DNA of 45,908 bases, taken from assembly GCF_001904655.1 (NCBI RefSeq), contig NZ_MRCC01000026.1:1-45908 (forward strand). The letters are read 5' to 3'. Source of the stretch: Chroogloeocystis siderophila 5.2 s.c.1 (GTDB lineage Bacteria > Cyanobacteriota > Cyanobacteriia > Cyanobacteriales > Chroococcidiopsidaceae). Both the position numbers and the translations under genes were made by a program. Shown here piece after piece: positions 1 to 45,908 of the stretch. The notes below the pieces were generated by a model, which made no database searches, was not told where the DNA came from, and saw only the letters and a list, made by a program, of their open reading frames with translations. Each line of letters begins with the position of its first letter. Positions within the stretch are counted from its first letter, which is position 1.

Positions 1-96
1 AAAAGCCAGCACCCCTTTCATTGTCATTTTTCTATTATCAATGAATCAGCCCTGGGAGATGCAAGGGGGCGAAAAAGCTTGGTGCGACAATTTCTC

Positions 97-120
97 AAAT
101 TCCCCCACAGTGGAGAATTT
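97..120. repeat. Imperfect palindrome downstream of the GHL10-like gene
   Basis: AAATTC and GAATTT flank a C-rich/G-rich core (CCCCCACAGTGG), giving an imperfect hairpin about 30 bases beyond the stop of the minus-strand gene that ends at 151. The core resembles the larger AAATCCCCCAC/GTGGGGGATTT element near 31,200, so it may be a decayed copy. It could help end transcription, but the hairpin has mismatches and no clear T-run on the minus strand. Confidence 0.3.
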
Positions 121-150
121 AAAGGGCATTCGCCAAAATCTCCTACACAC

Positions 151-2814
151 CTATTCCTTATTCGCAACAGGTGCAGCATAGCGTTTAAGGACAACTGTTT
201 CACCGTAGCTAAGAAGTCTTTCGATTGTCGCCAGACGATTTTCCCAGACTTTAGCTTGATAAGGATTTTCGAGAGCGTAGGGTCGCATCCAACTTCTGAA
301 TTGTAACTGGAAATGAGTTAATGCGGCTCTAGCAATGCTTAAGCGATGTAATGAAGGATCTGCGGCGAGTTGCTTTAAAGCATTTTCTAAATCGGTCACT
401 TGAATGTTAAACAAAGAAAGCGAGCGCCCGCGTAATCGCAGCTGGTTATTTGCTGCGAGAAAGTTCCATTCTTGCTGCAAGCTATTGTAACGGGCTGCGG
501 CGGTGTGGAACGGTTGGCGATAGGGTACTGGGGCTTGAAGATCACCTTGTGTCCGCTTAAATAGCGTTTGTAACTCATCACTTAGATTTTCAACGGCAAA
601 TAGCGAGTATCCACTTACTGGAAGATCTCTAGCAAGTTGAATTTGATCGACTGCGGCTGGTACTGGTAAATCAAGTAAGCGAATTCCTGGTAAGACAAGC
701 GTCGAACCTAACTTATTTGATGTAATCCACGGTTGTGCGAGACGCCCAAAGCGATACGTATCCAACGCATAAGTCATTGGAACAATCACATCAACATCAC
801 CGCGACTTGCCCACACTTCCCAATGCTGTTGTAATTTTTGAATGCGCTCGTGTTCGGAAAGCGGAAACACCGCCGCCGATAAAATAATCTGAGGATGCTT
901 GCGCCGCAAGTATTGCGAGACTTCAGCAACAAAACTATCAACTTGCTGCGTGCGAAATTGCGTCCACTTTTGCCATAAATCCGGTTGACGGGGTGAAATC
1001 TGGAGCGGATCAGCCCCAGTCAATTGCTGAAACTTTTGCCGTGCAACTTTACCATAACCATAAGTGCGTTCTGCCCCAGGATCTTGGAAGGGATAGCGAA
1101 TGTAATCGAGTTGCAACCCATCGACTTGATAGCGGCTGACAATTTCTTCAAAAAGTCGTAATAAGTATTGTCGTACTTCCGGATTTGCGGGGTCTAAAAA
1201 TGGCTTTCCTTGACCAGGAGGAAAAATATTCCCGCGATTATCGTAACTTGCCCAGTCAGGATTAGCGGCAATTAATGGTCCTGGATACTCTACTGGCAGA
1301 TTAATGATTGTATTATGGCGTTGATTTCCTGCCGCAAACACCCACACCCAAGCGTGTAACTCCATATCACGCGCTTTGGCTAACTTGACTGCACTCGCAA
1401 GCGGGTCCCATCCTTGAATTAATGGATTTTGTTGAGGTGCAACCGTACTTGGGTAAATCGGATACCCTGCATTGACTGTTTCAAAAAAGACGGTATTGAT
1501 GCCTGCGGCAGCTAATTGGTCAAAAATCTTTGCAAGTCCTTGTTCTGAACCTGCACGGACAATACTGCCGCGATCTAGCCACATTGCGCGAATTTCGGGT
1601 TGGGCGAGTGGGTGCTCGCTTGGATAATTTTGCCACAACATTTGCTGTGCTTTAAGCCATTGATTCCGCGCAGCGACATAGTCGCCTTGTTTCACCAGTT
1701 GTGGTAGGATTTTGGCGATCGCTTTTGCGTCGGCTAGTGCTGTTGCTGCGGCTTCAGATTCAACCCTAGTATTAGCTTTAGTACTGTTTCTCGCATTTGC
1801 GGCTAACTGCGCACTTTCAAACCTACCAATTAAATTTTGCAGTTCTTGTTGAAGTGCGATCGCTTCTATACTTGAGATGGGATTGTTTGAGTTGGGTGCT
1901 GTTGGTAATCCTCTAGGGGCAATGCGCTCGATGGCTTCTTCTTCACGATTGGCAGGTGGTGGCGCGATCGCTACGCGGGTTGGTGTAGCTGGCTTTGATG
2001 GTGAAGATACAGCAACTGCACTACCATTACAATTTTTTGGCGTTGTCGTTGGCGCATCTGATAAGGGAACATAGCGGCTGACTGCTGCGCGTAGCCAAGC
2101 ACTATCCATTGCAACTGGTGCAGCATTATCAGTTCCCCACTGCCAACCTAGCACCGTCGAACGTTCGGTTGTCACAACGGCTGGAGGTGTATCCTTTGAT
2201 TGCCAAATCGCCGCCGGTTTACTTGTCAAATTTGCGGGAATGACAACTCCACCGCGAATTGTCCCTGCAAGCCCTGGTTGGCGTACCCAGCTTTGCGTAT
2301 TAATCCTTAATGGTTGCACTTGCGAAGGTTGATTCATCTCAAAACCCCAGTACGCGCCTAGTAGCGATCGCAGTAGTTGCCGTACGCCTGGTTGGCTTGT
2401 ATTCCCCACAGGACCACTTGCAATCACCTTCCCGCCTCGGCTAATCCATTCTTCTAAGGCAATTGCTTGTGTTGGAGACAAAGTTGCAATATTAGGTAAA
2501 AATACCACAGGGGGATTACTGAAATCTGTTGCGTTCCTCACATTTTCTAGGTTTATAACACAATATGCAACTTTTGCTGCTTGCAATCGCTCGGTTATCC
2601 CCTGCCATTGCGTCGCATTTTCCTGGCTTCTCACCACTCCTAACACGCTTTTCTCTTGGGCTATTGCGGGTTTTTGTCCTACCAGGGGAGATACGGACGA
2701 CACAAGGTAAGATGTCAGCGGTAGTAGGCAAAATAATTTGATGCGGATGTTTTTTAGACAATTATTAGCCCGTGGTGATGACTGTGAGGCTGTGAAAGAT
2801 AGCTTTATAGACAT
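151..2814 (-). CDS. Family 10-like glycosyl hydrolase (GHL10/DUF187) domain protein, exported
   Basis: The predicted product of 887 residues begins with a basic stretch and a hydrophobic segment (LFCLLPLTSYLVSSVSPLVG) that looks like a signal peptide or membrane anchor. About residues 55-250 form a region containing GGKVIASGP that resembles a glutamine-amidotransferase-like fold. A low-complexity linker follows. From about residue 400 comes the GHL10 TIM-barrel-type domain, with AMWLDRGSIV, NTVFFETVNAGYPIYPS, HAWVWVFAAG, DGLQLDYIRYPF and DVIVPMTYALDTYRFG. These are typical of cyanobacterial family 10 glycosylhydrolase-like proteins that probably act on envelope polysaccharide; the substrate is unknown. 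An in-frame GTG lies at 2826, but I chose the ATG at 2814 because it overlaps the upstream gene's stop as TAATG, a common translational-coupling arrangement. It forms a probable operon with the radical-SAM-like gene. Confidence 0.85.
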   Translation of the reverse strand: MSIKLSFTASQSSPRANNCLKNIRIKLFCLLPLTSYLVSSVSPLVGQKPAIAQEKSVLGVVRSQENATQWQGITERLQAAKVAYCVINLENVRNATDFSNPPVVFLPNIATLSPTQAIALEEWISRGGKVIASGPVGNTSQPGVRQLLRSLLGAYWGFEMNQPSQVQPLRINTQSWVRQPGLAGTIRGGVVIPANLTSKPAAIWQSKDTPPAVVTTERSTVLGWQWGTDNAAPVAMDSAWLRAAVSRYVPLSDAPTTTPKNCNGSAVAVSSPSKPATPTRVAIAPPPANREEEAIERIAPRGLPTAPNSNNPISSIEAIALQQELQNLIGRFESAQLAANARNSTKANTRVESEAAATALADAKAIAKILPQLVKQGDYVAARNQWLKAQQMLWQNYPSEHPLAQPEIRAMWLDRGSIVRAGSEQGLAKIFDQLAAAGINTVFFETVNAGYPIYPSTVAPQQNPLIQGWDPLASAVKLAKARDMELHAWVWVFAAGNQRHNTIINLPVEYPGPLIAANPDWASYDNRGNIFPPGQGKPFLDPANPEVRQYLLRLFEEIVSRYQVDGLQLDYIRYPFQDPGAERTYGYGKVARQKFQQLTGADPLQISPRQPDLWQKWTQFRTQQVDSFVAEVSQYLRRKHPQIILSAAVFPLSEHERIQKLQQHWEVWASRGDVDVIVPMTYALDTYRFGRLAQPWITSNKLGSTLVLPGIRLLDLPVPAAVDQIQLARDLPVSGYSLFAVENLSDELQTLFKRTQGDLQAPVPYRQPFHTAAARYNSLQQEWNFLAANNQLRLRGRSLSLFNIQVTDLENALKQLAADPSLHRLSIARAALTHFQLQFRSWMRPYALENPYQAKVWENRLATIERLLSYGETVVLKRYAAPVANKE

Positions 2815-4139
2815 TAGTGCGTACACATTTCGATGAGTTCTTCTACCCCCCGAATCGGTACTACGGGTGTTTTCAGTTTACTAGCTAATTCCGCAATCGT
2901 CATGTCATCTAAAAAACACGTATCCCCCTGTTTTAACATCATCGCAGGTAGTAATATTTTTTCGCCTAAATCTTTTCCCTGCAATCCTTGTAGTAAATCT
3001 TGTCCGGTAAGTAAACCAGTGACTGTGATGCTTTGTCCCCAATAATTGCTACATAAAGCAACCATATTTACCTGTAAATTTATGACTTGATTGAGTCGCT
3101 GTAAGATCGGTTGAAAAGCATGTTCAACAGCATTACCTACAACCCAAGTTACTTTTCTTGGGAAAGTCATTTTTGCTGGCAAATGTTGGGCGGCGATCGC
3201 AAACTGTTTCAAGAAAGCGCGGATCGAACCAACACCATTATCAATTTGAGGATAATCTTCGTAGTGCGACTCCGGCGGAAGTTCTTCTTGAGCGATTAAA
3301 AACCACTCATCGGCTAACCACGCAAATGTTGAACCAAATGAAGTGCGAAACTTCTCTTGCAGTGATCGCACAAGTGCGATCACTTCTTGCGCCTTGGCTC
3401 GATCTACAGAAATCAGTTCATCTTCTGCGGGGCGAAACCGCGTTAACCCCACAGGAACAACCGCAACAGAAGCAACAGCGGGTGTTTCTCCGTGATGAAA
3501 ACGAGCTAAATCGAGTAGCGTTCGTTCGAGATGAATGCCATCATTAATTCCTGGACAGACGACAACTTGAGCGTGAATTTGTAACCGTCGTTGTTGAAAC
3601 CACTCGATGTGCTGTAAAATTTGCCCTGCACGCGGATTTTTTAAGAGTCGAACTCGGACTTCTGGTTCAGTCGCATGAACAGAAACATAGAGAGGCGATA
3701 AACGTAACTGTTCAATACGTTCCCATTCTTTTGGCGGCAGATTTGTCAACGTTAAATACGAGCCGTATAAAAAGCTTAAACGGTAATCATCGTCTTTGAG
3801 ATACAGACTTTGCCGTTTACCAGGCGGCTGCTGATCGATAAAGCAAAACGGACAGCGGTTATTACACTGAATCAGATTATCAAATAACGCCGTTTCAAAC
3901 TCTAACCCCAAGTCTTCATCGTAGTCTTTTTCGATTTCAATTTGATGACTTTTGCCAGCAGCATCGAGAACTTCGAGTTCTAGCACTTCATCCGCACATA
4001 AAAATTGATAGTCAATTAAGTCACGCGGACGATTACCATTAATTGTGACAATCGCATCGCCTGGTTCAAAGCCAATTTCTGCGGCGATCGATTCAGGAAG
4101 AACTTTGGTAATTTTAGCAGGGCGAATAGCGTGACTCAT
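2814..4139 (-). CDS. TIGR03279/DUF512 family radical SAM-like protein with N-terminal PDZ domain
   Basis: The protein has 441 residues. Residues 5-70 form a PDZ-like domain (KITKVLPESIAAEIGFEPGD). A cysteine motif CNNRCPFC follows at 92-99, the CxxxCxxC pattern of radical SAM [4Fe-4S] binding. Further conserved-looking stretches are YLTLTNLPPKEWERI, YVSVHATEPEVR and VVVCPGINDG, and the C-terminal half is DUF512. The family is almost universal in cyanobacteria, but its substrate is not established to my knowledge. The start is the ATG at 4139. The stop overlaps the ATG of the downstream GHL10-like gene, so the two are probably co-translated. Confidence 0.88.
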   Translation of the reverse strand: MSHAIRPAKITKVLPESIAAEIGFEPGDAIVTINGNRPRDLIDYQFLCADEVLELEVLDAAGKSHQIEIEKDYDEDLGLEFETALFDNLIQCNNRCPFCFIDQQPPGKRQSLYLKDDDYRLSFLYGSYLTLTNLPPKEWERIEQLRLSPLYVSVHATEPEVRVRLLKNPRAGQILQHIEWFQQRRLQIHAQVVVCPGINDGIHLERTLLDLARFHHGETPAVASVAVVPVGLTRFRPAEDELISVDRAKAQEVIALVRSLQEKFRTSFGSTFAWLADEWFLIAQEELPPESHYEDYPQIDNGVGSIRAFLKQFAIAAQHLPAKMTFPRKVTWVVGNAVEHAFQPILQRLNQVINLQVNMVALCSNYWGQSITVTGLLTGQDLLQGLQGKDLGEKILLPAMMLKQGDTCFLDDMTIAELASKLKTPVVPIRGVEELIEMCTH

Positions 4140-4158
4140 AGACGAAGAAAGCAGGCTA

Positions 4159-5118
4159 CTATGTGTTTTGTAGTAGTCCAGTGCTAATTGCAGTTAAGAT
4201 TGCTATTCCAAATGCTAACCTATACACGACAAAAACCCAGGTGTTATGCGTTTGCAAAAACCGTAACAACCAGGCGATCGCCGCATAAGAAAACACCGCA
4301 GCAGAAATAATCCCAGCAATCAGCGGTAAAACTCCCGTATTGCCTAATCCTATCTCAATTGCACCTTTCAGTTCTACTAAGCCTGCTAAGGTAATTGCGG
4401 GAATACCTAATAAAAAAGAAAATCGAGCAGCAGGGGCGCGATCTAATCCGGTAAACAGTGCGGCTGTTAACGTTGAACCTGAACGCGAAACTCCAGGAAT
4501 TAATGCCAACGCTTGAGCTAAACCTACTACAATACTGTCTTGCAGCTTAAGGCTATCTAAACCACGTTTGCGTCTTCCTACTTGTTCAGCAAGCCCCAGT
4601 AATAAAGATAGTCCAATCGATGTAAAGGCAATGACTTGCAAACTCCGCATAGGCGAGTTGTCGAAATCTGGAATTAAAAACTTGATGAGTAATCCAAAGA
4701 AAATGATCGGAATTGAGCCTAAAATAATTCCCAAGCCAAGGCGGAAGTCATAGGAACTATAGTTTTTAGTTGCGATCGCTTTAAATATTCCTGTCGTAAT
4801 TTGCTTTAAGTCGCTCCAAAAATACCACAGTACTGCCCCAATGCTACCCAATTGAATAACTGCGGTATACGCAACGCCAGGATCGCCCCACCCTAAAACG
4901 ACTGGTACAACTTTAAGATGTGCGGTACTACTGATTGGCAAGAACTCGGTTAACCCTTGTACCATACCGAGAACAATGCCTTGAAATATATCTATCTGAG
5001 GTACTGCAACTATCTCTGGATTCGGTTGGCTGAAAACTTGGCTTGGTAAAGTAGCAACTGCAAACGCAGCGATACCTGTGCTTGCGAGTTTAAACCAGCG
5101 CGGTAGGGATAATGCCAT
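4159..5118 (-). CDS. uppP: Undecaprenyl-diphosphate phosphatase (UppP/BacA)
   Basis: This integral membrane enzyme dephosphorylates undecaprenyl pyrophosphate so that the lipid carrier for peptidoglycan and polysaccharide synthesis can be reused. Signature motifs are visible: LGMVQGLTEFLPISSTAHL, the E-x-L-P-I-S-S active-site region, and PGVSRSGST in the second half, with several hydrophobic segments. I start at the ATG at 5118, which has AGGA about five bases upstream; a TTG 42 bases further upstream has no comparable site. Ahead of the first conserved motif there are about 30 extra residues resembling a signal sequence (TGIAAFAVATLPSQVFSQ). Its stop is 20 bases from the start of the downstream DUF512 gene, so the three minus-strand genes may form one operon. 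Confidence 0.92.
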   Translation of the reverse strand: MALSLPRWFKLASTGIAAFAVATLPSQVFSQPNPEIVAVPQIDIFQGIVLGMVQGLTEFLPISSTAHLKVVPVVLGWGDPGVAYTAVIQLGSIGAVLWYFWSDLKQITTGIFKAIATKNYSSYDFRLGLGIILGSIPIIFFGLLIKFLIPDFDNSPMRSLQVIAFTSIGLSLLLGLAEQVGRRKRGLDSLKLQDSIVVGLAQALALIPGVSRSGSTLTAALFTGLDRAPAARFSFLLGIPAITLAGLVELKGAIEIGLGNTGVLPLIAGIISAAVFSYAAIAWLLRFLQTHNTWVFVVYRLAFGIAILTAISTGLLQNT

Positions 5119-5321
5119 ATTCCTGTTTCTATACCAATGTCTCGTACAGCATAGCGGCAAATATCGATCTGAGCTAGATCGAGCTAGTTGTCTTTAAGAA
5201 ATTCTTACTTTAGCTGGATGCCTTCTCTTAAAGAGAGTAACTCACCTGATAACGTCACGAGCTAATCGCTCATCGCTCATCGCTAATTACTTTAATTTCA
5301 ATTTAGATTATGATAAATATG

Positions 5322-5333
5322 CCCCCTAGGGGG
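5322..5333. promoter_or_regulatory. Perfect 12-bp palindrome CCCCCTAGGGGG in a divergent intergenic region
   Basis: This GC-only palindrome stands out in an AT-rich stretch between the divergent uppP and DUF3120 genes, about 60 bases before the DUF3120 start. It could be an operator or a remnant of a C-rich/G-rich repeat. Nothing else identifies it. Confidence 0.25.
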
Positions 5334-5391
5334 ATTAATGCTACGATAAACTTTAATAAGATTAAGTTAAGTAAAGAATCATAACAAATCA

Positions 5392-6114
5392 TTGGTTAAT
5401 CATACATTGTCCTCATATTCAGCTTCGCCCCCAGTTCCTACTGGAGAAAATGCGATTGTTCCCTTACCCGCAATTGGTTCGCGCCAAGCTTGGTTATTTT
5501 TTGCTGCGGCAGTTTTTTTAGTAACCGTACCAGTATTTATTGAAGCACCCCTTGTGCGATCGCTACCGAGTTTGAGTTTAGCGTTAACTGGTGGCTGGAT
5601 GGCGCTTAGTTTATTTTTGATGTCACGCCCAGCAACGCATCATTGGGGCGATCTTTTATTCGGATTTAGCTGGAGTTGGTTAGCTGGTTCGTTGTATTGG
5701 GGTTGGCTGCGTTGGGAACCATTGTTGCATTTACCCGTAGAAGCGATCGCGCTACCATTTGCACTTTTTTGTATCTGGCGTAATTGGGGGCTAATAGGTA
5801 GCTGTTTTTACCTTGGTTCTTTATTTGGAACTGTAGTTACAGATATATACTTTTACTTAGTTGATTTAATTCCGCATTGGCGACAGTTAATGCAAGTCGA
5901 GCCAGCACTCGCCGCACCCATATTACAGAATGCTTTGGCGCAAGTTCATACATCGTGGGGACAACTGTGGGCGATTGTCTTAGCAAGTGTGCTACTCACA
6001 GTTGGAGTTTTACCTTTACGTAAGTTACAACTGCATTTATGGGCGTTTGGTGGTGCAGTCTTAAGTACAATCTTGGTAGATCTATTATTTTGGATAGCTG
6101 CATTAGCTGCGTGA
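5392..6114 (+). CDS. DUF3120 family membrane protein
   Basis: The 240-residue product has about six to seven hydrophobic segments starting near residue 30 (WLFFAAAVFLVTVPVFIEAP). It carries the conserved block HHWGDLLFGFSWSWLAGSLYWGWLRWEP and GTVVTDIYFYLVDLIPHWR, which I associate with DUF3120, a cyanobacterial/plastid-lineage family of unknown function. The start is a TTG at 5392 with no convincing ribosome-binding site. The next in-frame ATG would remove the first membrane segments, so I keep the TTG, but the start is uncertain. It is divergent from uppP. Confidence 0.8.
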   Translation: MVNHTLSSYSASPPVPTGENAIVPLPAIGSRQAWLFFAAAVFLVTVPVFIEAPLVRSLPSLSLALTGGWMALSLFLMSRPATHHWGDLLFGFSWSWLAGSLYWGWLRWEPLLHLPVEAIALPFALFCIWRNWGLIGSCFYLGSLFGTVVTDIYFYLVDLIPHWRQLMQVEPALAAPILQNALAQVHTSWGQLWAIVLASVLLTVGVLPLRKLQLHLWAFGGAVLSTILVDLLFWIAALAA

Positions 6115-6464
6115 AACTGAAGAAAGGCGAAGACGAAGAGGTAGAAGGTTTTGATATTCTAGAAGCTCCATGTGTCTTCATACTTTGAAGCTTCTAACTC
6201 ATTTAAGACAATATATATCCCTAGAAATCGCTTTAACAATACTGTCTCAAAAGCCTACTCTCCTGCTTTATTTATGAGAACTCCATAAAAGCCTTCTGTT
6301 TTCTGAACTCTAATCCATCTTTCTGTTTCATGTTTGAGATTCAATTACCAAAATTTGCTTATCAATGCTATAAGTGATAGCTTCGGGATCAATAAAGCTA
6401 TATATTAGTTTCAGAAAGCCTGCTGTGTGTTGATTTCAGATTGATGGAAAGAGGTAGAGAAATC
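6115..6464. other. Intergenic region upstream of psbU
   Basis: This is about 350 bases between the DUF3120 gene and psbU, AT-rich and without a convincing ORF. It must hold the psbU promoter and leader. I could not assign -35/-10 elements with confidence. A purine-rich stretch just after the DUF3120 stop (AAGAAAGGCGAAGACGAAGAGG) is not followed by a reading frame that looks like a protein. Confidence 0.5.
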
Positions 6465-6902
6465 GTGAAACGATTGATGCGTGTATTGGCAATTTTGTTT
6501 TTCGTCGTAGGGTGTCTGGGATGGCTTGGCGTACCGCAACAAGCAGTTGCGGCAAATTTGAGCAATGTCAGCCTGCATTCAGCAATTTTGGGGGTTGAGG
6601 TAGAATCAGCACCGCGAAACCGTGCTGATGACAAACTAGCTACGGACTTTGGTAAAAAAATTGATTTGAACAATACCAATGTAAGAGCATTTCAACGGTA
6701 TCCAGGAATGTATCCTAATCTAGCCAAGAAAATCATCAAGAATGCTCCCTACGAAAATGTTGAGGATGTGTTAAATATTGAAGGATTGAGTGATCGCCAG
6801 AAAGAACTGTTACAAGCGAATCTGGACAAATTTACGGTAACTGAACCCGAAGCAGCTTTTGTCGAGGGCGATGATCGCGTTAACAATGGAATCTATCGAT
6901 AA
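6465..6902 (+). CDS. psbU: Photosystem II extrinsic 12 kDa protein PsbU precursor
   Basis: PsbU binds the lumenal side of photosystem II and stabilises the oxygen-evolving Mn cluster. The reading frame begins with a signal peptide ([18 protein letters not shown], then [11 protein letters not shown]). The mature protein contains [40 protein letters not shown], the helix-hairpin-helix-like [21 protein letters not shown], and the typical C-terminal [12 protein letters not shown] prefer the GTG at 6465, preceded by GAGG about ten bases upstream, because it gives the usual short positively charged N-terminus. TTG 6441 and ATG 6444 would add eight or seven residues. It is monocistronic, with a strong terminator directly downstream. 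Confidence 0.95.
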
Positions 6903-6928
6903 CAGCTAAAACACATTTATCTGAACAA

Positions 6929-6956
6929 CCCACTCCCAACGGAGTGGGCTATTTTT
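6929..6956 (+). terminator. Rho-independent terminator of psbU
   Basis: A perfect 8-bp stem (CCCACTCC / GGAGTGGG) with a CAAC loop is followed by CTATTTTT. It starts 26 bases after the psbU stop and separates psbU from nadB. Confidence 0.88.
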
Positions 6957-7023
6957 ATATAAACAGGGTTGTACTTTAGCTAATTGCTCTCTAAATTACT
7001 TTCAAAGTTAAAATTTTATTGCC

Positions 7024-8703
7024 TTGTCTCAAATTAATCTTCAAACTCAATTTGATGTCATTGTCGTTGGTGCTGGTGCTGCGGGACTGTACACCACGCT
7101 ATGTTTGCCAGAAAATCTGCAAGTTGGCTTAATTACCAAAGATACGGTATCGCTGTCGGCGAGTGATTGGGCGCAGGGGGGAATTGCGGCGGCAATCGCG
7201 CCGGATGATTCGCCACTACTTCACATTGAAGATACTCTGCACGCAGGTGCAGGGTTATGCGATCGCACCGCTGTAGAATTCATGGCAAAAATGGCACCGA
7301 GTTGCATCCAATCGCTCGTCAAACTGGGAGTTGCATTCGATCGCCGCGATCGCGAACTAGCTTTAACATTAGAAGCCGCGCATTCTCGCCGTCGCGTACT
7401 TCATGCTGCGGATACGACGGGTAGAGAAGTGACAACAACTCTCACGGCTCAAGTTCTACAACGCCAAAACATCCAAGTTATCCAGCAAGCTTATGCCTTA
7501 AATTTGTGGCTCGACGCGCAGCAACGCTGTCAAGGAATTTGCTTACTTTATCAAGATTGTATTACTTGGGTAAAAGCCAAAGCCGTTGTTCTCGCTACAG
7601 GCGGTGGGGGACAAGTTTTTGCGCAAACCACAAATCCGGCGATTAGTACCGGAGATGGAGTGGCGATCGCTTGGCGGGCGGGTGCTTTACTGCGAGACTT
7701 AGAATTTGTGCAATTTCATCCTACGGCTTTAACAAAAGCTGGCGCGCCACGCTTTTTGATTAGCGAAGCTGTACGCGGAGAAGGCGCGCACTTAATTGAT
7801 GATCAAGGACACCGCTTTGCGTTTGACTACCATCCTGCGGGAGAATTAGCACCTAGAGATGTGGTAAGTCGTGCAATTTTCAATCACTTACAGCGTACTG
7901 CATCTGATCCGGCAACGGCTCATGTTTGGTTAGATTTACGTCCAATCCCAAAAGAGACTATTCTGCATCGTTTTCCTAATATTATTCAAGTGTGCCAGCG
8001 CTGGGGAATTGATCTATTTTCTGAACCCGTTCCGGTAGCTCCTGCGGCGCATTATTGGATGGGTGGAATCGTTACAGATTTACATAACCACACTTCGATT
8101 CCTGGATTGTATGCAGTTGGTGAAACTGCAAGTACCGGAGTACATGGCGCAAATCGTTTAGCGAGTAATTCTCTGCTAGAGTGTATTGTTTTTGGCGCGC
8201 AGATGGCGCATTTAAATGAGGAATTAGTTCCTTTGAGCAAGGATGATAGCTACATTCTGTCGAGTATTGATATTCCATTGTCTGAAGATGATTGGTTAAC
8301 TCAACAACAAAAATTAACAACGTGGCGTCAGGAATTACCGCGTTTAGTATGGCAAGGTGCAGGAATTTGTCGTGAAGCAAGTAAATTAGAAGGGGCGATC
8401 GCGCAGATTGTCGCTTGGCAAGACGAACTTGCAGCTTTACCTTTGAGTCAGTTTGTACTTCATTTACCCCCAGCACAGACAGTTACCGTCGATTCACCTC
8501 TTGCTGAACAACAGTTGCGCTTATGGGGAGAAACGCGGAACTTACTTGATGTCGCTTATCTTATTCTCAAAAGTGCGTCTTTTCGTACCGAAAGCCGTGG
8601 GGGGCACTATCGTATAGATTACGCTCAAACCGACCCTAATTGGCAAGTTCACACGTTGGTACAACAGCATCAGTGGTGGCAATCTGAAAGAGTGGAAGAG
8701 TAA
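7024..8703 (+). CDS. nadB: L-aspartate oxidase
   Basis: This FAD enzyme oxidises L-aspartate to iminoaspartate, the first step of de novo NAD synthesis. The 559-residue protein begins with the FAD dinucleotide-binding motif VIVVGAGAAGLYT (about residues 12-24). It has the SASDWAQGGIAAA segment, AHSRRRVLHAADTTGREV, the substrate-side LEFVQFHPTAL and VRGEGAHLID, and the capping/active-site region APRDVVSRAI and VHGANRLASNSLLEC. These are characteristic of NadB within the succinate dehydrogenase/fumarate reductase flavoprotein family. The C-terminal helical domain is present, so the gene looks full length. The start appears to be TTG at 7024. It lies downstream of the psbU terminator, so it probably has its own promoter. 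Confidence 0.94.
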   Translation: MSQINLQTQFDVIVVGAGAAGLYTTLCLPENLQVGLITKDTVSLSASDWAQGGIAAAIAPDDSPLLHIEDTLHAGAGLCDRTAVEFMAKMAPSCIQSLVKLGVAFDRRDRELALTLEAAHSRRRVLHAADTTGREVTTTLTAQVLQRQNIQVIQQAYALNLWLDAQQRCQGICLLYQDCITWVKAKAVVLATGGGGQVFAQTTNPAISTGDGVAIAWRAGALLRDLEFVQFHPTALTKAGAPRFLISEAVRGEGAHLIDDQGHRFAFDYHPAGELAPRDVVSRAIFNHLQRTASDPATAHVWLDLRPIPKETILHRFPNIIQVCQRWGIDLFSEPVPVAPAAHYWMGGIVTDLHNHTSIPGLYAVGETASTGVHGANRLASNSLLECIVFGAQMAHLNEELVPLSKDDSYILSSIDIPLSEDDWLTQQQKLTTWRQELPRLVWQGAGICREASKLEGAIAQIVAWQDELAALPLSQFVLHLPPAQTVTVDSPLAEQQLRLWGETRNLLDVAYLILKSASFRTESRGGHYRIDYAQTDPNWQVHTLVQQHQWWQSERVEE

Positions 8704-8721
8704 ATTTTACTTCTTTGACAG

Positions 8722-8979
8722 CTACCTAGTACCAGAACCTTGAGTACTTTTAGGCGCACCTTTTCGCGGCGGAATAAAACGAGAAGTTGAATTTGTGTTG
8801 ACATTCGTCGCTGGCGATTCCAAATCAGCAGCTAAGACAATCGTCACATCAGCAATACTATATTCAGGAGCATTTGTGTTAAAAAAAATACTTATTAGCT
8901 TCTGTGTTTCTATGAAGTTAAACAGTTGTACCCCGACAACAAAAGTGACAATAGTTGTAAGTTTGAAATAAATTGCCAT
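8722..8979 (-). CDS. Small hypothetical protein, possibly a truncated DUF928-like gene
   Basis: The 85-residue frame starts with ATG at 8979. It has a hydrophobic N-terminal segment (LTTIVTFVVGVQLFNFI) and ends in RFIPPRKGAPKSTQGSGTR just before the stop. That tail resembles the Pro/Gly-rich opening of cyanobacterial DUF928 proteins, which normally run on for another 150 residues or more. This suggests a gene truncated by a stop codon, though the likeness is recalled rather than searched. It is convergent with nadB. Confidence 0.3.
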   Translation of the reverse strand: MAIYFKLTTIVTFVVGVQLFNFIETQKLISIFFNTNAPEYSIADVTIVLAADLESPATNVNTNSTSRFIPPRKGAPKSTQGSGTR

Positions 8980-9288
8980 AGATGCTGCTGGAGCGCTATA
9001 TATTTCAGTATTTCATATTCCTTTGTTTTTTACGTACATTTACGTAACACACATAGTTAATTTACACAAGCTTAGAAAAGCCTGGCGTGTCATCAGTAAA
9101 TTCACTAGAAGACACTCATAGCAGGAGTTATACCATTTCACTGTAAATTTGCTACAAATGGGTAGCACAGGTGCAGGGGAACCAGTTGCGTGCGGAGGTG
9201 TCCTCCGTTGAGGCGCAGGCTCCTGAAGCTGGCTATTTGTAGTAGTAACTTCAGAAATGGTATTAGATGCACAAGGCGGGTATAGTCT
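8980..9288. other. Intergenic region with repeat-like sequence
   Basis: No convincing gene is seen. From about 9,160 to 9,240 the sequence (GGAGGTGTCCTCCGTTGAGG and flanking bases) contains a short perfect hairpin, GGAGG TGT CCTCC. It has the look of the interspersed palindromic repeats found between cyanobacterial genes. An 87-codon minus-strand frame across it has no protein-like pattern. Confidence 0.4.
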
Positions 9289-9334
9289 AGTGTGCGCAGG
9301 CACACTTTGATTGCATAGCCGCGACTTCAGTCGC
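9289..9334. repeat. Intergenic double-hairpin repeat, copy 1
   Basis: Two perfect hairpins occur in tandem: AGTGTGC-GCAG-GCACACT (9289-9306) and GCGACT-TC-AGTCGC (9321-9334). A related element lies near 35,190-35,300, where the AGTGTGC/GCACACT hairpin and an AGCCGCAACTTCAGG remnant recur. It lies directly after the stop of the minus-strand diguanylate cyclase gene and may act as its terminator. Confidence 0.6.
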
Positions 9335-9341
9335 AGGACTT

Positions 9342-11543
9342 CTAGTGCAAAGGAACAGCCTCAGCAAACTGGTAGCAATTCTTACCAATTCGCTTAGCTT
9401 GGTACATTGCCAAATCAGCTTGTTTTACTATCGTTTCTTGGACTGTGCCATTGTTCGGATAAATGCTAATGCCGATGCTGGCAGTAATAGATATGGTGTG
9501 TCCGTTAAGATGGAATTCTTGTGACAGCATTGTTAAAATTTTTTCCGCAACAGTAGCAGCATCATCTGCTTTGGCGATTCCTGGAAGAATAACCGTAAAT
9601 TCGTCACCGCCAAGTCGAGACACAATGTCGCTACCACGCAAACAAAGTGTTAATCGTTGTGCAACTGTCACCAGTAGGCGATCGCCGCTATCGTGTCCGA
9701 GAGTATCATTAACTTGCTTGAATCCATCCAAGTCGATAAACAACAACGCTAGTGATAATTTATTATTTTCTGCCCAGGCAAGCGACTGATTGAGGTGGTC
9801 GTAAAATAACTTGCGGTTGGGTAAACCTGTGAGTGAGTCGTGATAAGCAAGATAACGCAAACGGTCTTGCGAATGTTGTAATTCAGTGTTTGAGCGCAAA
9901 AGTTCAGCAGCGGTGCGCTTGAGTTCCTCTTCAATTCGCTTACGTTCTGTAATGTCGCGCATCACTCCCACTAAAAATAAATTACCCGCCGCGTCTTTGT
10001 GCAGTGATTTTTTAGTCGCAACAAGATGCGTAATGCCTCTAGAATCCGTTACTTCTTCTTCGTTTTCAATCGCATTGCCACTGACGAAAACAATATCATC
10101 CTGTTGCCAAGAAATATCGGCTTGATGTTGCGGGAGAAATTGATAGTCTGACTTTTCGAGTAACTCCTCCAGTGGATAGCCAATAAATTGACAAAATGCG
10201 TCGTTTAAAACGATCCACTGATGCTGTTGGTTTTTGACAAAAACAGGATCGGGAATTGTATTAATCACTTCCTGCAAAAATTCTTTTGATCGCTGTAGCC
10301 CTTCTTGTTGATAGGCGATGTGGCTGGCGATCGCTACCGCACAGCCAGCAATACCCAAGAGTGGCGGAACAACAGGTAGCCACCAACCAGCAGTAAAAGC
10401 GATGTATGTACTACCAACAACTAGCGCAGTGGCGATCACAAGACTTACAATCAACTGAGTTGGTTTACGCAAACGCCAACTCAGCGACGCACCAACAAAA
10501 GTCCATGCAAATATCCACAAACTTTCAGTCAATTTTGACCAAACTTGAATCACTGGACGTCCAATAAGTGCCGCATCGATGATTTGGCTGATAAAATTAG
10601 CATGAAGTTCTACACCCGCGATTGGTTGTGCTGCTGGTGTGAGGAAACTGCTGCTGTAAGGAGTGAAGAAAAAGTCTTTGAGACTAGGTGCAGTAGAACC
10701 GATCAAAACGATGCGATCGCGAAACCATTCGGCTGGTACTTTATTCGTTAAGACATCTGTAAGCGATACCATGCGAAAGCTTGCTTGCGGGTGGCGAAAA
10801 TTAGAGATGATCTGATAACCACCATCATCAGCGTGCGCGTAACCACCGTCATTGCGCTTGAAGCATGGAAACACACTTTTTCCAAGTCGTAGATAGTTGG
10901 GATTTTGTGATGGTTGAGGAGCAATTCCTTGCGATGCCAAATAGCTTAAAGCGAGTTTGAGCGCAAAACTTTCATGCGTTTTATCGTCTGCCGTCCAATA
11001 GAGTAAACTACGGCGTACTTTCCCATCAGCATCTAAAATCACATTATTAAACCCTACGCGATCTTGTTGATTCAAAATCGGTGGGGGTAACACTGCTGGA
11101 CTAAACTGATCTTCGAGTTTTTCAATACCAATTAAGTTGGGAAGCGATTTGTAGGTTTGTTGCAGTTGTTCGTGTCCAGGTTCTACGGGTAAATCTCGGT
11201 AAAGATCTAACCCAATAACGCGGGGTTGGTAACGGTGTAATTGCTGCAATAGCTGCGCAATAATGGTGTCTGGTAACGGCCACTTTCCGATAGATTGCAG
11301 ATCAGCTTCTTCAATGGCAACGATCGCAATTCGTTCGTCTGTAGGTTCAGGTGGGCGTATACGAAAAAATTGATCGAGGGCTGCCCATTCTAAAGATTGG
11401 ATAACCCCAAAGTAACGTAATAATAAGATACAACTAGTAACACTGAGCGCAGTTAGCCATACTCGCCGACGATTGCGTGTGCGTAATTGTTCTCTAAATA
11501 ATCGTTTTTTCGTTCCTTTACTACCGTCTCCAATTATACCCAT
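9342..11543 (-). CDS. CHASE2-PAS-GGDEF membrane diguanylate cyclase
   Basis: This predicted sensor makes cyclic di-GMP from two GTP. There is one N-terminal membrane segment (WLTALSVTSCILLLRYFGVI), then an extracytoplasmic CHASE2 domain (EWAALDQFFRIRPPEP, IVAIEEADLQSIGKWPLPD, VIGLDLYRD, FRDRIVLIGSTAPSLKDFFF) and about three further membrane segments (near 345-415). Next come a PAS domain (TIPDPVFVKNQQHQWIVLND to FLVGVMRDITERK) and a C-terminal GGDEF domain. The active-site signature is intact (SRLGGDEF), and RGSD five residues before it fits an inhibitory I-site, so the enzyme is probably active with product inhibition. No EAL domain is present. I use the ATG at 11543; a TTG at 11588 would add 15 residues. 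Confidence 0.9.
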   Translation of the reverse strand: MGIIGDGSKGTKKRLFREQLRTRNRRRVWLTALSVTSCILLLRYFGVIQSLEWAALDQFFRIRPPEPTDERIAIVAIEEADLQSIGKWPLPDTIIAQLLQQLHRYQPRVIGLDLYRDLPVEPGHEQLQQTYKSLPNLIGIEKLEDQFSPAVLPPPILNQQDRVGFNNVILDADGKVRRSLLYWTADDKTHESFALKLALSYLASQGIAPQPSQNPNYLRLGKSVFPCFKRNDGGYAHADDGGYQIISNFRHPQASFRMVSLTDVLTNKVPAEWFRDRIVLIGSTAPSLKDFFFTPYSSSFLTPAAQPIAGVELHANFISQIIDAALIGRPVIQVWSKLTESLWIFAWTFVGASLSWRLRKPTQLIVSLVIATALVVGSTYIAFTAGWWLPVVPPLLGIAGCAVAIASHIAYQQEGLQRSKEFLQEVINTIPDPVFVKNQQHQWIVLNDAFCQFIGYPLEELLEKSDYQFLPQHQADISWQQDDIVFVSGNAIENEEEVTDSRGITHLVATKKSLHKDAAGNLFLVGVMRDITERKRIEEELKRTAAELLRSNTELQHSQDRLRYLAYHDSLTGLPNRKLFYDHLNQSLAWAENNKLSLALLFIDLDGFKQVNDTLGHDSGDRLLVTVAQRLTLCLRGSDIVSRLGGDEFTVILPGIAKADDAATVAEKILTMLSQEFHLNGHTISITASIGISIYPNNGTVQETIVKQADLAMYQAKRIGKNCYQFAEAVPLH

Positions 11544-11630
11544 GCTTGACGATACCCAACCTTCCCTACTGCTAGATTGCCCAAGCAAGGTTAGGAATTA
11601 TTCAATAGCAACAATTTTTGTAGAAATCAA

Positions 11631-11690
11631 AGGTCAGAGGTCAGTTAACAGTGAAGAGAGTGTGGGAAAACTTTGTCAACTGTCAACTGA
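11631..11690. repeat. 60-bp dispersed repeat (GGTCAGAGGTCAGT family), copy 1
   Basis: About 54 of 60 positions match the segment at 25061-25120 in the same orientation, both ending in CTTTGTCAACTGTCAACTG. CAGTTAACAG and CTGTCAACTG give it an imperfect inverted structure. It sits between the start of the diguanylate cyclase gene and the stop of the VKOR gene. Confidence 0.75.
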
Positions 11691-11700
11691 TCCCTGACTC

Positions 11701-12660
11701 TTACGAGGGAGAGTACTGAAAATTGCGTGGACCTGTGTAGCCAGAAAGTTCTGCTAACTCTTCTAAAGACCTTAAACCAGGATACAACTGACCCTTGATT
11801 TCCCAGGTTGGGAAGCTTTGAATACCTGCGGCTTGACAAAGATCGGGACGCGCGTTTTGACCATCCGCAGCACACTCGATGTGATTAATTTCGGCGTAGG
11901 CTTGTTGTCCAAACAACTGCTTTTGTTCGTGGCAATGCGGACACCACCAAGCGACAAATTCTCTCGCACCAATTTGATTTAAGTGACGTGCTAAAGCTAT
12001 TTCAGCTTCTCCAGAAGTCGTTGTAATTTGCCAACCCACACCAGGCGTTGGCGCTGTTGTTGGGCTTAAACTTGTACTGGTTTGTCCTGGTGTTGTTGCG
12101 GTTGGTTGATTGACTCTCGCGTAGATACCGAGAGTTCCAATGAGGGTAATCATACCGACAACGATCGCTATAAAGAAAATTTGCCCGATATCGTCCCACG
12201 CCCGACCAATAATCGTGAGGACTAAAAGGCTAACTGAGAAAATTGCTGAGGCAATACAGTAAATACAAGTCGCTTGAATTTGCGAAAAGAGCAAATACAT
12301 CAAGTAACCACTGAAGACGGTCATGGCGATCGCACCAGCCAACAGTAGCAACCAGGTCCAATTTTCTACTTGCGAACGCAGTTCTTTTTTGCGTCCTGGG
12401 TTGATTGCCAAAGGTGCCAAAGCAAACGCGCTCATGCTGGCGTAAGCTAAGAAACCAAACAAAGCTAACGGTAAGCCGAACACTGTGGCATAAGGGCTAG
12501 AAAGAACGAGATCGCAGTTTCCCGCAGGACAAGCCGTGGAACTTTGGGTAAATTTTACGATCGTTAAGTATGCGGTAGTCAGTGCGCCTAGCAACGCGAT
12601 CGCTGCGATTAGCGGACGTGACCATCGATGTATCCAAGGAGTAGATCGTCGGCGACTCAT
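11701..12660 (-). CDS. Vitamin K epoxide reductase (VKOR)-thioredoxin fusion protein
   Basis: This membrane oxidoreductase puts disulfide bonds into lumenal or periplasmic proteins and passes electrons to quinone. About residues 15-180 form the VKOR membrane domain with the loop cysteine pair C44/C49 (CPAGNC) and the quinone-side CxxC at 132-135 (CIYC). A Thr/Pro-rich linker (about 185-207) leads to a C-terminal thioredoxin-like domain with CPHC at 240-243 (FVAWWCPHCHEQ) and a cis-Pro-like SFPTWEIKG. The fusion is the standard cyanobacterial/plant arrangement; the plant homologue LTO1 is needed for photosystem assembly. The start is ATG 12660. Its upstream neighbour btpA is also linked to photosystem assembly. 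Confidence 0.93.
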   Translation of the reverse strand: MSRRRSTPWIHRWSRPLIAAIALLGALTTAYLTIVKFTQSSTACPAGNCDLVLSSPYATVFGLPLALFGFLAYASMSAFALAPLAINPGRKKELRSQVENWTWLLLLAGAIAMTVFSGYLMYLLFSQIQATCIYCIASAIFSVSLLVLTIIGRAWDDIGQIFFIAIVVGMITLIGTLGIYARVNQPTATTPGQTSTSLSPTTAPTPGVGWQITTTSGEAEIALARHLNQIGAREFVAWWCPHCHEQKQLFGQQAYAEINHIECAADGQNARPDLCQAAGIQSFPTWEIKGQLYPGLRSLEELAELSGYTGPRNFQYSPS

Positions 12661-12765
12661 GGCTAGTGACTAGTGGCTAATGGCAATATGTCAATACTTA
12701 AGACTTTTTTATTGCCTAAGTTTTATTTTGACAAGTTCAAGGTAGCATTCTATGGCAAACGATGA

Positions 12766-13629
12766 CTAACTCCGCACCCCCGATTCTTGATCTTTGATCC
12801 CCATCGGATCGCCCACCTTTAACGTTTGTAGTTTACTACTGCGTGCAGCTTCGACAAATTGGCTAACGCGAATCGGATCGATTGTTTGCTCGCGGCGACC
12901 GTGCCGTTTCAGGGATGAGGAGACGATCACACCGTCTGCGGCTTGCATTAATGTCGAAATATTTTCCCAGTTCGCACCGCTGCCAATCAGAACTGGCGTA
13001 TCATAAGCTGCTGCTTTGGCAAGTTCTAAATCTTGTAAATCGGGTGGGCTACCTGTTGCCCACCCTGACAAAATGACGGCATCGGCTAAACCCCGCTCGA
13101 TCGTATCTTGTACAGCCACAGTAAGATTTGGCGAACTCAACGGTCGTGCGTGTTTGACAAGCACATCCGCAAAAATTCGGACATCGCTGCCAATTTCGCG
13201 ACGATAGCGCAATAGTTGGTGCGCTTGCCCTTCGATTAATCCTTGATCTGTTGCCATCACGCCCGTGAGAACGTTGACGCGAATGAATTGGGCTTTAACA
13301 ACCGTGGCGATCGCTAAGGCGCTATGCGCGTCGTTCCGCAGGACATTCACGCCAAGCGGAATTGTAACTAACTGCATTAGCCGCTGAATGACTACGGTCA
13401 TCGCACTGACTACTGCTGGATCTACTTGATTTTTCGTAAATGGCGCGTCAAAAAAATTTTCAACGATAATACCATCAACGCCGCCACTCGCCAGCGCTGT
13501 TGCCTCTTGTTCGGCACGGTCAATCACGGCTTTAAGGTTATTACCCCAACCTGGTGCGGTGGGCAACGGTAGTAAATGAACTACGCCGATAATTGGGTTG
13601 GGAGTTTTAAATAGCTGCTTTAAGTCCAC
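12766..13629 (-). CDS. btpA: BtpA family photosystem I biogenesis protein
   Basis: The protein has 287 residues with a TIM-barrel-like pattern: IIGVVHLLPLPTAPGW near the N-terminus, GGVDGIIVENFFDAPF, VNVLRNDAHSALAIA, VRIFADVLVKHARPL, DAVILSGWATG, PVLIGSGANWENI and DGVIVSSSLKRHG. In Synechocystis BtpA is a peripheral thylakoid protein needed for stable accumulation of PSI reaction centre proteins. The start is GTG at 13629 with GGAG five bases upstream. The last dozen residues (MGIKDQESGVRS) look like read-through into repeat-type sequence rather than conserved family sequence. It is transcribed toward the VKOR gene with a gap of about 105 bases containing TAGTGACTAGTGGC-type repeats. Confidence 0.92.
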   Translation of the reverse strand: MDLKQLFKTPNPIIGVVHLLPLPTAPGWGNNLKAVIDRAEQEATALASGGVDGIIVENFFDAPFTKNQVDPAVVSAMTVVIQRLMQLVTIPLGVNVLRNDAHSALAIATVVKAQFIRVNVLTGVMATDQGLIEGQAHQLLRYRREIGSDVRIFADVLVKHARPLSSPNLTVAVQDTIERGLADAVILSGWATGSPPDLQDLELAKAAAYDTPVLIGSGANWENISTLMQAADGVIVSSSLKRHGRREQTIDPIRVSQFVEAARSSKLQTLKVGDPMGIKDQESGVRS

Positions 13630-14063
13630 TTTTTCTCCACTACAGACGCTTCAGCTTCAGCGCGGTTAAAATAAGCAACTTAAATCGTACACGCAGCGAT
13701 GACATAATTTATCCTTTGCTGGAGTTAGCAGCACAGTATTCATAAGATATGTTAAGATATAAACTAGGTGAAACGGAGTTTGCCACTCTAACATCAAGCT
13801 AGGTAACAAACATTATTGTTCCTACGATGAAAACACTGCATCGGGCAAGAAGGGTAGCTTAATACCAGTTTAACAATTGGTATTTCTCTAAGTTTAAAGT
13901 TAAGAAATTTAAACGAAATCTCTTTTTATCCTCTAAGCCCAGCAATGAAAACGGCATCAATATCCATTGTTAGCGCTGGTGGAGTAAGCTGACGACCTGT
14001 GTTTGTAAAGCAGTAAAATCCGCTGGCGATAATTTCGACTGCAAAACACAAGCGACTTACTGT
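13630..14063. other. Divergent intergenic region between btpA and rimO-crhR
   Basis: About 430 bases with promoters for both directions. Around 13,745-13,770 there is a TATGTT/AAGATATAAACT-rich stretch that could hold a -10 element for the plus-strand operon. AATACCA and TGGTATT form a 7-bp inverted repeat near 13,861-13,885. If transcription starts near 13,770, rimO would have a 5' leader of nearly 300 bases. A short minus-strand coding-like frame at its right edge is listed separately. Confidence 0.45.
13926..14051 (-). CDS. Possible 41-residue protein or gene remnant opposite the rimO leader
   Basis: A frame read from a TTG at 14051 gives a peptide with a natural-looking composition: [17 protein letters not shown] followed by [20 protein letters not shown], ending in TAA at 13926. 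The start lies 12 bases from the rimO ATG on the opposite strand. I do not recognise it and see no strong ribosome-binding site. It may be a short conserved gene, the 3' end of a decayed gene, or chance. Confidence 0.3.
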
Positions 14064-15383
14064 ATGGGTGATAAGCCAACAATTGCGATTTCTCATTTGG
14101 GCTGCGAGAAAAACCGAATCGATACGGAACACATGCTAGGGCTTTTAGTTCAAGCTGGCTATGGTGTAGATACAAATGAAGAACTAGCAGATTATGTCAT
14201 CGTTAATACCTGTAGCTTTATTCAAGCGGCGCGGGAAGAATCTGTACGAACTTTGGTAGAACTAGCAGACGCGGGAAAAAAGATTGTAATCGCGGGGTGT
14301 ATGGCGCAACACTTTCAGCAGGAACTCTTAGAAGAGTTACCCGAAGCAGTAGCAGTGGTAGGAACAGGAGACTATCACAAAATTGTTAATGTAATTCATC
14401 GGGTTGAAGCAGGAGAACGCGTTCAAGAAGTAACTGCTGAACCAACGTATATTGCGGATGAGACGACACCACGCTATCGGACAACGACAGAGGGTGTTGC
14501 GTATCTGCGCGTTGCGGAAGGATGTGATTATCGCTGTGCGTTTTGCATTATTCCACATCTGCGAGGAAATCAGCGATCGCGCTCGATTGAATCGATTGTG
14601 GTAGAAGCCGAACAACTTGCAGCGCAAGGCGTGCAGGAAATTATCTTAATTTCGCAGATTACGACAAATTACGGTGTCGATCTTTATGGAGAACCGCGAT
14701 TAGCCGAACTGCTGCAAGCATTAGGGAAAGTTGGTATTCCCTGGATTCGGATGCACTATGCCTATCCTACAGGACTGACACCAAAAGTCATTGAGGCAAT
14801 TCAAGCAACGCCGAATGTTTTACCTTATTTAGATTTACCATTACAGCACTCACACCCAGAAATTCTGCGCGCGATGAATCGTCCTTGGCAAGGGCGCGTC
14901 AACGACGGAATTATCGAACATATCAAGCAAGCAATTCCGCAGGCGGTGCTACGAACAACCTTTATCGTTGGATTTCCTGGAGAGAGGGAAGAACACTTTG
15001 AGCATCTACTACAATTTGTTCAGCGTCATGAATTCGACCATGTAGGAGTATTTACATTTTCTCCAGAGGAAGGAACTCCAGCCTACAGCCTGCCAAATCA
15101 GTTATCGCAAGAAGTCATGGAAACCCGACGCGACGCGGTAATGGAAATTCAGCAGCCGATTTCGTTGCGTAAGAATCAGCAAGAAGTCGGCAAAGTTGTG
15201 GAAGTGCTGATCGAGCAAGAAAATCCAGAAACTGGAGACCTTGTGGGACGTTCTGCCCGATTTTCTCCGGAAGTTGATGGTTTAGTTTATGTTCAGGGTG
15301 CAGCGCGGCTAGGTTCTCTGGTACCAGTCAAGATTACCGATGCCGATATTTACGACCTTTATGGTCATGTCGTTAACAACTAG
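14064..15383 (+). CDS. rimO: Ribosomal protein S12 methylthiotransferase RimO
   Basis: RimO is a radical SAM enzyme that adds a methylthio group to an aspartate of ribosomal protein S12. The UPF0004 N-terminal domain shows the three cluster cysteines C14 ([10 protein letters not shown]), C50 (VNTCSF) and C79 (IAGCMAQ). The radical SAM motif is C154-x3-C158-x2-C161 ([16 protein letters not shown]). Later motifs [18 protein letters not shown] and TFIVGFPGE fit the family, and a TRAM domain closes the 439-residue protein. The HLGCEKN form favours RimO over MiaB. The start is ATG 14064. crhR follows after 50 bases. This rimO-crhR order matches the cold-regulated dicistronic pair known from Synechocystis (slr0082-slr0083). 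Confidence 0.95.
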
Positions 15384-15433
15384 TTAATGGCGCGTTGATT
15401 GCAAGTGAAACACAGTACATATTAGGAGATTAG

Positions 15434-16828
15434 ATGAATTTTTCCTTTGAAAGCTTGGGTCTTTCAGAAGCACGTATTCAACATTTAGAAAAAATTGGAT
15501 TTACAGCAGCGACAAATATTCAAGCGCAAGCAATTCCTCACTTACTTGCAGGGCGCGATGTTGTCGGACAATCGCAAACTGGTACCGGAAAAACAGCCGC
15601 ATTTTCATTGCCAATTTTAGAGCGCATCGACCCAAATCAAAGATCGGTGCAAGCTTTAATTTTGACACCCACACGCGAGTTAGCGGTACAGGTAAAAGAA
15701 GCGATTTCTAGCTTTATCGGCGAGCAAAATATCCGTGTAGTAGCAATTTATGGCGGACAATCGATTGACCGACAAATGCTACAACTCAAGCGTGGCGTGC
15801 AAATTGTTGTTGGTACGCCAGGGCGGGTGATTGATTTGATTGATCGCGGTAGCTTGCAGCTAAATCAAATTAATTGGATGGTATTAGACGAAGCCGATGA
15901 AATGCTCAGCATGGGCTTTATTGATGATGTAGAGAAAATTTTACAGACTGCACCGAGCGAACGGCAAACAGCTTTATTCTCTGCCACAATGCCACCGTCG
16001 ATTCGTCAATTAGTGACAAAGTTTTTGCGATCGCCCGTAACAGTGACAGTCGAACAGCCAAAAGCAGCACCAACACGCATCAATCAAGTTGCGTACTTAG
16101 TTCCCCGCCATTGGACAAAAGCACGCGCCTTACAACCGATTTTGGCGCTGGAAGATCCTGAATCTGCTTTAATCTTTGTGCGCACTCGAAAAACGGCGGC
16201 TGAACTTACAAATCAACTACAAGCAGCAGGTTACAGCGTAGACGAATATCACGGCGATTTAACGCAGCAAGCACGCGAAAGACTGTTAATGCGTTTTCGG
16301 AACAAGCAAGTACGCTGGGTGATTGCGACTGATATCGCGGCGCGTGGCTTAGATGTCGAAGATTTGACGCACGTCATCAACTATGACTTACCTGATAGTG
16401 TCGAAACTTATGTCCACCGCATCGGGCGAACTGGGCGTGCAGGTAAAGAAGGAACCGCGATTTCGTTGGTACAACCGTTTGAACGACGCAAACAGCAATT
16501 GATTGAGCGTCACGTTCGTCAAAGTTGGAAAGTCATTTCTATTCCAACGCGAGCGCAGATTGAAGCACGTCATTTAGAAAAACTGCAAGGTCAAGTACAA
16601 GAGGTTCTATCAGGAGAACGTTTAGCTTCGTTCTTACCCATTGTGCGCGATTTAAGCAACGAATACGACGTCCACGCGATCGCTGCTGCTGCATTACAGA
16701 TGGCGTATGATTCAACTCGTCCCGCTTGGATGCAGTCAGAAGCCGCAACAATCGAACCCGATAAACCATCGACACCGAAACCGATTTTGCGTTCAGCGCG
16801 ATCGCAGTCTGTATCGAAAAATAGCTAA
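15434..16828 (+). CDS. crhR: DEAD-box ATP-dependent RNA helicase, CrhR type
   Basis: This 464-residue protein unwinds and anneals RNA. It carries the Q motif (IGFTAATNIQAQAIP), Walker A SQTGTGKT (47-54), PTREL, GTPGR, the DEAD box at 152-155, SAT (183-185), then in the second RecA domain IFVRTRKTA, DIAARGLDVE and HRIGRTGRAG. The C-terminal extension past about residue 365 lacks an obvious RNA-recognition fold. AGGAG six bases before the ATG gives a good ribosome-binding site. In Synechocystis the homologue is induced by cold and by reduction of the electron transport chain and is co-transcribed with rimO; the same pairing is seen here. The stop lies three bases from that of the convergent ICMT-like gene, so transcripts could overlap. 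Confidence 0.93.
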   Translation: MNFSFESLGLSEARIQHLEKIGFTAATNIQAQAIPHLLAGRDVVGQSQTGTGKTAAFSLPILERIDPNQRSVQALILTPTRELAVQVKEAISSFIGEQNIRVVAIYGGQSIDRQMLQLKRGVQIVVGTPGRVIDLIDRGSLQLNQINWMVLDEADEMLSMGFIDDVEKILQTAPSERQTALFSATMPPSIRQLVTKFLRSPVTVTVEQPKAAPTRINQVAYLVPRHWTKARALQPILALEDPESALIFVRTRKTAAELTNQLQAAGYSVDEYHGDLTQQARERLLMRFRNKQVRWVIATDIAARGLDVEDLTHVINYDLPDSVETYVHRIGRTGRAGKEGTAISLVQPFERRKQQLIERHVRQSWKVISIPTRAQIEARHLEKLQGQVQEVLSGERLASFLPIVRDLSNEYDVHAIAAAALQMAYDSTRPAWMQSEAATIEPDKPSTPKPILRSARSQSVSKNS

Positions 16829-16831
16829 ATT

Positions 16832-17344
16832 CTAATAAATTCCAGGAATTAGCTTTTTAACGCGTTGACAATAGTCTGGATAATCTGGATACTTCTGGGT
16901 TAGCCAGGCTTCTTCTTTTCTAGCCTTAGCATCAAAAAAAGCAAATAAAATTACGCTTCCTACTAAGTGCGACAAACTGAGCGCGAATACAGTCCAACTC
17001 AGTGCAGCTAAGATGACACCACTGTAGAGTGGATGGCGCACGATATGATAAACGCCAGTTTGCACTAATTGTCCTTCGTTTTTAGGGTATGGCAGCGGAG
17101 TCAGATTACTACCTAGATCCCTTAAGCCTTTAAGAAGAAAAATAGTAGCAACTAATCCTAATCCAAAGGCTACAGCCCATACGAAGTATATTAAATTACT
17201 AGATTTGTTAATTATGGCAGGTTGGTAAACAGGTAACCCCAAGAAGCTCAATATCAAAAAAACTTGGGCAAGTACCCAATATTCGCCTCGTTGGTTGTTA
17301 CGCCATCCTACACGCGTGAAGCCCCAATCAGTTAAAAGTTTCAT
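16832..17344 (-). CDS. Isoprenylcysteine carboxyl methyltransferase (ICMT) family membrane protein
   Basis: The 170-residue protein has four to five hydrophobic segments and the signature GVYHIVRHPLYSGVILAALS, followed by FFDAKARKEEAWLTQKYPDY. This is the pattern of the ICMT/phospholipid methyltransferase superfamily, which uses S-adenosylmethionine at the membrane. Bacterial members rarely have a known substrate, and no prenylated protein is expected here, so the specific function is open. The start is ATG 17344. It is convergent with crhR. Confidence 0.8.
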   Translation of the reverse strand: MKLLTDWGFTRVGWRNNQRGEYWVLAQVFLILSFLGLPVYQPAIINKSSNLIYFVWAVAFGLGLVATIFLLKGLRDLGSNLTPLPYPKNEGQLVQTGVYHIVRHPLYSGVILAALSWTVFALSLSHLVGSVILFAFFDAKARKEEAWLTQKYPDYPDYCQRVKKLIPGIY

Positions 17345-17394
17345 CGTTAGAGAGTTTATAGGGAAAGCAGTCGTCTTTCCCTATGCTACTCGGC

Positions 17395-18342
17395 TCATCG
17401 CCAAGAACGACTTGCTAAATCTAGTTGTGTGAATTCATCTTCACTTAGTTTCCAGCCTAAAGCACCAGCATTTTGTTTGACTTGTGCGGCTGTTTTTGCA
17501 CCAGCAATGGGGATAACATTACCTTGAGCGATTAACCAGTTGAGTGCGACTTGCGCAGGCGTGCGATCGCGTTTTGCCCCGATTTCTCGCAGTAAAGATA
17601 ACAACGGTTCTATTTTCCGCAAACCATCATTGCTAAAACGGGGATCAATTCGCCGCGCACCAGTAGGAGTTTCAGAATTGTCGGCTGAGTATTTACCTGT
17701 TAGTAAGCCCTGTGCTAATGGGCTATACGCTAAAATTGTCACGCCCAATTCGCGTGCTGTATCGAGGATACCATTCGTTTCAATTTGCCGCGTAATTAGC
17801 GAGTAACGGACTTGATTCACTGCTAAACGTACGCCGCGCTTAGCTAATAAATTATGGGCTTCGCGCATTTGTTCGGCGGAATAGTTGCTGACACCGATCG
17901 CCTCAATTCTGCCGCGTTGCACTTCATCGGCTAAGGTGTTCATCAAGGTTTCTTGACTGAGCAAGAAGGTAAAAGGCCAATGTACTTGATAGAGTGTGAC
18001 TTTGGTTAATTGCAGGCGTTTTAAACTATCGGTTAACGCATCCGATACAGATTGACCTGTAAATCGCCAAGGAAAAGGACCAAATTTAGTTGCAATCTGG
18101 ACGGGTTGCGTTGTCTGCTGCATGAACTGTGCTAAAAATTCTTCAGACTGCCCAAATCCGTAAATTTCGGCAGTATCAAAGAACGTGGTTCCTGCTTCTA
18201 CAGCAGCGTTGAATGCTTCGCGTAGTTGATTTGCATCGTAGTCGCTACCGTAACTCCAGAACAGTTTGTCGCCCCAAGCCCACGTACCAATACACAAAGG
18301 TGTAACTGCAGGACCATCTTGTCCTAATCTAATTGTTTCCAC
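17395..18342 (-). CDS. Aldo/keto reductase
   Basis: This is an NAD(P)H-dependent oxidoreductase of 315 residues. The catalytic tetrad is visible: D56 (FFDTAEIYG), Y61, K86 (IATKFGP) and H121 (YQVHWPF). Later motifs are IGVSNYSAEQM, VNQVRYSLITR, ILAYSPLAQGLLTGKY and the cofactor-binding IPIAGAKTAAQVKQN. The substrate is unknown. The start appears to be GTG at 18342. It is divergent from the PucC-like transporter gene, with about 180 bases between. Confidence 0.9.
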   Translation of the reverse strand: METIRLGQDGPAVTPLCIGTWAWGDKLFWSYGSDYDANQLREAFNAAVEAGTTFFDTAEIYGFGQSEEFLAQFMQQTTQPVQIATKFGPFPWRFTGQSVSDALTDSLKRLQLTKVTLYQVHWPFTFLLSQETLMNTLADEVQRGRIEAIGVSNYSAEQMREAHNLLAKRGVRLAVNQVRYSLITRQIETNGILDTARELGVTILAYSPLAQGLLTGKYSADNSETPTGARRIDPRFSNDGLRKIEPLLSLLREIGAKRDRTPAQVALNWLIAQGNVIPIAGAKTAAQVKQNAGALGWKLSEDEFTQLDLASRSWR

Positions 18343-18522
18343 TTATGACTACCACTTCTTTACACTTCTTTATATTCTTCTAGTGTATCGTTGTGGATTG
18401 GGTAGGTACGACCAGTCAAAATGATAATTTCAGTCGCGTTTTGCGTAAGGTTTGTATTTGAAAATGAAGTAGTGATGCGATCACTTTTGAGCATCTAAAA
18501 TCTAATTCCGGTTTAAGTCATT

Positions 18523-19968
18523 ATGGTAAACAAGGCTTCGTTGAAGCAGATTTCTCCTAAAATTAATCTTCTAACAATGTTCCGACTGGGCTTATTTCAG
18601 ATGGGATTAGGCATTATGTCGATCCTGACGCTGGGAGTACTCAACCGGATCATGATCAAAGAATTAGCGATTCCCGCAACTTTGGTAGCAGGGACAATTG
18701 CCATGCATCAGTTTGTTGCACCTGCAAGATTATGGTTTGGTCAGTTGTCGGATGCAAAAACGATTGGTGGAACGCACCGTACTGGTTATGTGTGGATTGG
18801 CGCAGCGTTATTTGCGATCGCGTCTTTTTTAGCCGTACAAGTAACATGGCTGTTAGGAAACAGCGTTCACTCGCAAGGTTGGACATTGACAACTTACAGC
18901 TTGATTGCACTGCTAGGAGGCATTTTTGCGCTGTACGGGTTAGCACTGAGTTCGAGTTCGACTCCTTTCGCCGCATTGCTTGTAGACGTTTCGGATGAAG
19001 ACAATCGCTCTAAACTTGTTGGTATTGTATGGTCAATGTTGATGGTAGGGATCGTGATTGGCGCGATCGTCAGTGGAAGATTACTTCCTGCGCCTACAAC
19101 TTGCCAAGACGCAGTTGTGAACTCAATCTATAGCAATCCGCAAAGTCTAGCGTTGCTCCAAAATTCGATTAACCGCTTGTTTATTCTGCTACCTGCGGTT
19201 GTGTTTGGATTGGCAGTGTTCTCAACTTTTGGTGTAGAAAAGAAATATTCGCGTTACACATCGCGTTCGATGATCGCCAACCGCGAAGACAAAATTACGC
19301 TTTCTCAGGCATTAAAAGTATTAACCGCTAGCCGTCAAACAGGTTTGTTTTTCACGTTCTTGCTCGTCATGACGGTTAGCTTATTTATGCAAGAAGCGGT
19401 GATGGAACCTTATGGCGGTGAAGTCTTTGCGATGTGTGTTTCAGAAACGACGCGGTTAAACGCGTTTTGGGGAACGGGAACGCTTTTAGGCATTAGCAGT
19501 ACAGGGTTTTTGATTGTACCGCGTATTGGCAAGCAAAAAACTGCGCTCTTAGGCTGTTTGACAGTTGCGTTCTCGTTATCATTAGTTGTACTATCGGGTT
19601 TTAGTGCGAATCCACAGATGTTGCAAGGAGCTTTATTATTATTTGGTTTAGCTTCTGGCGTCACAACCACAGGCGCAATTAGTTTGATGCTCGACTTAAC
19701 CGCAGCAGAAACCGCAGGAACTTTTATCGGTGCGTGGGGATTAGCACAAGCGATCGCACGGGCGGTAGCAACTGTTACGGGTGGTGCAGTCCTCGATATT
19801 GGCAGACAAATATTTAGCGATCGCGTCCTGGCTTACGGCTTAGTATTTACAGTGCAAGCATTTGGAATGCTTTTGGCAATTTGGTTTCTCAACCGCGTTG
19901 ATGTGGCAGAATTTCGTTCAAACGCTAAAAACGCGATCGCTTCGATACTGGAGAATGAATTAGATTGA
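18523..19968 (+). CDS. PucC/BCH family MFS-type carrier
   Basis: The protein has 481 residues and about twelve hydrophobic segments. It starts with the family block INLLTMFRLGLFQMGLGIMS and continues with ALILSSS-type helices such as FALYGLALSSSSTPFAALLV and DVSDEDNRSKLVGIVWSMLM. The PucC/BCH family includes bacterial light-harvesting assembly proteins. In cyanobacteria members are proposed to handle chlorophyll or its delivery to pigment-proteins (for example LhcR/Slr-type homologues), though direct transport has not been shown. The start is ATG 18523. The stop TGA overlaps the TTG start of the following phosphatase-like gene by four bases (TTGA), so the two are probably translationally coupled. 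Confidence 0.86.
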   Translation: MVNKASLKQISPKINLLTMFRLGLFQMGLGIMSILTLGVLNRIMIKELAIPATLVAGTIAMHQFVAPARLWFGQLSDAKTIGGTHRTGYVWIGAALFAIASFLAVQVTWLLGNSVHSQGWTLTTYSLIALLGGIFALYGLALSSSSTPFAALLVDVSDEDNRSKLVGIVWSMLMVGIVIGAIVSGRLLPAPTTCQDAVVNSIYSNPQSLALLQNSINRLFILLPAVVFGLAVFSTFGVEKKYSRYTSRSMIANREDKITLSQALKVLTASRQTGLFFTFLLVMTVSLFMQEAVMEPYGGEVFAMCVSETTRLNAFWGTGTLLGISSTGFLIVPRIGKQKTALLGCLTVAFSLSLVVLSGFSANPQMLQGALLLFGLASGVTTTGAISLMLDLTAAETAGTFIGAWGLAQAIARAVATVTGGAVLDIGRQIFSDRVLAYGLVFTVQAFGMLLAIWFLNRVDVAEFRSNAKNAIASILENELD

Positions 19969-20777
19969 ATACAGATTTTTGGACATCAATTCTTGACTTT
20001 GCGCAAACGACAACCCAACAGGTTGGAACGCAACTTCTCAAAGATTTTGGACACGTACAAGCGTCACAAAAAGCCGATGGCAGTTTGGTGACACAATCAG
20101 ATAAATGGGCAGATCAAGCTTTACGCGAGGCGATCGCAACTCATTTCCCCGAACACGGGATTTTAAGTGAAGAGGGCGATCAAACTTTTCCTGGTAGCGA
20201 GTGGTGTTGGGTTATCGATCCTCTCGATGGTACGACGAATTTTACCAGAGGAATTCCACTATGGGCAATTTCGTTAGGTCTACTCTACCAAGGAACTCCT
20301 GTTTTTGGCTGCATTTATCTACCACCACTTAATCAAGTTTTTCATGGCTTTTTTCCAGGAGAATCTCAACTAAAAATGCCGTCTGGGGCTTTTTTAAATC
20401 ATAGTCCGATCCACAGCAGTAACGATGCTCCTGGTTCTAACCACTTTTTTAGCTTATGCGCGCGCAGTACTTCAGTAATTCAACCAGGTTTCCCTTGTAA
20501 AATTCGGATGCTCGGCGTGGCTAGCTATAATTTCCTTACCGTCGCCGCCGGAACGACGCTAGGTGCAGTTGAAGCAACGCCTAAAGTGTGGGATCTTGCT
20601 GGGGCTTGGGTTATCGTTAAAGCGGCTGGTGGCGCTTGGGTATCACTGCATTCGCAACCTTTGTTTCCGCTACTACCTGGTAAAGATTATGGCGATCGCT
20701 CTTTTCCCACTTTAGTTGTCAGCCATGCGGAATTAGTGCCAGTTTTTCGACCTTATATGCAGAAGATTGCACAATGA
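19965..20777 (+). CDS. Inositol monophosphatase family protein
   Basis: This is a Mg2+-dependent sugar/inositol phosphatase fold of 270 residues. The metal-binding motifs are complete: GILSEEGD (E69/E70), WVIDPLDGTTNFTRG (D85, D88) and the C-terminal WDLAGAWVIVKAAGG. Family members in cyanobacteria act on inositol-1-phosphate, fructose-1,6-bisphosphate or PAP, and sequence reading alone does not decide which. The TTG start at 19965 overlaps the upstream stop, indicating an operon with the PucC-like gene. Confidence 0.9.
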   Translation: MNTDFWTSILDFAQTTTQQVGTQLLKDFGHVQASQKADGSLVTQSDKWADQALREAIATHFPEHGILSEEGDQTFPGSEWCWVIDPLDGTTNFTRGIPLWAISLGLLYQGTPVFGCIYLPPLNQVFHGFFPGESQLKMPSGAFLNHSPIHSSNDAPGSNHFFSLCARSTSVIQPGFPCKIRMLGVASYNFLTVAAGTTLGAVEATPKVWDLAGAWVIVKAAGGAWVSLHSQPLFPLLPGKDYGDRSFPTLVVSHAELVPVFRPYMQKIAQ

Positions 20778-21215
20778 AGTTTTGAATGAATCGTATTGAT
20801 AATTTATATAGCTATAGTCAACAGAGTTACGCTATTATATAACGATCCTAAATCATTCGTGAGACTCTCTCTTTTCTCTGCGTTACGCCAGTTGCTATAA
20901 CGGGGAGTACCCCCGAGGGCGCATTGTCTCCTCTGTGTCTGGAATGGTAGCCTACGGCATGCCGCTCTGCGTCTACGTCCCCAAAAAAATCTGACAACTC
21001 AAATAGGATTGCTATAGAAGCTTGTATTGACTTCTCTAAGGAGAGGTTACACCTGACCCCTGCCATACACTCGGCGCAACAGTAAATATCTACTTTTGAG
21101 TTGAAAATTGTTGTTTTATCTGGTAGTGTTATTTTGTATTTATAATTACTATCTTTAGCAATCCAAAAAAATAGAAAAATTCCCATTATTAAGAATATAC
21201 TAATATAAAAATTCT
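20778..21215. repeat. Intergenic region made largely of dispersed repeat sequence
   Basis: From about 20,860 to 20,985 the bases (CTCTCTTTTCTCTGCGTTACG, CGGGGAGTACCCCCG, GTAGCCTACGGCATGCCG and neighbours, each in its own short block) look like several cyanobacterial intergenic repeats joined together, with small palindromes CGGGGAGTACCCCCG and CGGCATGCCG. A 112-codon minus-strand frame (20,848-21,186) crosses it. Its first 50 codons start with a hydrophobic stretch (MGIFLFFWIA) and include CCAEC, but the rest is repeat translation, so I do not call a gene. Confidence 0.5.
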
Positions 21216-22145
21216 CTATTTATCACGCTTAATCACAAAATCTGCGATGCGATGATTTGAATTTATCTGTTCTTCTGGGGGACTTAGCAGTACAGAATGT
21301 TGAGTAAGTTTGTGTACGCGACGCGCCACACGATTAGGAATACCATGACCGTAAATAATGTGTCCTTGTCCTGCTAAGACAACGATTTGATAATTGGGTT
21401 GAGATTGGTGAAACAGCGTAATTTTTTCTGCCATTGTTTCATCCCACAAAACTTGAGCAAGGAAGAAGTTTTCAAAATCCGAACTTGAACCGTGTCCAGC
21501 TTGTTGATGTTGCTCGAAGGCGTTAAGAATCATTTGACGATACTCAACGTTGTCTGTGCGAATCTCTGTAGCGGGCGGAATGAATTGTTTTTGTTGGGGT
21601 GTCAGGCTAGCTAATCCTTCACGGGCGACTTGGCGCGTAACTTCCGAGGGAGTATTTAAGGCTAAGACTGGTAGTTTATTCGCTTTAGCATAGCGGAGAA
21701 TCGGGGCATAATTTTCCCAAGGAAAGCCCCAACGTTGATTATATTCGGTTTTTTCTAAAAGTTCTTGTTCTGTTAGTTTTCCGGCAATGTATTGATCGAG
21801 AAATCGTTGATAAGGGCGTTGGAACATTTCGAGGGCAATCGCAATTTTGGGTTGCTGCTTGTGTAGAGATTGAATAATTTCCAACTGCATTTGATGGTGC
21901 TGTAGATTATTGTGCGTTTCTCCTAAATAAACTACATTTGCTTTAGCTAGGTGCGGTAGAAGATCTTGCAGGTTAGAAATAATTTGAGGCGAGGAAGCAA
22001 GATTTTCTCTCGATAGAGTTAACGAAGAAGATTTGACTGGATAAAATGTGTTTGCTGCATAAGTCGGAATGCTATACAGCCAACAAAGTCCGAGTGATAA
22101 AATTAATAGATTGTGTAGCAGGCGCTTTTTAATAAACAGTTTCAT
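21216..22145 (-). CDS. ChaN family (DUF399) lipoprotein-like haem/iron protein
   Basis: The predicted 309-residue exported protein has a signal peptide (LLHNLLILSLGLCWLYSIPTYAA) and the ChaN/TraB-like motif NVVYLGETHNNLQHHQMQ, followed by IAIALEMFQRPYQRFLDQYI, NQRWGFPWENYAPILRYAK, LPVLALNTP, and IVVLAGQGHIIYGHGIPNR. ChaN of Campylobacter binds haem and is linked to iron uptake; cyanobacterial homologues are uncharacterised. I use ATG 22145, which lies inside the last codons of the cupin gene (17-base overlap). A TTG at 22172 is the alternative. The overlap argues for co-translation with the cupin. Confidence 0.85.
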   Translation of the reverse strand: MKLFIKKRLLHNLLILSLGLCWLYSIPTYAANTFYPVKSSSLTLSRENLASSPQIISNLQDLLPHLAKANVVYLGETHNNLQHHQMQLEIIQSLHKQQPKIAIALEMFQRPYQRFLDQYIAGKLTEQELLEKTEYNQRWGFPWENYAPILRYAKANKLPVLALNTPSEVTRQVAREGLASLTPQQKQFIPPATEIRTDNVEYRQMILNAFEQHQQAGHGSSSDFENFFLAQVLWDETMAEKITLFHQSQPNYQIVVLAGQGHIIYGHGIPNRVARRVHKLTQHSVLLSPPEEQINSNHRIADFVIKRDK

Positions 22146-22488
22146 CTTCTTTGCGCCATGCTGGATCGACAATACAAATGAAAACTAACGGTTGGTCACC
22201 ACAACTGTAAATAAACTGCTTGGCATTCGGTGGAATGTAAACTGCGTCCCCTGGTTCGACGATCTGCGTTTCATCGTCGATGTGCATTTCCCCCTTACCA
22301 CTGAGAATGTAGTAAACTTCAGATGTTTTTAAAGAATGCGGTTGTGAAGTTTCTCCTACAGGTAAAGTAGCATGAGCTAGACTGTAGCGTAAGGTGATCG
22401 CTTGTTTATCTGGATGCAATAATTCGCGTAAATGCGTGCTATCTCCAGCTAGAAATTCAGGACAGTTGTTGAGTTTTTGTACGAGCAT
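22129..22488 (-). CDS. Single-domain cupin protein
   Basis: The 119-residue small beta-barrel protein has the two cupin motifs: HSLKTSEVYYILSGKGEMHI and PGDAVYIPPNAKQFIYSCG. The first motif departs from the consensus: SEVYY keeps a glutamate, while the usual second histidine position is unclear, so metal binding may differ. The substrate is unknown. It starts at ATG 22488 and overlaps the downstream ChaN-like gene. Confidence 0.87.
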   Translation of the reverse strand: MLVQKLNNCPEFLAGDSTHLRELLHPDKQAITLRYSLAHATLPVGETSQPHSLKTSEVYYILSGKGEMHIDDETQIVEPGDAVYIPPNAKQFIYSCGDQPLVFICIVDPAWRKEDETVY

Positions 22489-22527
22489 TGTGGAAACTTT
22501 AACAAGGTTGATGCAGTCAGATGTTGC

Positions 22528-22818
22528 TTAGTATAGTAGAGGATTAGTTTTTGGTTGATAGTCGAGACAATCAATTGCGGCTTCTGTATTCGCAATACTA
22601 GGTCGAACGGTGCATTTTAAGCGATAATCACCTGTAAAGTATTGACAGTGAGTACACGGTATTTGATGAAGACGCTTACCCGTATTAACACCGTCACGGA
22701 CAGCTGTCCACAAACTCAAAGCGATCGCACTTATAAATGCCCAAGCACAAACAAAGCAAATAGGAACTAAAAACGGTTGACTTGTATGAGTGAGAAAACG
22801 CAGTAGTTGTAGTATCAT
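22528..22818 (-). CDS. Conserved small membrane protein with Cys motif
   Basis: The 96-residue protein has one strong membrane segment near residues 15-38 (FLVPICFVCAWAFISAIAL). A cytoplasmic tail follows with CTHCQYF, GDYRLKCTVRP, then IANTEAAIDCLDY. The four cysteines (CxxC, C, C) suggest a metal site. I recall closely similar small proteins in many cyanobacteria, all of unknown function. The start is ATG 22818. It may be co-transcribed with the cupin and ChaN-like genes, 39 bases downstream. Confidence 0.7.
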   Translation of the reverse strand: MILQLLRFLTHTSQPFLVPICFVCAWAFISAIALSLWTAVRDGVNTGKRLHQIPCTHCQYFTGDYRLKCTVRPSIANTEAAIDCLDYQPKTNPLLY

Positions 22819-22993
22819 AAGCTTACAGAAAAAAGAAAATAAGTAGTAATACGAGTTTTTTAGTATAATTAGTAACTAATAGCTAAATCTGAAGAAGTTA
22901 AATCAATTCAGCCTTACTTTAGATATAGCAAAATTGTGCAGCGTCTTCGCTAAATCAGTTAAACATCATTAGGTAGTGCACCATCAATTGCCG

Positions 22994-24514
22994 ATGGATA
23001 CAACGCAGCAAAGAGTAAAACGTCCAACATTAGCTTCCTCACCTGCACAATTACGGCAGGTGAAACAGCAGTTTGCGAATCCCGACGAGTTTCTCTCGTA
23101 CGAGTTGGGTAAAGCGGTTCAAGAATTACCACCTTTATATACAAGGCTTTTGGCAGGAAGCATTAGTTTAGTAGTGTTTGGTGCAATTGGTTGGGCGCAT
23201 TTTAGTAAGATTGACGAAGTTGCGATCGCGCCTGGAGAATTAATTGCTTCTGCGCAGGTGCGACCTGTGCGCGCACTCGGCGAAGGATCGATATTAGCAG
23301 TGCGAGTAAAAGAGGGCGATCGCGTTAATCAAGGCGATGTGCTTGTTGAGCGTAACTCTGACTTACCGCAAGCTGAAGTTGATCGCTTAACGCGATCAGC
23401 GCAATTAATCAATGAAGATCTCAAACGCTTGGAAGCAGAACGTACAGGCGCAGCAGCATCAGGAACCGATCTGCAAGATCAGTTACTAAGTTCTCGAATG
23501 CAAAACTTTGAAGCACGTCAAGCCGCAGCAATAGCCGAAGCAAATCGTCAAGCAGCGGTGATTAACGAAGCGCGAGTACGCTTAAGTCGCCTACAAGATA
23601 ACCTTGTCAACGCGAGATCAACTTTAGCTAACGCTCAGCAAAACCAGGTTAACGCCCAAAGTATTGCCGAAAAAGCTAGAAGTCTCCTAGCAAATGCTGA
23701 AAAACGCGAAGCTAGTCTACGGACACTTCTAGAAGATGGTGCAGCACCCCGACTCGACTATATTGAAGCGCAAAATGCTGTTTTGCAAGCGCAAGCGGGT
23801 GTGACTAACGCTGAAGACGGAATTACCAACGCGCGATCGCGCATTACCGAAGCACAAGATCGCGTTGTATCAATAGAAAAAGAAATCACAGCGCAAGTAC
23901 AACAAGTCCGCCAAGCTGAACAAGCGTATCAAGCTGCACGCGATCAAGCGGCGAGTTTGGCATCAGAACGCCAAAGCGAAATTTTAACGCAACTGAATAG
24001 ACGGCGCGAAGAACAAGCAACCGTTCAAGGTCAATTAGTCCAAGCCAGGAAACAGCGCGAGCAAGAAGTCATTACGGCTCCAGTTTCTGGCACCATTTAC
24101 AGCGTCAAAGCAACGAGTGGACCGGTACAACCTGGAGAAGAGTTGCTGTCAATTCTACCAGATGGTGAAGAATTATTACTAGAAGTTCGCGTTCTCAACC
24201 GCGATATTGGCTTTATCCGTGAAGGAATGCGGGCAAAAGTCAAATTAGCAACTTTTCCTTTCCAAGAATTCGGTACAATTAACGCGGAAGTCATTAGCGT
24301 TAGTCCGAATGCAGTGAATGACGAGAAGCTCGGCTTGGTATTTCCTACGCGACTCAAGTTAGAGAAAAATTCATTGCAAGTTCGCGGTCAAGAAGTGCAG
24401 TTAACGCCTGGTATGGCTGCAACGGGTGAAATCGTTACGCGTCGTAAATCGGTATTAACGTTCTTACTTGAACCAGTCACGCGGCGCTTCAGCGAGGCAT
24501 TTTCTGTTAGGTAA
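22994..24514 (+). CDS. HlyD-family periplasmic adaptor (membrane fusion protein)
   Basis: This is a membrane-anchored adaptor of the type that links an inner-membrane exporter to an outer-membrane channel. One membrane segment lies near residues 50-72 (LLAGSISLVVFGAIGWAHF). Next come the first half of a lipoyl/barrel-sandwich domain (RALGEGSILAVRVKEGDRV) and a long Ala/Gln/Arg-rich coiled coil (about 125-345). The second lipoyl half is VITAPVSGTIYSVKATSGPV, then a beta-barrel domain with TPGMAATGEIVTRRKSVLTF near the end. No ABC transporter or TolC-type gene lies beside it, so its partner must be encoded elsewhere. I prefer ATG 22994; GTG 22976 is possible. A hairpin terminator follows. Confidence 0.88.
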   Translation: MDTTQQRVKRPTLASSPAQLRQVKQQFANPDEFLSYELGKAVQELPPLYTRLLAGSISLVVFGAIGWAHFSKIDEVAIAPGELIASAQVRPVRALGEGSILAVRVKEGDRVNQGDVLVERNSDLPQAEVDRLTRSAQLINEDLKRLEAERTGAAASGTDLQDQLLSSRMQNFEARQAAAIAEANRQAAVINEARVRLSRLQDNLVNARSTLANAQQNQVNAQSIAEKARSLLANAEKREASLRTLLEDGAAPRLDYIEAQNAVLQAQAGVTNAEDGITNARSRITEAQDRVVSIEKEITAQVQQVRQAEQAYQAARDQAASLASERQSEILTQLNRRREEQATVQGQLVQARKQREQEVITAPVSGTIYSVKATSGPVQPGEELLSILPDGEELLLEVRVLNRDIGFIREGMRAKVKLATFPFQEFGTINAEVISVSPNAVNDEKLGLVFPTRLKLEKNSLQVRGQEVQLTPGMAATGEIVTRRKSVLTFLLEPVTRRFSEAFSVR

Positions 24515-24536
24515 ATGTATTTATCATACATATGTC

Positions 24537-24557
24537 AAGTAACAGCAGTTACTTTTT
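24537..24557 (+). terminator. Rho-independent terminator after the HlyD-type gene
   Basis: A perfect 7-bp stem AAGTAAC / GTTACTT with an AGCA loop runs directly into TTT (five T in a row across the arm), 22 bases after the stop codon. Confidence 0.7.
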
Positions 24558-24712
24558 GACACTCAAACAATTTAAGTAAGTTCATCTGATCAAATGCTAA
24601 ATGTAGAGTAGGCAAAATACCTACCAGACTTACGAACATTTAATGAAGCACATTCTGACAACAGATTCACACTCCAACTTACTTCTTAGTTCAAAAAGAG
24701 GTGGCAGATGAT

Positions 24713-24865
24713 ATGTGGTTAGGCTTTCTCGAAGAATATCCTAACTATTGGACTCAAGGTGAGACAGAAGAGGAATTAAGAGACAATCTGCTTGATATTT
24801 ATAATGAGTTAACAAGTGGAACTATTCCAAATGTTCGTAAGGTTGCAAAACTTGAGGTGCTGTGA
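24713..24865 (+). CDS. HicB-type antitoxin, short or 5'-truncated
   Basis: The 50-residue frame reads WLGFLEEYPNYWTQGETEEE, then LRDNLLDIYNELTSGTIP and NVRKVAKLEVL. This is the conserved body of the small cyanobacterial HicB antitoxins. Relatives usually have about 12 more N-terminal residues. Here the frame stays open back to a TGA at 24656 but has no ATG in the expected place (ATT at 24665). A GAGGTGG stretch about ten bases before ATG 24713 could support a shortened product. The next gene start (GTG 24862) overlaps its TGA, the usual hicB-hicA coupling. Only a remnant of hicA follows. Confidence 0.55.
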   Translation: MWLGFLEEYPNYWTQGETEEELRDNLLDIYNELTSGTIPNVRKVAKLEVL

Positions 24866-24966
24866 AGCGCAGAGACTTAATTTAGAAGCTTGAGGAAATG
24901 GATTGTGTTTTCTACACCGGAGCAAAAAACGCAGCAGTGCTATATATTATGCTGCTGGCTCGTTAA
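24862..24966 (+). pseudogene. Decayed hicA toxin gene
   Basis: From GTG 24862 the frame reads MKRRDLI, then a TAG stop at 24883-24885, then KLEEMDCVF. HicA toxins of this subfamily begin MKRRDLIxxLExxGC(V/I), so the stop replaces an expected lysine codon (AAG to TAG). After CVF the sequence (YTGAKNAAVLYIMLLAR, stop at 24964) no longer matches the HicA HGGKHDWY-type region carrying the catalytic histidine. The toxin is therefore inactivated by a nonsense codon and loss of its 3' half. Confidence 0.65.
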
Positions 24967-25060
24967 GCTTTACTTACCTATCAACATTGTTTGCATGGAT
25001 GAACGTACAAGAAATATATTTCTCTTAGCAGGAGAAGAAGATATCATAGAAATATAGCAG

Positions 25061-25120
25061 AGGTCAGAGATCAGTGGACAGTGAAGAGAGTGTGGAAAGA
25101 CTTTGTCAACTGTCAACTGT
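25061..25120. repeat. 60-bp dispersed repeat (GGTCAGAGGTCAGT family), copy 2
   Basis: Same orientation and nearly the same sequence as 11631-11690, with about six differences. Both copies lie shortly after the 3' end of a minus-strand gene; here that gene is the kinase/WD40 gene ending at 25164. Confidence 0.75.
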
Positions 25121-25163
25121 CAACGACTCAATAACTCAAAGCCGTAAGATAAAAAATCTATTA

Positions 25164-27110
25164 CTACAGCCGCAAAATCTTGATCGAATTATCTCTGCTA
25201 CTACTAATAAGCTGCTTGCTATCCGCGCTGAAATAAACAGCAGTAATATCACTTGCTTCTTGAAACGGTGTGCGGATCCTTTCGGCGGTACTTATCTCCC
25301 AAACTTCTAAATTTTTCCCAATACCACTTGCAAGTAAAGTTCCATCAGGACTAAAAGCGACAGTATTGACCCAGTGAGAATTCCCAGACAAAGTATGCAG
25401 TAATTTCCCAGTACTGATTTGCCAAATTTTGATTGTTTTGTCTACACTGCCACTTGCAAGTAATCGACCATCTGGACTAATTGCTAATGTGAGAATGCGA
25501 TCGCTATGTCCTTGCAATGTTCTTAAAACTTTACCAGCACGGAAGTCCCAAATTTTAATTGTCTTGTCGCTACTGCCACTGATTAAGTATTGTGCATCAG
25601 GGCTAAATGCGATCGCTCTAACTGCACCCGAATGCCCTAACAACTGACGAAACTCTTTTCCTGTACTCATACTCCATAGACGAATTGTTTGATCGTCGCT
25701 TCCAGTAGCAAGAGTTGCACTATCTGGACTAAAAGCTGTAGACCAGACTGTACCCGAATGTCCAGCAAGCGTAAACAAAATTTTTCCTGTCGTTAAATCC
25801 CAAACATCTGCGGTGTTGTCGCTACTTCCGCTTGCGAATCTTTGTCCATCAGGACTCACCGCAACTGACCAAACTGTACCTGAATGCCGAGAAAACGTTT
25901 GCAGGACTTGACCAGTTGAGACATTCCACAGTTTAATTGTGCGATCGCTGCTACCACTAAGAATATTTTGACTATTAGGTTTTACCGCCACTGACCAAAC
26001 GGTATCAGAATGTCCTGAAAGTGTTTTGTCTAAGACAATATTGTTAAGCGTGGAACGTGGGGAAAGCGAAACAGACGGTTTTTGTTGTGGAGTACGTTGT
26101 GGCGATCGCGTGAAATAGTAATTGCCACCAATAATCAAAATAGCAGCAACACTGCCAATCAAACTTCCAACGAGTAGCGCTGGTTTGCTAAGAAAAGTTT
26201 GCTGTTTTAATTCTTTAGTATAATCTGTCTTTTTCTTGATAACGACTTGTGGATATAGATGCTTTTTAACTAAAGGTTGTAATGCTTGCAGCGTTTCTGT
26301 TGCACTTTGATAGCGATCTCTGTAGTGATAGCAGATCATTTTATCGAGTACCTGCGCCAGCTTAGGGCTAACTTGACATTTGTCTTGCCAGCTGATTTCC
26401 CCTGTTTCGGAATTTTGTATAAATTGTGTGGGATTTAAACCTGTTAAAGCTTGAATTCCAATGATTCCCAGGGCGTAGATATCACTGTTAGGGCGTGGTC
26501 TTCCTTGGGCTTGTTCGGTTGGCGTATAGCCTGCTGTACCAATTGCAATAGTTGCAGGTCCACTGAGAAAATAGTTAGAATTCGTCTTTCCTTGATTCGT
26601 AACCACTTGCGTCCAAGCTTGTTTTACCGAACCAAAATCAACTAGCACTAAGCGATCGTCTTGTCGTCTTCTGATAATGTGACTTGGCTGGATATCGCGA
26701 TGAATTAGCCCGTGACTGTGAACAAACTCTAGGATGAGTAAGACTTCTTGCAGTAGCTCAACGACTTGGCTTTCACTCCATGTGTGGCCTGGTTCAAATT
26801 CTGTATTTAGTGGATTTCCCGCGACGAATTCTTGCACTAAGTAAAATGCTTGATTCGCTTCGAAGTAATCGAGAAGTTGAGGGACTCGGTCGTAGTCACC
26901 TAACCTTTTTAAGGCTTCTACTTCTCTCAAAAATAGTCCTCTTAGAGTTACTAGAGACTCAGGATGGTCACTGACCGACTGAAAATTTTTAACAATACAA
27001 GTTGTTGGGTGCTGCTGATGCGTATCTTTGGCAAGGTACGTATGACATAATTCTGTTGTGCTGAGGATTTGAACAATCTGATAGCGATCGCGTACTAGCT
27101 TGCCTAACAT
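25164..27110 (-). CDS. Ser/Thr protein kinase-like domain fused to WD40 propeller; catalytic residues altered
   Basis: The 648-residue protein has a kinase-like domain (about 1-290), one membrane segment (about 308-332, LLVGSLIGSVAAILIIGG) and seven WD40 repeats (about 362-648, each ending in KLW/VWD/RLW-type motifs), consistent with one seven-bladed propeller outside the membrane. In the kinase part K41 (CIVKNF) and the DFG at 158-160 are kept, but the glycine-rich loop is ILSTTELCHTYLA with no glycines. The catalytic loop reads HRDIQPSHI, so the usual K and N after HRD are Q141 and H144. It may be weakly active or a pseudokinase. ATG 27110 is preceded by GAGGAG. Confidence 0.9.
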   Translation of the reverse strand: MLGKLVRDRYQIVQILSTTELCHTYLAKDTHQQHPTTCIVKNFQSVSDHPESLVTLRGLFLREVEALKRLGDYDRVPQLLDYFEANQAFYLVQEFVAGNPLNTEFEPGHTWSESQVVELLQEVLLILEFVHSHGLIHRDIQPSHIIRRRQDDRLVLVDFGSVKQAWTQVVTNQGKTNSNYFLSGPATIAIGTAGYTPTEQAQGRPRPNSDIYALGIIGIQALTGLNPTQFIQNSETGEISWQDKCQVSPKLAQVLDKMICYHYRDRYQSATETLQALQPLVKKHLYPQVVIKKKTDYTKELKQQTFLSKPALLVGSLIGSVAAILIIGGNYYFTRSPQRTPQQKPSVSLSPRSTLNNIVLDKTLSGHSDTVWSVAVKPNSQNILSGSSDRTIKLWNVSTGQVLQTFSRHSGTVWSVAVSPDGQRFASGSSDNTADVWDLTTGKILFTLAGHSGTVWSTAFSPDSATLATGSDDQTIRLWSMSTGKEFRQLLGHSGAVRAIAFSPDAQYLISGSSDKTIKIWDFRAGKVLRTLQGHSDRILTLAISPDGRLLASGSVDKTIKIWQISTGKLLHTLSGNSHWVNTVAFSPDGTLLASGIGKNLEVWEISTAERIRTPFQEASDITAVYFSADSKQLISSSRDNSIKILRL

Positions 27111-27147
27111 CTGCTCCTCAACAGCGGTATAAGCTTGAGAATAAAAA

Positions 27148-27229
27148 TGCGGATGAGAGGACTTGAACCTCCACTCCTCTCGGAACTAGAACCTAAATCT
27201 AGCGCGTCTGCCAATTCCGCCACATCCGC
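27148..27229 (-). tRNA. trnL-UAG: tRNA-Leu (anticodon UAG)
   Basis: The reverse strand folds as a class II tRNA of 82 bases. The acceptor stem GCGGATG pairs with CATCCGC followed by discriminator A. The D-arm region has TGGCGGAATTGG. The anticodon stem is CTAGA/TCTAG around TTTAGGT, giving anticodon UAG, which reads CUA. A variable arm and the T-arm GGTTCAAGTCC follow. No CCA is encoded; the 3' end runs into TTTTTAT. Confidence 0.96.
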
Positions 27230-27335
27230 TTATGGGCTTTAATATCATAGCAAATTATTTTACTAACGCAATAACATTAGCTTTGGCGATCGCACTTGAG
27301 GAAATCAAGGAAAAGACTATTGGGCGACGATTTAA

Positions 27336-28190
27336 CTAGCTAGTTCGGTAGGTTTTAGGTGTCATTCCGGTATGCTGCCGCATCCATTTACCTAAATGGC
27401 TATGACTGCTGAAGCCACACTGCATGGCAATTTCCATAACGGGTAGTTTTGTTGTTTTGAGTAACTGCTTTGCGCGTTCTCCTCGTTGCTGAAGTACATA
27501 TTGATGCGGTGCGACTCCGGTTGATTGCTTAAATAATCGACTGAAGTGAAATTGACTCATCTCTAGCAGTTGGGCTAAGTCAGATAGTTTGATATCTTGA
27601 GCTAGATGAGCGCTAATATAATCCGTCACTTGTAACAGTTGGCGATCGCTCAATCCGCGATCGCACAATACAACGCACGACGAGACAGCAGAGTATTTTC
27701 TCAGTAGATGTACGGCTAAGACATTCGTTAGTGATTCAACATATAGCCGCCCTGCAAATCCTCCAGCATACAGTTCAGTCAAAAGCATGGTACTAATTTG
27801 TTCGATTTGAGGATTGCGGTCTCGAAACTCTGGTAGGAGTTCTACGCGGTTAGAGTCCATCACAACAGTTTCTTGCGCGACTTGCTGAAGAAACGCATCC
27901 GCGATTTGAATTCGCAAGTAGCGATCCTCGTGATTCCATTGGCAATAAAGCAGCGACTTTGCCGGAATAATTGAGATATCGCCTTTAGTAATAAGACCTG
28001 TGTAACGGCGATTGCCGATCGTTTGCGACAAGCGCGCTGGACGCGGGTTTAAAGATAAGCACAGCGTATGTCCAGTTAAGCTTTGATATTTCTCTTGTCC
28101 TGGAGGTTGACAAAATTCTTCGACCACAATGTTTTGCCAACCGGATATTTCACTTGAATAGATCGGAGGATTGAGACTGTTTGCTTGCAT
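27336..28190 (-). CDS. AraC family transcriptional regulator
   Basis: The N-terminal about 180 residues form a sensor region (GLITKGDISIIPAKSLLYC). The C-terminal about 100 residues hold two helix-turn-helix motifs typical of AraC: IKLSDLAQLLEMSQFHFSRL with FKQSTGVAPHQYVLQQR, and LPVMEIAMQCGFSSHSHLGK ending in HTGMTPKTYR. I use ATG 28190; TTG 28202 would add four residues. It is divergent from the MATE exporter gene with about 120 bases between, so it is a good candidate regulator of that exporter; the inducer is unknown. Confidence 0.9.
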   Translation of the reverse strand: MQANSLNPPIYSSEISGWQNIVVEEFCQPPGQEKYQSLTGHTLCLSLNPRPARLSQTIGNRRYTGLITKGDISIIPAKSLLYCQWNHEDRYLRIQIADAFLQQVAQETVVMDSNRVELLPEFRDRNPQIEQISTMLLTELYAGGFAGRLYVESLTNVLAVHLLRKYSAVSSCVVLCDRGLSDRQLLQVTDYISAHLAQDIKLSDLAQLLEMSQFHFSRLFKQSTGVAPHQYVLQQRGERAKQLLKTTKLPVMEIAMQCGFSSHSHLGKWMRQHTGMTPKTYRTS

Positions 28191-28312
28191 TTGGTTGTTC
28201 AACTTTTAGATCGCAAGATTGTGTAAGTTGCACAAGGTTTGAGTAGTCTGCGATCAAGCAATTTTTATAGATTTTAAGCGATGAACAAGTGTAGCAGCAA
28301 GGAGGCATTCGA

Positions 28313-29683
28313 ATGCTTGCCAAGTCAAATATCAAAGCTGAGATTGGCGAATTTCTCAAACTCGCGATTCCACTCGCGAGTGCGCAAGTGGCGCAAGCCA
28401 TTGTTGGGTTTGTCGATACTCTGATGATGGGACAATTGGGCGCAGAGAGTCTCGCAGCTGGAGGATTAGCATCAACGACTTTTCAGCTGTTGTTGAATAT
28501 TGGCAGTGGCGTCGTGATGGCAGTCAGCCCACTTGTTGCGATCGCGTATGGTGGGGGACACAAAACGCAAATCGAGCAAATTGCACGTCAGGGAATATGG
28601 CTATCGTTGCTACTTGGCATACCGATGATGTTCTTCCTTAGGCATTTGGATGCGGTGATGGTTCACCCAGGACAAGCAAAAACAACCGTTGTATTAGCTG
28701 ATGGATATCTTAATTTGATTTTGTGGGGAATTTTCCCCGCCTTAGGGTTTGCTATGTTGAGAAGCTATGTATCGGCGCTTTCTCAAGCCCGTCCGGTGAT
28801 GGTGATTGTCTTTTTAGGAACGCTTGTGAATGTGACTGGTAACTATGTTTTAGGCTATGGTAAGCTTGGATTTCCCCGAATGGAGTTGGCAGGTTTGGGG
28901 TTAGCGAGTGGACTCAGTTTTTGGGTCATGTTTTTGATTTTGCTTGTCTACACACTCAAACACGAGCAACTTAAGCATTATCGATTCTTACAAGGTTTGC
29001 ATTGCCTGAAACCGCATATTATTCAGCAGTTGCTACGAACTGGAGTACCGATCGCCGTTACGATCGCCTTGGAGTATGGACTGTTTGCAGTGGTAACTTA
29101 CTTAATGGGGACGTTGGGAACTGATGCGCTGGCAGCACATCAAATCGTTTTTCAAACAATGCTGGTAATTTTTATGGTACCGCTGGGGATGTCTTACGCA
29201 GTGACGGCGCGTGTTGGTCAGTGGTTAGGACAGCAAAACCTCCCTGGTGCGCGTCTTGCAGGGTATATCGGCATATCGACGGCTTTTTTATTTATGGCAC
29301 TAACTGCGATCCCTCTACTCGCATATTGCCAGCAAGTCGTCGCCATGTATTTGGATATCCGCGATCAGCAAAACGCCAATGTACTCAAACTTGCACTACC
29401 AATCATGACGATTGCGGCGATCGCTCAACTTTTGGATGGTGTTCAAAAAACAGCTATGGGTGCGTTATACGGATTGCAAGATACGCAGATGCCAATGTTG
29501 CTAAGTGTGCTGGCATTTTGGGGTGTAGGATTACCGAGTGGCTATTTGCTAGGATTTCGCCTTGGTCTTGGAAGTGTTGGATTGTGGGTCGGACAATCGA
29601 TGGGAGTGGCGATCGCCGGAATCATTTTTCTTCGGCGCTTTCACCAACTAACCTCGCGGACATTTAGAAGCGGTTATTCGTAA
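28313..29683 (+). CDS. MATE family multidrug/metabolite efflux transporter
   Basis: The 456-residue protein has about twelve hydrophobic segments in two related halves. The opening LKLAIPLASAQVAQAIVGFVDTLMMG and the second-half ALEYGLFAVVTYLMGTLGTDALAAHQI are typical MATE repeats. Family members export cationic drugs or metabolites using Na+ or H+ gradients; the substrate here is unknown. A strong ribosome-binding site (AAGGAGG) lies seven bases before ATG 28313. It is probably controlled by the divergent AraC-type gene. Confidence 0.93.
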   Translation: MLAKSNIKAEIGEFLKLAIPLASAQVAQAIVGFVDTLMMGQLGAESLAAGGLASTTFQLLLNIGSGVVMAVSPLVAIAYGGGHKTQIEQIARQGIWLSLLLGIPMMFFLRHLDAVMVHPGQAKTTVVLADGYLNLILWGIFPALGFAMLRSYVSALSQARPVMVIVFLGTLVNVTGNYVLGYGKLGFPRMELAGLGLASGLSFWVMFLILLVYTLKHEQLKHYRFLQGLHCLKPHIIQQLLRTGVPIAVTIALEYGLFAVVTYLMGTLGTDALAAHQIVFQTMLVIFMVPLGMSYAVTARVGQWLGQQNLPGARLAGYIGISTAFLFMALTAIPLLAYCQQVVAMYLDIRDQQNANVLKLALPIMTIAAIAQLLDGVQKTAMGALYGLQDTQMPMLLSVLAFWGVGLPSGYLLGFRLGLGSVGLWVGQSMGVAIAGIIFLRRFHQLTSRTFRSGYS

Positions 29684-30122
29684 CAACTCTAGCAAAGTTG
29701 TATGTAAGTTCTTTTTAAAGATAAATACAAAGGATCTTGCTGCAAACTTTCACAAATTACACAAAATAGGAGAATTTGTGAAAATCGATTTTGTAATTGT
29801 TATGTTTTATTGCTACAAATTTATGATGGGAATATAAACCTTATCCCAATTATCAAAATAATTCCTGTTCGTGATTTAGTATTACTTCTTGTAGTTGCAG
29901 ATTAATAAAATACTTAATTTATACAAATAGAATTATCTCTATTATCTTTTTCAACAGATAATACAATACTATCATATAGATTAATCTCTATATAAAACCT
30001 ATAATAATCCTAATGTTAAGTTATAAATTACTTTATTAAATTGTAAGAATTTTTGCTGACTTTTTTAGAAATAAGAGTTAAAAAAAAGCTAATAAAGTTC
30101 TCAATTTTGTGGAGGACAGCAA
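29684..30122. promoter_or_regulatory. Long AT-rich upstream region of the apcD4-apcB3 pair
   Basis: About 440 bases of AT-rich sequence with no ORF. At 29748-29783 is a perfect 11-bp inverted repeat, TTTCACAAATT and AATTTGTGAAA, with a 14-base spacer containing ACAAAATAG. It could be an operator for the downstream genes or, less likely, a terminator of the MATE gene, as the T-run is poor. Just before apcD4, GGAGG (30111-30115) is a strong ribosome-binding site. Confidence 0.5.
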
Positions 30123-30599
30123 ATGAGCATAGTAGCACAAGTAATCGCTCAATCGGATGATGCTAATCGTTTTTTGAGTAATACTGAGCTAGATAAACTA
30201 CAAGATTTTTTCAGAACAGGAGAACAGCGGTTAAAAGTTGCTCAAATCTTGACACAAAATGAACAAAAAATTGTGCAGGAAGGCAGCCGTCGCTTTTGGC
30301 AAGTTGTTCCGAATACACCGAGTAATAGCGGCGATCCTCAAAAGACGGCATTATGTCAACGAGATCAAAGCTGGTATCTACGATTAATTTCCTATGCCGT
30401 CTTAGCAGGTAACATGAAACCCCTCGAAGACATTGGTGTAGATGGAATGCGAGAAATGTATACTTCTTTAGGCGTTCCTGTCAGTAATATAGGCAATTGT
30501 ATGCGTTGCCTAAAAGAAGTTGCAACCAACATGATGAGTAGTGAAGAGGCGGCGATCGCCAAGCCTTATTTTGACTATTTGATTCGCGCAATGTACTAG
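30123..30599 (+). CDS. apcD4: Divergent allophycocyanin alpha-type subunit, ApcD4-like
   Basis: The phycobiliprotein subunit has 158 residues. It keeps the globin-like pattern of ApcA/ApcD (MSIVAQVIAQSDDANRFLSN, LDKLQDFFRTGEQRL), the bilin-attachment cysteine C78 in TALCQRDQSWYLRLISYAVL, the REMYTSLGVPV block and C-terminal PYFDYLIRAMY. The segment before the cysteine (VVPNTPSNSGDPQKTALC) lacks the usual PGGNAY and is about three residues shorter than in ApcA/ApcD. The adjacent apcB-type gene and isiX-like antenna gene match the LoLiP cluster, in which ApcD4 pairs with ApcB3 to form far-red-absorbing allophycocyanin. The ApcD4 name rests on divergence plus context. GGAGG lies seven bases before the ATG, and apcB3 follows after 71 bases. 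Confidence 0.85.
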   Translation: MSIVAQVIAQSDDANRFLSNTELDKLQDFFRTGEQRLKVAQILTQNEQKIVQEGSRRFWQVVPNTPSNSGDPQKTALCQRDQSWYLRLISYAVLAGNMKPLEDIGVDGMREMYTSLGVPVSNIGNCMRCLKEVATNMMSSEEAAIAKPYFDYLIRAMY

Positions 30600-30670
30600 A
30601 TCTTCAAACGCAATTTTTGTGAAGTTAATTTCTGCAATCTTTTTACCAATTTTAGTTTGAGAAGAAAGCA

Positions 30671-31156
30671 ATGCAAGATACAATTACTTCGCTCATTAAC
30701 CCAGCAGATCAACGCGGCAAATATCTAGAAACCGAGGAATTAGAAAAGCTAAGAAGATATTTCCAATCTGGTGAATTACGTGTCAAAGCTGCATCGGCAA
30801 TTAGTAATAATGCGGCTAATATCATCCGCGAAGCTGTAGCCAATTCGTTGCTTTATGGTGATATTACTTGTCCTGGTGGGAATATGTATCCGACTCGGCG
30901 TTATGCAGCTTGTATCCGCGATTTAACGTTATTTTTACGTTATGCTACTTATGCAATGCTAGCAGCCGATCCTTCGATTTTAGATGAGCGAGTGCTTGAT
31001 GGACTTAAGGAAACTTACGATTCATTAGGTGTTCCTATCCAGCCTACGATACAAGCAATTCAAGCAATGAAGGAAGTTACGACTCGCTTGGTGGGTGCTG
31101 AAGCGGGTGGAGAAATTGGGATGTATTTTGACCATATCTGTAATGGTTTAAGTTAA
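30671..31156 (+). CDS. apcB3: Allophycocyanin beta-type subunit, ApcB3-like
   Basis: The 161-residue subunit is the usual ApcB length. It keeps N71 ([11 protein letters not shown]), the position methylated in phycobiliprotein beta subunits, and the chromophore cysteine C81 ([20 protein letters not shown]). The block [19 protein letters not shown] and the C-terminal [10 protein letters not shown] are typical. An extra Cys67 (ITCPGG) is unlike standard ApcB as I recall it. It probably forms heterodimers with the upstream ApcD4-like protein. GAGAAGAAAG precedes the ATG. Transcription probably stops at the hairpin at 31196-31221. Confidence 0.88.
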
Positions 31157-31185
31157 ACGTTTTCTCCAATGATTTTTTGGTATTG

Positions 31186-31241
31186 AGAAGCCCCCTAAAT
31201 CCCCCACAAGTGGGGGATTTAGAATTAGGGGAGGGGTTTTT
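31186..31241. terminator. Bidirectional terminator between apcB3 and isiX, formed by a dispersed repeat
   Basis: A perfect 12-bp stem, TAAATCCCCCAC (31196-31207) and GTGGGGGATTTA (31210-31221) with an AA loop, is flanked by AAGCCCCC and GGGGTTTTT, which extend the pairing imperfectly. The plus strand ends in T5. It separates convergent genes whose stops are 88 bases apart. Similar AAATCCCCCAC palindromes are widespread repeats in cyanobacteria. Confidence 0.8.
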
Positions 31242-31243
31242 AT

Positions 31244-32632
31244 CTATGCACCATATCTATATCCAAAGGTTTTACCATGTGTACTTGTTCGAGTTGGGTA
31301 AGTTGTTTCGTAGAGTTTACGCGGTATTGAGTGTGGATAGTTGACATTAGATTGATCCTCGGCTGGGCTTTCGTAAAACGAGTTTGAATGATTTTTGGGA
31401 TAGCTAAATTCGTAAAGAACTTTTTGATTTTGCTGTGGGTTAATGAAGCTTGGCTTTCCATTTGGGCGCGAAGGATTATAAAGATTGTCATTCGCGGGTT
31501 GTTGATACGCAAAAGCTGGTTTTTGCTTAATTATTGGAGTTTCGTAAAACGTGTCTAAATTAGATTGTGGCTGGTAATTAAAATGTTTTTGATACGCTAA
31601 GTTGGGATTGGGTAAGATTTCTGAGAAAGCATTTTTCCAAGATTCTAATACTGGTTCAAAGTAACTCGCAGCTAGCCCAAAATGCCATATCGAACCTTGA
31701 AGAACAACAAACGCAAGGTAAAAATAGGCGTTGGCTAACCAAATTCGCGATGTGGGTTCGGGATCGCCTGGAATATAAAAGTGGGGTAAGAGAAATAAAT
31801 TAAACTGCGATCGCACGCCATAAAACTCTTCAGGATACACCAGCGTGTTAAATCCGCAATAAAACGCCCCAGCAAATCCAACGAGTGACAGCGCAAATAG
31901 CGAGTACCCTAAAATTGCATTTCCAGAAAAGATAAACCGCCGTTTGACCCAATCAAAAGGTTCGCGGGAAAGATGCCAGATTCCCCCTACAATGAGCAGT
32001 ACACCGGCGTAGATATGACCGCCAACGACATCTTCTAAGTTGTTTACCGTAAATAGATGCAAGATGCGATCGCTAATTACCAGTGGATTGAGCGTTGGAT
32101 TTGTCACAACTCGCACTGCACCTAGATTAGCATCGTATAAACCACCAAAAAACATTGCTTTAGCAGCGACAAGTAACGCGCCTAAGCCCAAGAAAATGAG
32201 ATGATTACCTAAAATCAACCCTAATTTCTTCGGGTCATCCCAGCTAAAATGATAGCGACGTGCTAGTAATTTCTCTTCTTCTAAGCTTTCAGCAACTTTA
32301 GTGCGATGAAACCAAGTACCAACTGCAAATACGAGCGATGAGATAATTAAGACAACAGCGATCCGAAAATAAGGCTGAGTATCGATCGCTTGATTATTTA
32401 ATACACCCCAACCTTGGGTTGCTAAACGCGGTAGCCAAAATAGCTTTTGCTCATACATTGGTTGCGTTGGCGAGTAGCGCGCAATTTCCCACAAAATCCA
32501 CGCACCAACACCAAAACATACAATCGCTGCGTGTGCAATATGTGCAACAAGAAATGTTCCTGACAAGTTAATAAATCGGGCATTTCCAGCCCACCAAGGA
32601 TGTTTGACCTTGTTTTTGCTGGATGTTTGCAT
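31244..32632 (-). CDS. isiX: CP43-like chlorophyll-binding antenna, IsiX type, with C-terminal extension
   Basis: The 462-residue protein begins with an IsiA/CP43-family domain of about 340 residues with six membrane helices. It shows WWAGNARFINLSGTFLVAHI, HAAIVCFGVGAWILWE, GLILGNHLIFLGLGALLVAA, FTVNNLEDVVGGHIYAGVLL and ANAYFYLAFVVLQGSIWHF, including the paired histidines that ligate chlorophyll. The large lumenal loop E of CP43 is absent, as in IsiA/Pcb proteins. Beyond SYFEPVLESW (about 323-332) it continues for roughly 120 residues of Asn/Pro/Tyr/Gln-rich sequence with repeats such as DTFYETP, KVLYEFSYP, NSFYESP and RKLYETTYP. There is no PsaL domain. Converging on apcD4-apcB3, it matches isiX of the LoLiP cluster; a different IsiA-family subtype cannot be excluded. 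Confidence 0.82.
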   Translation of the reverse strand: MQTSSKNKVKHPWWAGNARFINLSGTFLVAHIAHAAIVCFGVGAWILWEIARYSPTQPMYEQKLFWLPRLATQGWGVLNNQAIDTQPYFRIAVVLIISSLVFAVGTWFHRTKVAESLEEEKLLARRYHFSWDDPKKLGLILGNHLIFLGLGALLVAAKAMFFGGLYDANLGAVRVVTNPTLNPLVISDRILHLFTVNNLEDVVGGHIYAGVLLIVGGIWHLSREPFDWVKRRFIFSGNAILGYSLFALSLVGFAGAFYCGFNTLVYPEEFYGVRSQFNLFLLPHFYIPGDPEPTSRIWLANAYFYLAFVVLQGSIWHFGLAASYFEPVLESWKNAFSEILPNPNLAYQKHFNYQPQSNLDTFYETPIIKQKPAFAYQQPANDNLYNPSRPNGKPSFINPQQNQKVLYEFSYPKNHSNSFYESPAEDQSNVNYPHSIPRKLYETTYPTRTSTHGKTFGYRYGA

Positions 32633-32872
32633 TTTATTAAAACCTCAGTTTCAAAGGTTTCCTGGTCAATAACAAGAGCGTTTCGAGGAAATCCCAGCTA
32701 ACAAAACTGTCACAAACCTTGACAAAATAGCGAAAAATTATCTTTAGTGTCATTATTATTAGCTGTTAGAAATATCGCAATTAATTGCAGTATTTTTTAA
32801 CTTTATGCAATTTTTTGTAATCTAAACAACTAGTCACTAGCTACAAGCTAAATGCTAACAGCTAATAGCTTT

Positions 32873-34300
32873 TCAACACCGACGCAAACGAGTTAACAGT
32901 ACCACGATCGTATCAATTGCTTGCCGAATTGCTGTTGCTGGTAAATTGGATTGATTAACAAGAATACTAAAAACTAACGGCTCATAGCTAGTTGCATTGA
33001 GATAACCGGATAAAGCAACAACACCAGTCATCGTGCCAGTTTTTGCTTGGACAATACCTTGTGCTGGTGTATTCTGAAAGCGATTTTTCAAAGTACCACT
33101 GATTCCCGCAATGGGTAAGGAATTCCGATAGATATTGGAACTCGCCATGACTCTTAATGTTTGGACTAAAGCTTCTGGACTCACCAAATTATGACGCGAT
33201 AAACCAGCACTATCGGCTAATACATAACTACTCGGAGCAATGCCTAAGGTTGTCAAGGTATCACGAACAATCTCTAAACCATTCGTATTACTACTTGCTT
33301 GAGCGGCGATCGCCTGCAATAATGCTTCAGCATAGAGATTATTGCTATTCTGATTTGTCTCAACCAAAAGTTGGGCGAGTGGTGGTGATGTAACTGCGGC
33401 CAGTTCCTGAGTATTTTCTTGAGTCGTACGCGCGACAACTGTTTGCTGAGTCGTAATTCCTGCATTTGCGAGCGCCCGACGGAAATGCCGTAAAAAGTGT
33501 TCTGTAGGTTCAACGACTGCTAAACTAACTGATCGCGGTTCAGCATCGATACTCAAGTTACCTGCAATTTGCAGTACTGCACCTTTTAAGTTACGACTTA
33601 CACTTGTTGTCGTTGTTTCCCCCGCAGGAACCGTTAAAGATTCATTTTCAACCCGCCACCATATCGCTTCGGCTGGATCGCTCCATTGTACCCGTAACGG
33701 TTGACCGATCTGTTGGGGCAATAACTTTAGCTCTACCGCATTTTGATTTAAAATAAAGTTACCAACTGGCGCGCCGTAATCTACCTGAACATCTTCCCAT
33801 TCCCAAGTAGGATTGACTACACTACCGCGAAAGTAACTATCATCAGCAATGAGTTGGTTGACTTGGCGAATTCCGCGACGACTCAACTGTCGAACTAACG
33901 CTTGTAGTTGCGTGTCAGTGAAACTGGGATCTCCGCGCCCGACAATCCGCAAACCGCCACGACTCGCATACACGGAGGTACGAATTTGAAATTGTGAACC
34001 TAGTCGTTGCAATGCGGCTGCGGTTGTAAGTAACTTGGCGTTTGATGCTGGAATAAAATACTTTTGCGCATCTTGGCTATAAAGATTTTGCGCTGTGGTG
34101 AGTGTTTGAATTGAAATTCCCCACCGTAATCGACTAAATTGAGGACGATTGGTAATCTGTTCAATAGCTGTCCCAATTTGTGCAGGGCAAAGCTGTTGTG
34201 GAGATTGCTGTTCAATTGCAGGTTGTGTTTGCGCAATTGCAGATTTGGTGCCTTGGGCAAAGAAAAATAGGAGTAGTAAGCTAATATACTTAAGCTTCAC
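32873..34300 (-). CDS. dacB: D-alanyl-D-alanine carboxypeptidase/endopeptidase (PBP4, DacB type)
   Basis: This exported peptidoglycan hydrolase has 475 residues. After a signal peptide (ISLLLLFFFAQGTKSAIAQ) come the three penicillin-binding motifs: SxxK at S86-K89 (PASNAKLLTTAAAL), SxN in NQNSNNLYAEALLQ, and KTG in VQAKTGTMTGVVALSGYL. The insertion between the first two motifs (GRGDPSFTD, LIADDSYF, NFILNQNAVEL) is typical of class C PBP4. The enzyme probably trims or cleaves cross-links in the wall. The start appears to be GTG 34300. Downstream (32,820-32,870) is a block of TAGCTACAAGCTAA-type short repeats. Confidence 0.92.
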   Translation of the reverse strand: MKLKYISLLLLFFFAQGTKSAIAQTQPAIEQQSPQQLCPAQIGTAIEQITNRPQFSRLRWGISIQTLTTAQNLYSQDAQKYFIPASNAKLLTTAAALQRLGSQFQIRTSVYASRGGLRIVGRGDPSFTDTQLQALVRQLSRRGIRQVNQLIADDSYFRGSVVNPTWEWEDVQVDYGAPVGNFILNQNAVELKLLPQQIGQPLRVQWSDPAEAIWWRVENESLTVPAGETTTTSVSRNLKGAVLQIAGNLSIDAEPRSVSLAVVEPTEHFLRHFRRALANAGITTQQTVVARTTQENTQELAAVTSPPLAQLLVETNQNSNNLYAEALLQAIAAQASSNTNGLEIVRDTLTTLGIAPSSYVLADSAGLSRHNLVSPEALVQTLRVMASSNIYRNSLPIAGISGTLKNRFQNTPAQGIVQAKTGTMTGVVALSGYLNATSYEPLVFSILVNQSNLPATAIRQAIDTIVVLLTRLRRC

Positions 34301-34475
34301 GCGATCGCTGTTACTGATAGTAAAACAAATTCATTTAGCGAGTATGCCACGAACTTGAACGCAATAACAGTGAGGTTGAAAACTAGTAAGTTATTTACTT
34401 TACTGACGCGAAAACTGCTGCAACAACGAACGAGTAAAATTTTGTGTATTTTAGAAGCTATCATGTATAGCAATT

Positions 34476-35159
34476 ATGGGAATACTACGACGAAACTACA
34501 AAAGACCCAACGTCGAGACCGAATTATATTCAAGACGTTCTAATAGATTGCTATCAAGATTTGCGATCGCGCTTTCTACTTTGGCAATCATCTTGAGTTC
34601 TCTGACACTTGCACGAGTGTTTACACTACAACGTGAGGTAGAAGCGCTAGAAGCTTCCCTAGAGCAATTAACCGCCATACCGTCGCCAACTGCTACTAAC
34701 CCATCGAACACAACAGATAGTAATATTCCGACACCGCCGCCTGTCATTGCACCCGATTCCACCATAGCACCATCTCCAACTGCAACACTAGAACCAGGTA
34801 GGTTTGTGCAGCCTGCTTTAAGTAATCAAGGGCAAGTCGAATTAATCAGAGTGAACCGAATTCCTGGTCAGTTTGATGTTGTCAACGTACAGATACGTAT
34901 CCGTGCGCTTAAACCAAATATCCCCCTCTCAGAAAACATCGACTTAAATGGTACAACAGCCCGCAATCCAGGAACAAATGAAATATATAAAGTCATTAGT
35001 GGTGAATCAACAGGGGTTGTATCGTTGGGTGCGATGCAAAGTACTAACCAAACTACGGTTGATGCTTATGTATGGTTACAAGTACCAATGCAAGTCAACG
35101 TGATTGATATTTATATTCCTAATACTGAACCTTTTGCAAATGTGCCAATTGCGAGTTAA
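34476..35159 (+). CDS. Membrane-anchored extracytoplasmic protein of unknown function
   Basis: The 227-residue protein has a basic N-terminus, one membrane segment (about 28-48, FAIALSTLAIILSSLTLARVF), a short coiled-coil-like stretch (LQREVEALEASLEQL) and a Pro/Thr/Ser linker (about 68-105). A globular domain of about 110 residues follows, with VELIRVNRIPG, VVNVQIRIRALK, LNGTTARNPGTNEIYKV and DAYVWLQVPMQVNVIDIYIP. I recall similar single-span proteins in other cyanobacteria but know no function. It is convergent with ilvB, with a hairpin repeat between. Confidence 0.65.
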   Translation: MGILRRNYKRPNVETELYSRRSNRLLSRFAIALSTLAIILSSLTLARVFTLQREVEALEASLEQLTAIPSPTATNPSNTTDSNIPTPPPVIAPDSTIAPSPTATLEPGRFVQPALSNQGQVELIRVNRIPGQFDVVNVQIRIRALKPNIPLSENIDLNGTTARNPGTNEIYKVISGESTGVVSLGAMQSTNQTTVDAYVWLQVPMQVNVIDIYIPNTEPFANVPIAS

Positions 35160-35185
35160 ACAGATTTTCTGTACAAATAATATTT

Positions 35186-35300
35186 AAGCCCACAGACTGA
35201 AGTCTGGAGCCATGGAAGCTAAGTGTGCCTGCGCACACTTACTTGATAGACCAAAGAGGTGGTTTTCGTTTGATTAGCCGCAACTTCAGGTGCTAGGTTT
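35186..35300. repeat. Intergenic hairpin repeat, copy 2, between convergent genes
   Basis: CAGACT-GA-AGTCTG (near 35,193) is followed by the perfect 20-base hairpin AAGTGTGC-CTGC-GCACACTT at 35221-35240 and by AGCCGCAACTTCAGG further on. This is the same element type as 9289-9334. It lies between the 3' ends of ilvB and the 34,476 gene and may terminate both. Confidence 0.6.
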
Positions 35301-37236
35301 ACAATTTAGTCCCGCACTCTGGACAGAATTTGTTCGTGCTGACGTTTTTTGCACCGCAATCGCTGCAATAGATGAGTTCGGCTACTGTTTCCTCTTTGGG
35401 GCGTTCGGGTAAGCCAATCATTTGAGCATTGCTTTTACCTGGGGCAACCATAGGATAGCAGTTTTCATCGCGGGTTACGTGGGCGTCAACTAAAACAGGC
35501 CCATCATGCGCTAGCATTTCGGCGATCGCATCTTGCAATTCATTGCGACTGCGAATCACCATTCCCTTGATACCATAGGCTTTTGCCAGTAACTCAAAAT
35601 CTGGCATCGCCGGTTCCATATTTGAGGAAGAGTATCTTTCGCCATAAAACGCTTGTTGCCATTGACGTACCATGCCTTGCCAACCATTATTAATAATGAC
35701 TGTCTTGACATTAATGCCATAATGTGCTATTGTTCCTAACTCTTGGAGATTCATTTGGAAACTTGCATCGCCACTGATACAAATAACTTGCTCATCGGGT
35801 AACGCTACTTTTGCGCCTATTGCAGCAGGTAAGCCGAAGCCCATCGTTCCTAATCCAGCGCTGGAAATCCAACGACGCGGACCATTTTTCAAAAATTGTG
35901 CTGCCCACATTTGGTGTTGACCAACATCGGTTGTGTAGTACGCATCTGGGGCTTGGCGACCAACCTCAAAAATGACTTCTTGCGGTGCAATACTGTGGTC
36001 GTGGTGTGGTACGACTAAGGGATATTCTTCTCGCCAGCGGTTAATGCGATTGAGCCATTCTTGCGTTTGATTTGACGTACCAGAGATTCCCGCAGTGTGA
36101 GTGCGGCGCAATAATTCTTTGAGAACGTTGCGCACATCACCGACAATGGGTACATCGGGCGTGCGGTTTTTACCAACTTCTGCTGGATCGATGTCGATGT
36201 GAATGACTTTAGCGTGCGAGGCGAATTCATCTAACTTACCTGTGACGCGATCATCAAATCTTGCGCCAACACAAATAAGCAAGTCGCACTCACTCACCGC
36301 AAAATTCGCATACGCTGTACCGTGCATTCCTAACATTCCTACCGATAGCGGATGGTGTTCGTCAAACGCACCGATCCCCATCAGCGTTGTTGTTACAGGA
36401 ATATTAAATAATTCGGCGAGTTGTTTGACTTCAGCATGGGCATTTGCGGCGATCGCGCCACCACCTACATACAATAGCGGCTGCCGTGCTTGACGAATTA
36501 AGTCAATCGCTTGGACAATTTGCCGAGGATTTCCCTTGACCGTTGGGCGATACCCTGGTAGCTTAACGCTTCCTGGTTCTACAGGAATGTAGTCAAACTC
36601 TTCTAACCCAACGTCTTTCGGAACATCAATTAAAACAGGTCCTGGACGTCCAGAACTAGCGATGTAAAATGCTTCGGCGACGATGCGCGCCATATCTTTG
36701 GGGTCGCGCACGACATAAGAGTGCTTAACTATTGGTAGCGTGATCCCGTAGATATCAGTTTCTTGAAACGCATCCGTACCAATTGCCGCACGCGATACTT
36801 GTCCCGTAATAATCACCATCGGGATCGAGTCCATGTGTGCGGTAGCAATTCCTGTCACTAAATTTGTCGCCCCTGGACCGGAAGTTCCAAAACAGACTCC
36901 GACTTTTCCAGTTGCCCGCGCATAGCCGTCGGCTGCATGCGCCGCACCTTGTTCGTGTCTTACCAAAATGTGCTGAATTCCACCAGCAGCTTCGGCGCGA
37001 TACAGTTCATCGTAAATTGGGAGAATTGCACCACCAGGATAACCGAAAATGTGTGTGACACCGTGACGCTTAAGACTGTCAATCAAGGCATAACCACCGG
37101 TTGCCCGTTTTGGTGCTTTAATTGGTGGTGCTGAGACTTCGGGCTTGAGCCGAGGTTCAGTTTCTAAGGAGATGTTGTTTGATCGCGACTCTTCGTAGGG
37201 AACGCTTCGTGAACGCACTGGTAAGACCTCACGCAA
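35299..37236 (-). CDS. ilvB: Acetolactate synthase large subunit with C-terminal zinc ribbon
   Basis: This ThDP/FAD enzyme makes acetolactate or acetohydroxybutyrate, the first common step of valine, leucine and isoleucine synthesis. Motifs are complete: [14 protein letters not shown], the catalytic glutamate in [36 protein letters not shown], and the ThDP motif [22 protein letters not shown]. The last about 23 residues form a zinc ribbon, CSDCGAKN to FCPECGTKL, beyond the usual end near residue 620. The start is unclear: TTG 37236 gives an N-terminus ([18 protein letters not shown]) that looks like translated interspersed repeat, and there is no ATG before conserved sequence. The regulatory small subunit gene is not in this window. 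Confidence 0.94.
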
Positions 37237-37279
37237 TGGCTAACTTGATTAGGGTTGGCTTTTGTATTTTAAAATGCAT
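37229..37279 (-). promoter_or_regulatory. Possible 16-residue leader ORF overlapping the ilvB start
   Basis: ATG 37279 opens [16 protein letters not shown] and ends with a TGA that overlaps the TTG used as the ilvB start (TTGCGTGA). Five of 16 residues are Ile or Leu, so it could be a leader peptide controlling ilvB by amino-acid supply. It could instead be the original ilvB N-terminus now out of frame. Chance is also possible. Confidence 0.25.
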
Positions 37280-37459
37280 TTTAACTCGAAATTCTATTCT
37301 AATCTTCAGTGGAATTCTTGTGTCTAATAGTAGAAAAAATACTTGCAAAAATAAATATTACTTCTGACATTGCAGTATCACATCAATTCAAATTCTCGCA
37401 ATACATCCAAATCCTCTTTCCTGCACTCCCAATGTAAGGATCATGCAAGCAAAAGCGGA

Positions 37460-38719
37460 TCACAGCACATCGCGAAGCGTGCTGCGCGTGTTTTTCCATG
37501 CCCAAAATCCTACGATAACGACAAAAACACTCATTCCCAACAGCACAGCGCGTAAGCCGAGTGCATCTGTCAAAGGTCCTGCGATCGCCAGTGGTAAACT
37601 TAAGGCAATATTGACTGCATTGTTTTGAAATCCGAACACTTTACCATGCATTTCTGGCGGCGTTTGCTGTTGAATTAAAGTTTGCATTGGTACACCAATC
37701 AATGATGCACCTAAGCCGAGTAATGCACTTAATCCTAACCCAAGCGGTAAACTATTGGTAAAAGTAAATACCGCCAGCACAAACGCCATACTTAAAAATC
37801 CGTATAAAGGTAAAGGTTTATGGTGAAAGCGATCGCCCCAATGTCCTAAGACGCCTGCACCTAAAGCCATCCCGACTCCCGAAGCTGCTAATAAAAAGCC
37901 AAATTGTGTTTCTCTTAAACCAATTTCTGCTGCAAGCTCGATCGTCAAAACTGTTAATGCCGCGAATACGGAGTATAAAAGTGTTAATTGCAGCACCGCG
38001 TTCCACACCAAGCGATTGCGTTGGAGATAGCGCAAGCCTGCTTTGAAGTCACTCCAAGGATGAACCGTTCTTAACTTGATATCTGCGGGCGCTTTTTCTC
38101 TAAAAGTGACAAGTTGCATAATAACGCCAGAAAGTAAATACAACCCACCTACTAATAATTCTCCACCGTATTCAGTGTTCCAATTACGCGCCAAACTCAG
38201 CATAGGTTCTCCTACCGCAAAGCCGACGATTAATGCTCCCATTGTTGTTGTTGCAAATAAGGCATTTGCTGCCATTAAATTCTCTCGCCTTACCAACAGC
38301 GGAATTGCAGCTTGTTCTGCGGGTGCAAAAAACTGTGTCACCGTGGAGATAGTAAACGTCAGAATTAACAAAATTAAAAATTCTCTTGGCAACCACGGAA
38401 TAGCGATTGTGAGGATACCGCGCACTATATCTGCTGCAACAAGGACAGGTTTTTTTTGATAGCGATCGACAAAGATTCCGCCAGCCGAACCAAAGAAAAT
38501 TGCGGGTAGGGTAAATGCCAGCATGAGTGTAGATCGCATCGAGTTTTCCATACCTGGAGTTGTTTGATATTTCGCCAACAGTGCAATCAGCAAAACAAAG
38601 AAAACTTTATCAGCGATTTGGGAAAACAACTGCCCAATCCACATCAATATGAAAGGTTGATTCTTGAGTAAGGCGCGAAATCCTCTACCAAAATCGGGTG
38701 GTTCTTCAACAGGAAACAT
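37460..38719 (-). CDS. MFS exporter, EntS/MFS_3-like
   Basis: The 419-residue protein has about twelve membrane segments. It opens with FRALLKNQPFILMWIGQLFSQ and includes the MFS motif A-like GGIFVDRYQKKPVLVAADIVRG, FFAPAEQAAIPLLVRRENLM and GVPMQTLIQQQTPPEMHGKVFG, typical of the MFS_3 group that includes enterobactin exporter EntS and macrolide exporters. The substrate is unknown. The start is ATG 38719, and it lies just downstream of the small hydrolase-like gene on the same strand. Confidence 0.87.
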   Translation of the reverse strand: MFPVEEPPDFGRGFRALLKNQPFILMWIGQLFSQIADKVFFVLLIALLAKYQTTPGMENSMRSTLMLAFTLPAIFFGSAGGIFVDRYQKKPVLVAADIVRGILTIAIPWLPREFLILLILTFTISTVTQFFAPAEQAAIPLLVRRENLMAANALFATTTMGALIVGFAVGEPMLSLARNWNTEYGGELLVGGLYLLSGVIMQLVTFREKAPADIKLRTVHPWSDFKAGLRYLQRNRLVWNAVLQLTLLYSVFAALTVLTIELAAEIGLRETQFGFLLAASGVGMALGAGVLGHWGDRFHHKPLPLYGFLSMAFVLAVFTFTNSLPLGLGLSALLGLGASLIGVPMQTLIQQQTPPEMHGKVFGFQNNAVNIALSLPLAIAGPLTDALGLRAVLLGMSVFVVIVGFWAWKNTRSTLRDVL

Positions 38720-38790
38720 AAACTTAGAAGTTAGGAGCGAGTGAATGGATAATTAAAGTAATAATGACTAGCTATAAGCACACAAGTCGG

Positions 38791-39348
38791 TCAACTAGCA
38801 TTTCTGATTTTGTATTGCTCTAACAGCATAATCAAAAATTCAGCAGCAGTCAGAGATATTAAAGGTTGTGAGTTTTCTACGTAACAGCCAGAAACATTTT
38901 GTGGCGATCGCCATAATGTTAAATGATCGACCGCAGGTTCGGCATAGAAATTAGCACTACCACTTCCTAGCATCGCAGAACTCCAGTGCGTAAAGTAATC
39001 ATGACTGAGGCGATGTAAAGGAAAGTTGCCAAAAAGGGGAACTCCCCAACCGTCGATTGCAATCAAAGCTAAGACTTGTCCGCCTAAACTTTGCCACAGG
39101 CTTGCTGCTGTAATTGCACCGACTACGCCTGCACTAAAAGCGATAAAGACAACGGCGGGCGATGACTGCTGCGGATCGCCAAGCTGCGATTGTAAAAACT
39201 GCAAAATGTGGAGTGGTGACAACACTGTATAGTCGTGCGTTGGAAAAACCAAAAAATTGTTGACATAACTCGAAGTGGCGTTTAGCCCTTGAATAAATTC
39301 TTGCGTCAATTCGGGTGCGTGAACACCTGGACAGATTACGATAGACAC
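38791..39348 (-). CDS. Small alpha/beta-hydrolase-like protein, cyanobacterial
   Basis: The 185-residue protein starts MSIVICPGVHAPELTQEFI. It contains a nucleophile-elbow-like AVVFIAFSAGVVGAITAA, where the serine sits in FSAG, then LIAIDGWGVPLFGNFPLHRLSHDYFTHW. A candidate late acidic/His position is DHLTLW. This is short for the fold and the function is unknown; I recall similar proteins in other cyanobacteria. The start appears to be GTG 39348. It is transcribed toward the MFS gene. Confidence 0.7.
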   Translation of the reverse strand: MSIVICPGVHAPELTQEFIQGLNATSSYVNNFLVFPTHDYTVLSPLHILQFLQSQLGDPQQSSPAVVFIAFSAGVVGAITAASLWQSLGGQVLALIAIDGWGVPLFGNFPLHRLSHDYFTHWSSAMLGSGSANFYAEPAVDHLTLWRSPQNVSGCYVENSQPLISLTAAEFLIMLLEQYKIRNAS

Positions 39349-39458
39349 CAGTCTTTAGAGGTAAAAAGATTCCGTGAACTTACTCTAGTCATCTTGGGCG
39401 GCATTAAAGCAAACTTTAATGACTCAATTGCAACAAGTCATGCAGGAATAAAGCAGAG

Positions 39459-40889
39459 ATGGACTCAACAATGAGCCAAGGGGTGAAAGGTAACACCGAT
39501 TCATCACCAGACGAAGTTGCCAGACTACAAGCACTTTACCAGTGCCACATTCTTGATACGGCTCCTGAAAAAAACCTTTGATGGAATTACGACCTTAGCT
39601 GCATACATTTGTCAGACACCTATTGCTCACATTAGCTTGGTCGATACGCAACGTCAATGGTTTAAATCGAAGGTGGGAATCACAACAACAGAAACCCCGC
39701 GTTGTTTTTCTTTTTGTACGCATACTATTAGTCAATCGGATATTTTCATTATTCCAGACACCTTAGCTGATGAACACTTTGCCACAAGTCTACTAGTAAC
39801 TTCAGATCCTTATATTCGCTTTTATGCAGGCGTACCTCTGACTACGGTTGAAGGTTACAGTATAGGCGCGCTATGTATCATGGATTATGTTCTGCGAGAA
39901 CTCACTTTTGCCCAGGTAGAAGCATTACGGAAACTTGCGCTTCAAACGATTTAACTAATCGAGTTATGCCGGAATTTGGGAGAATTGGATAGTGCTATGA
40001 TTCGACGTCAAAAAATAAAACAAGGTAGTTCTTTCCTCAAAAATGTTGCAGCAGGATTTGGTTTAACTTCGCTAATTTTAATTATTATTAGTATTGTTTC
40101 CTACCGTAATCTGAATGGGCTTATTCGCACTTACAACCAAGCAATAAACTCGCATAAAATCCTAGAAAAACTAGAAGCTGTAGTTTCTCAAATGAAAGAT
40201 GTGGAAACTGGGCAGCGTGGTTATGTTATTACTGGTCAGGACAATTATTTAGAGCCATACAATGCAGCAACTGTTTCAGTTACTCAACAACTCAAAGAGT
40301 TGAGATATTTAATAGGAAACAATCCAAAGTATCAGCAACATCTGAAGAAACTTGAGTTACTCATTAAGCAGAGAATTGCTGTCAGTCAGTATGTAATTGA
40401 TACACGAAAGAAATTTGATTTTGAAACGGCGAAGAAATTGAACAGCAAGAAAATGCAATTTTAGAGCAGCGATCGCGACAAGCTCAAGCAAATTCTTACT
40501 TTACAGTTTCTGCCTTTACCGCTGGTATTATACTCAATTTGTGTTTGCTTTGTAGAATATATTATTTCACATATCGAGAAATTAATCAGCGCCAGCAAAC
40601 TGAGCTTATCCTCGAACAAGAGCATGACTTTACCTCCGCAGTACTCAATACAAGTGGTGCGTTAGTTCTCGTTACGGATACTCAAGGTAAAATTGTGCGT
40701 TTTAATCAAGCTTGTGAAAAGTTAACTGGCTATGTTTTTAGTGAAGTTAGAGGTAAGAATTTTTGGAATTTAGTTATTTCTCCAGAGGATATCACGCAAG
40801 TGATCGCCTTATTTCGCCAGGTACAAACTGAGTTTCCGCAGCAATGTGAAAGTTACTGGATAACGAAGAATGGCGATCGCCGCTTTTGA
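39459..40889 (+). pseudogene. Broken sensor gene: GAF-TM-CHASE3-TM-PAS, no output domain left
   Basis: Joined across three breaks, the frame reads as one sensor. ATG 39459 gives SSPDEVARLQALYQCHILDT, typical of GAF-sensor N-termini. A run of seven A (39568-39574) shifts the frame so it stops at 39579; with one A fewer it continues PEKTFDGITTLAAYICQTP into the GAF domain. A TAA at 39952 interrupts just before LIELCRNLGELDSAM, which continues in the same frame. Next come a membrane helix (SLILIIISIVSYRNL) and a CHASE3 domain (VETGQRGYVITGQDNYLEPY). Near 40,430 about 15 expected residues are missing and the frame changes again to EIEQQENAILEQRSRQAQA, a second helix and a PAS domain (VLNTSGALVLVTDTQGKIVR). 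It ends at TGA 40887 with no kinase or GGDEF domain. Confidence 0.85.
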
Positions 40890-41266
40890 GGTATTCGCAC
40901 CACTCATTAACCCAACACTGGTTACGAGTAACACACTCAATACCCAAGAAATCGAGAAGCTTTTATTCATAAGTTAACTCCTCAGAGGGATGCTTACAAA
41001 TTACCAGTAGAGTGTGACGGTTATGTAATTAACTTATGGCAACCACATGACTAGTCGTTAGAAAACTGTAAAGTAAAGATTAGCAATAGACTAGCGCGAC
41101 GATAGTAGTTTTCAGCCTATATAGCAAGCCTTCAATTTAATATCTCGCTGTTAACTGGTAACTGCAAACTGTTGACCTAGACTTGTCATTTGAGATTTAT
41201 GTTGGCGTCACATGAATGACAATTTAAAGAAATAACATCTGACTAAAGATAGAATAAGCTAAATAA
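40890..41266. other. Intergenic region after the broken sensor gene
   Basis: About 375 bases with no convincing ORF. It includes a TTAACTGGTAACTGCAAACTG stretch near 41,150 that resembles short cyanobacterial repeats. The promoter of the following esterase gene should lie near its right end, but I could not assign it. Confidence 0.45.
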
Positions 41267-42178
41267 ATGAAATTTTCTCGAAAGGTTTTCATTAGCTTTG
41301 TGGGGGCGAGCGTGATTCTTACTGCTATTGGTTACTGGTACGTATTTATTGAAGGTGCGCCGCAATTCGATCCACCACAAGAAGAAACAACAAAAGAAAC
41401 AGGGCTGACGTTTCAACTTGCGAGTTTTGATAGTCAAGCAATGCGTTCACCTCGCACTTACGGTATCATTTTGCCACCAAATTACAGTCAAAACCAGCAA
41501 AAGCGCTACCCAGTAATTTTTCTACTACATGGTGGTCATGATGATGCACGTGCTTATGCCGACAAATATGCAATCATAACTGTGTTACATGACTTGTACG
41601 TAAGTAAAAAGTTACCGCCATCAATAGTGATTACACCAGATGGTAACGATAATCGCGGTTCGAGTCCTTTATGGGATCCTGACTATTATGATGGACCGAA
41701 TGGTAAGGTGGGAACATTAATCGGTTCAGAGTTAGTACAAGTTGTTCAATCGCGCTACCGAACGCTAGAAAATCCGCAGTTTTGGGCGATGGGTGGTATA
41801 TCGTCAGGAGGTTGGGGAGCCTTGAATATTGGGTTACATCATTTGAACAACTTCAATATTTTATTTAGCCATGGCGGTTATTTTACAGATAATAGTGGTT
41901 GGCAAAATAGCCCGCAACAATTTATACAAACTTTGCCTACCCAGGAGCGTCAACGGTTGCGGATTTATTTAGATGCAGGTCAAAACGATACCGATTTTCT
42001 AGCTTCTACCCAAACTTTTCACAAAACGTTAAATCGGTTAGGAATCGCCAATGTTTTCTATACCTTTCCTGGCGGACATGGTTTATCGGGAGCAGATATC
42101 GGTTGGAACTACTTTCACAAGCATTTGTACGATTCACTCGCGTATGTGGGAATGCAGTTTATGCAAGCTGAGAAATGA
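41267..42178 (+). CDS. Esterase D/alpha-beta hydrolase family exported esterase
   Basis: The 303-residue protein has an N-terminal membrane anchor (VFISFVGASVILTAIGYWYV). The fold motifs are YGIILPPNYSQN, YPVIFLLHGGHDDARAYADK, ITPDGNDNRG, the nucleophile elbow GGISSGGWGALN with serine 179, an acid candidate in DAGQNDTDF and the histidine in FPGGHGLSG. Together these indicate a complete catalytic triad. The family includes feruloyl and siderophore-type esterases and mycolyltransferase-like enzymes; the substrate is unknown. It lies 89 bases upstream of the MprF-like gene on the same strand. Confidence 0.88.
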   Translation: MKFSRKVFISFVGASVILTAIGYWYVFIEGAPQFDPPQEETTKETGLTFQLASFDSQAMRSPRTYGIILPPNYSQNQQKRYPVIFLLHGGHDDARAYADKYAIITVLHDLYVSKKLPPSIVITPDGNDNRGSSPLWDPDYYDGPNGKVGTLIGSELVQVVQSRYRTLENPQFWAMGGISSGGWGALNIGLHHLNNFNILFSHGGYFTDNSGWQNSPQQFIQTLPTQERQRLRIYLDAGQNDTDFLASTQTFHKTLNRLGIANVFYTFPGGHGLSGADIGWNYFHKHLYDSLAYVGMQFMQAEK

Positions 42179-42267
42179 TAATTGGTCGTTGTCATTATTC
42201 AATATCACCCATGACCGATGATCGAATCTAAAAAACTGTTTAGTGATATCCACCCATTTTTAAAGCT

Positions 42268-43935
42268 ATGCGCGATCGCACCAGAACTCGGCTTGGACTT
42301 TGGACAGCAGCAATTCTGACCGGATTAGTTGGAGTTGTGAATCTAATATCAGCTGTAACTCCTAGTTTACCAGAGCGGATTCGCTGGTTAGAACAAATTT
42401 TTCCGTTTGAAGTGCGGGCGGGCGGTCATATCTTTGCAGCACTTACGGGGTTTATTTTACTGACGCTAGCAACTAACCTTTTACGACGCAAACGTGTTGC
42501 TTGGATACTGACGATCACCTTATTAGTTATCTCGATTCTTAGCCACTTACTCAAAGGACTCGACTATGAAGAGAGTTTACTTTCTGGGGTAGTGCTGGTG
42601 CAATTAATAGTCATGCGCCGTACCTTTTGCGCAAAATCAGATCTGCCTTCGCTAGCGCAGGGAGTGCGAGCTTTACTCGCGGCGTTGCTGTTTACACTCG
42701 CGTATGGAACTGTTGGATTTTACTTACTAGACCGCCAATATTCGATGAATTTTAGCCTGAGTGGGGCTTTATTTCAGACCTTGGCGATGTTTTTTACCGC
42801 TGATAATGCGGGACTGCAACCAAGAACGCGCTACGGTAGCTTTTTTGCAAATTCAATCTATATTATTGGTGCCGTGACTTTTGGTTACGCATTGCTGCTG
42901 CTACTACGTCCTGTATTGCTGCGTAATGCGGCTGCTCCGACCGAGCGACAACGGGCAAAAGCAATTGTACAGCAGTATGGTCGCTCGTCTTTGGCGCGGT
43001 TTGCTCTGTTAGATGATAAGTTTTACTACTTTAGTCCTTTGGGTCAAAGTGTGATCGCATATGTTCCTAAAGGACGCGGTGCGGTTGCATTAGGTGATCC
43101 GATTGGTCCTGTTGAAGATCGCCGCGAAGTCATTTTTGGCTTTCAGCAGTTCTGCGAACGTAACGACTGGTATCCGGCTTTTTATCAAACTTTGCCTGAC
43201 AATCTTGAACTTTACCAATCCTTGGGCTTTCAGGTATTACAAATCGGCGAAGAAGCGATCGTTGATTTGAAAACATTCACTTTACAAGGAAAAGCTGGTA
43301 AAAACTTTCGCACCGCCGTTAATCGTTTTACGAAGTCGGGGTATCAAGTCAAGTTTTACGAACCACCGATTGCTGATGAGTTATTACGCCAGTTAAAAAC
43401 TGTCAGCGATGAATGGCTAAAGCTGATGCAAGGTTCAGAAAAGCGGTTTTCTTTGGGTTGGTTTGAGCAAGCTTATCTACGTGAGTGTGAAATTGCGGCG
43501 GTAGAAACTGCTGATGGCAATATTATTGCTTTTGCGAACGTGGTTCCAGAGTATCAACTTAACGAAATTACGATCGATTTGATGCGACATCGCCAAGATA
43601 TTGAACATGGCGCGATGGATTTTTTATTTGTTTCGATGTTCCAGCATTTTCAAGCGCAAGGTTATGACGGGTTTAATCTTGGTCTTTCGGCGTTATCGGG
43701 AGTTGGTGGAAGTGCATCACCGCGTTTGGAAAAAGTCTTAGCGTATCTTTACGAGCATTTGAATCGATTTTATAACTTTAAAGGATTGCACGAGTATAAA
43801 GACAAGTTTCACCCGCGTTGGGAGACGCGCTATCTTGTGTATCCTAGCTGGAGTGCGCTTCCTGCGGTTGTGATTGCTTTAGTCCGCGCTGATTCTGGCG
43901 ATCGCTTGTTGGATTATTTTAAACCAGGCGCATGA
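42268..43935 (+). CDS. Phosphatidylglycerol lysyltransferase-domain (MprF/DUF2156) membrane protein
   Basis: The predicted enzyme transfers an amino acid from aminoacyl-tRNA to phosphatidylglycerol, altering surface charge. About residues 10-215 hold six or so membrane segments, fewer than the flippase of full-length MprF (555 residues here against about 850). The C-terminal synthase domain (about 230-545) shows KFYYFSPLGQSVIAYVPKGR, GAVALGDPIGPVEDR, AGKNFRTAVNRFTKSGY, WFEQAYLRECEIAAVE, EITIDLMRHRQDIEHGAMDF and FYNFKGLHEYKDKFHPRWE, all typical. The last residues are GDRLLDYFKPGA; a copy of this 3' tip occurs at 45,274. It is probably an operon with the next two genes. Confidence 0.88.
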   Translation: MRDRTRTRLGLWTAAILTGLVGVVNLISAVTPSLPERIRWLEQIFPFEVRAGGHIFAALTGFILLTLATNLLRRKRVAWILTITLLVISILSHLLKGLDYEESLLSGVVLVQLIVMRRTFCAKSDLPSLAQGVRALLAALLFTLAYGTVGFYLLDRQYSMNFSLSGALFQTLAMFFTADNAGLQPRTRYGSFFANSIYIIGAVTFGYALLLLLRPVLLRNAAAPTERQRAKAIVQQYGRSSLARFALLDDKFYYFSPLGQSVIAYVPKGRGAVALGDPIGPVEDRREVIFGFQQFCERNDWYPAFYQTLPDNLELYQSLGFQVLQIGEEAIVDLKTFTLQGKAGKNFRTAVNRFTKSGYQVKFYEPPIADELLRQLKTVSDEWLKLMQGSEKRFSLGWFEQAYLRECEIAAVETADGNIIAFANVVPEYQLNEITIDLMRHRQDIEHGAMDFLFVSMFQHFQAQGYDGFNLGLSALSGVGGSASPRLEKVLAYLYEHLNRFYNFKGLHEYKDKFHPRWETRYLVYPSWSALPAVVIALVRADSGDRLLDYFKPGA

Positions 43936-43936
43936 T

Positions 43937-44122
43937 ATGCAAAGCAATGTCTTTCCTTGGTTCTTTTTGTCTCAAGTAGCACCTGTGTTGGTGAGTTTTA
44001 TACTAGTCAGCTTAGCAATTTGGATGGTTAATCAATTTCGCAAGTATCATCCTCTTAAAGTTCTGATATTAGGAATTTATGCGCTACAGCGACAACGGAA
44101 ACCCCAAGGTACATCTCAATGA
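43937..44122 (+). CDS. Small single-span membrane protein
   Basis: The 61-residue protein has a hydrophobic N-terminal half (FFLSQVAPVLVSFILVSLAI) and a basic tail (YALQRQRKPQGTSQ). The ATG comes one base after the upstream TGA, and its own TGA overlaps the next ATG (ATGA). That tight placement supports a real gene in an operon between the MprF-like and AI-2E-family genes. I do not recognise it. Confidence 0.6.
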   Translation: MQSNVFPWFFLSQVAPVLVSFILVSLAIWMVNQFRKYHPLKVLILGIYALQRQRKPQGTSQ

Positions 44123-45201
44123 AAATATTTGCAGCTTTACCGCGATGGGTTACTTGGGGACTAACACTACCGCTGCTTATCCTCAATGGTTGGGTGTTGC
44201 TCATTGTATTGAATTATTTTCAGTCGATTGTATCTGTGTTTGTGACCGCGATGCTGCTGGCGTTTGTGTTAAGTTACCCAGTCAATTTGTTACAGCGATT
44301 TCGCCTATCTCGAACGCGTGCTGTGTTACTGGTGTTGTTACTGACGATCGCGCTATTGGTAATTTTAGGTATCACTTTAATTCCACTTTTAATTGAGCAG
44401 GTAAATGAACTCGCTAACAATATTCCACTCTGGATTGATTCAGGTAGTCAACAGCTACAGGCACTTCAATCTTGGGCAAATGCGCGTCGCTTACCTGTAG
44501 ATGTCAGTAAACTTACAGTTCAACTCGAAGAACGGATACCAACTCAATTGCAAGCAATTAGTGGTGCTATTCTCACATTTTTGTTGAATGCGATCGGTAG
44601 TGTGTTGAATTTGATGCTCACGATTGTTTTAACCTTCTATTTACTGCTGCATGGCGATCGTGTCTGGGATGGTATTTTTCAATGGTTCCCCCATAGAACG
44701 AGTGTTCGCATTCGTCATGCCTTTCGCCAAAATTTTCACAACTATTTTCTAGGACAAGCAATGTTAGCCGTATTGATGGGAAGCGTGATGACTCTCGCGT
44801 TTTTAGTCATCCGAGTTCCGTTTGGTCTATTGTTTGGGCTAGGAGTTGGGGTAATGGCGTTGTTTCCGTTTGGGGTTGCTTTGGGCATTACGTTGGTTAG
44901 CCTGCTGACTGCTTTGCATAGTATCTGGCTGGGGTTAAGAGTGCTAGTTGTCGCCACGATTGTCGATCAACTCATCGAAAATGGCATTGCACCTCAGTTA
45001 ATTGGCGGTTTTACAGGGCTGAATCCTGTCTGGATTCTCTTTTCTTTATTAGTAGGTGCAAAGATTGGAGGTTTTCTCGGTCTTGTTGTCGCGGTTCCAT
45101 TTGCCAGTTCTATCAAAAGTATTGTAGATAGCTTATCTGTTCCTGGACGTCGGATTGGCTCCTCGCCTGATAAAGAGGCATCAACTCCTACTACTCCTTG
45201 A
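44119..45201 (+). CDS. AI-2E family (UPF0118) transporter
   Basis: The 360-residue membrane protein has two N-terminal hairpin helices (VSVFVTAMLLAFVLSYPVNLL, LVLLLTIALLVILGITLIPL), an intervening extracytoplasmic helical segment (about 95-150), then LTIVLTFYLLLHGDRVWDGI, the conserved FRQNFHNYFLGQAMLAVLMG, and terminal helices including GLLFGLGVGVMALFPFGVAL, LIENGIAPQLIGGFTGLNPV and GFLGLVVAVPFAS. This family includes the AI-2 exporter TqsA and Na+/H+-related proteins; cyanobacterial members have no fixed substrate. Its ATG overlaps the preceding small gene by four bases. Confidence 0.9.
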   Translation: MKIFAALPRWVTWGLTLPLLILNGWVLLIVLNYFQSIVSVFVTAMLLAFVLSYPVNLLQRFRLSRTRAVLLVLLLTIALLVILGITLIPLLIEQVNELANNIPLWIDSGSQQLQALQSWANARRLPVDVSKLTVQLEERIPTQLQAISGAILTFLLNAIGSVLNLMLTIVLTFYLLLHGDRVWDGIFQWFPHRTSVRIRHAFRQNFHNYFLGQAMLAVLMGSVMTLAFLVIRVPFGLLFGLGVGVMALFPFGVALGITLVSLLTALHSIWLGLRVLVVATIVDQLIENGIAPQLIGGFTGLNPVWILFSLLVGAKIGGFLGLVVAVPFASSIKSIVDSLSVPGRRIGSSPDKEASTPTTP

Positions 45202-45273
45202 TTAGCTCAATATAAATAGACAATAGTTTGATAATTGAAATCTGTTGTTGATTTACCTAGGTGAAGTGATATT

Positions 45274-45339
45274 ATGGCTGTTGAAGCTAGCAATTGTGAT
45301 GGCGATCGCTTGTTGAATTACTTTAAACCAGGAGCGTAA
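45274..45339 (+). pseudogene. Duplicated 3' tip of the MprF-like gene
   Basis: The bases from 45,301 match those from 43,897 (GGCGATCGCTTGTTG then TTTAAACCAGG) with only a few changes, and the encoded end GDRLLNYFKPGA matches GDRLLDYFKPGA. The remaining upstream codons (MAVEASNCD) do not match. It is best read as the leftover end of a second copy. Confidence 0.6.
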
Positions 45340-45404
45340 TTAATGATTGCAGCAGATGGATACAGAATCATCACAATCACAACACAGTATTGATATAGAG
45401 CTAG

Positions 45405-45599
45405 CGTACATTATCAATATCAGCATTCCGAGTAACGAGTAACAAACAAACCCGCGATCTTGACCAAAAATACGGATATTTGACTCCTCAGGAATATTAT
45501 CATCTAAATCAACAGGAAAACCACATTTCTAATACTATTTATCGGGATACGCATAATCCTTACCAAGCTCACATCATAACTACAGCAACAGTTGAGTAG
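45405..45599 (+). pseudogene. Coding-like remnant without start codon
   Basis: The frame between stops at 45,402 and 45,597 reads TRDLDQKYGYLTPQEYYHLN, then QQENHISNTIYRDTHNPYQA and HIITTATVE. The composition is protein-like, but there is no ATG, GTG or TTG with a ribosome-binding site ahead of it. I do not recognise the family with confidence. Confidence 0.3.
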
Positions 45600-45809
45600 T
45601 ACTTCTAAACTTAACTTAGCATAGCTCGCGTAAGTGAGTTGAATGCATTCAATAGCAGGCTATTTCTATAGACGCTCACCTACTCTTCTGTGTCAAAAAT
45701 CTGTGGAATACGAAGCTTAAATATTTGATCAATTAACCTATTTGCCACTATTAAGTCAGTGGTGAAAAGAAACATAACTTAAAAGCTGGTAACTGTTATT
45801 TGGTAATTA

Positions 45810-45851
45810 GCAAAAATATCGGCGTTGCGGAAAGAGTAATGATATTTTTGC
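45810..45851. promoter_or_regulatory. Perfect 11-bp inverted repeat near the right edge
   Basis: GCAAAAATATC (45810-45820) and GATATTTTTGC (45841-45851) are exact reverse complements separated by 20 bases, about 30 bases before an ATG at 45,881. It could be an operator, a hairpin in a leader RNA, or a small repeat end. Confidence 0.45.
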
Positions 45852-45908
45852 CAAAAAAAATGGAAGAATGAAATGCTTCTATGGCAACTCGAGTCAGAGC
45901 GGTCAAGA

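Follow-up and report, generated by a model that had tools for sequence, protein, structure and literature searches.

In thermophilic Synechococcus A4, A14 and A1463 the low-light photoacclimation (LoLiP) cluster consists of isiX, apcB3, apcD4 and the photoreceptor gene LcyA. Overexpression of the ApcD4-ApcB3 gene pair yielded nanotubes; the helical ApcD4/ApcB3 structure (8ddy) has been determined, and ApcD4 Ser11 together with ApcB3 Thr4 and Pro11 were named as the helix-forming residues, while the ruler that would hold and size the far-red allophycocyanin nanotubes in the cell is a proposal only (PMC10038336). LoLiP clusters without an adjacent LcyA have already been described (PMC12214013, in excerpt). 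In Chlorogloeopsis fritschii PCC 9212 the layout is convergent, far-red light gives more isiX transcript than apcD4 or apcB3 transcript, and isiX is not regulated by RfpABC and probably not far-red-specific (PMC6424891). Genes of this strain have reportedly been deleted by conjugation (PMC4658448). Halomicronema hongdechloris carries a psbA4-apcD4-apcB2-isiA2 cluster in which the tail is Gln/Pro-rich and about 150 aa long (PMC6416890, in part); this system is far-red-stimulated, absorbs at 728 nm and has a beta Trp75 (excerpts of PMC12279586). FaRLiP clusters comprise several short-loop ApcD subunits, a second ApcE and ApcB2 (PMC4390838, in part). Here we report a LoLiP locus from Chroogloeocystis siderophila 5.2 s.c.1; newly described are the features of the IsiX tail, a mini-IsiX, the loss of histidines from IsiX in the family of this organism, the convergent layout of all intact clusters of that family and the absence of Cys62 and Cys92 from its ApcD4.

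Gene set and layout of the locus

The window, i.e. the whole stretch of DNA analysed, covers positions 1 to 45,908 of contig NZ_MRCC01000026.1 (Table 1). A sequence-only reading of it had noted two allophycocyanin-type genes converging on a CP43-like gene, and the ORFs, strands and coordinates agree. A Pfam scan of 33 of the 37 window ORFs of at least 120 aa (the other four overlap larger ORFs) assigned the apcD4 and apcB3 products to the Phycobilisome family (4.6e-56 and 4.7e-56) and the isiX product to PSII/CP43 (1.2e-48); the first two were the sole Phycobilisome matches. In comparisons with the four closest relatives, apcD4 has a dN/dS of 0.028-0.037 (dN is zero against L146), apcB3 of 0.011-0.027, and the body and the tail of isiX of 0.06-0.10 and 0.15-0.25, respectively. 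All three are real genes under purifying selection and not chance ORFs. Within the window's family the isiX body is under stronger constraint than the tail, so it is not dispensable there.

Table 1 Features of the LoLiP locus (window coordinates)
Feature	Position	Strand	Description
Stretch upstream of apcD4	29976..30068	+	Candidate promoter/regulatory region; conserved in part across eight aligned relatives, C. fritschii among them
GGAGGA before apcD4	30111..30116	+	Ribosome-binding-like; kept in 8/8 aligned relatives
apcD4	30123..30599	+	158 aa, predicted far-red allophycocyanin alpha; Ser11, Phe58, short BE loop, Lys74, PCB Cys78
apcB3	30671..31156	+	161 aa allophycocyanin beta; Thr4, Pro11, Pro74, Cys81, Asn71
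Palindrome between convergent stops	31195..31222	.	Spotted by eye; may be a bidirectional terminator or else a small mobile repeat
isiX	31244..32632	-	462 aa member of the CP43/IsiA family bearing a C-terminal tail; converges on apcD4-apcB3
isiX tail	31247..31681	-	Residues 318-462 (145 aa); short helix, then low-confidence stretch, tyrosine boxes
isiX body	31682..32632	-	Residues 1-317; predicted to form six long helices; Arg69, Leu95 and Tyr303 at positions that are His in other IsiX

In phylogenies, which the sequence-only reading had proposed as a check, the alpha subunit falls within ApcD4 (17 rows, support 100/99), separate from both the ApcA/ApcD-like and the FaRLiP-type alphas. The beta subunit falls within ApcB3 (17 rows, 100/99) and the antenna within IsiX (30 rows, 100/100), the latter separate from 21 IsiA/CP43-type paralogs. 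Neither of the groupings that the sequence-only reading had named as refuting it, alpha with ordinary ApcA/ApcD or antenna with iron-stress IsiA1, was thus observed. Of the 29 named loci that carry ApcD4, 13 entered the trees of the two allophycocyanin subunits directly, alongside the window, C. fritschii, Nodosilinea and Hyella copies; L103 was left out. The first IsiX tree gave 65/99 with one paralog row (L091) on a very long branch, and 100/100 without that row; the mini-IsiX proteins, L033, L048, L018 and duplicates were left out. Since the three products fall in LoLiP clades, the earlier identification of a LoLiP trio was correct, and by its sequences the locus is a LoLiP cassette, a known kind.

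The window shares with the Synechococcus clusters the three genes, the diagnostic residues and the long IsiX tail (the alpha subunit was compared with 8ddy directly, IsiX by the descriptions in the papers only), but differs in its convergent isiX, in the lack of an LcyA-like gene and in Val62 and Ala92 of ApcD4. The single co-transcribed operon of Synechococcus is not found here, as isiX lies on the opposite strand, an arrangement present in 8/8 intact clusters of the window's family, and at least two promoters are therefore required; by eye, no clear promoter motif common to apcD4 and isiX was seen. No GAF domain, of the kind that the cyanobacteriochrome LcyA would show, was reported for the 33 ORFs (Pfam, E 0.001 or 1e-5), with 25 of the 54 Pfam families of one WD40 protein among the matches listed. 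The convergent layout and the Val62/Ala92 pair are common to the window and C. fritschii (PCC 6912 in our comparison), whose IsiX (98/91) and ApcD4 (98/89) are sisters of those of the window. Unlike in the window's family, IsiX of C. fritschii keeps three histidines (see below), and the species also has FaRLiP genes, no trace of which emerged when the window genome was searched for phycobiliproteins. That search returned ten phycobiliprotein-like places and one long ApcE-type frame rather than the FaRLiP gene set, and among four aligned APC alpha-like sequences of the genome only ApcD4 has a short BE loop. If the organism is truly without FaRLiP genes, far-red harvesting by this cassette could be studied in isolation. 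The H. hongdechloris cluster resembles the window in ApcD4, a partner beta subunit and a tailed IsiA, whereas the window beta subunit has Thr75 in place of Trp75. A search for viral copies gave 26 pattern matches, none of which was confirmed.

The predicted far-red allophycocyanin subunits

A PDB search gave 8ddy as the top match for the alpha subunit. Ser11, Phe58, Lys74, Cys78 and a BE loop shortened by three residues are all present; the short loop, Phe58 and Lys74 are hallmarks tied to far-red absorption (PMC11614940, in part). Ser11 occurs in 17/17 ApcD4 rows compared with Ala in 19 of the 20 other alphas (the remaining one has a gap), and Thr4 plus Pro11 in 17/17 ApcB3 rows and none of the eight other betas. 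ApcD4-ApcB3 of the window is probably a helical far-red allophycocyanin, the absorption being predicted from these residues. Cys62, called conserved in LoLiP ApcD (PMC12279586), accompanies Cys92 in all 14 ApcD4 rows outside the lineage of the window, G. crepidinum and Chlorogloeopsis, while the three rows of that lineage have Val62 and Ala92. Because the clade and the remaining marks hold despite the absent cysteines, we file the window protein as a variant ApcD4.

Two other readings bear on these subunits. That the genes are chance neighbours, an ordinary ApcD/ApcB next to an iron-stress IsiA, has a negligible probability: in the PDB search ordinary ApcB does outscore 8ddy_B as a match for the beta subunit, but the trees and the diagnostic residues contradict and rule out this reading, and the genome holds separate APC and IsiA/CP43-type paralogs elsewhere. 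Nor does the antenna bear the marks of an iron-stress IsiA, since it does not group with IsiA, carries a tail and has no histidine at the Chl405 site. It is rather unlikely that the complex of the window lineage is less red-shifted than 710 nm on account of its missing Cys62 and Cys92. The lineage-wide substitutions, set against cysteines at both positions in all others, would fit this, as would the finding in H. hongdechloris that no 728-nm component formed in mixtures whose ApcD4 carried C62S or C92S (excerpts of PMC12279586); against it, the window ApcD4 keeps its far-red hallmarks, the 728-nm form also required beta Trp75 (same source, in part), which is present in 0/17 ApcB3 rows, and, the 709-nm protein having both Cys62 and Cys92 (alignment with 8ddy), these cysteines may or may not be needed for 709 nm.

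The body and tail of IsiX

The fold of the IsiX body is closest to that of IsiA in PSI-IsiA complexes, and many conserved histidines are common to the window protein and the IsiA ring around PSI. In contrast to that ring, the window IsiX adds a tail, has Ser314 at the position of the Chl405 ligand and is without three further histidines. Chl405 is the His-bound chlorophyll at IsiA-IsiA contacts (PMC7214436, in part), and 6/6 IsiX rows have Ser or Gly at this position. His69, His95 and His303 are absent in 8/8 IsiX rows of the window's family and present in 22/22 other IsiX; these counts retain L091 among 22 paralogs.

AlphaFold predicts six long helices and a pLDDT below 50 for residues 335-462 (mean pLDDT 64.6; 24 sequences), and the tail after its short helix is probably disordered. 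An extra membrane helix suggested for the tail (PMC4477158) is absent from the model. Nine residues (W332, Y347, Q348, Y363, Y385, L406, Y407, Y420 and Y441) are invariant in all 26 aligned rows, comprising 23 full-length proteins and three minis, without L050, L018, the split frames of L033 and L048, and L035 (contig ends). Tyrosine boxes number 142 in 28 tails compared with 14.3 expected; shuffles reached the count in at most 0.2% of cases for 26 of the tails and in 1.1% and 2.0% for the other two. The six invariant tyrosines are unevenly spaced (16, 22, 22, 13 and 21), which speaks against one box per protomer. Of 386 genomes of the phylum five match the tail model (E 0.01), the same five that carry ApcD4; the ApcD4 search itself (E 1e-55) found seven, namely these five and two in clusters with several ApcD-type genes. 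Of these two, the one placed in the tree, L019, groups with FaRLiP-type alphas, a label assigned in the present analysis. The tail of L050, from Oscillatoria sp. CS-180, is 247 aa long and includes a stretch of about 60 aa that has been duplicated (score 101; 0/1000 shuffles as high). The duplication is visible when the two halves of the tail are aligned directly and not in a BLAST self-comparison.

In three Pleurocapsales-type loci (L043, L045 and L046) the third gene encodes a mini-IsiX, which shares with the window protein the N-terminus, the tail and the place after apcB3 but is missing the chlorophyll-binding six-helix body; none of the three genomes yielded a full-length IsiX with a tail. 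The near-identical junction in three genomes of one genus group points to a deletion that was probably one event. G465 does not provide a second body-less case, since its cluster is broken: no apcD4 was detected in the stretch, apcB3 is reduced to a fragment and isiX is disrupted. It is improbable that the mini-IsiX is a deletion remnant being lost and uninformative on function. Its dN/dS of 0.46-0.48 exceeds that of three full-length tails (0.16-0.28) and of apcD4 (0.09-0.11), and L045 and L046 differ by five nonsynonymous and no synonymous changes, as a remnant would; yet in 3/3 minis the frame is open, the nine invariant tail residues are kept and an open apcD4-apcB3 pair lies upstream, and the synonymous excess has P = 0.03 (L043 against L045). 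The dN/dS values and this P provide modest evidence of constraint.

A proposed tether and ruler for the nanotubes

That some relatives retain the tail and have lost the chlorophyll-binding body suggests that what matters most in IsiX is its flexible tail with the many tyrosines. We lean towards IsiX being mainly a membrane tether or ruler for far-red allophycocyanin, which it would bind through its tail. IsiX would keep ApcD4-ApcB3 at the thylakoid, the disordered tail serving as an adaptor with its conserved tyrosine boxes docking along the assembly, most likely on the inner, beta-lined wall, and setting its length; tube geometry, calculated with assumed inner radii, is a plausibility check only. 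The six-helix body would anchor the assembly beside a photosystem, probably PSI. The window's family has shed conserved histidines from the body and one Pleurocapsales lineage has deleted it entirely, so that the tail and not the chlorophylls would be the constant in IsiX function. Nanotubes form from the ApcD4-ApcB3 pair alone (PMC10038336), and the tail is hence not required for assembly there.

The model of Gisriel et al. (2023; PMC10038336) portrays IsiX as foremost a chlorophyll antenna passing energy from far-red allophycocyanin to PSI, with an auxiliary tail that sets nanotube length. This accords with the fold of the body and with the purifying selection upon it in the window's family, but we consider it the less probable account given the three genomes with a tail and no body, the loss of the three histidines throughout the window's family and the Ser or Gly at the Chl405 site. 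Still less probable is a tail partner other than far-red allophycocyanin, e.g. PSI, the normal phycobilisome or another IsiX: the contact with ApcD4-ApcB3 is itself deduced, and PMC10038336 also allows an outside wrap of the tail, yet among the 386 sampled genomes the tail is found together with ApcD4, and it is retained where the body proposed to face PSI is missing.

The tether and ruler idea lends itself to direct tests through the invariant tyrosines, the duplication in the tail of L050 and the mini-IsiX without a body, the last two offering natural long and body-less versions. A more detailed form of it, to which we give slightly less than even weight, is that of a modular tether, in which a disordered, multivalent tail of tyrosine boxes would bind and measure the tubes, the IsiA-type body could be stripped of chlorophyll sites or dropped, and tail length would change by box duplication, as in L050. 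On this modular reading the Pleurocapsales tail would need no membrane helices for its work and might connect the tube with a phycocyanin-rod or phycobilisome system encoded upstream.

A low-light photoacclimation cassette and its genomic setting

The sequence-only reading, which took apcD4-apcB3 facing isiX for a low-light photoacclimation (LoLiP) trio, is borne out, as far as the identity of the genes goes, by phylogenetic trees and diagnostic residues. The 17 ApcD4 rows form one clade in a tree of 37 alpha subunits (support 100/99), as do the 17 ApcB3 rows in a tree of 25 beta subunits (100/99), and 30 IsiX rows separate from 21 paralogs in a tree of 51 six-helix bodies (100/100). The window alpha subunit finds its best PDB match in 8ddy, the helical ApcD4/B3 structure (PMC10038336). 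It carries Ser11, Phe58, a short BE loop, Lys74 and Cys78, and the beta subunit Thr4 and Pro11, all reported marks of helix formation and red shift (PMC10038336, PMC11614940); Pro74 of beta occurs in 17/17 ApcB3 and in 0/8 other betas. The cassette is of a known kind and the window version is a variant of it.

The genome (5.0 Mb, 43 contigs, 99.8% complete), of which the window is one contig of 45,908 bases, holds its ApcA-, ApcB-, ApcD- and ApcF-like allophycocyanin paralogs, as well as three more IsiA/CP43-type places, on contigs other than the window. Among named relatives the closest copy of ApcD4 is that of Gloeocapsopsis crepidinum LEGE 06123 (97% identity). A second ApcA-like alpha subunit on a small contig (43% to ApcD4) groups with a C. 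fritschii copy.

Coordinates of the cassette, its neighbours and the features discussed in compared loci
Feature	Location	Strand	Remark
apcD4	window 30123-30599	+	intact
apcB3	window 30671-31156	+	intact
isiX	window 31244-32632	-	intact
PsbU	window 6441-6902		photosynthesis-linked
BtpA family	window 12766-13629		photosynthesis-linked; family linked to PSI
PucC-family transporter	window 18523-19968		photosynthesis-linked
AraC-type regulator, MATE transporter	window 27336-29683		mutually divergent, upstream of apcD4
Second ApcA-like alpha subunit	G000:C36:3825-4304 (L004)
isiX, two overlapping frames	L033 3739-5248
isiX, two overlapping frames	L048 11155-12698
Broken LoLiP cluster	L142 9156-9994		genome G465
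Mini-IsiX neighbourhood	L045 1554-11093
Body fragment	G479:C76:114625-115140 (L086)		genome of L045
IsiX tail with duplication	L050 12081-12821

Layout and residue changes in the window's lineage

The search yielded 34 loci. Setting aside L052 and L054-L056, whose alpha subunits are of other types, and the truncated L057 leaves 29 for the layout count. In 23 of these isiX is collinear with the allophycocyanin genes, including L033 and L048, where the two overlapping frames denote a frameshift or sequencing error; three carry a collinear mini-IsiX (N-terminus and tail without the six-helix body), two a convergent isiX (L024 of G. crepidinum and L025), and at L035 the contig ends. Within the window's family the tail is present in nine of 19 searched genomes, eight with intact, convergent cassettes and one with a broken cluster, in which apcB3 is a 43-residue fragment, isiX lies in two pieces on opposite strands and a 19-kb stretch gave no apcD4 match. 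The convergent layout has already been reported for C. fritschii 9212 (PMC6424891).

IsiX positions 69, 95 and 303 are Arg, Leu and Tyr in 8/8 rows of the window's family and His in 22/22 other IsiX; the paralogs have His there in 19/22, 21/22 and 19/22, respectively. Leu95 and Tyr303 would correspond by position to the chlorophyll-binding His118 and His430 of CP43. The His site at which H333 of IsiA binds Chl405 (PMC7214436), matched via an alignment offset, is Ser or Gly in 6/6 aligned IsiX. Fewer chlorophyll sites are to be expected in IsiX of the window's lineage. ApcD4 has Val62 and Ala92 in the window, L024 and C. fritschii, and Cys at both positions in 14/14 other rows; the 728-nm component of H. 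hongdechloris required Cys62 and Cys92 (PMC12279586).

A convergent cassette needs two promoters, and the stretch 5' of apcD4 is partly conserved across nine genomes. 'Low light' is a borrowed label for the window strain, because LoLiP genes did not rise in far-red light in C. fritschii and rose only slightly in low light in Synechococcus RNA sequencing (PMC12214013).

The IsiX tail, its body-less form and a possible assembly

The tail measures 145 aa in the window and 133-247 aa among 25 full-length rows, the longest (L050) having an internal duplication of ~60 aa with tyrosine boxes. The AlphaFold model of IsiX has six long helices and a short one at 326-339, with pLDDT <50 over residues 335-462. 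Across 28 tails, [LIVMFA]-Tyr-[EQ] boxes number 142 against 14.3 expected. All 26 of the 26 aligned tails share nine invariant residues, of which six are Tyr. A tail model matches five of 386 genomes across the phylum, the same five that have ApcD4 matches. The tail has been described as Gln- and Pro-rich and of unknown function (PMC6416890), and elsewhere it was proposed to run through the tube and act as a ruler (PMC10038336). Neither tyrosine boxes nor a body-less IsiX are mentioned in the available portions of PMC10038336, PMC4477158, PMC6424891, PMC6416890, PMC4658448, PMC12279586 and PMC12214013; the tyrosine-box excess and the nine invariant residues are observations of the present analysis.

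Mini-IsiX (172-176 aa) lies 3' of apcB3 in Pleurocapsales LEGE 10410 (L043), a Myxosarcina MAG (L045) and Pleurocapsa CCALA 161 (L046). Its N-terminus joins the tail almost directly, all nine invariant residues are kept, and a full-length IsiX query found no tailed full-length IsiX in these three draft genomes. Its dN/dS is 0.46-0.48 (L043 versus L045 and L046), and sequence comparison suggests modest constraint. In L045 the apcD4-apcB3-mini-IsiX run comes after phycocyanin-type genes (so named for their resemblance) and a gene for a ferredoxin-dependent bilin reductase; a histidine kinase of PAS/GAF type comes next, with a receiver protein. The same genome holds an IsiA/IsiX-type body fragment with an internal stop.

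The comparison with relatives supports a tail-centred, testable view of IsiX. The far-red allophycocyanin would most likely be assembled as in the 8ddy tube, IsiX tails would hold the assembly, and a photosystem, argued to be PSI (PMC10038336), would receive the energy from it. With seven protomers per 72.6 A (PMC10038336), 3.4 A per residue and assumed inner radii of 18 to 12 A, the 116 residues 347-462 would pass 11.6 to 16.5 protomers along the inner wall and 38 if straight and extended; the published estimate is about 10-13 (PMC10038336). These figures are compatible with a tail following the helix, a fit that proves nothing.
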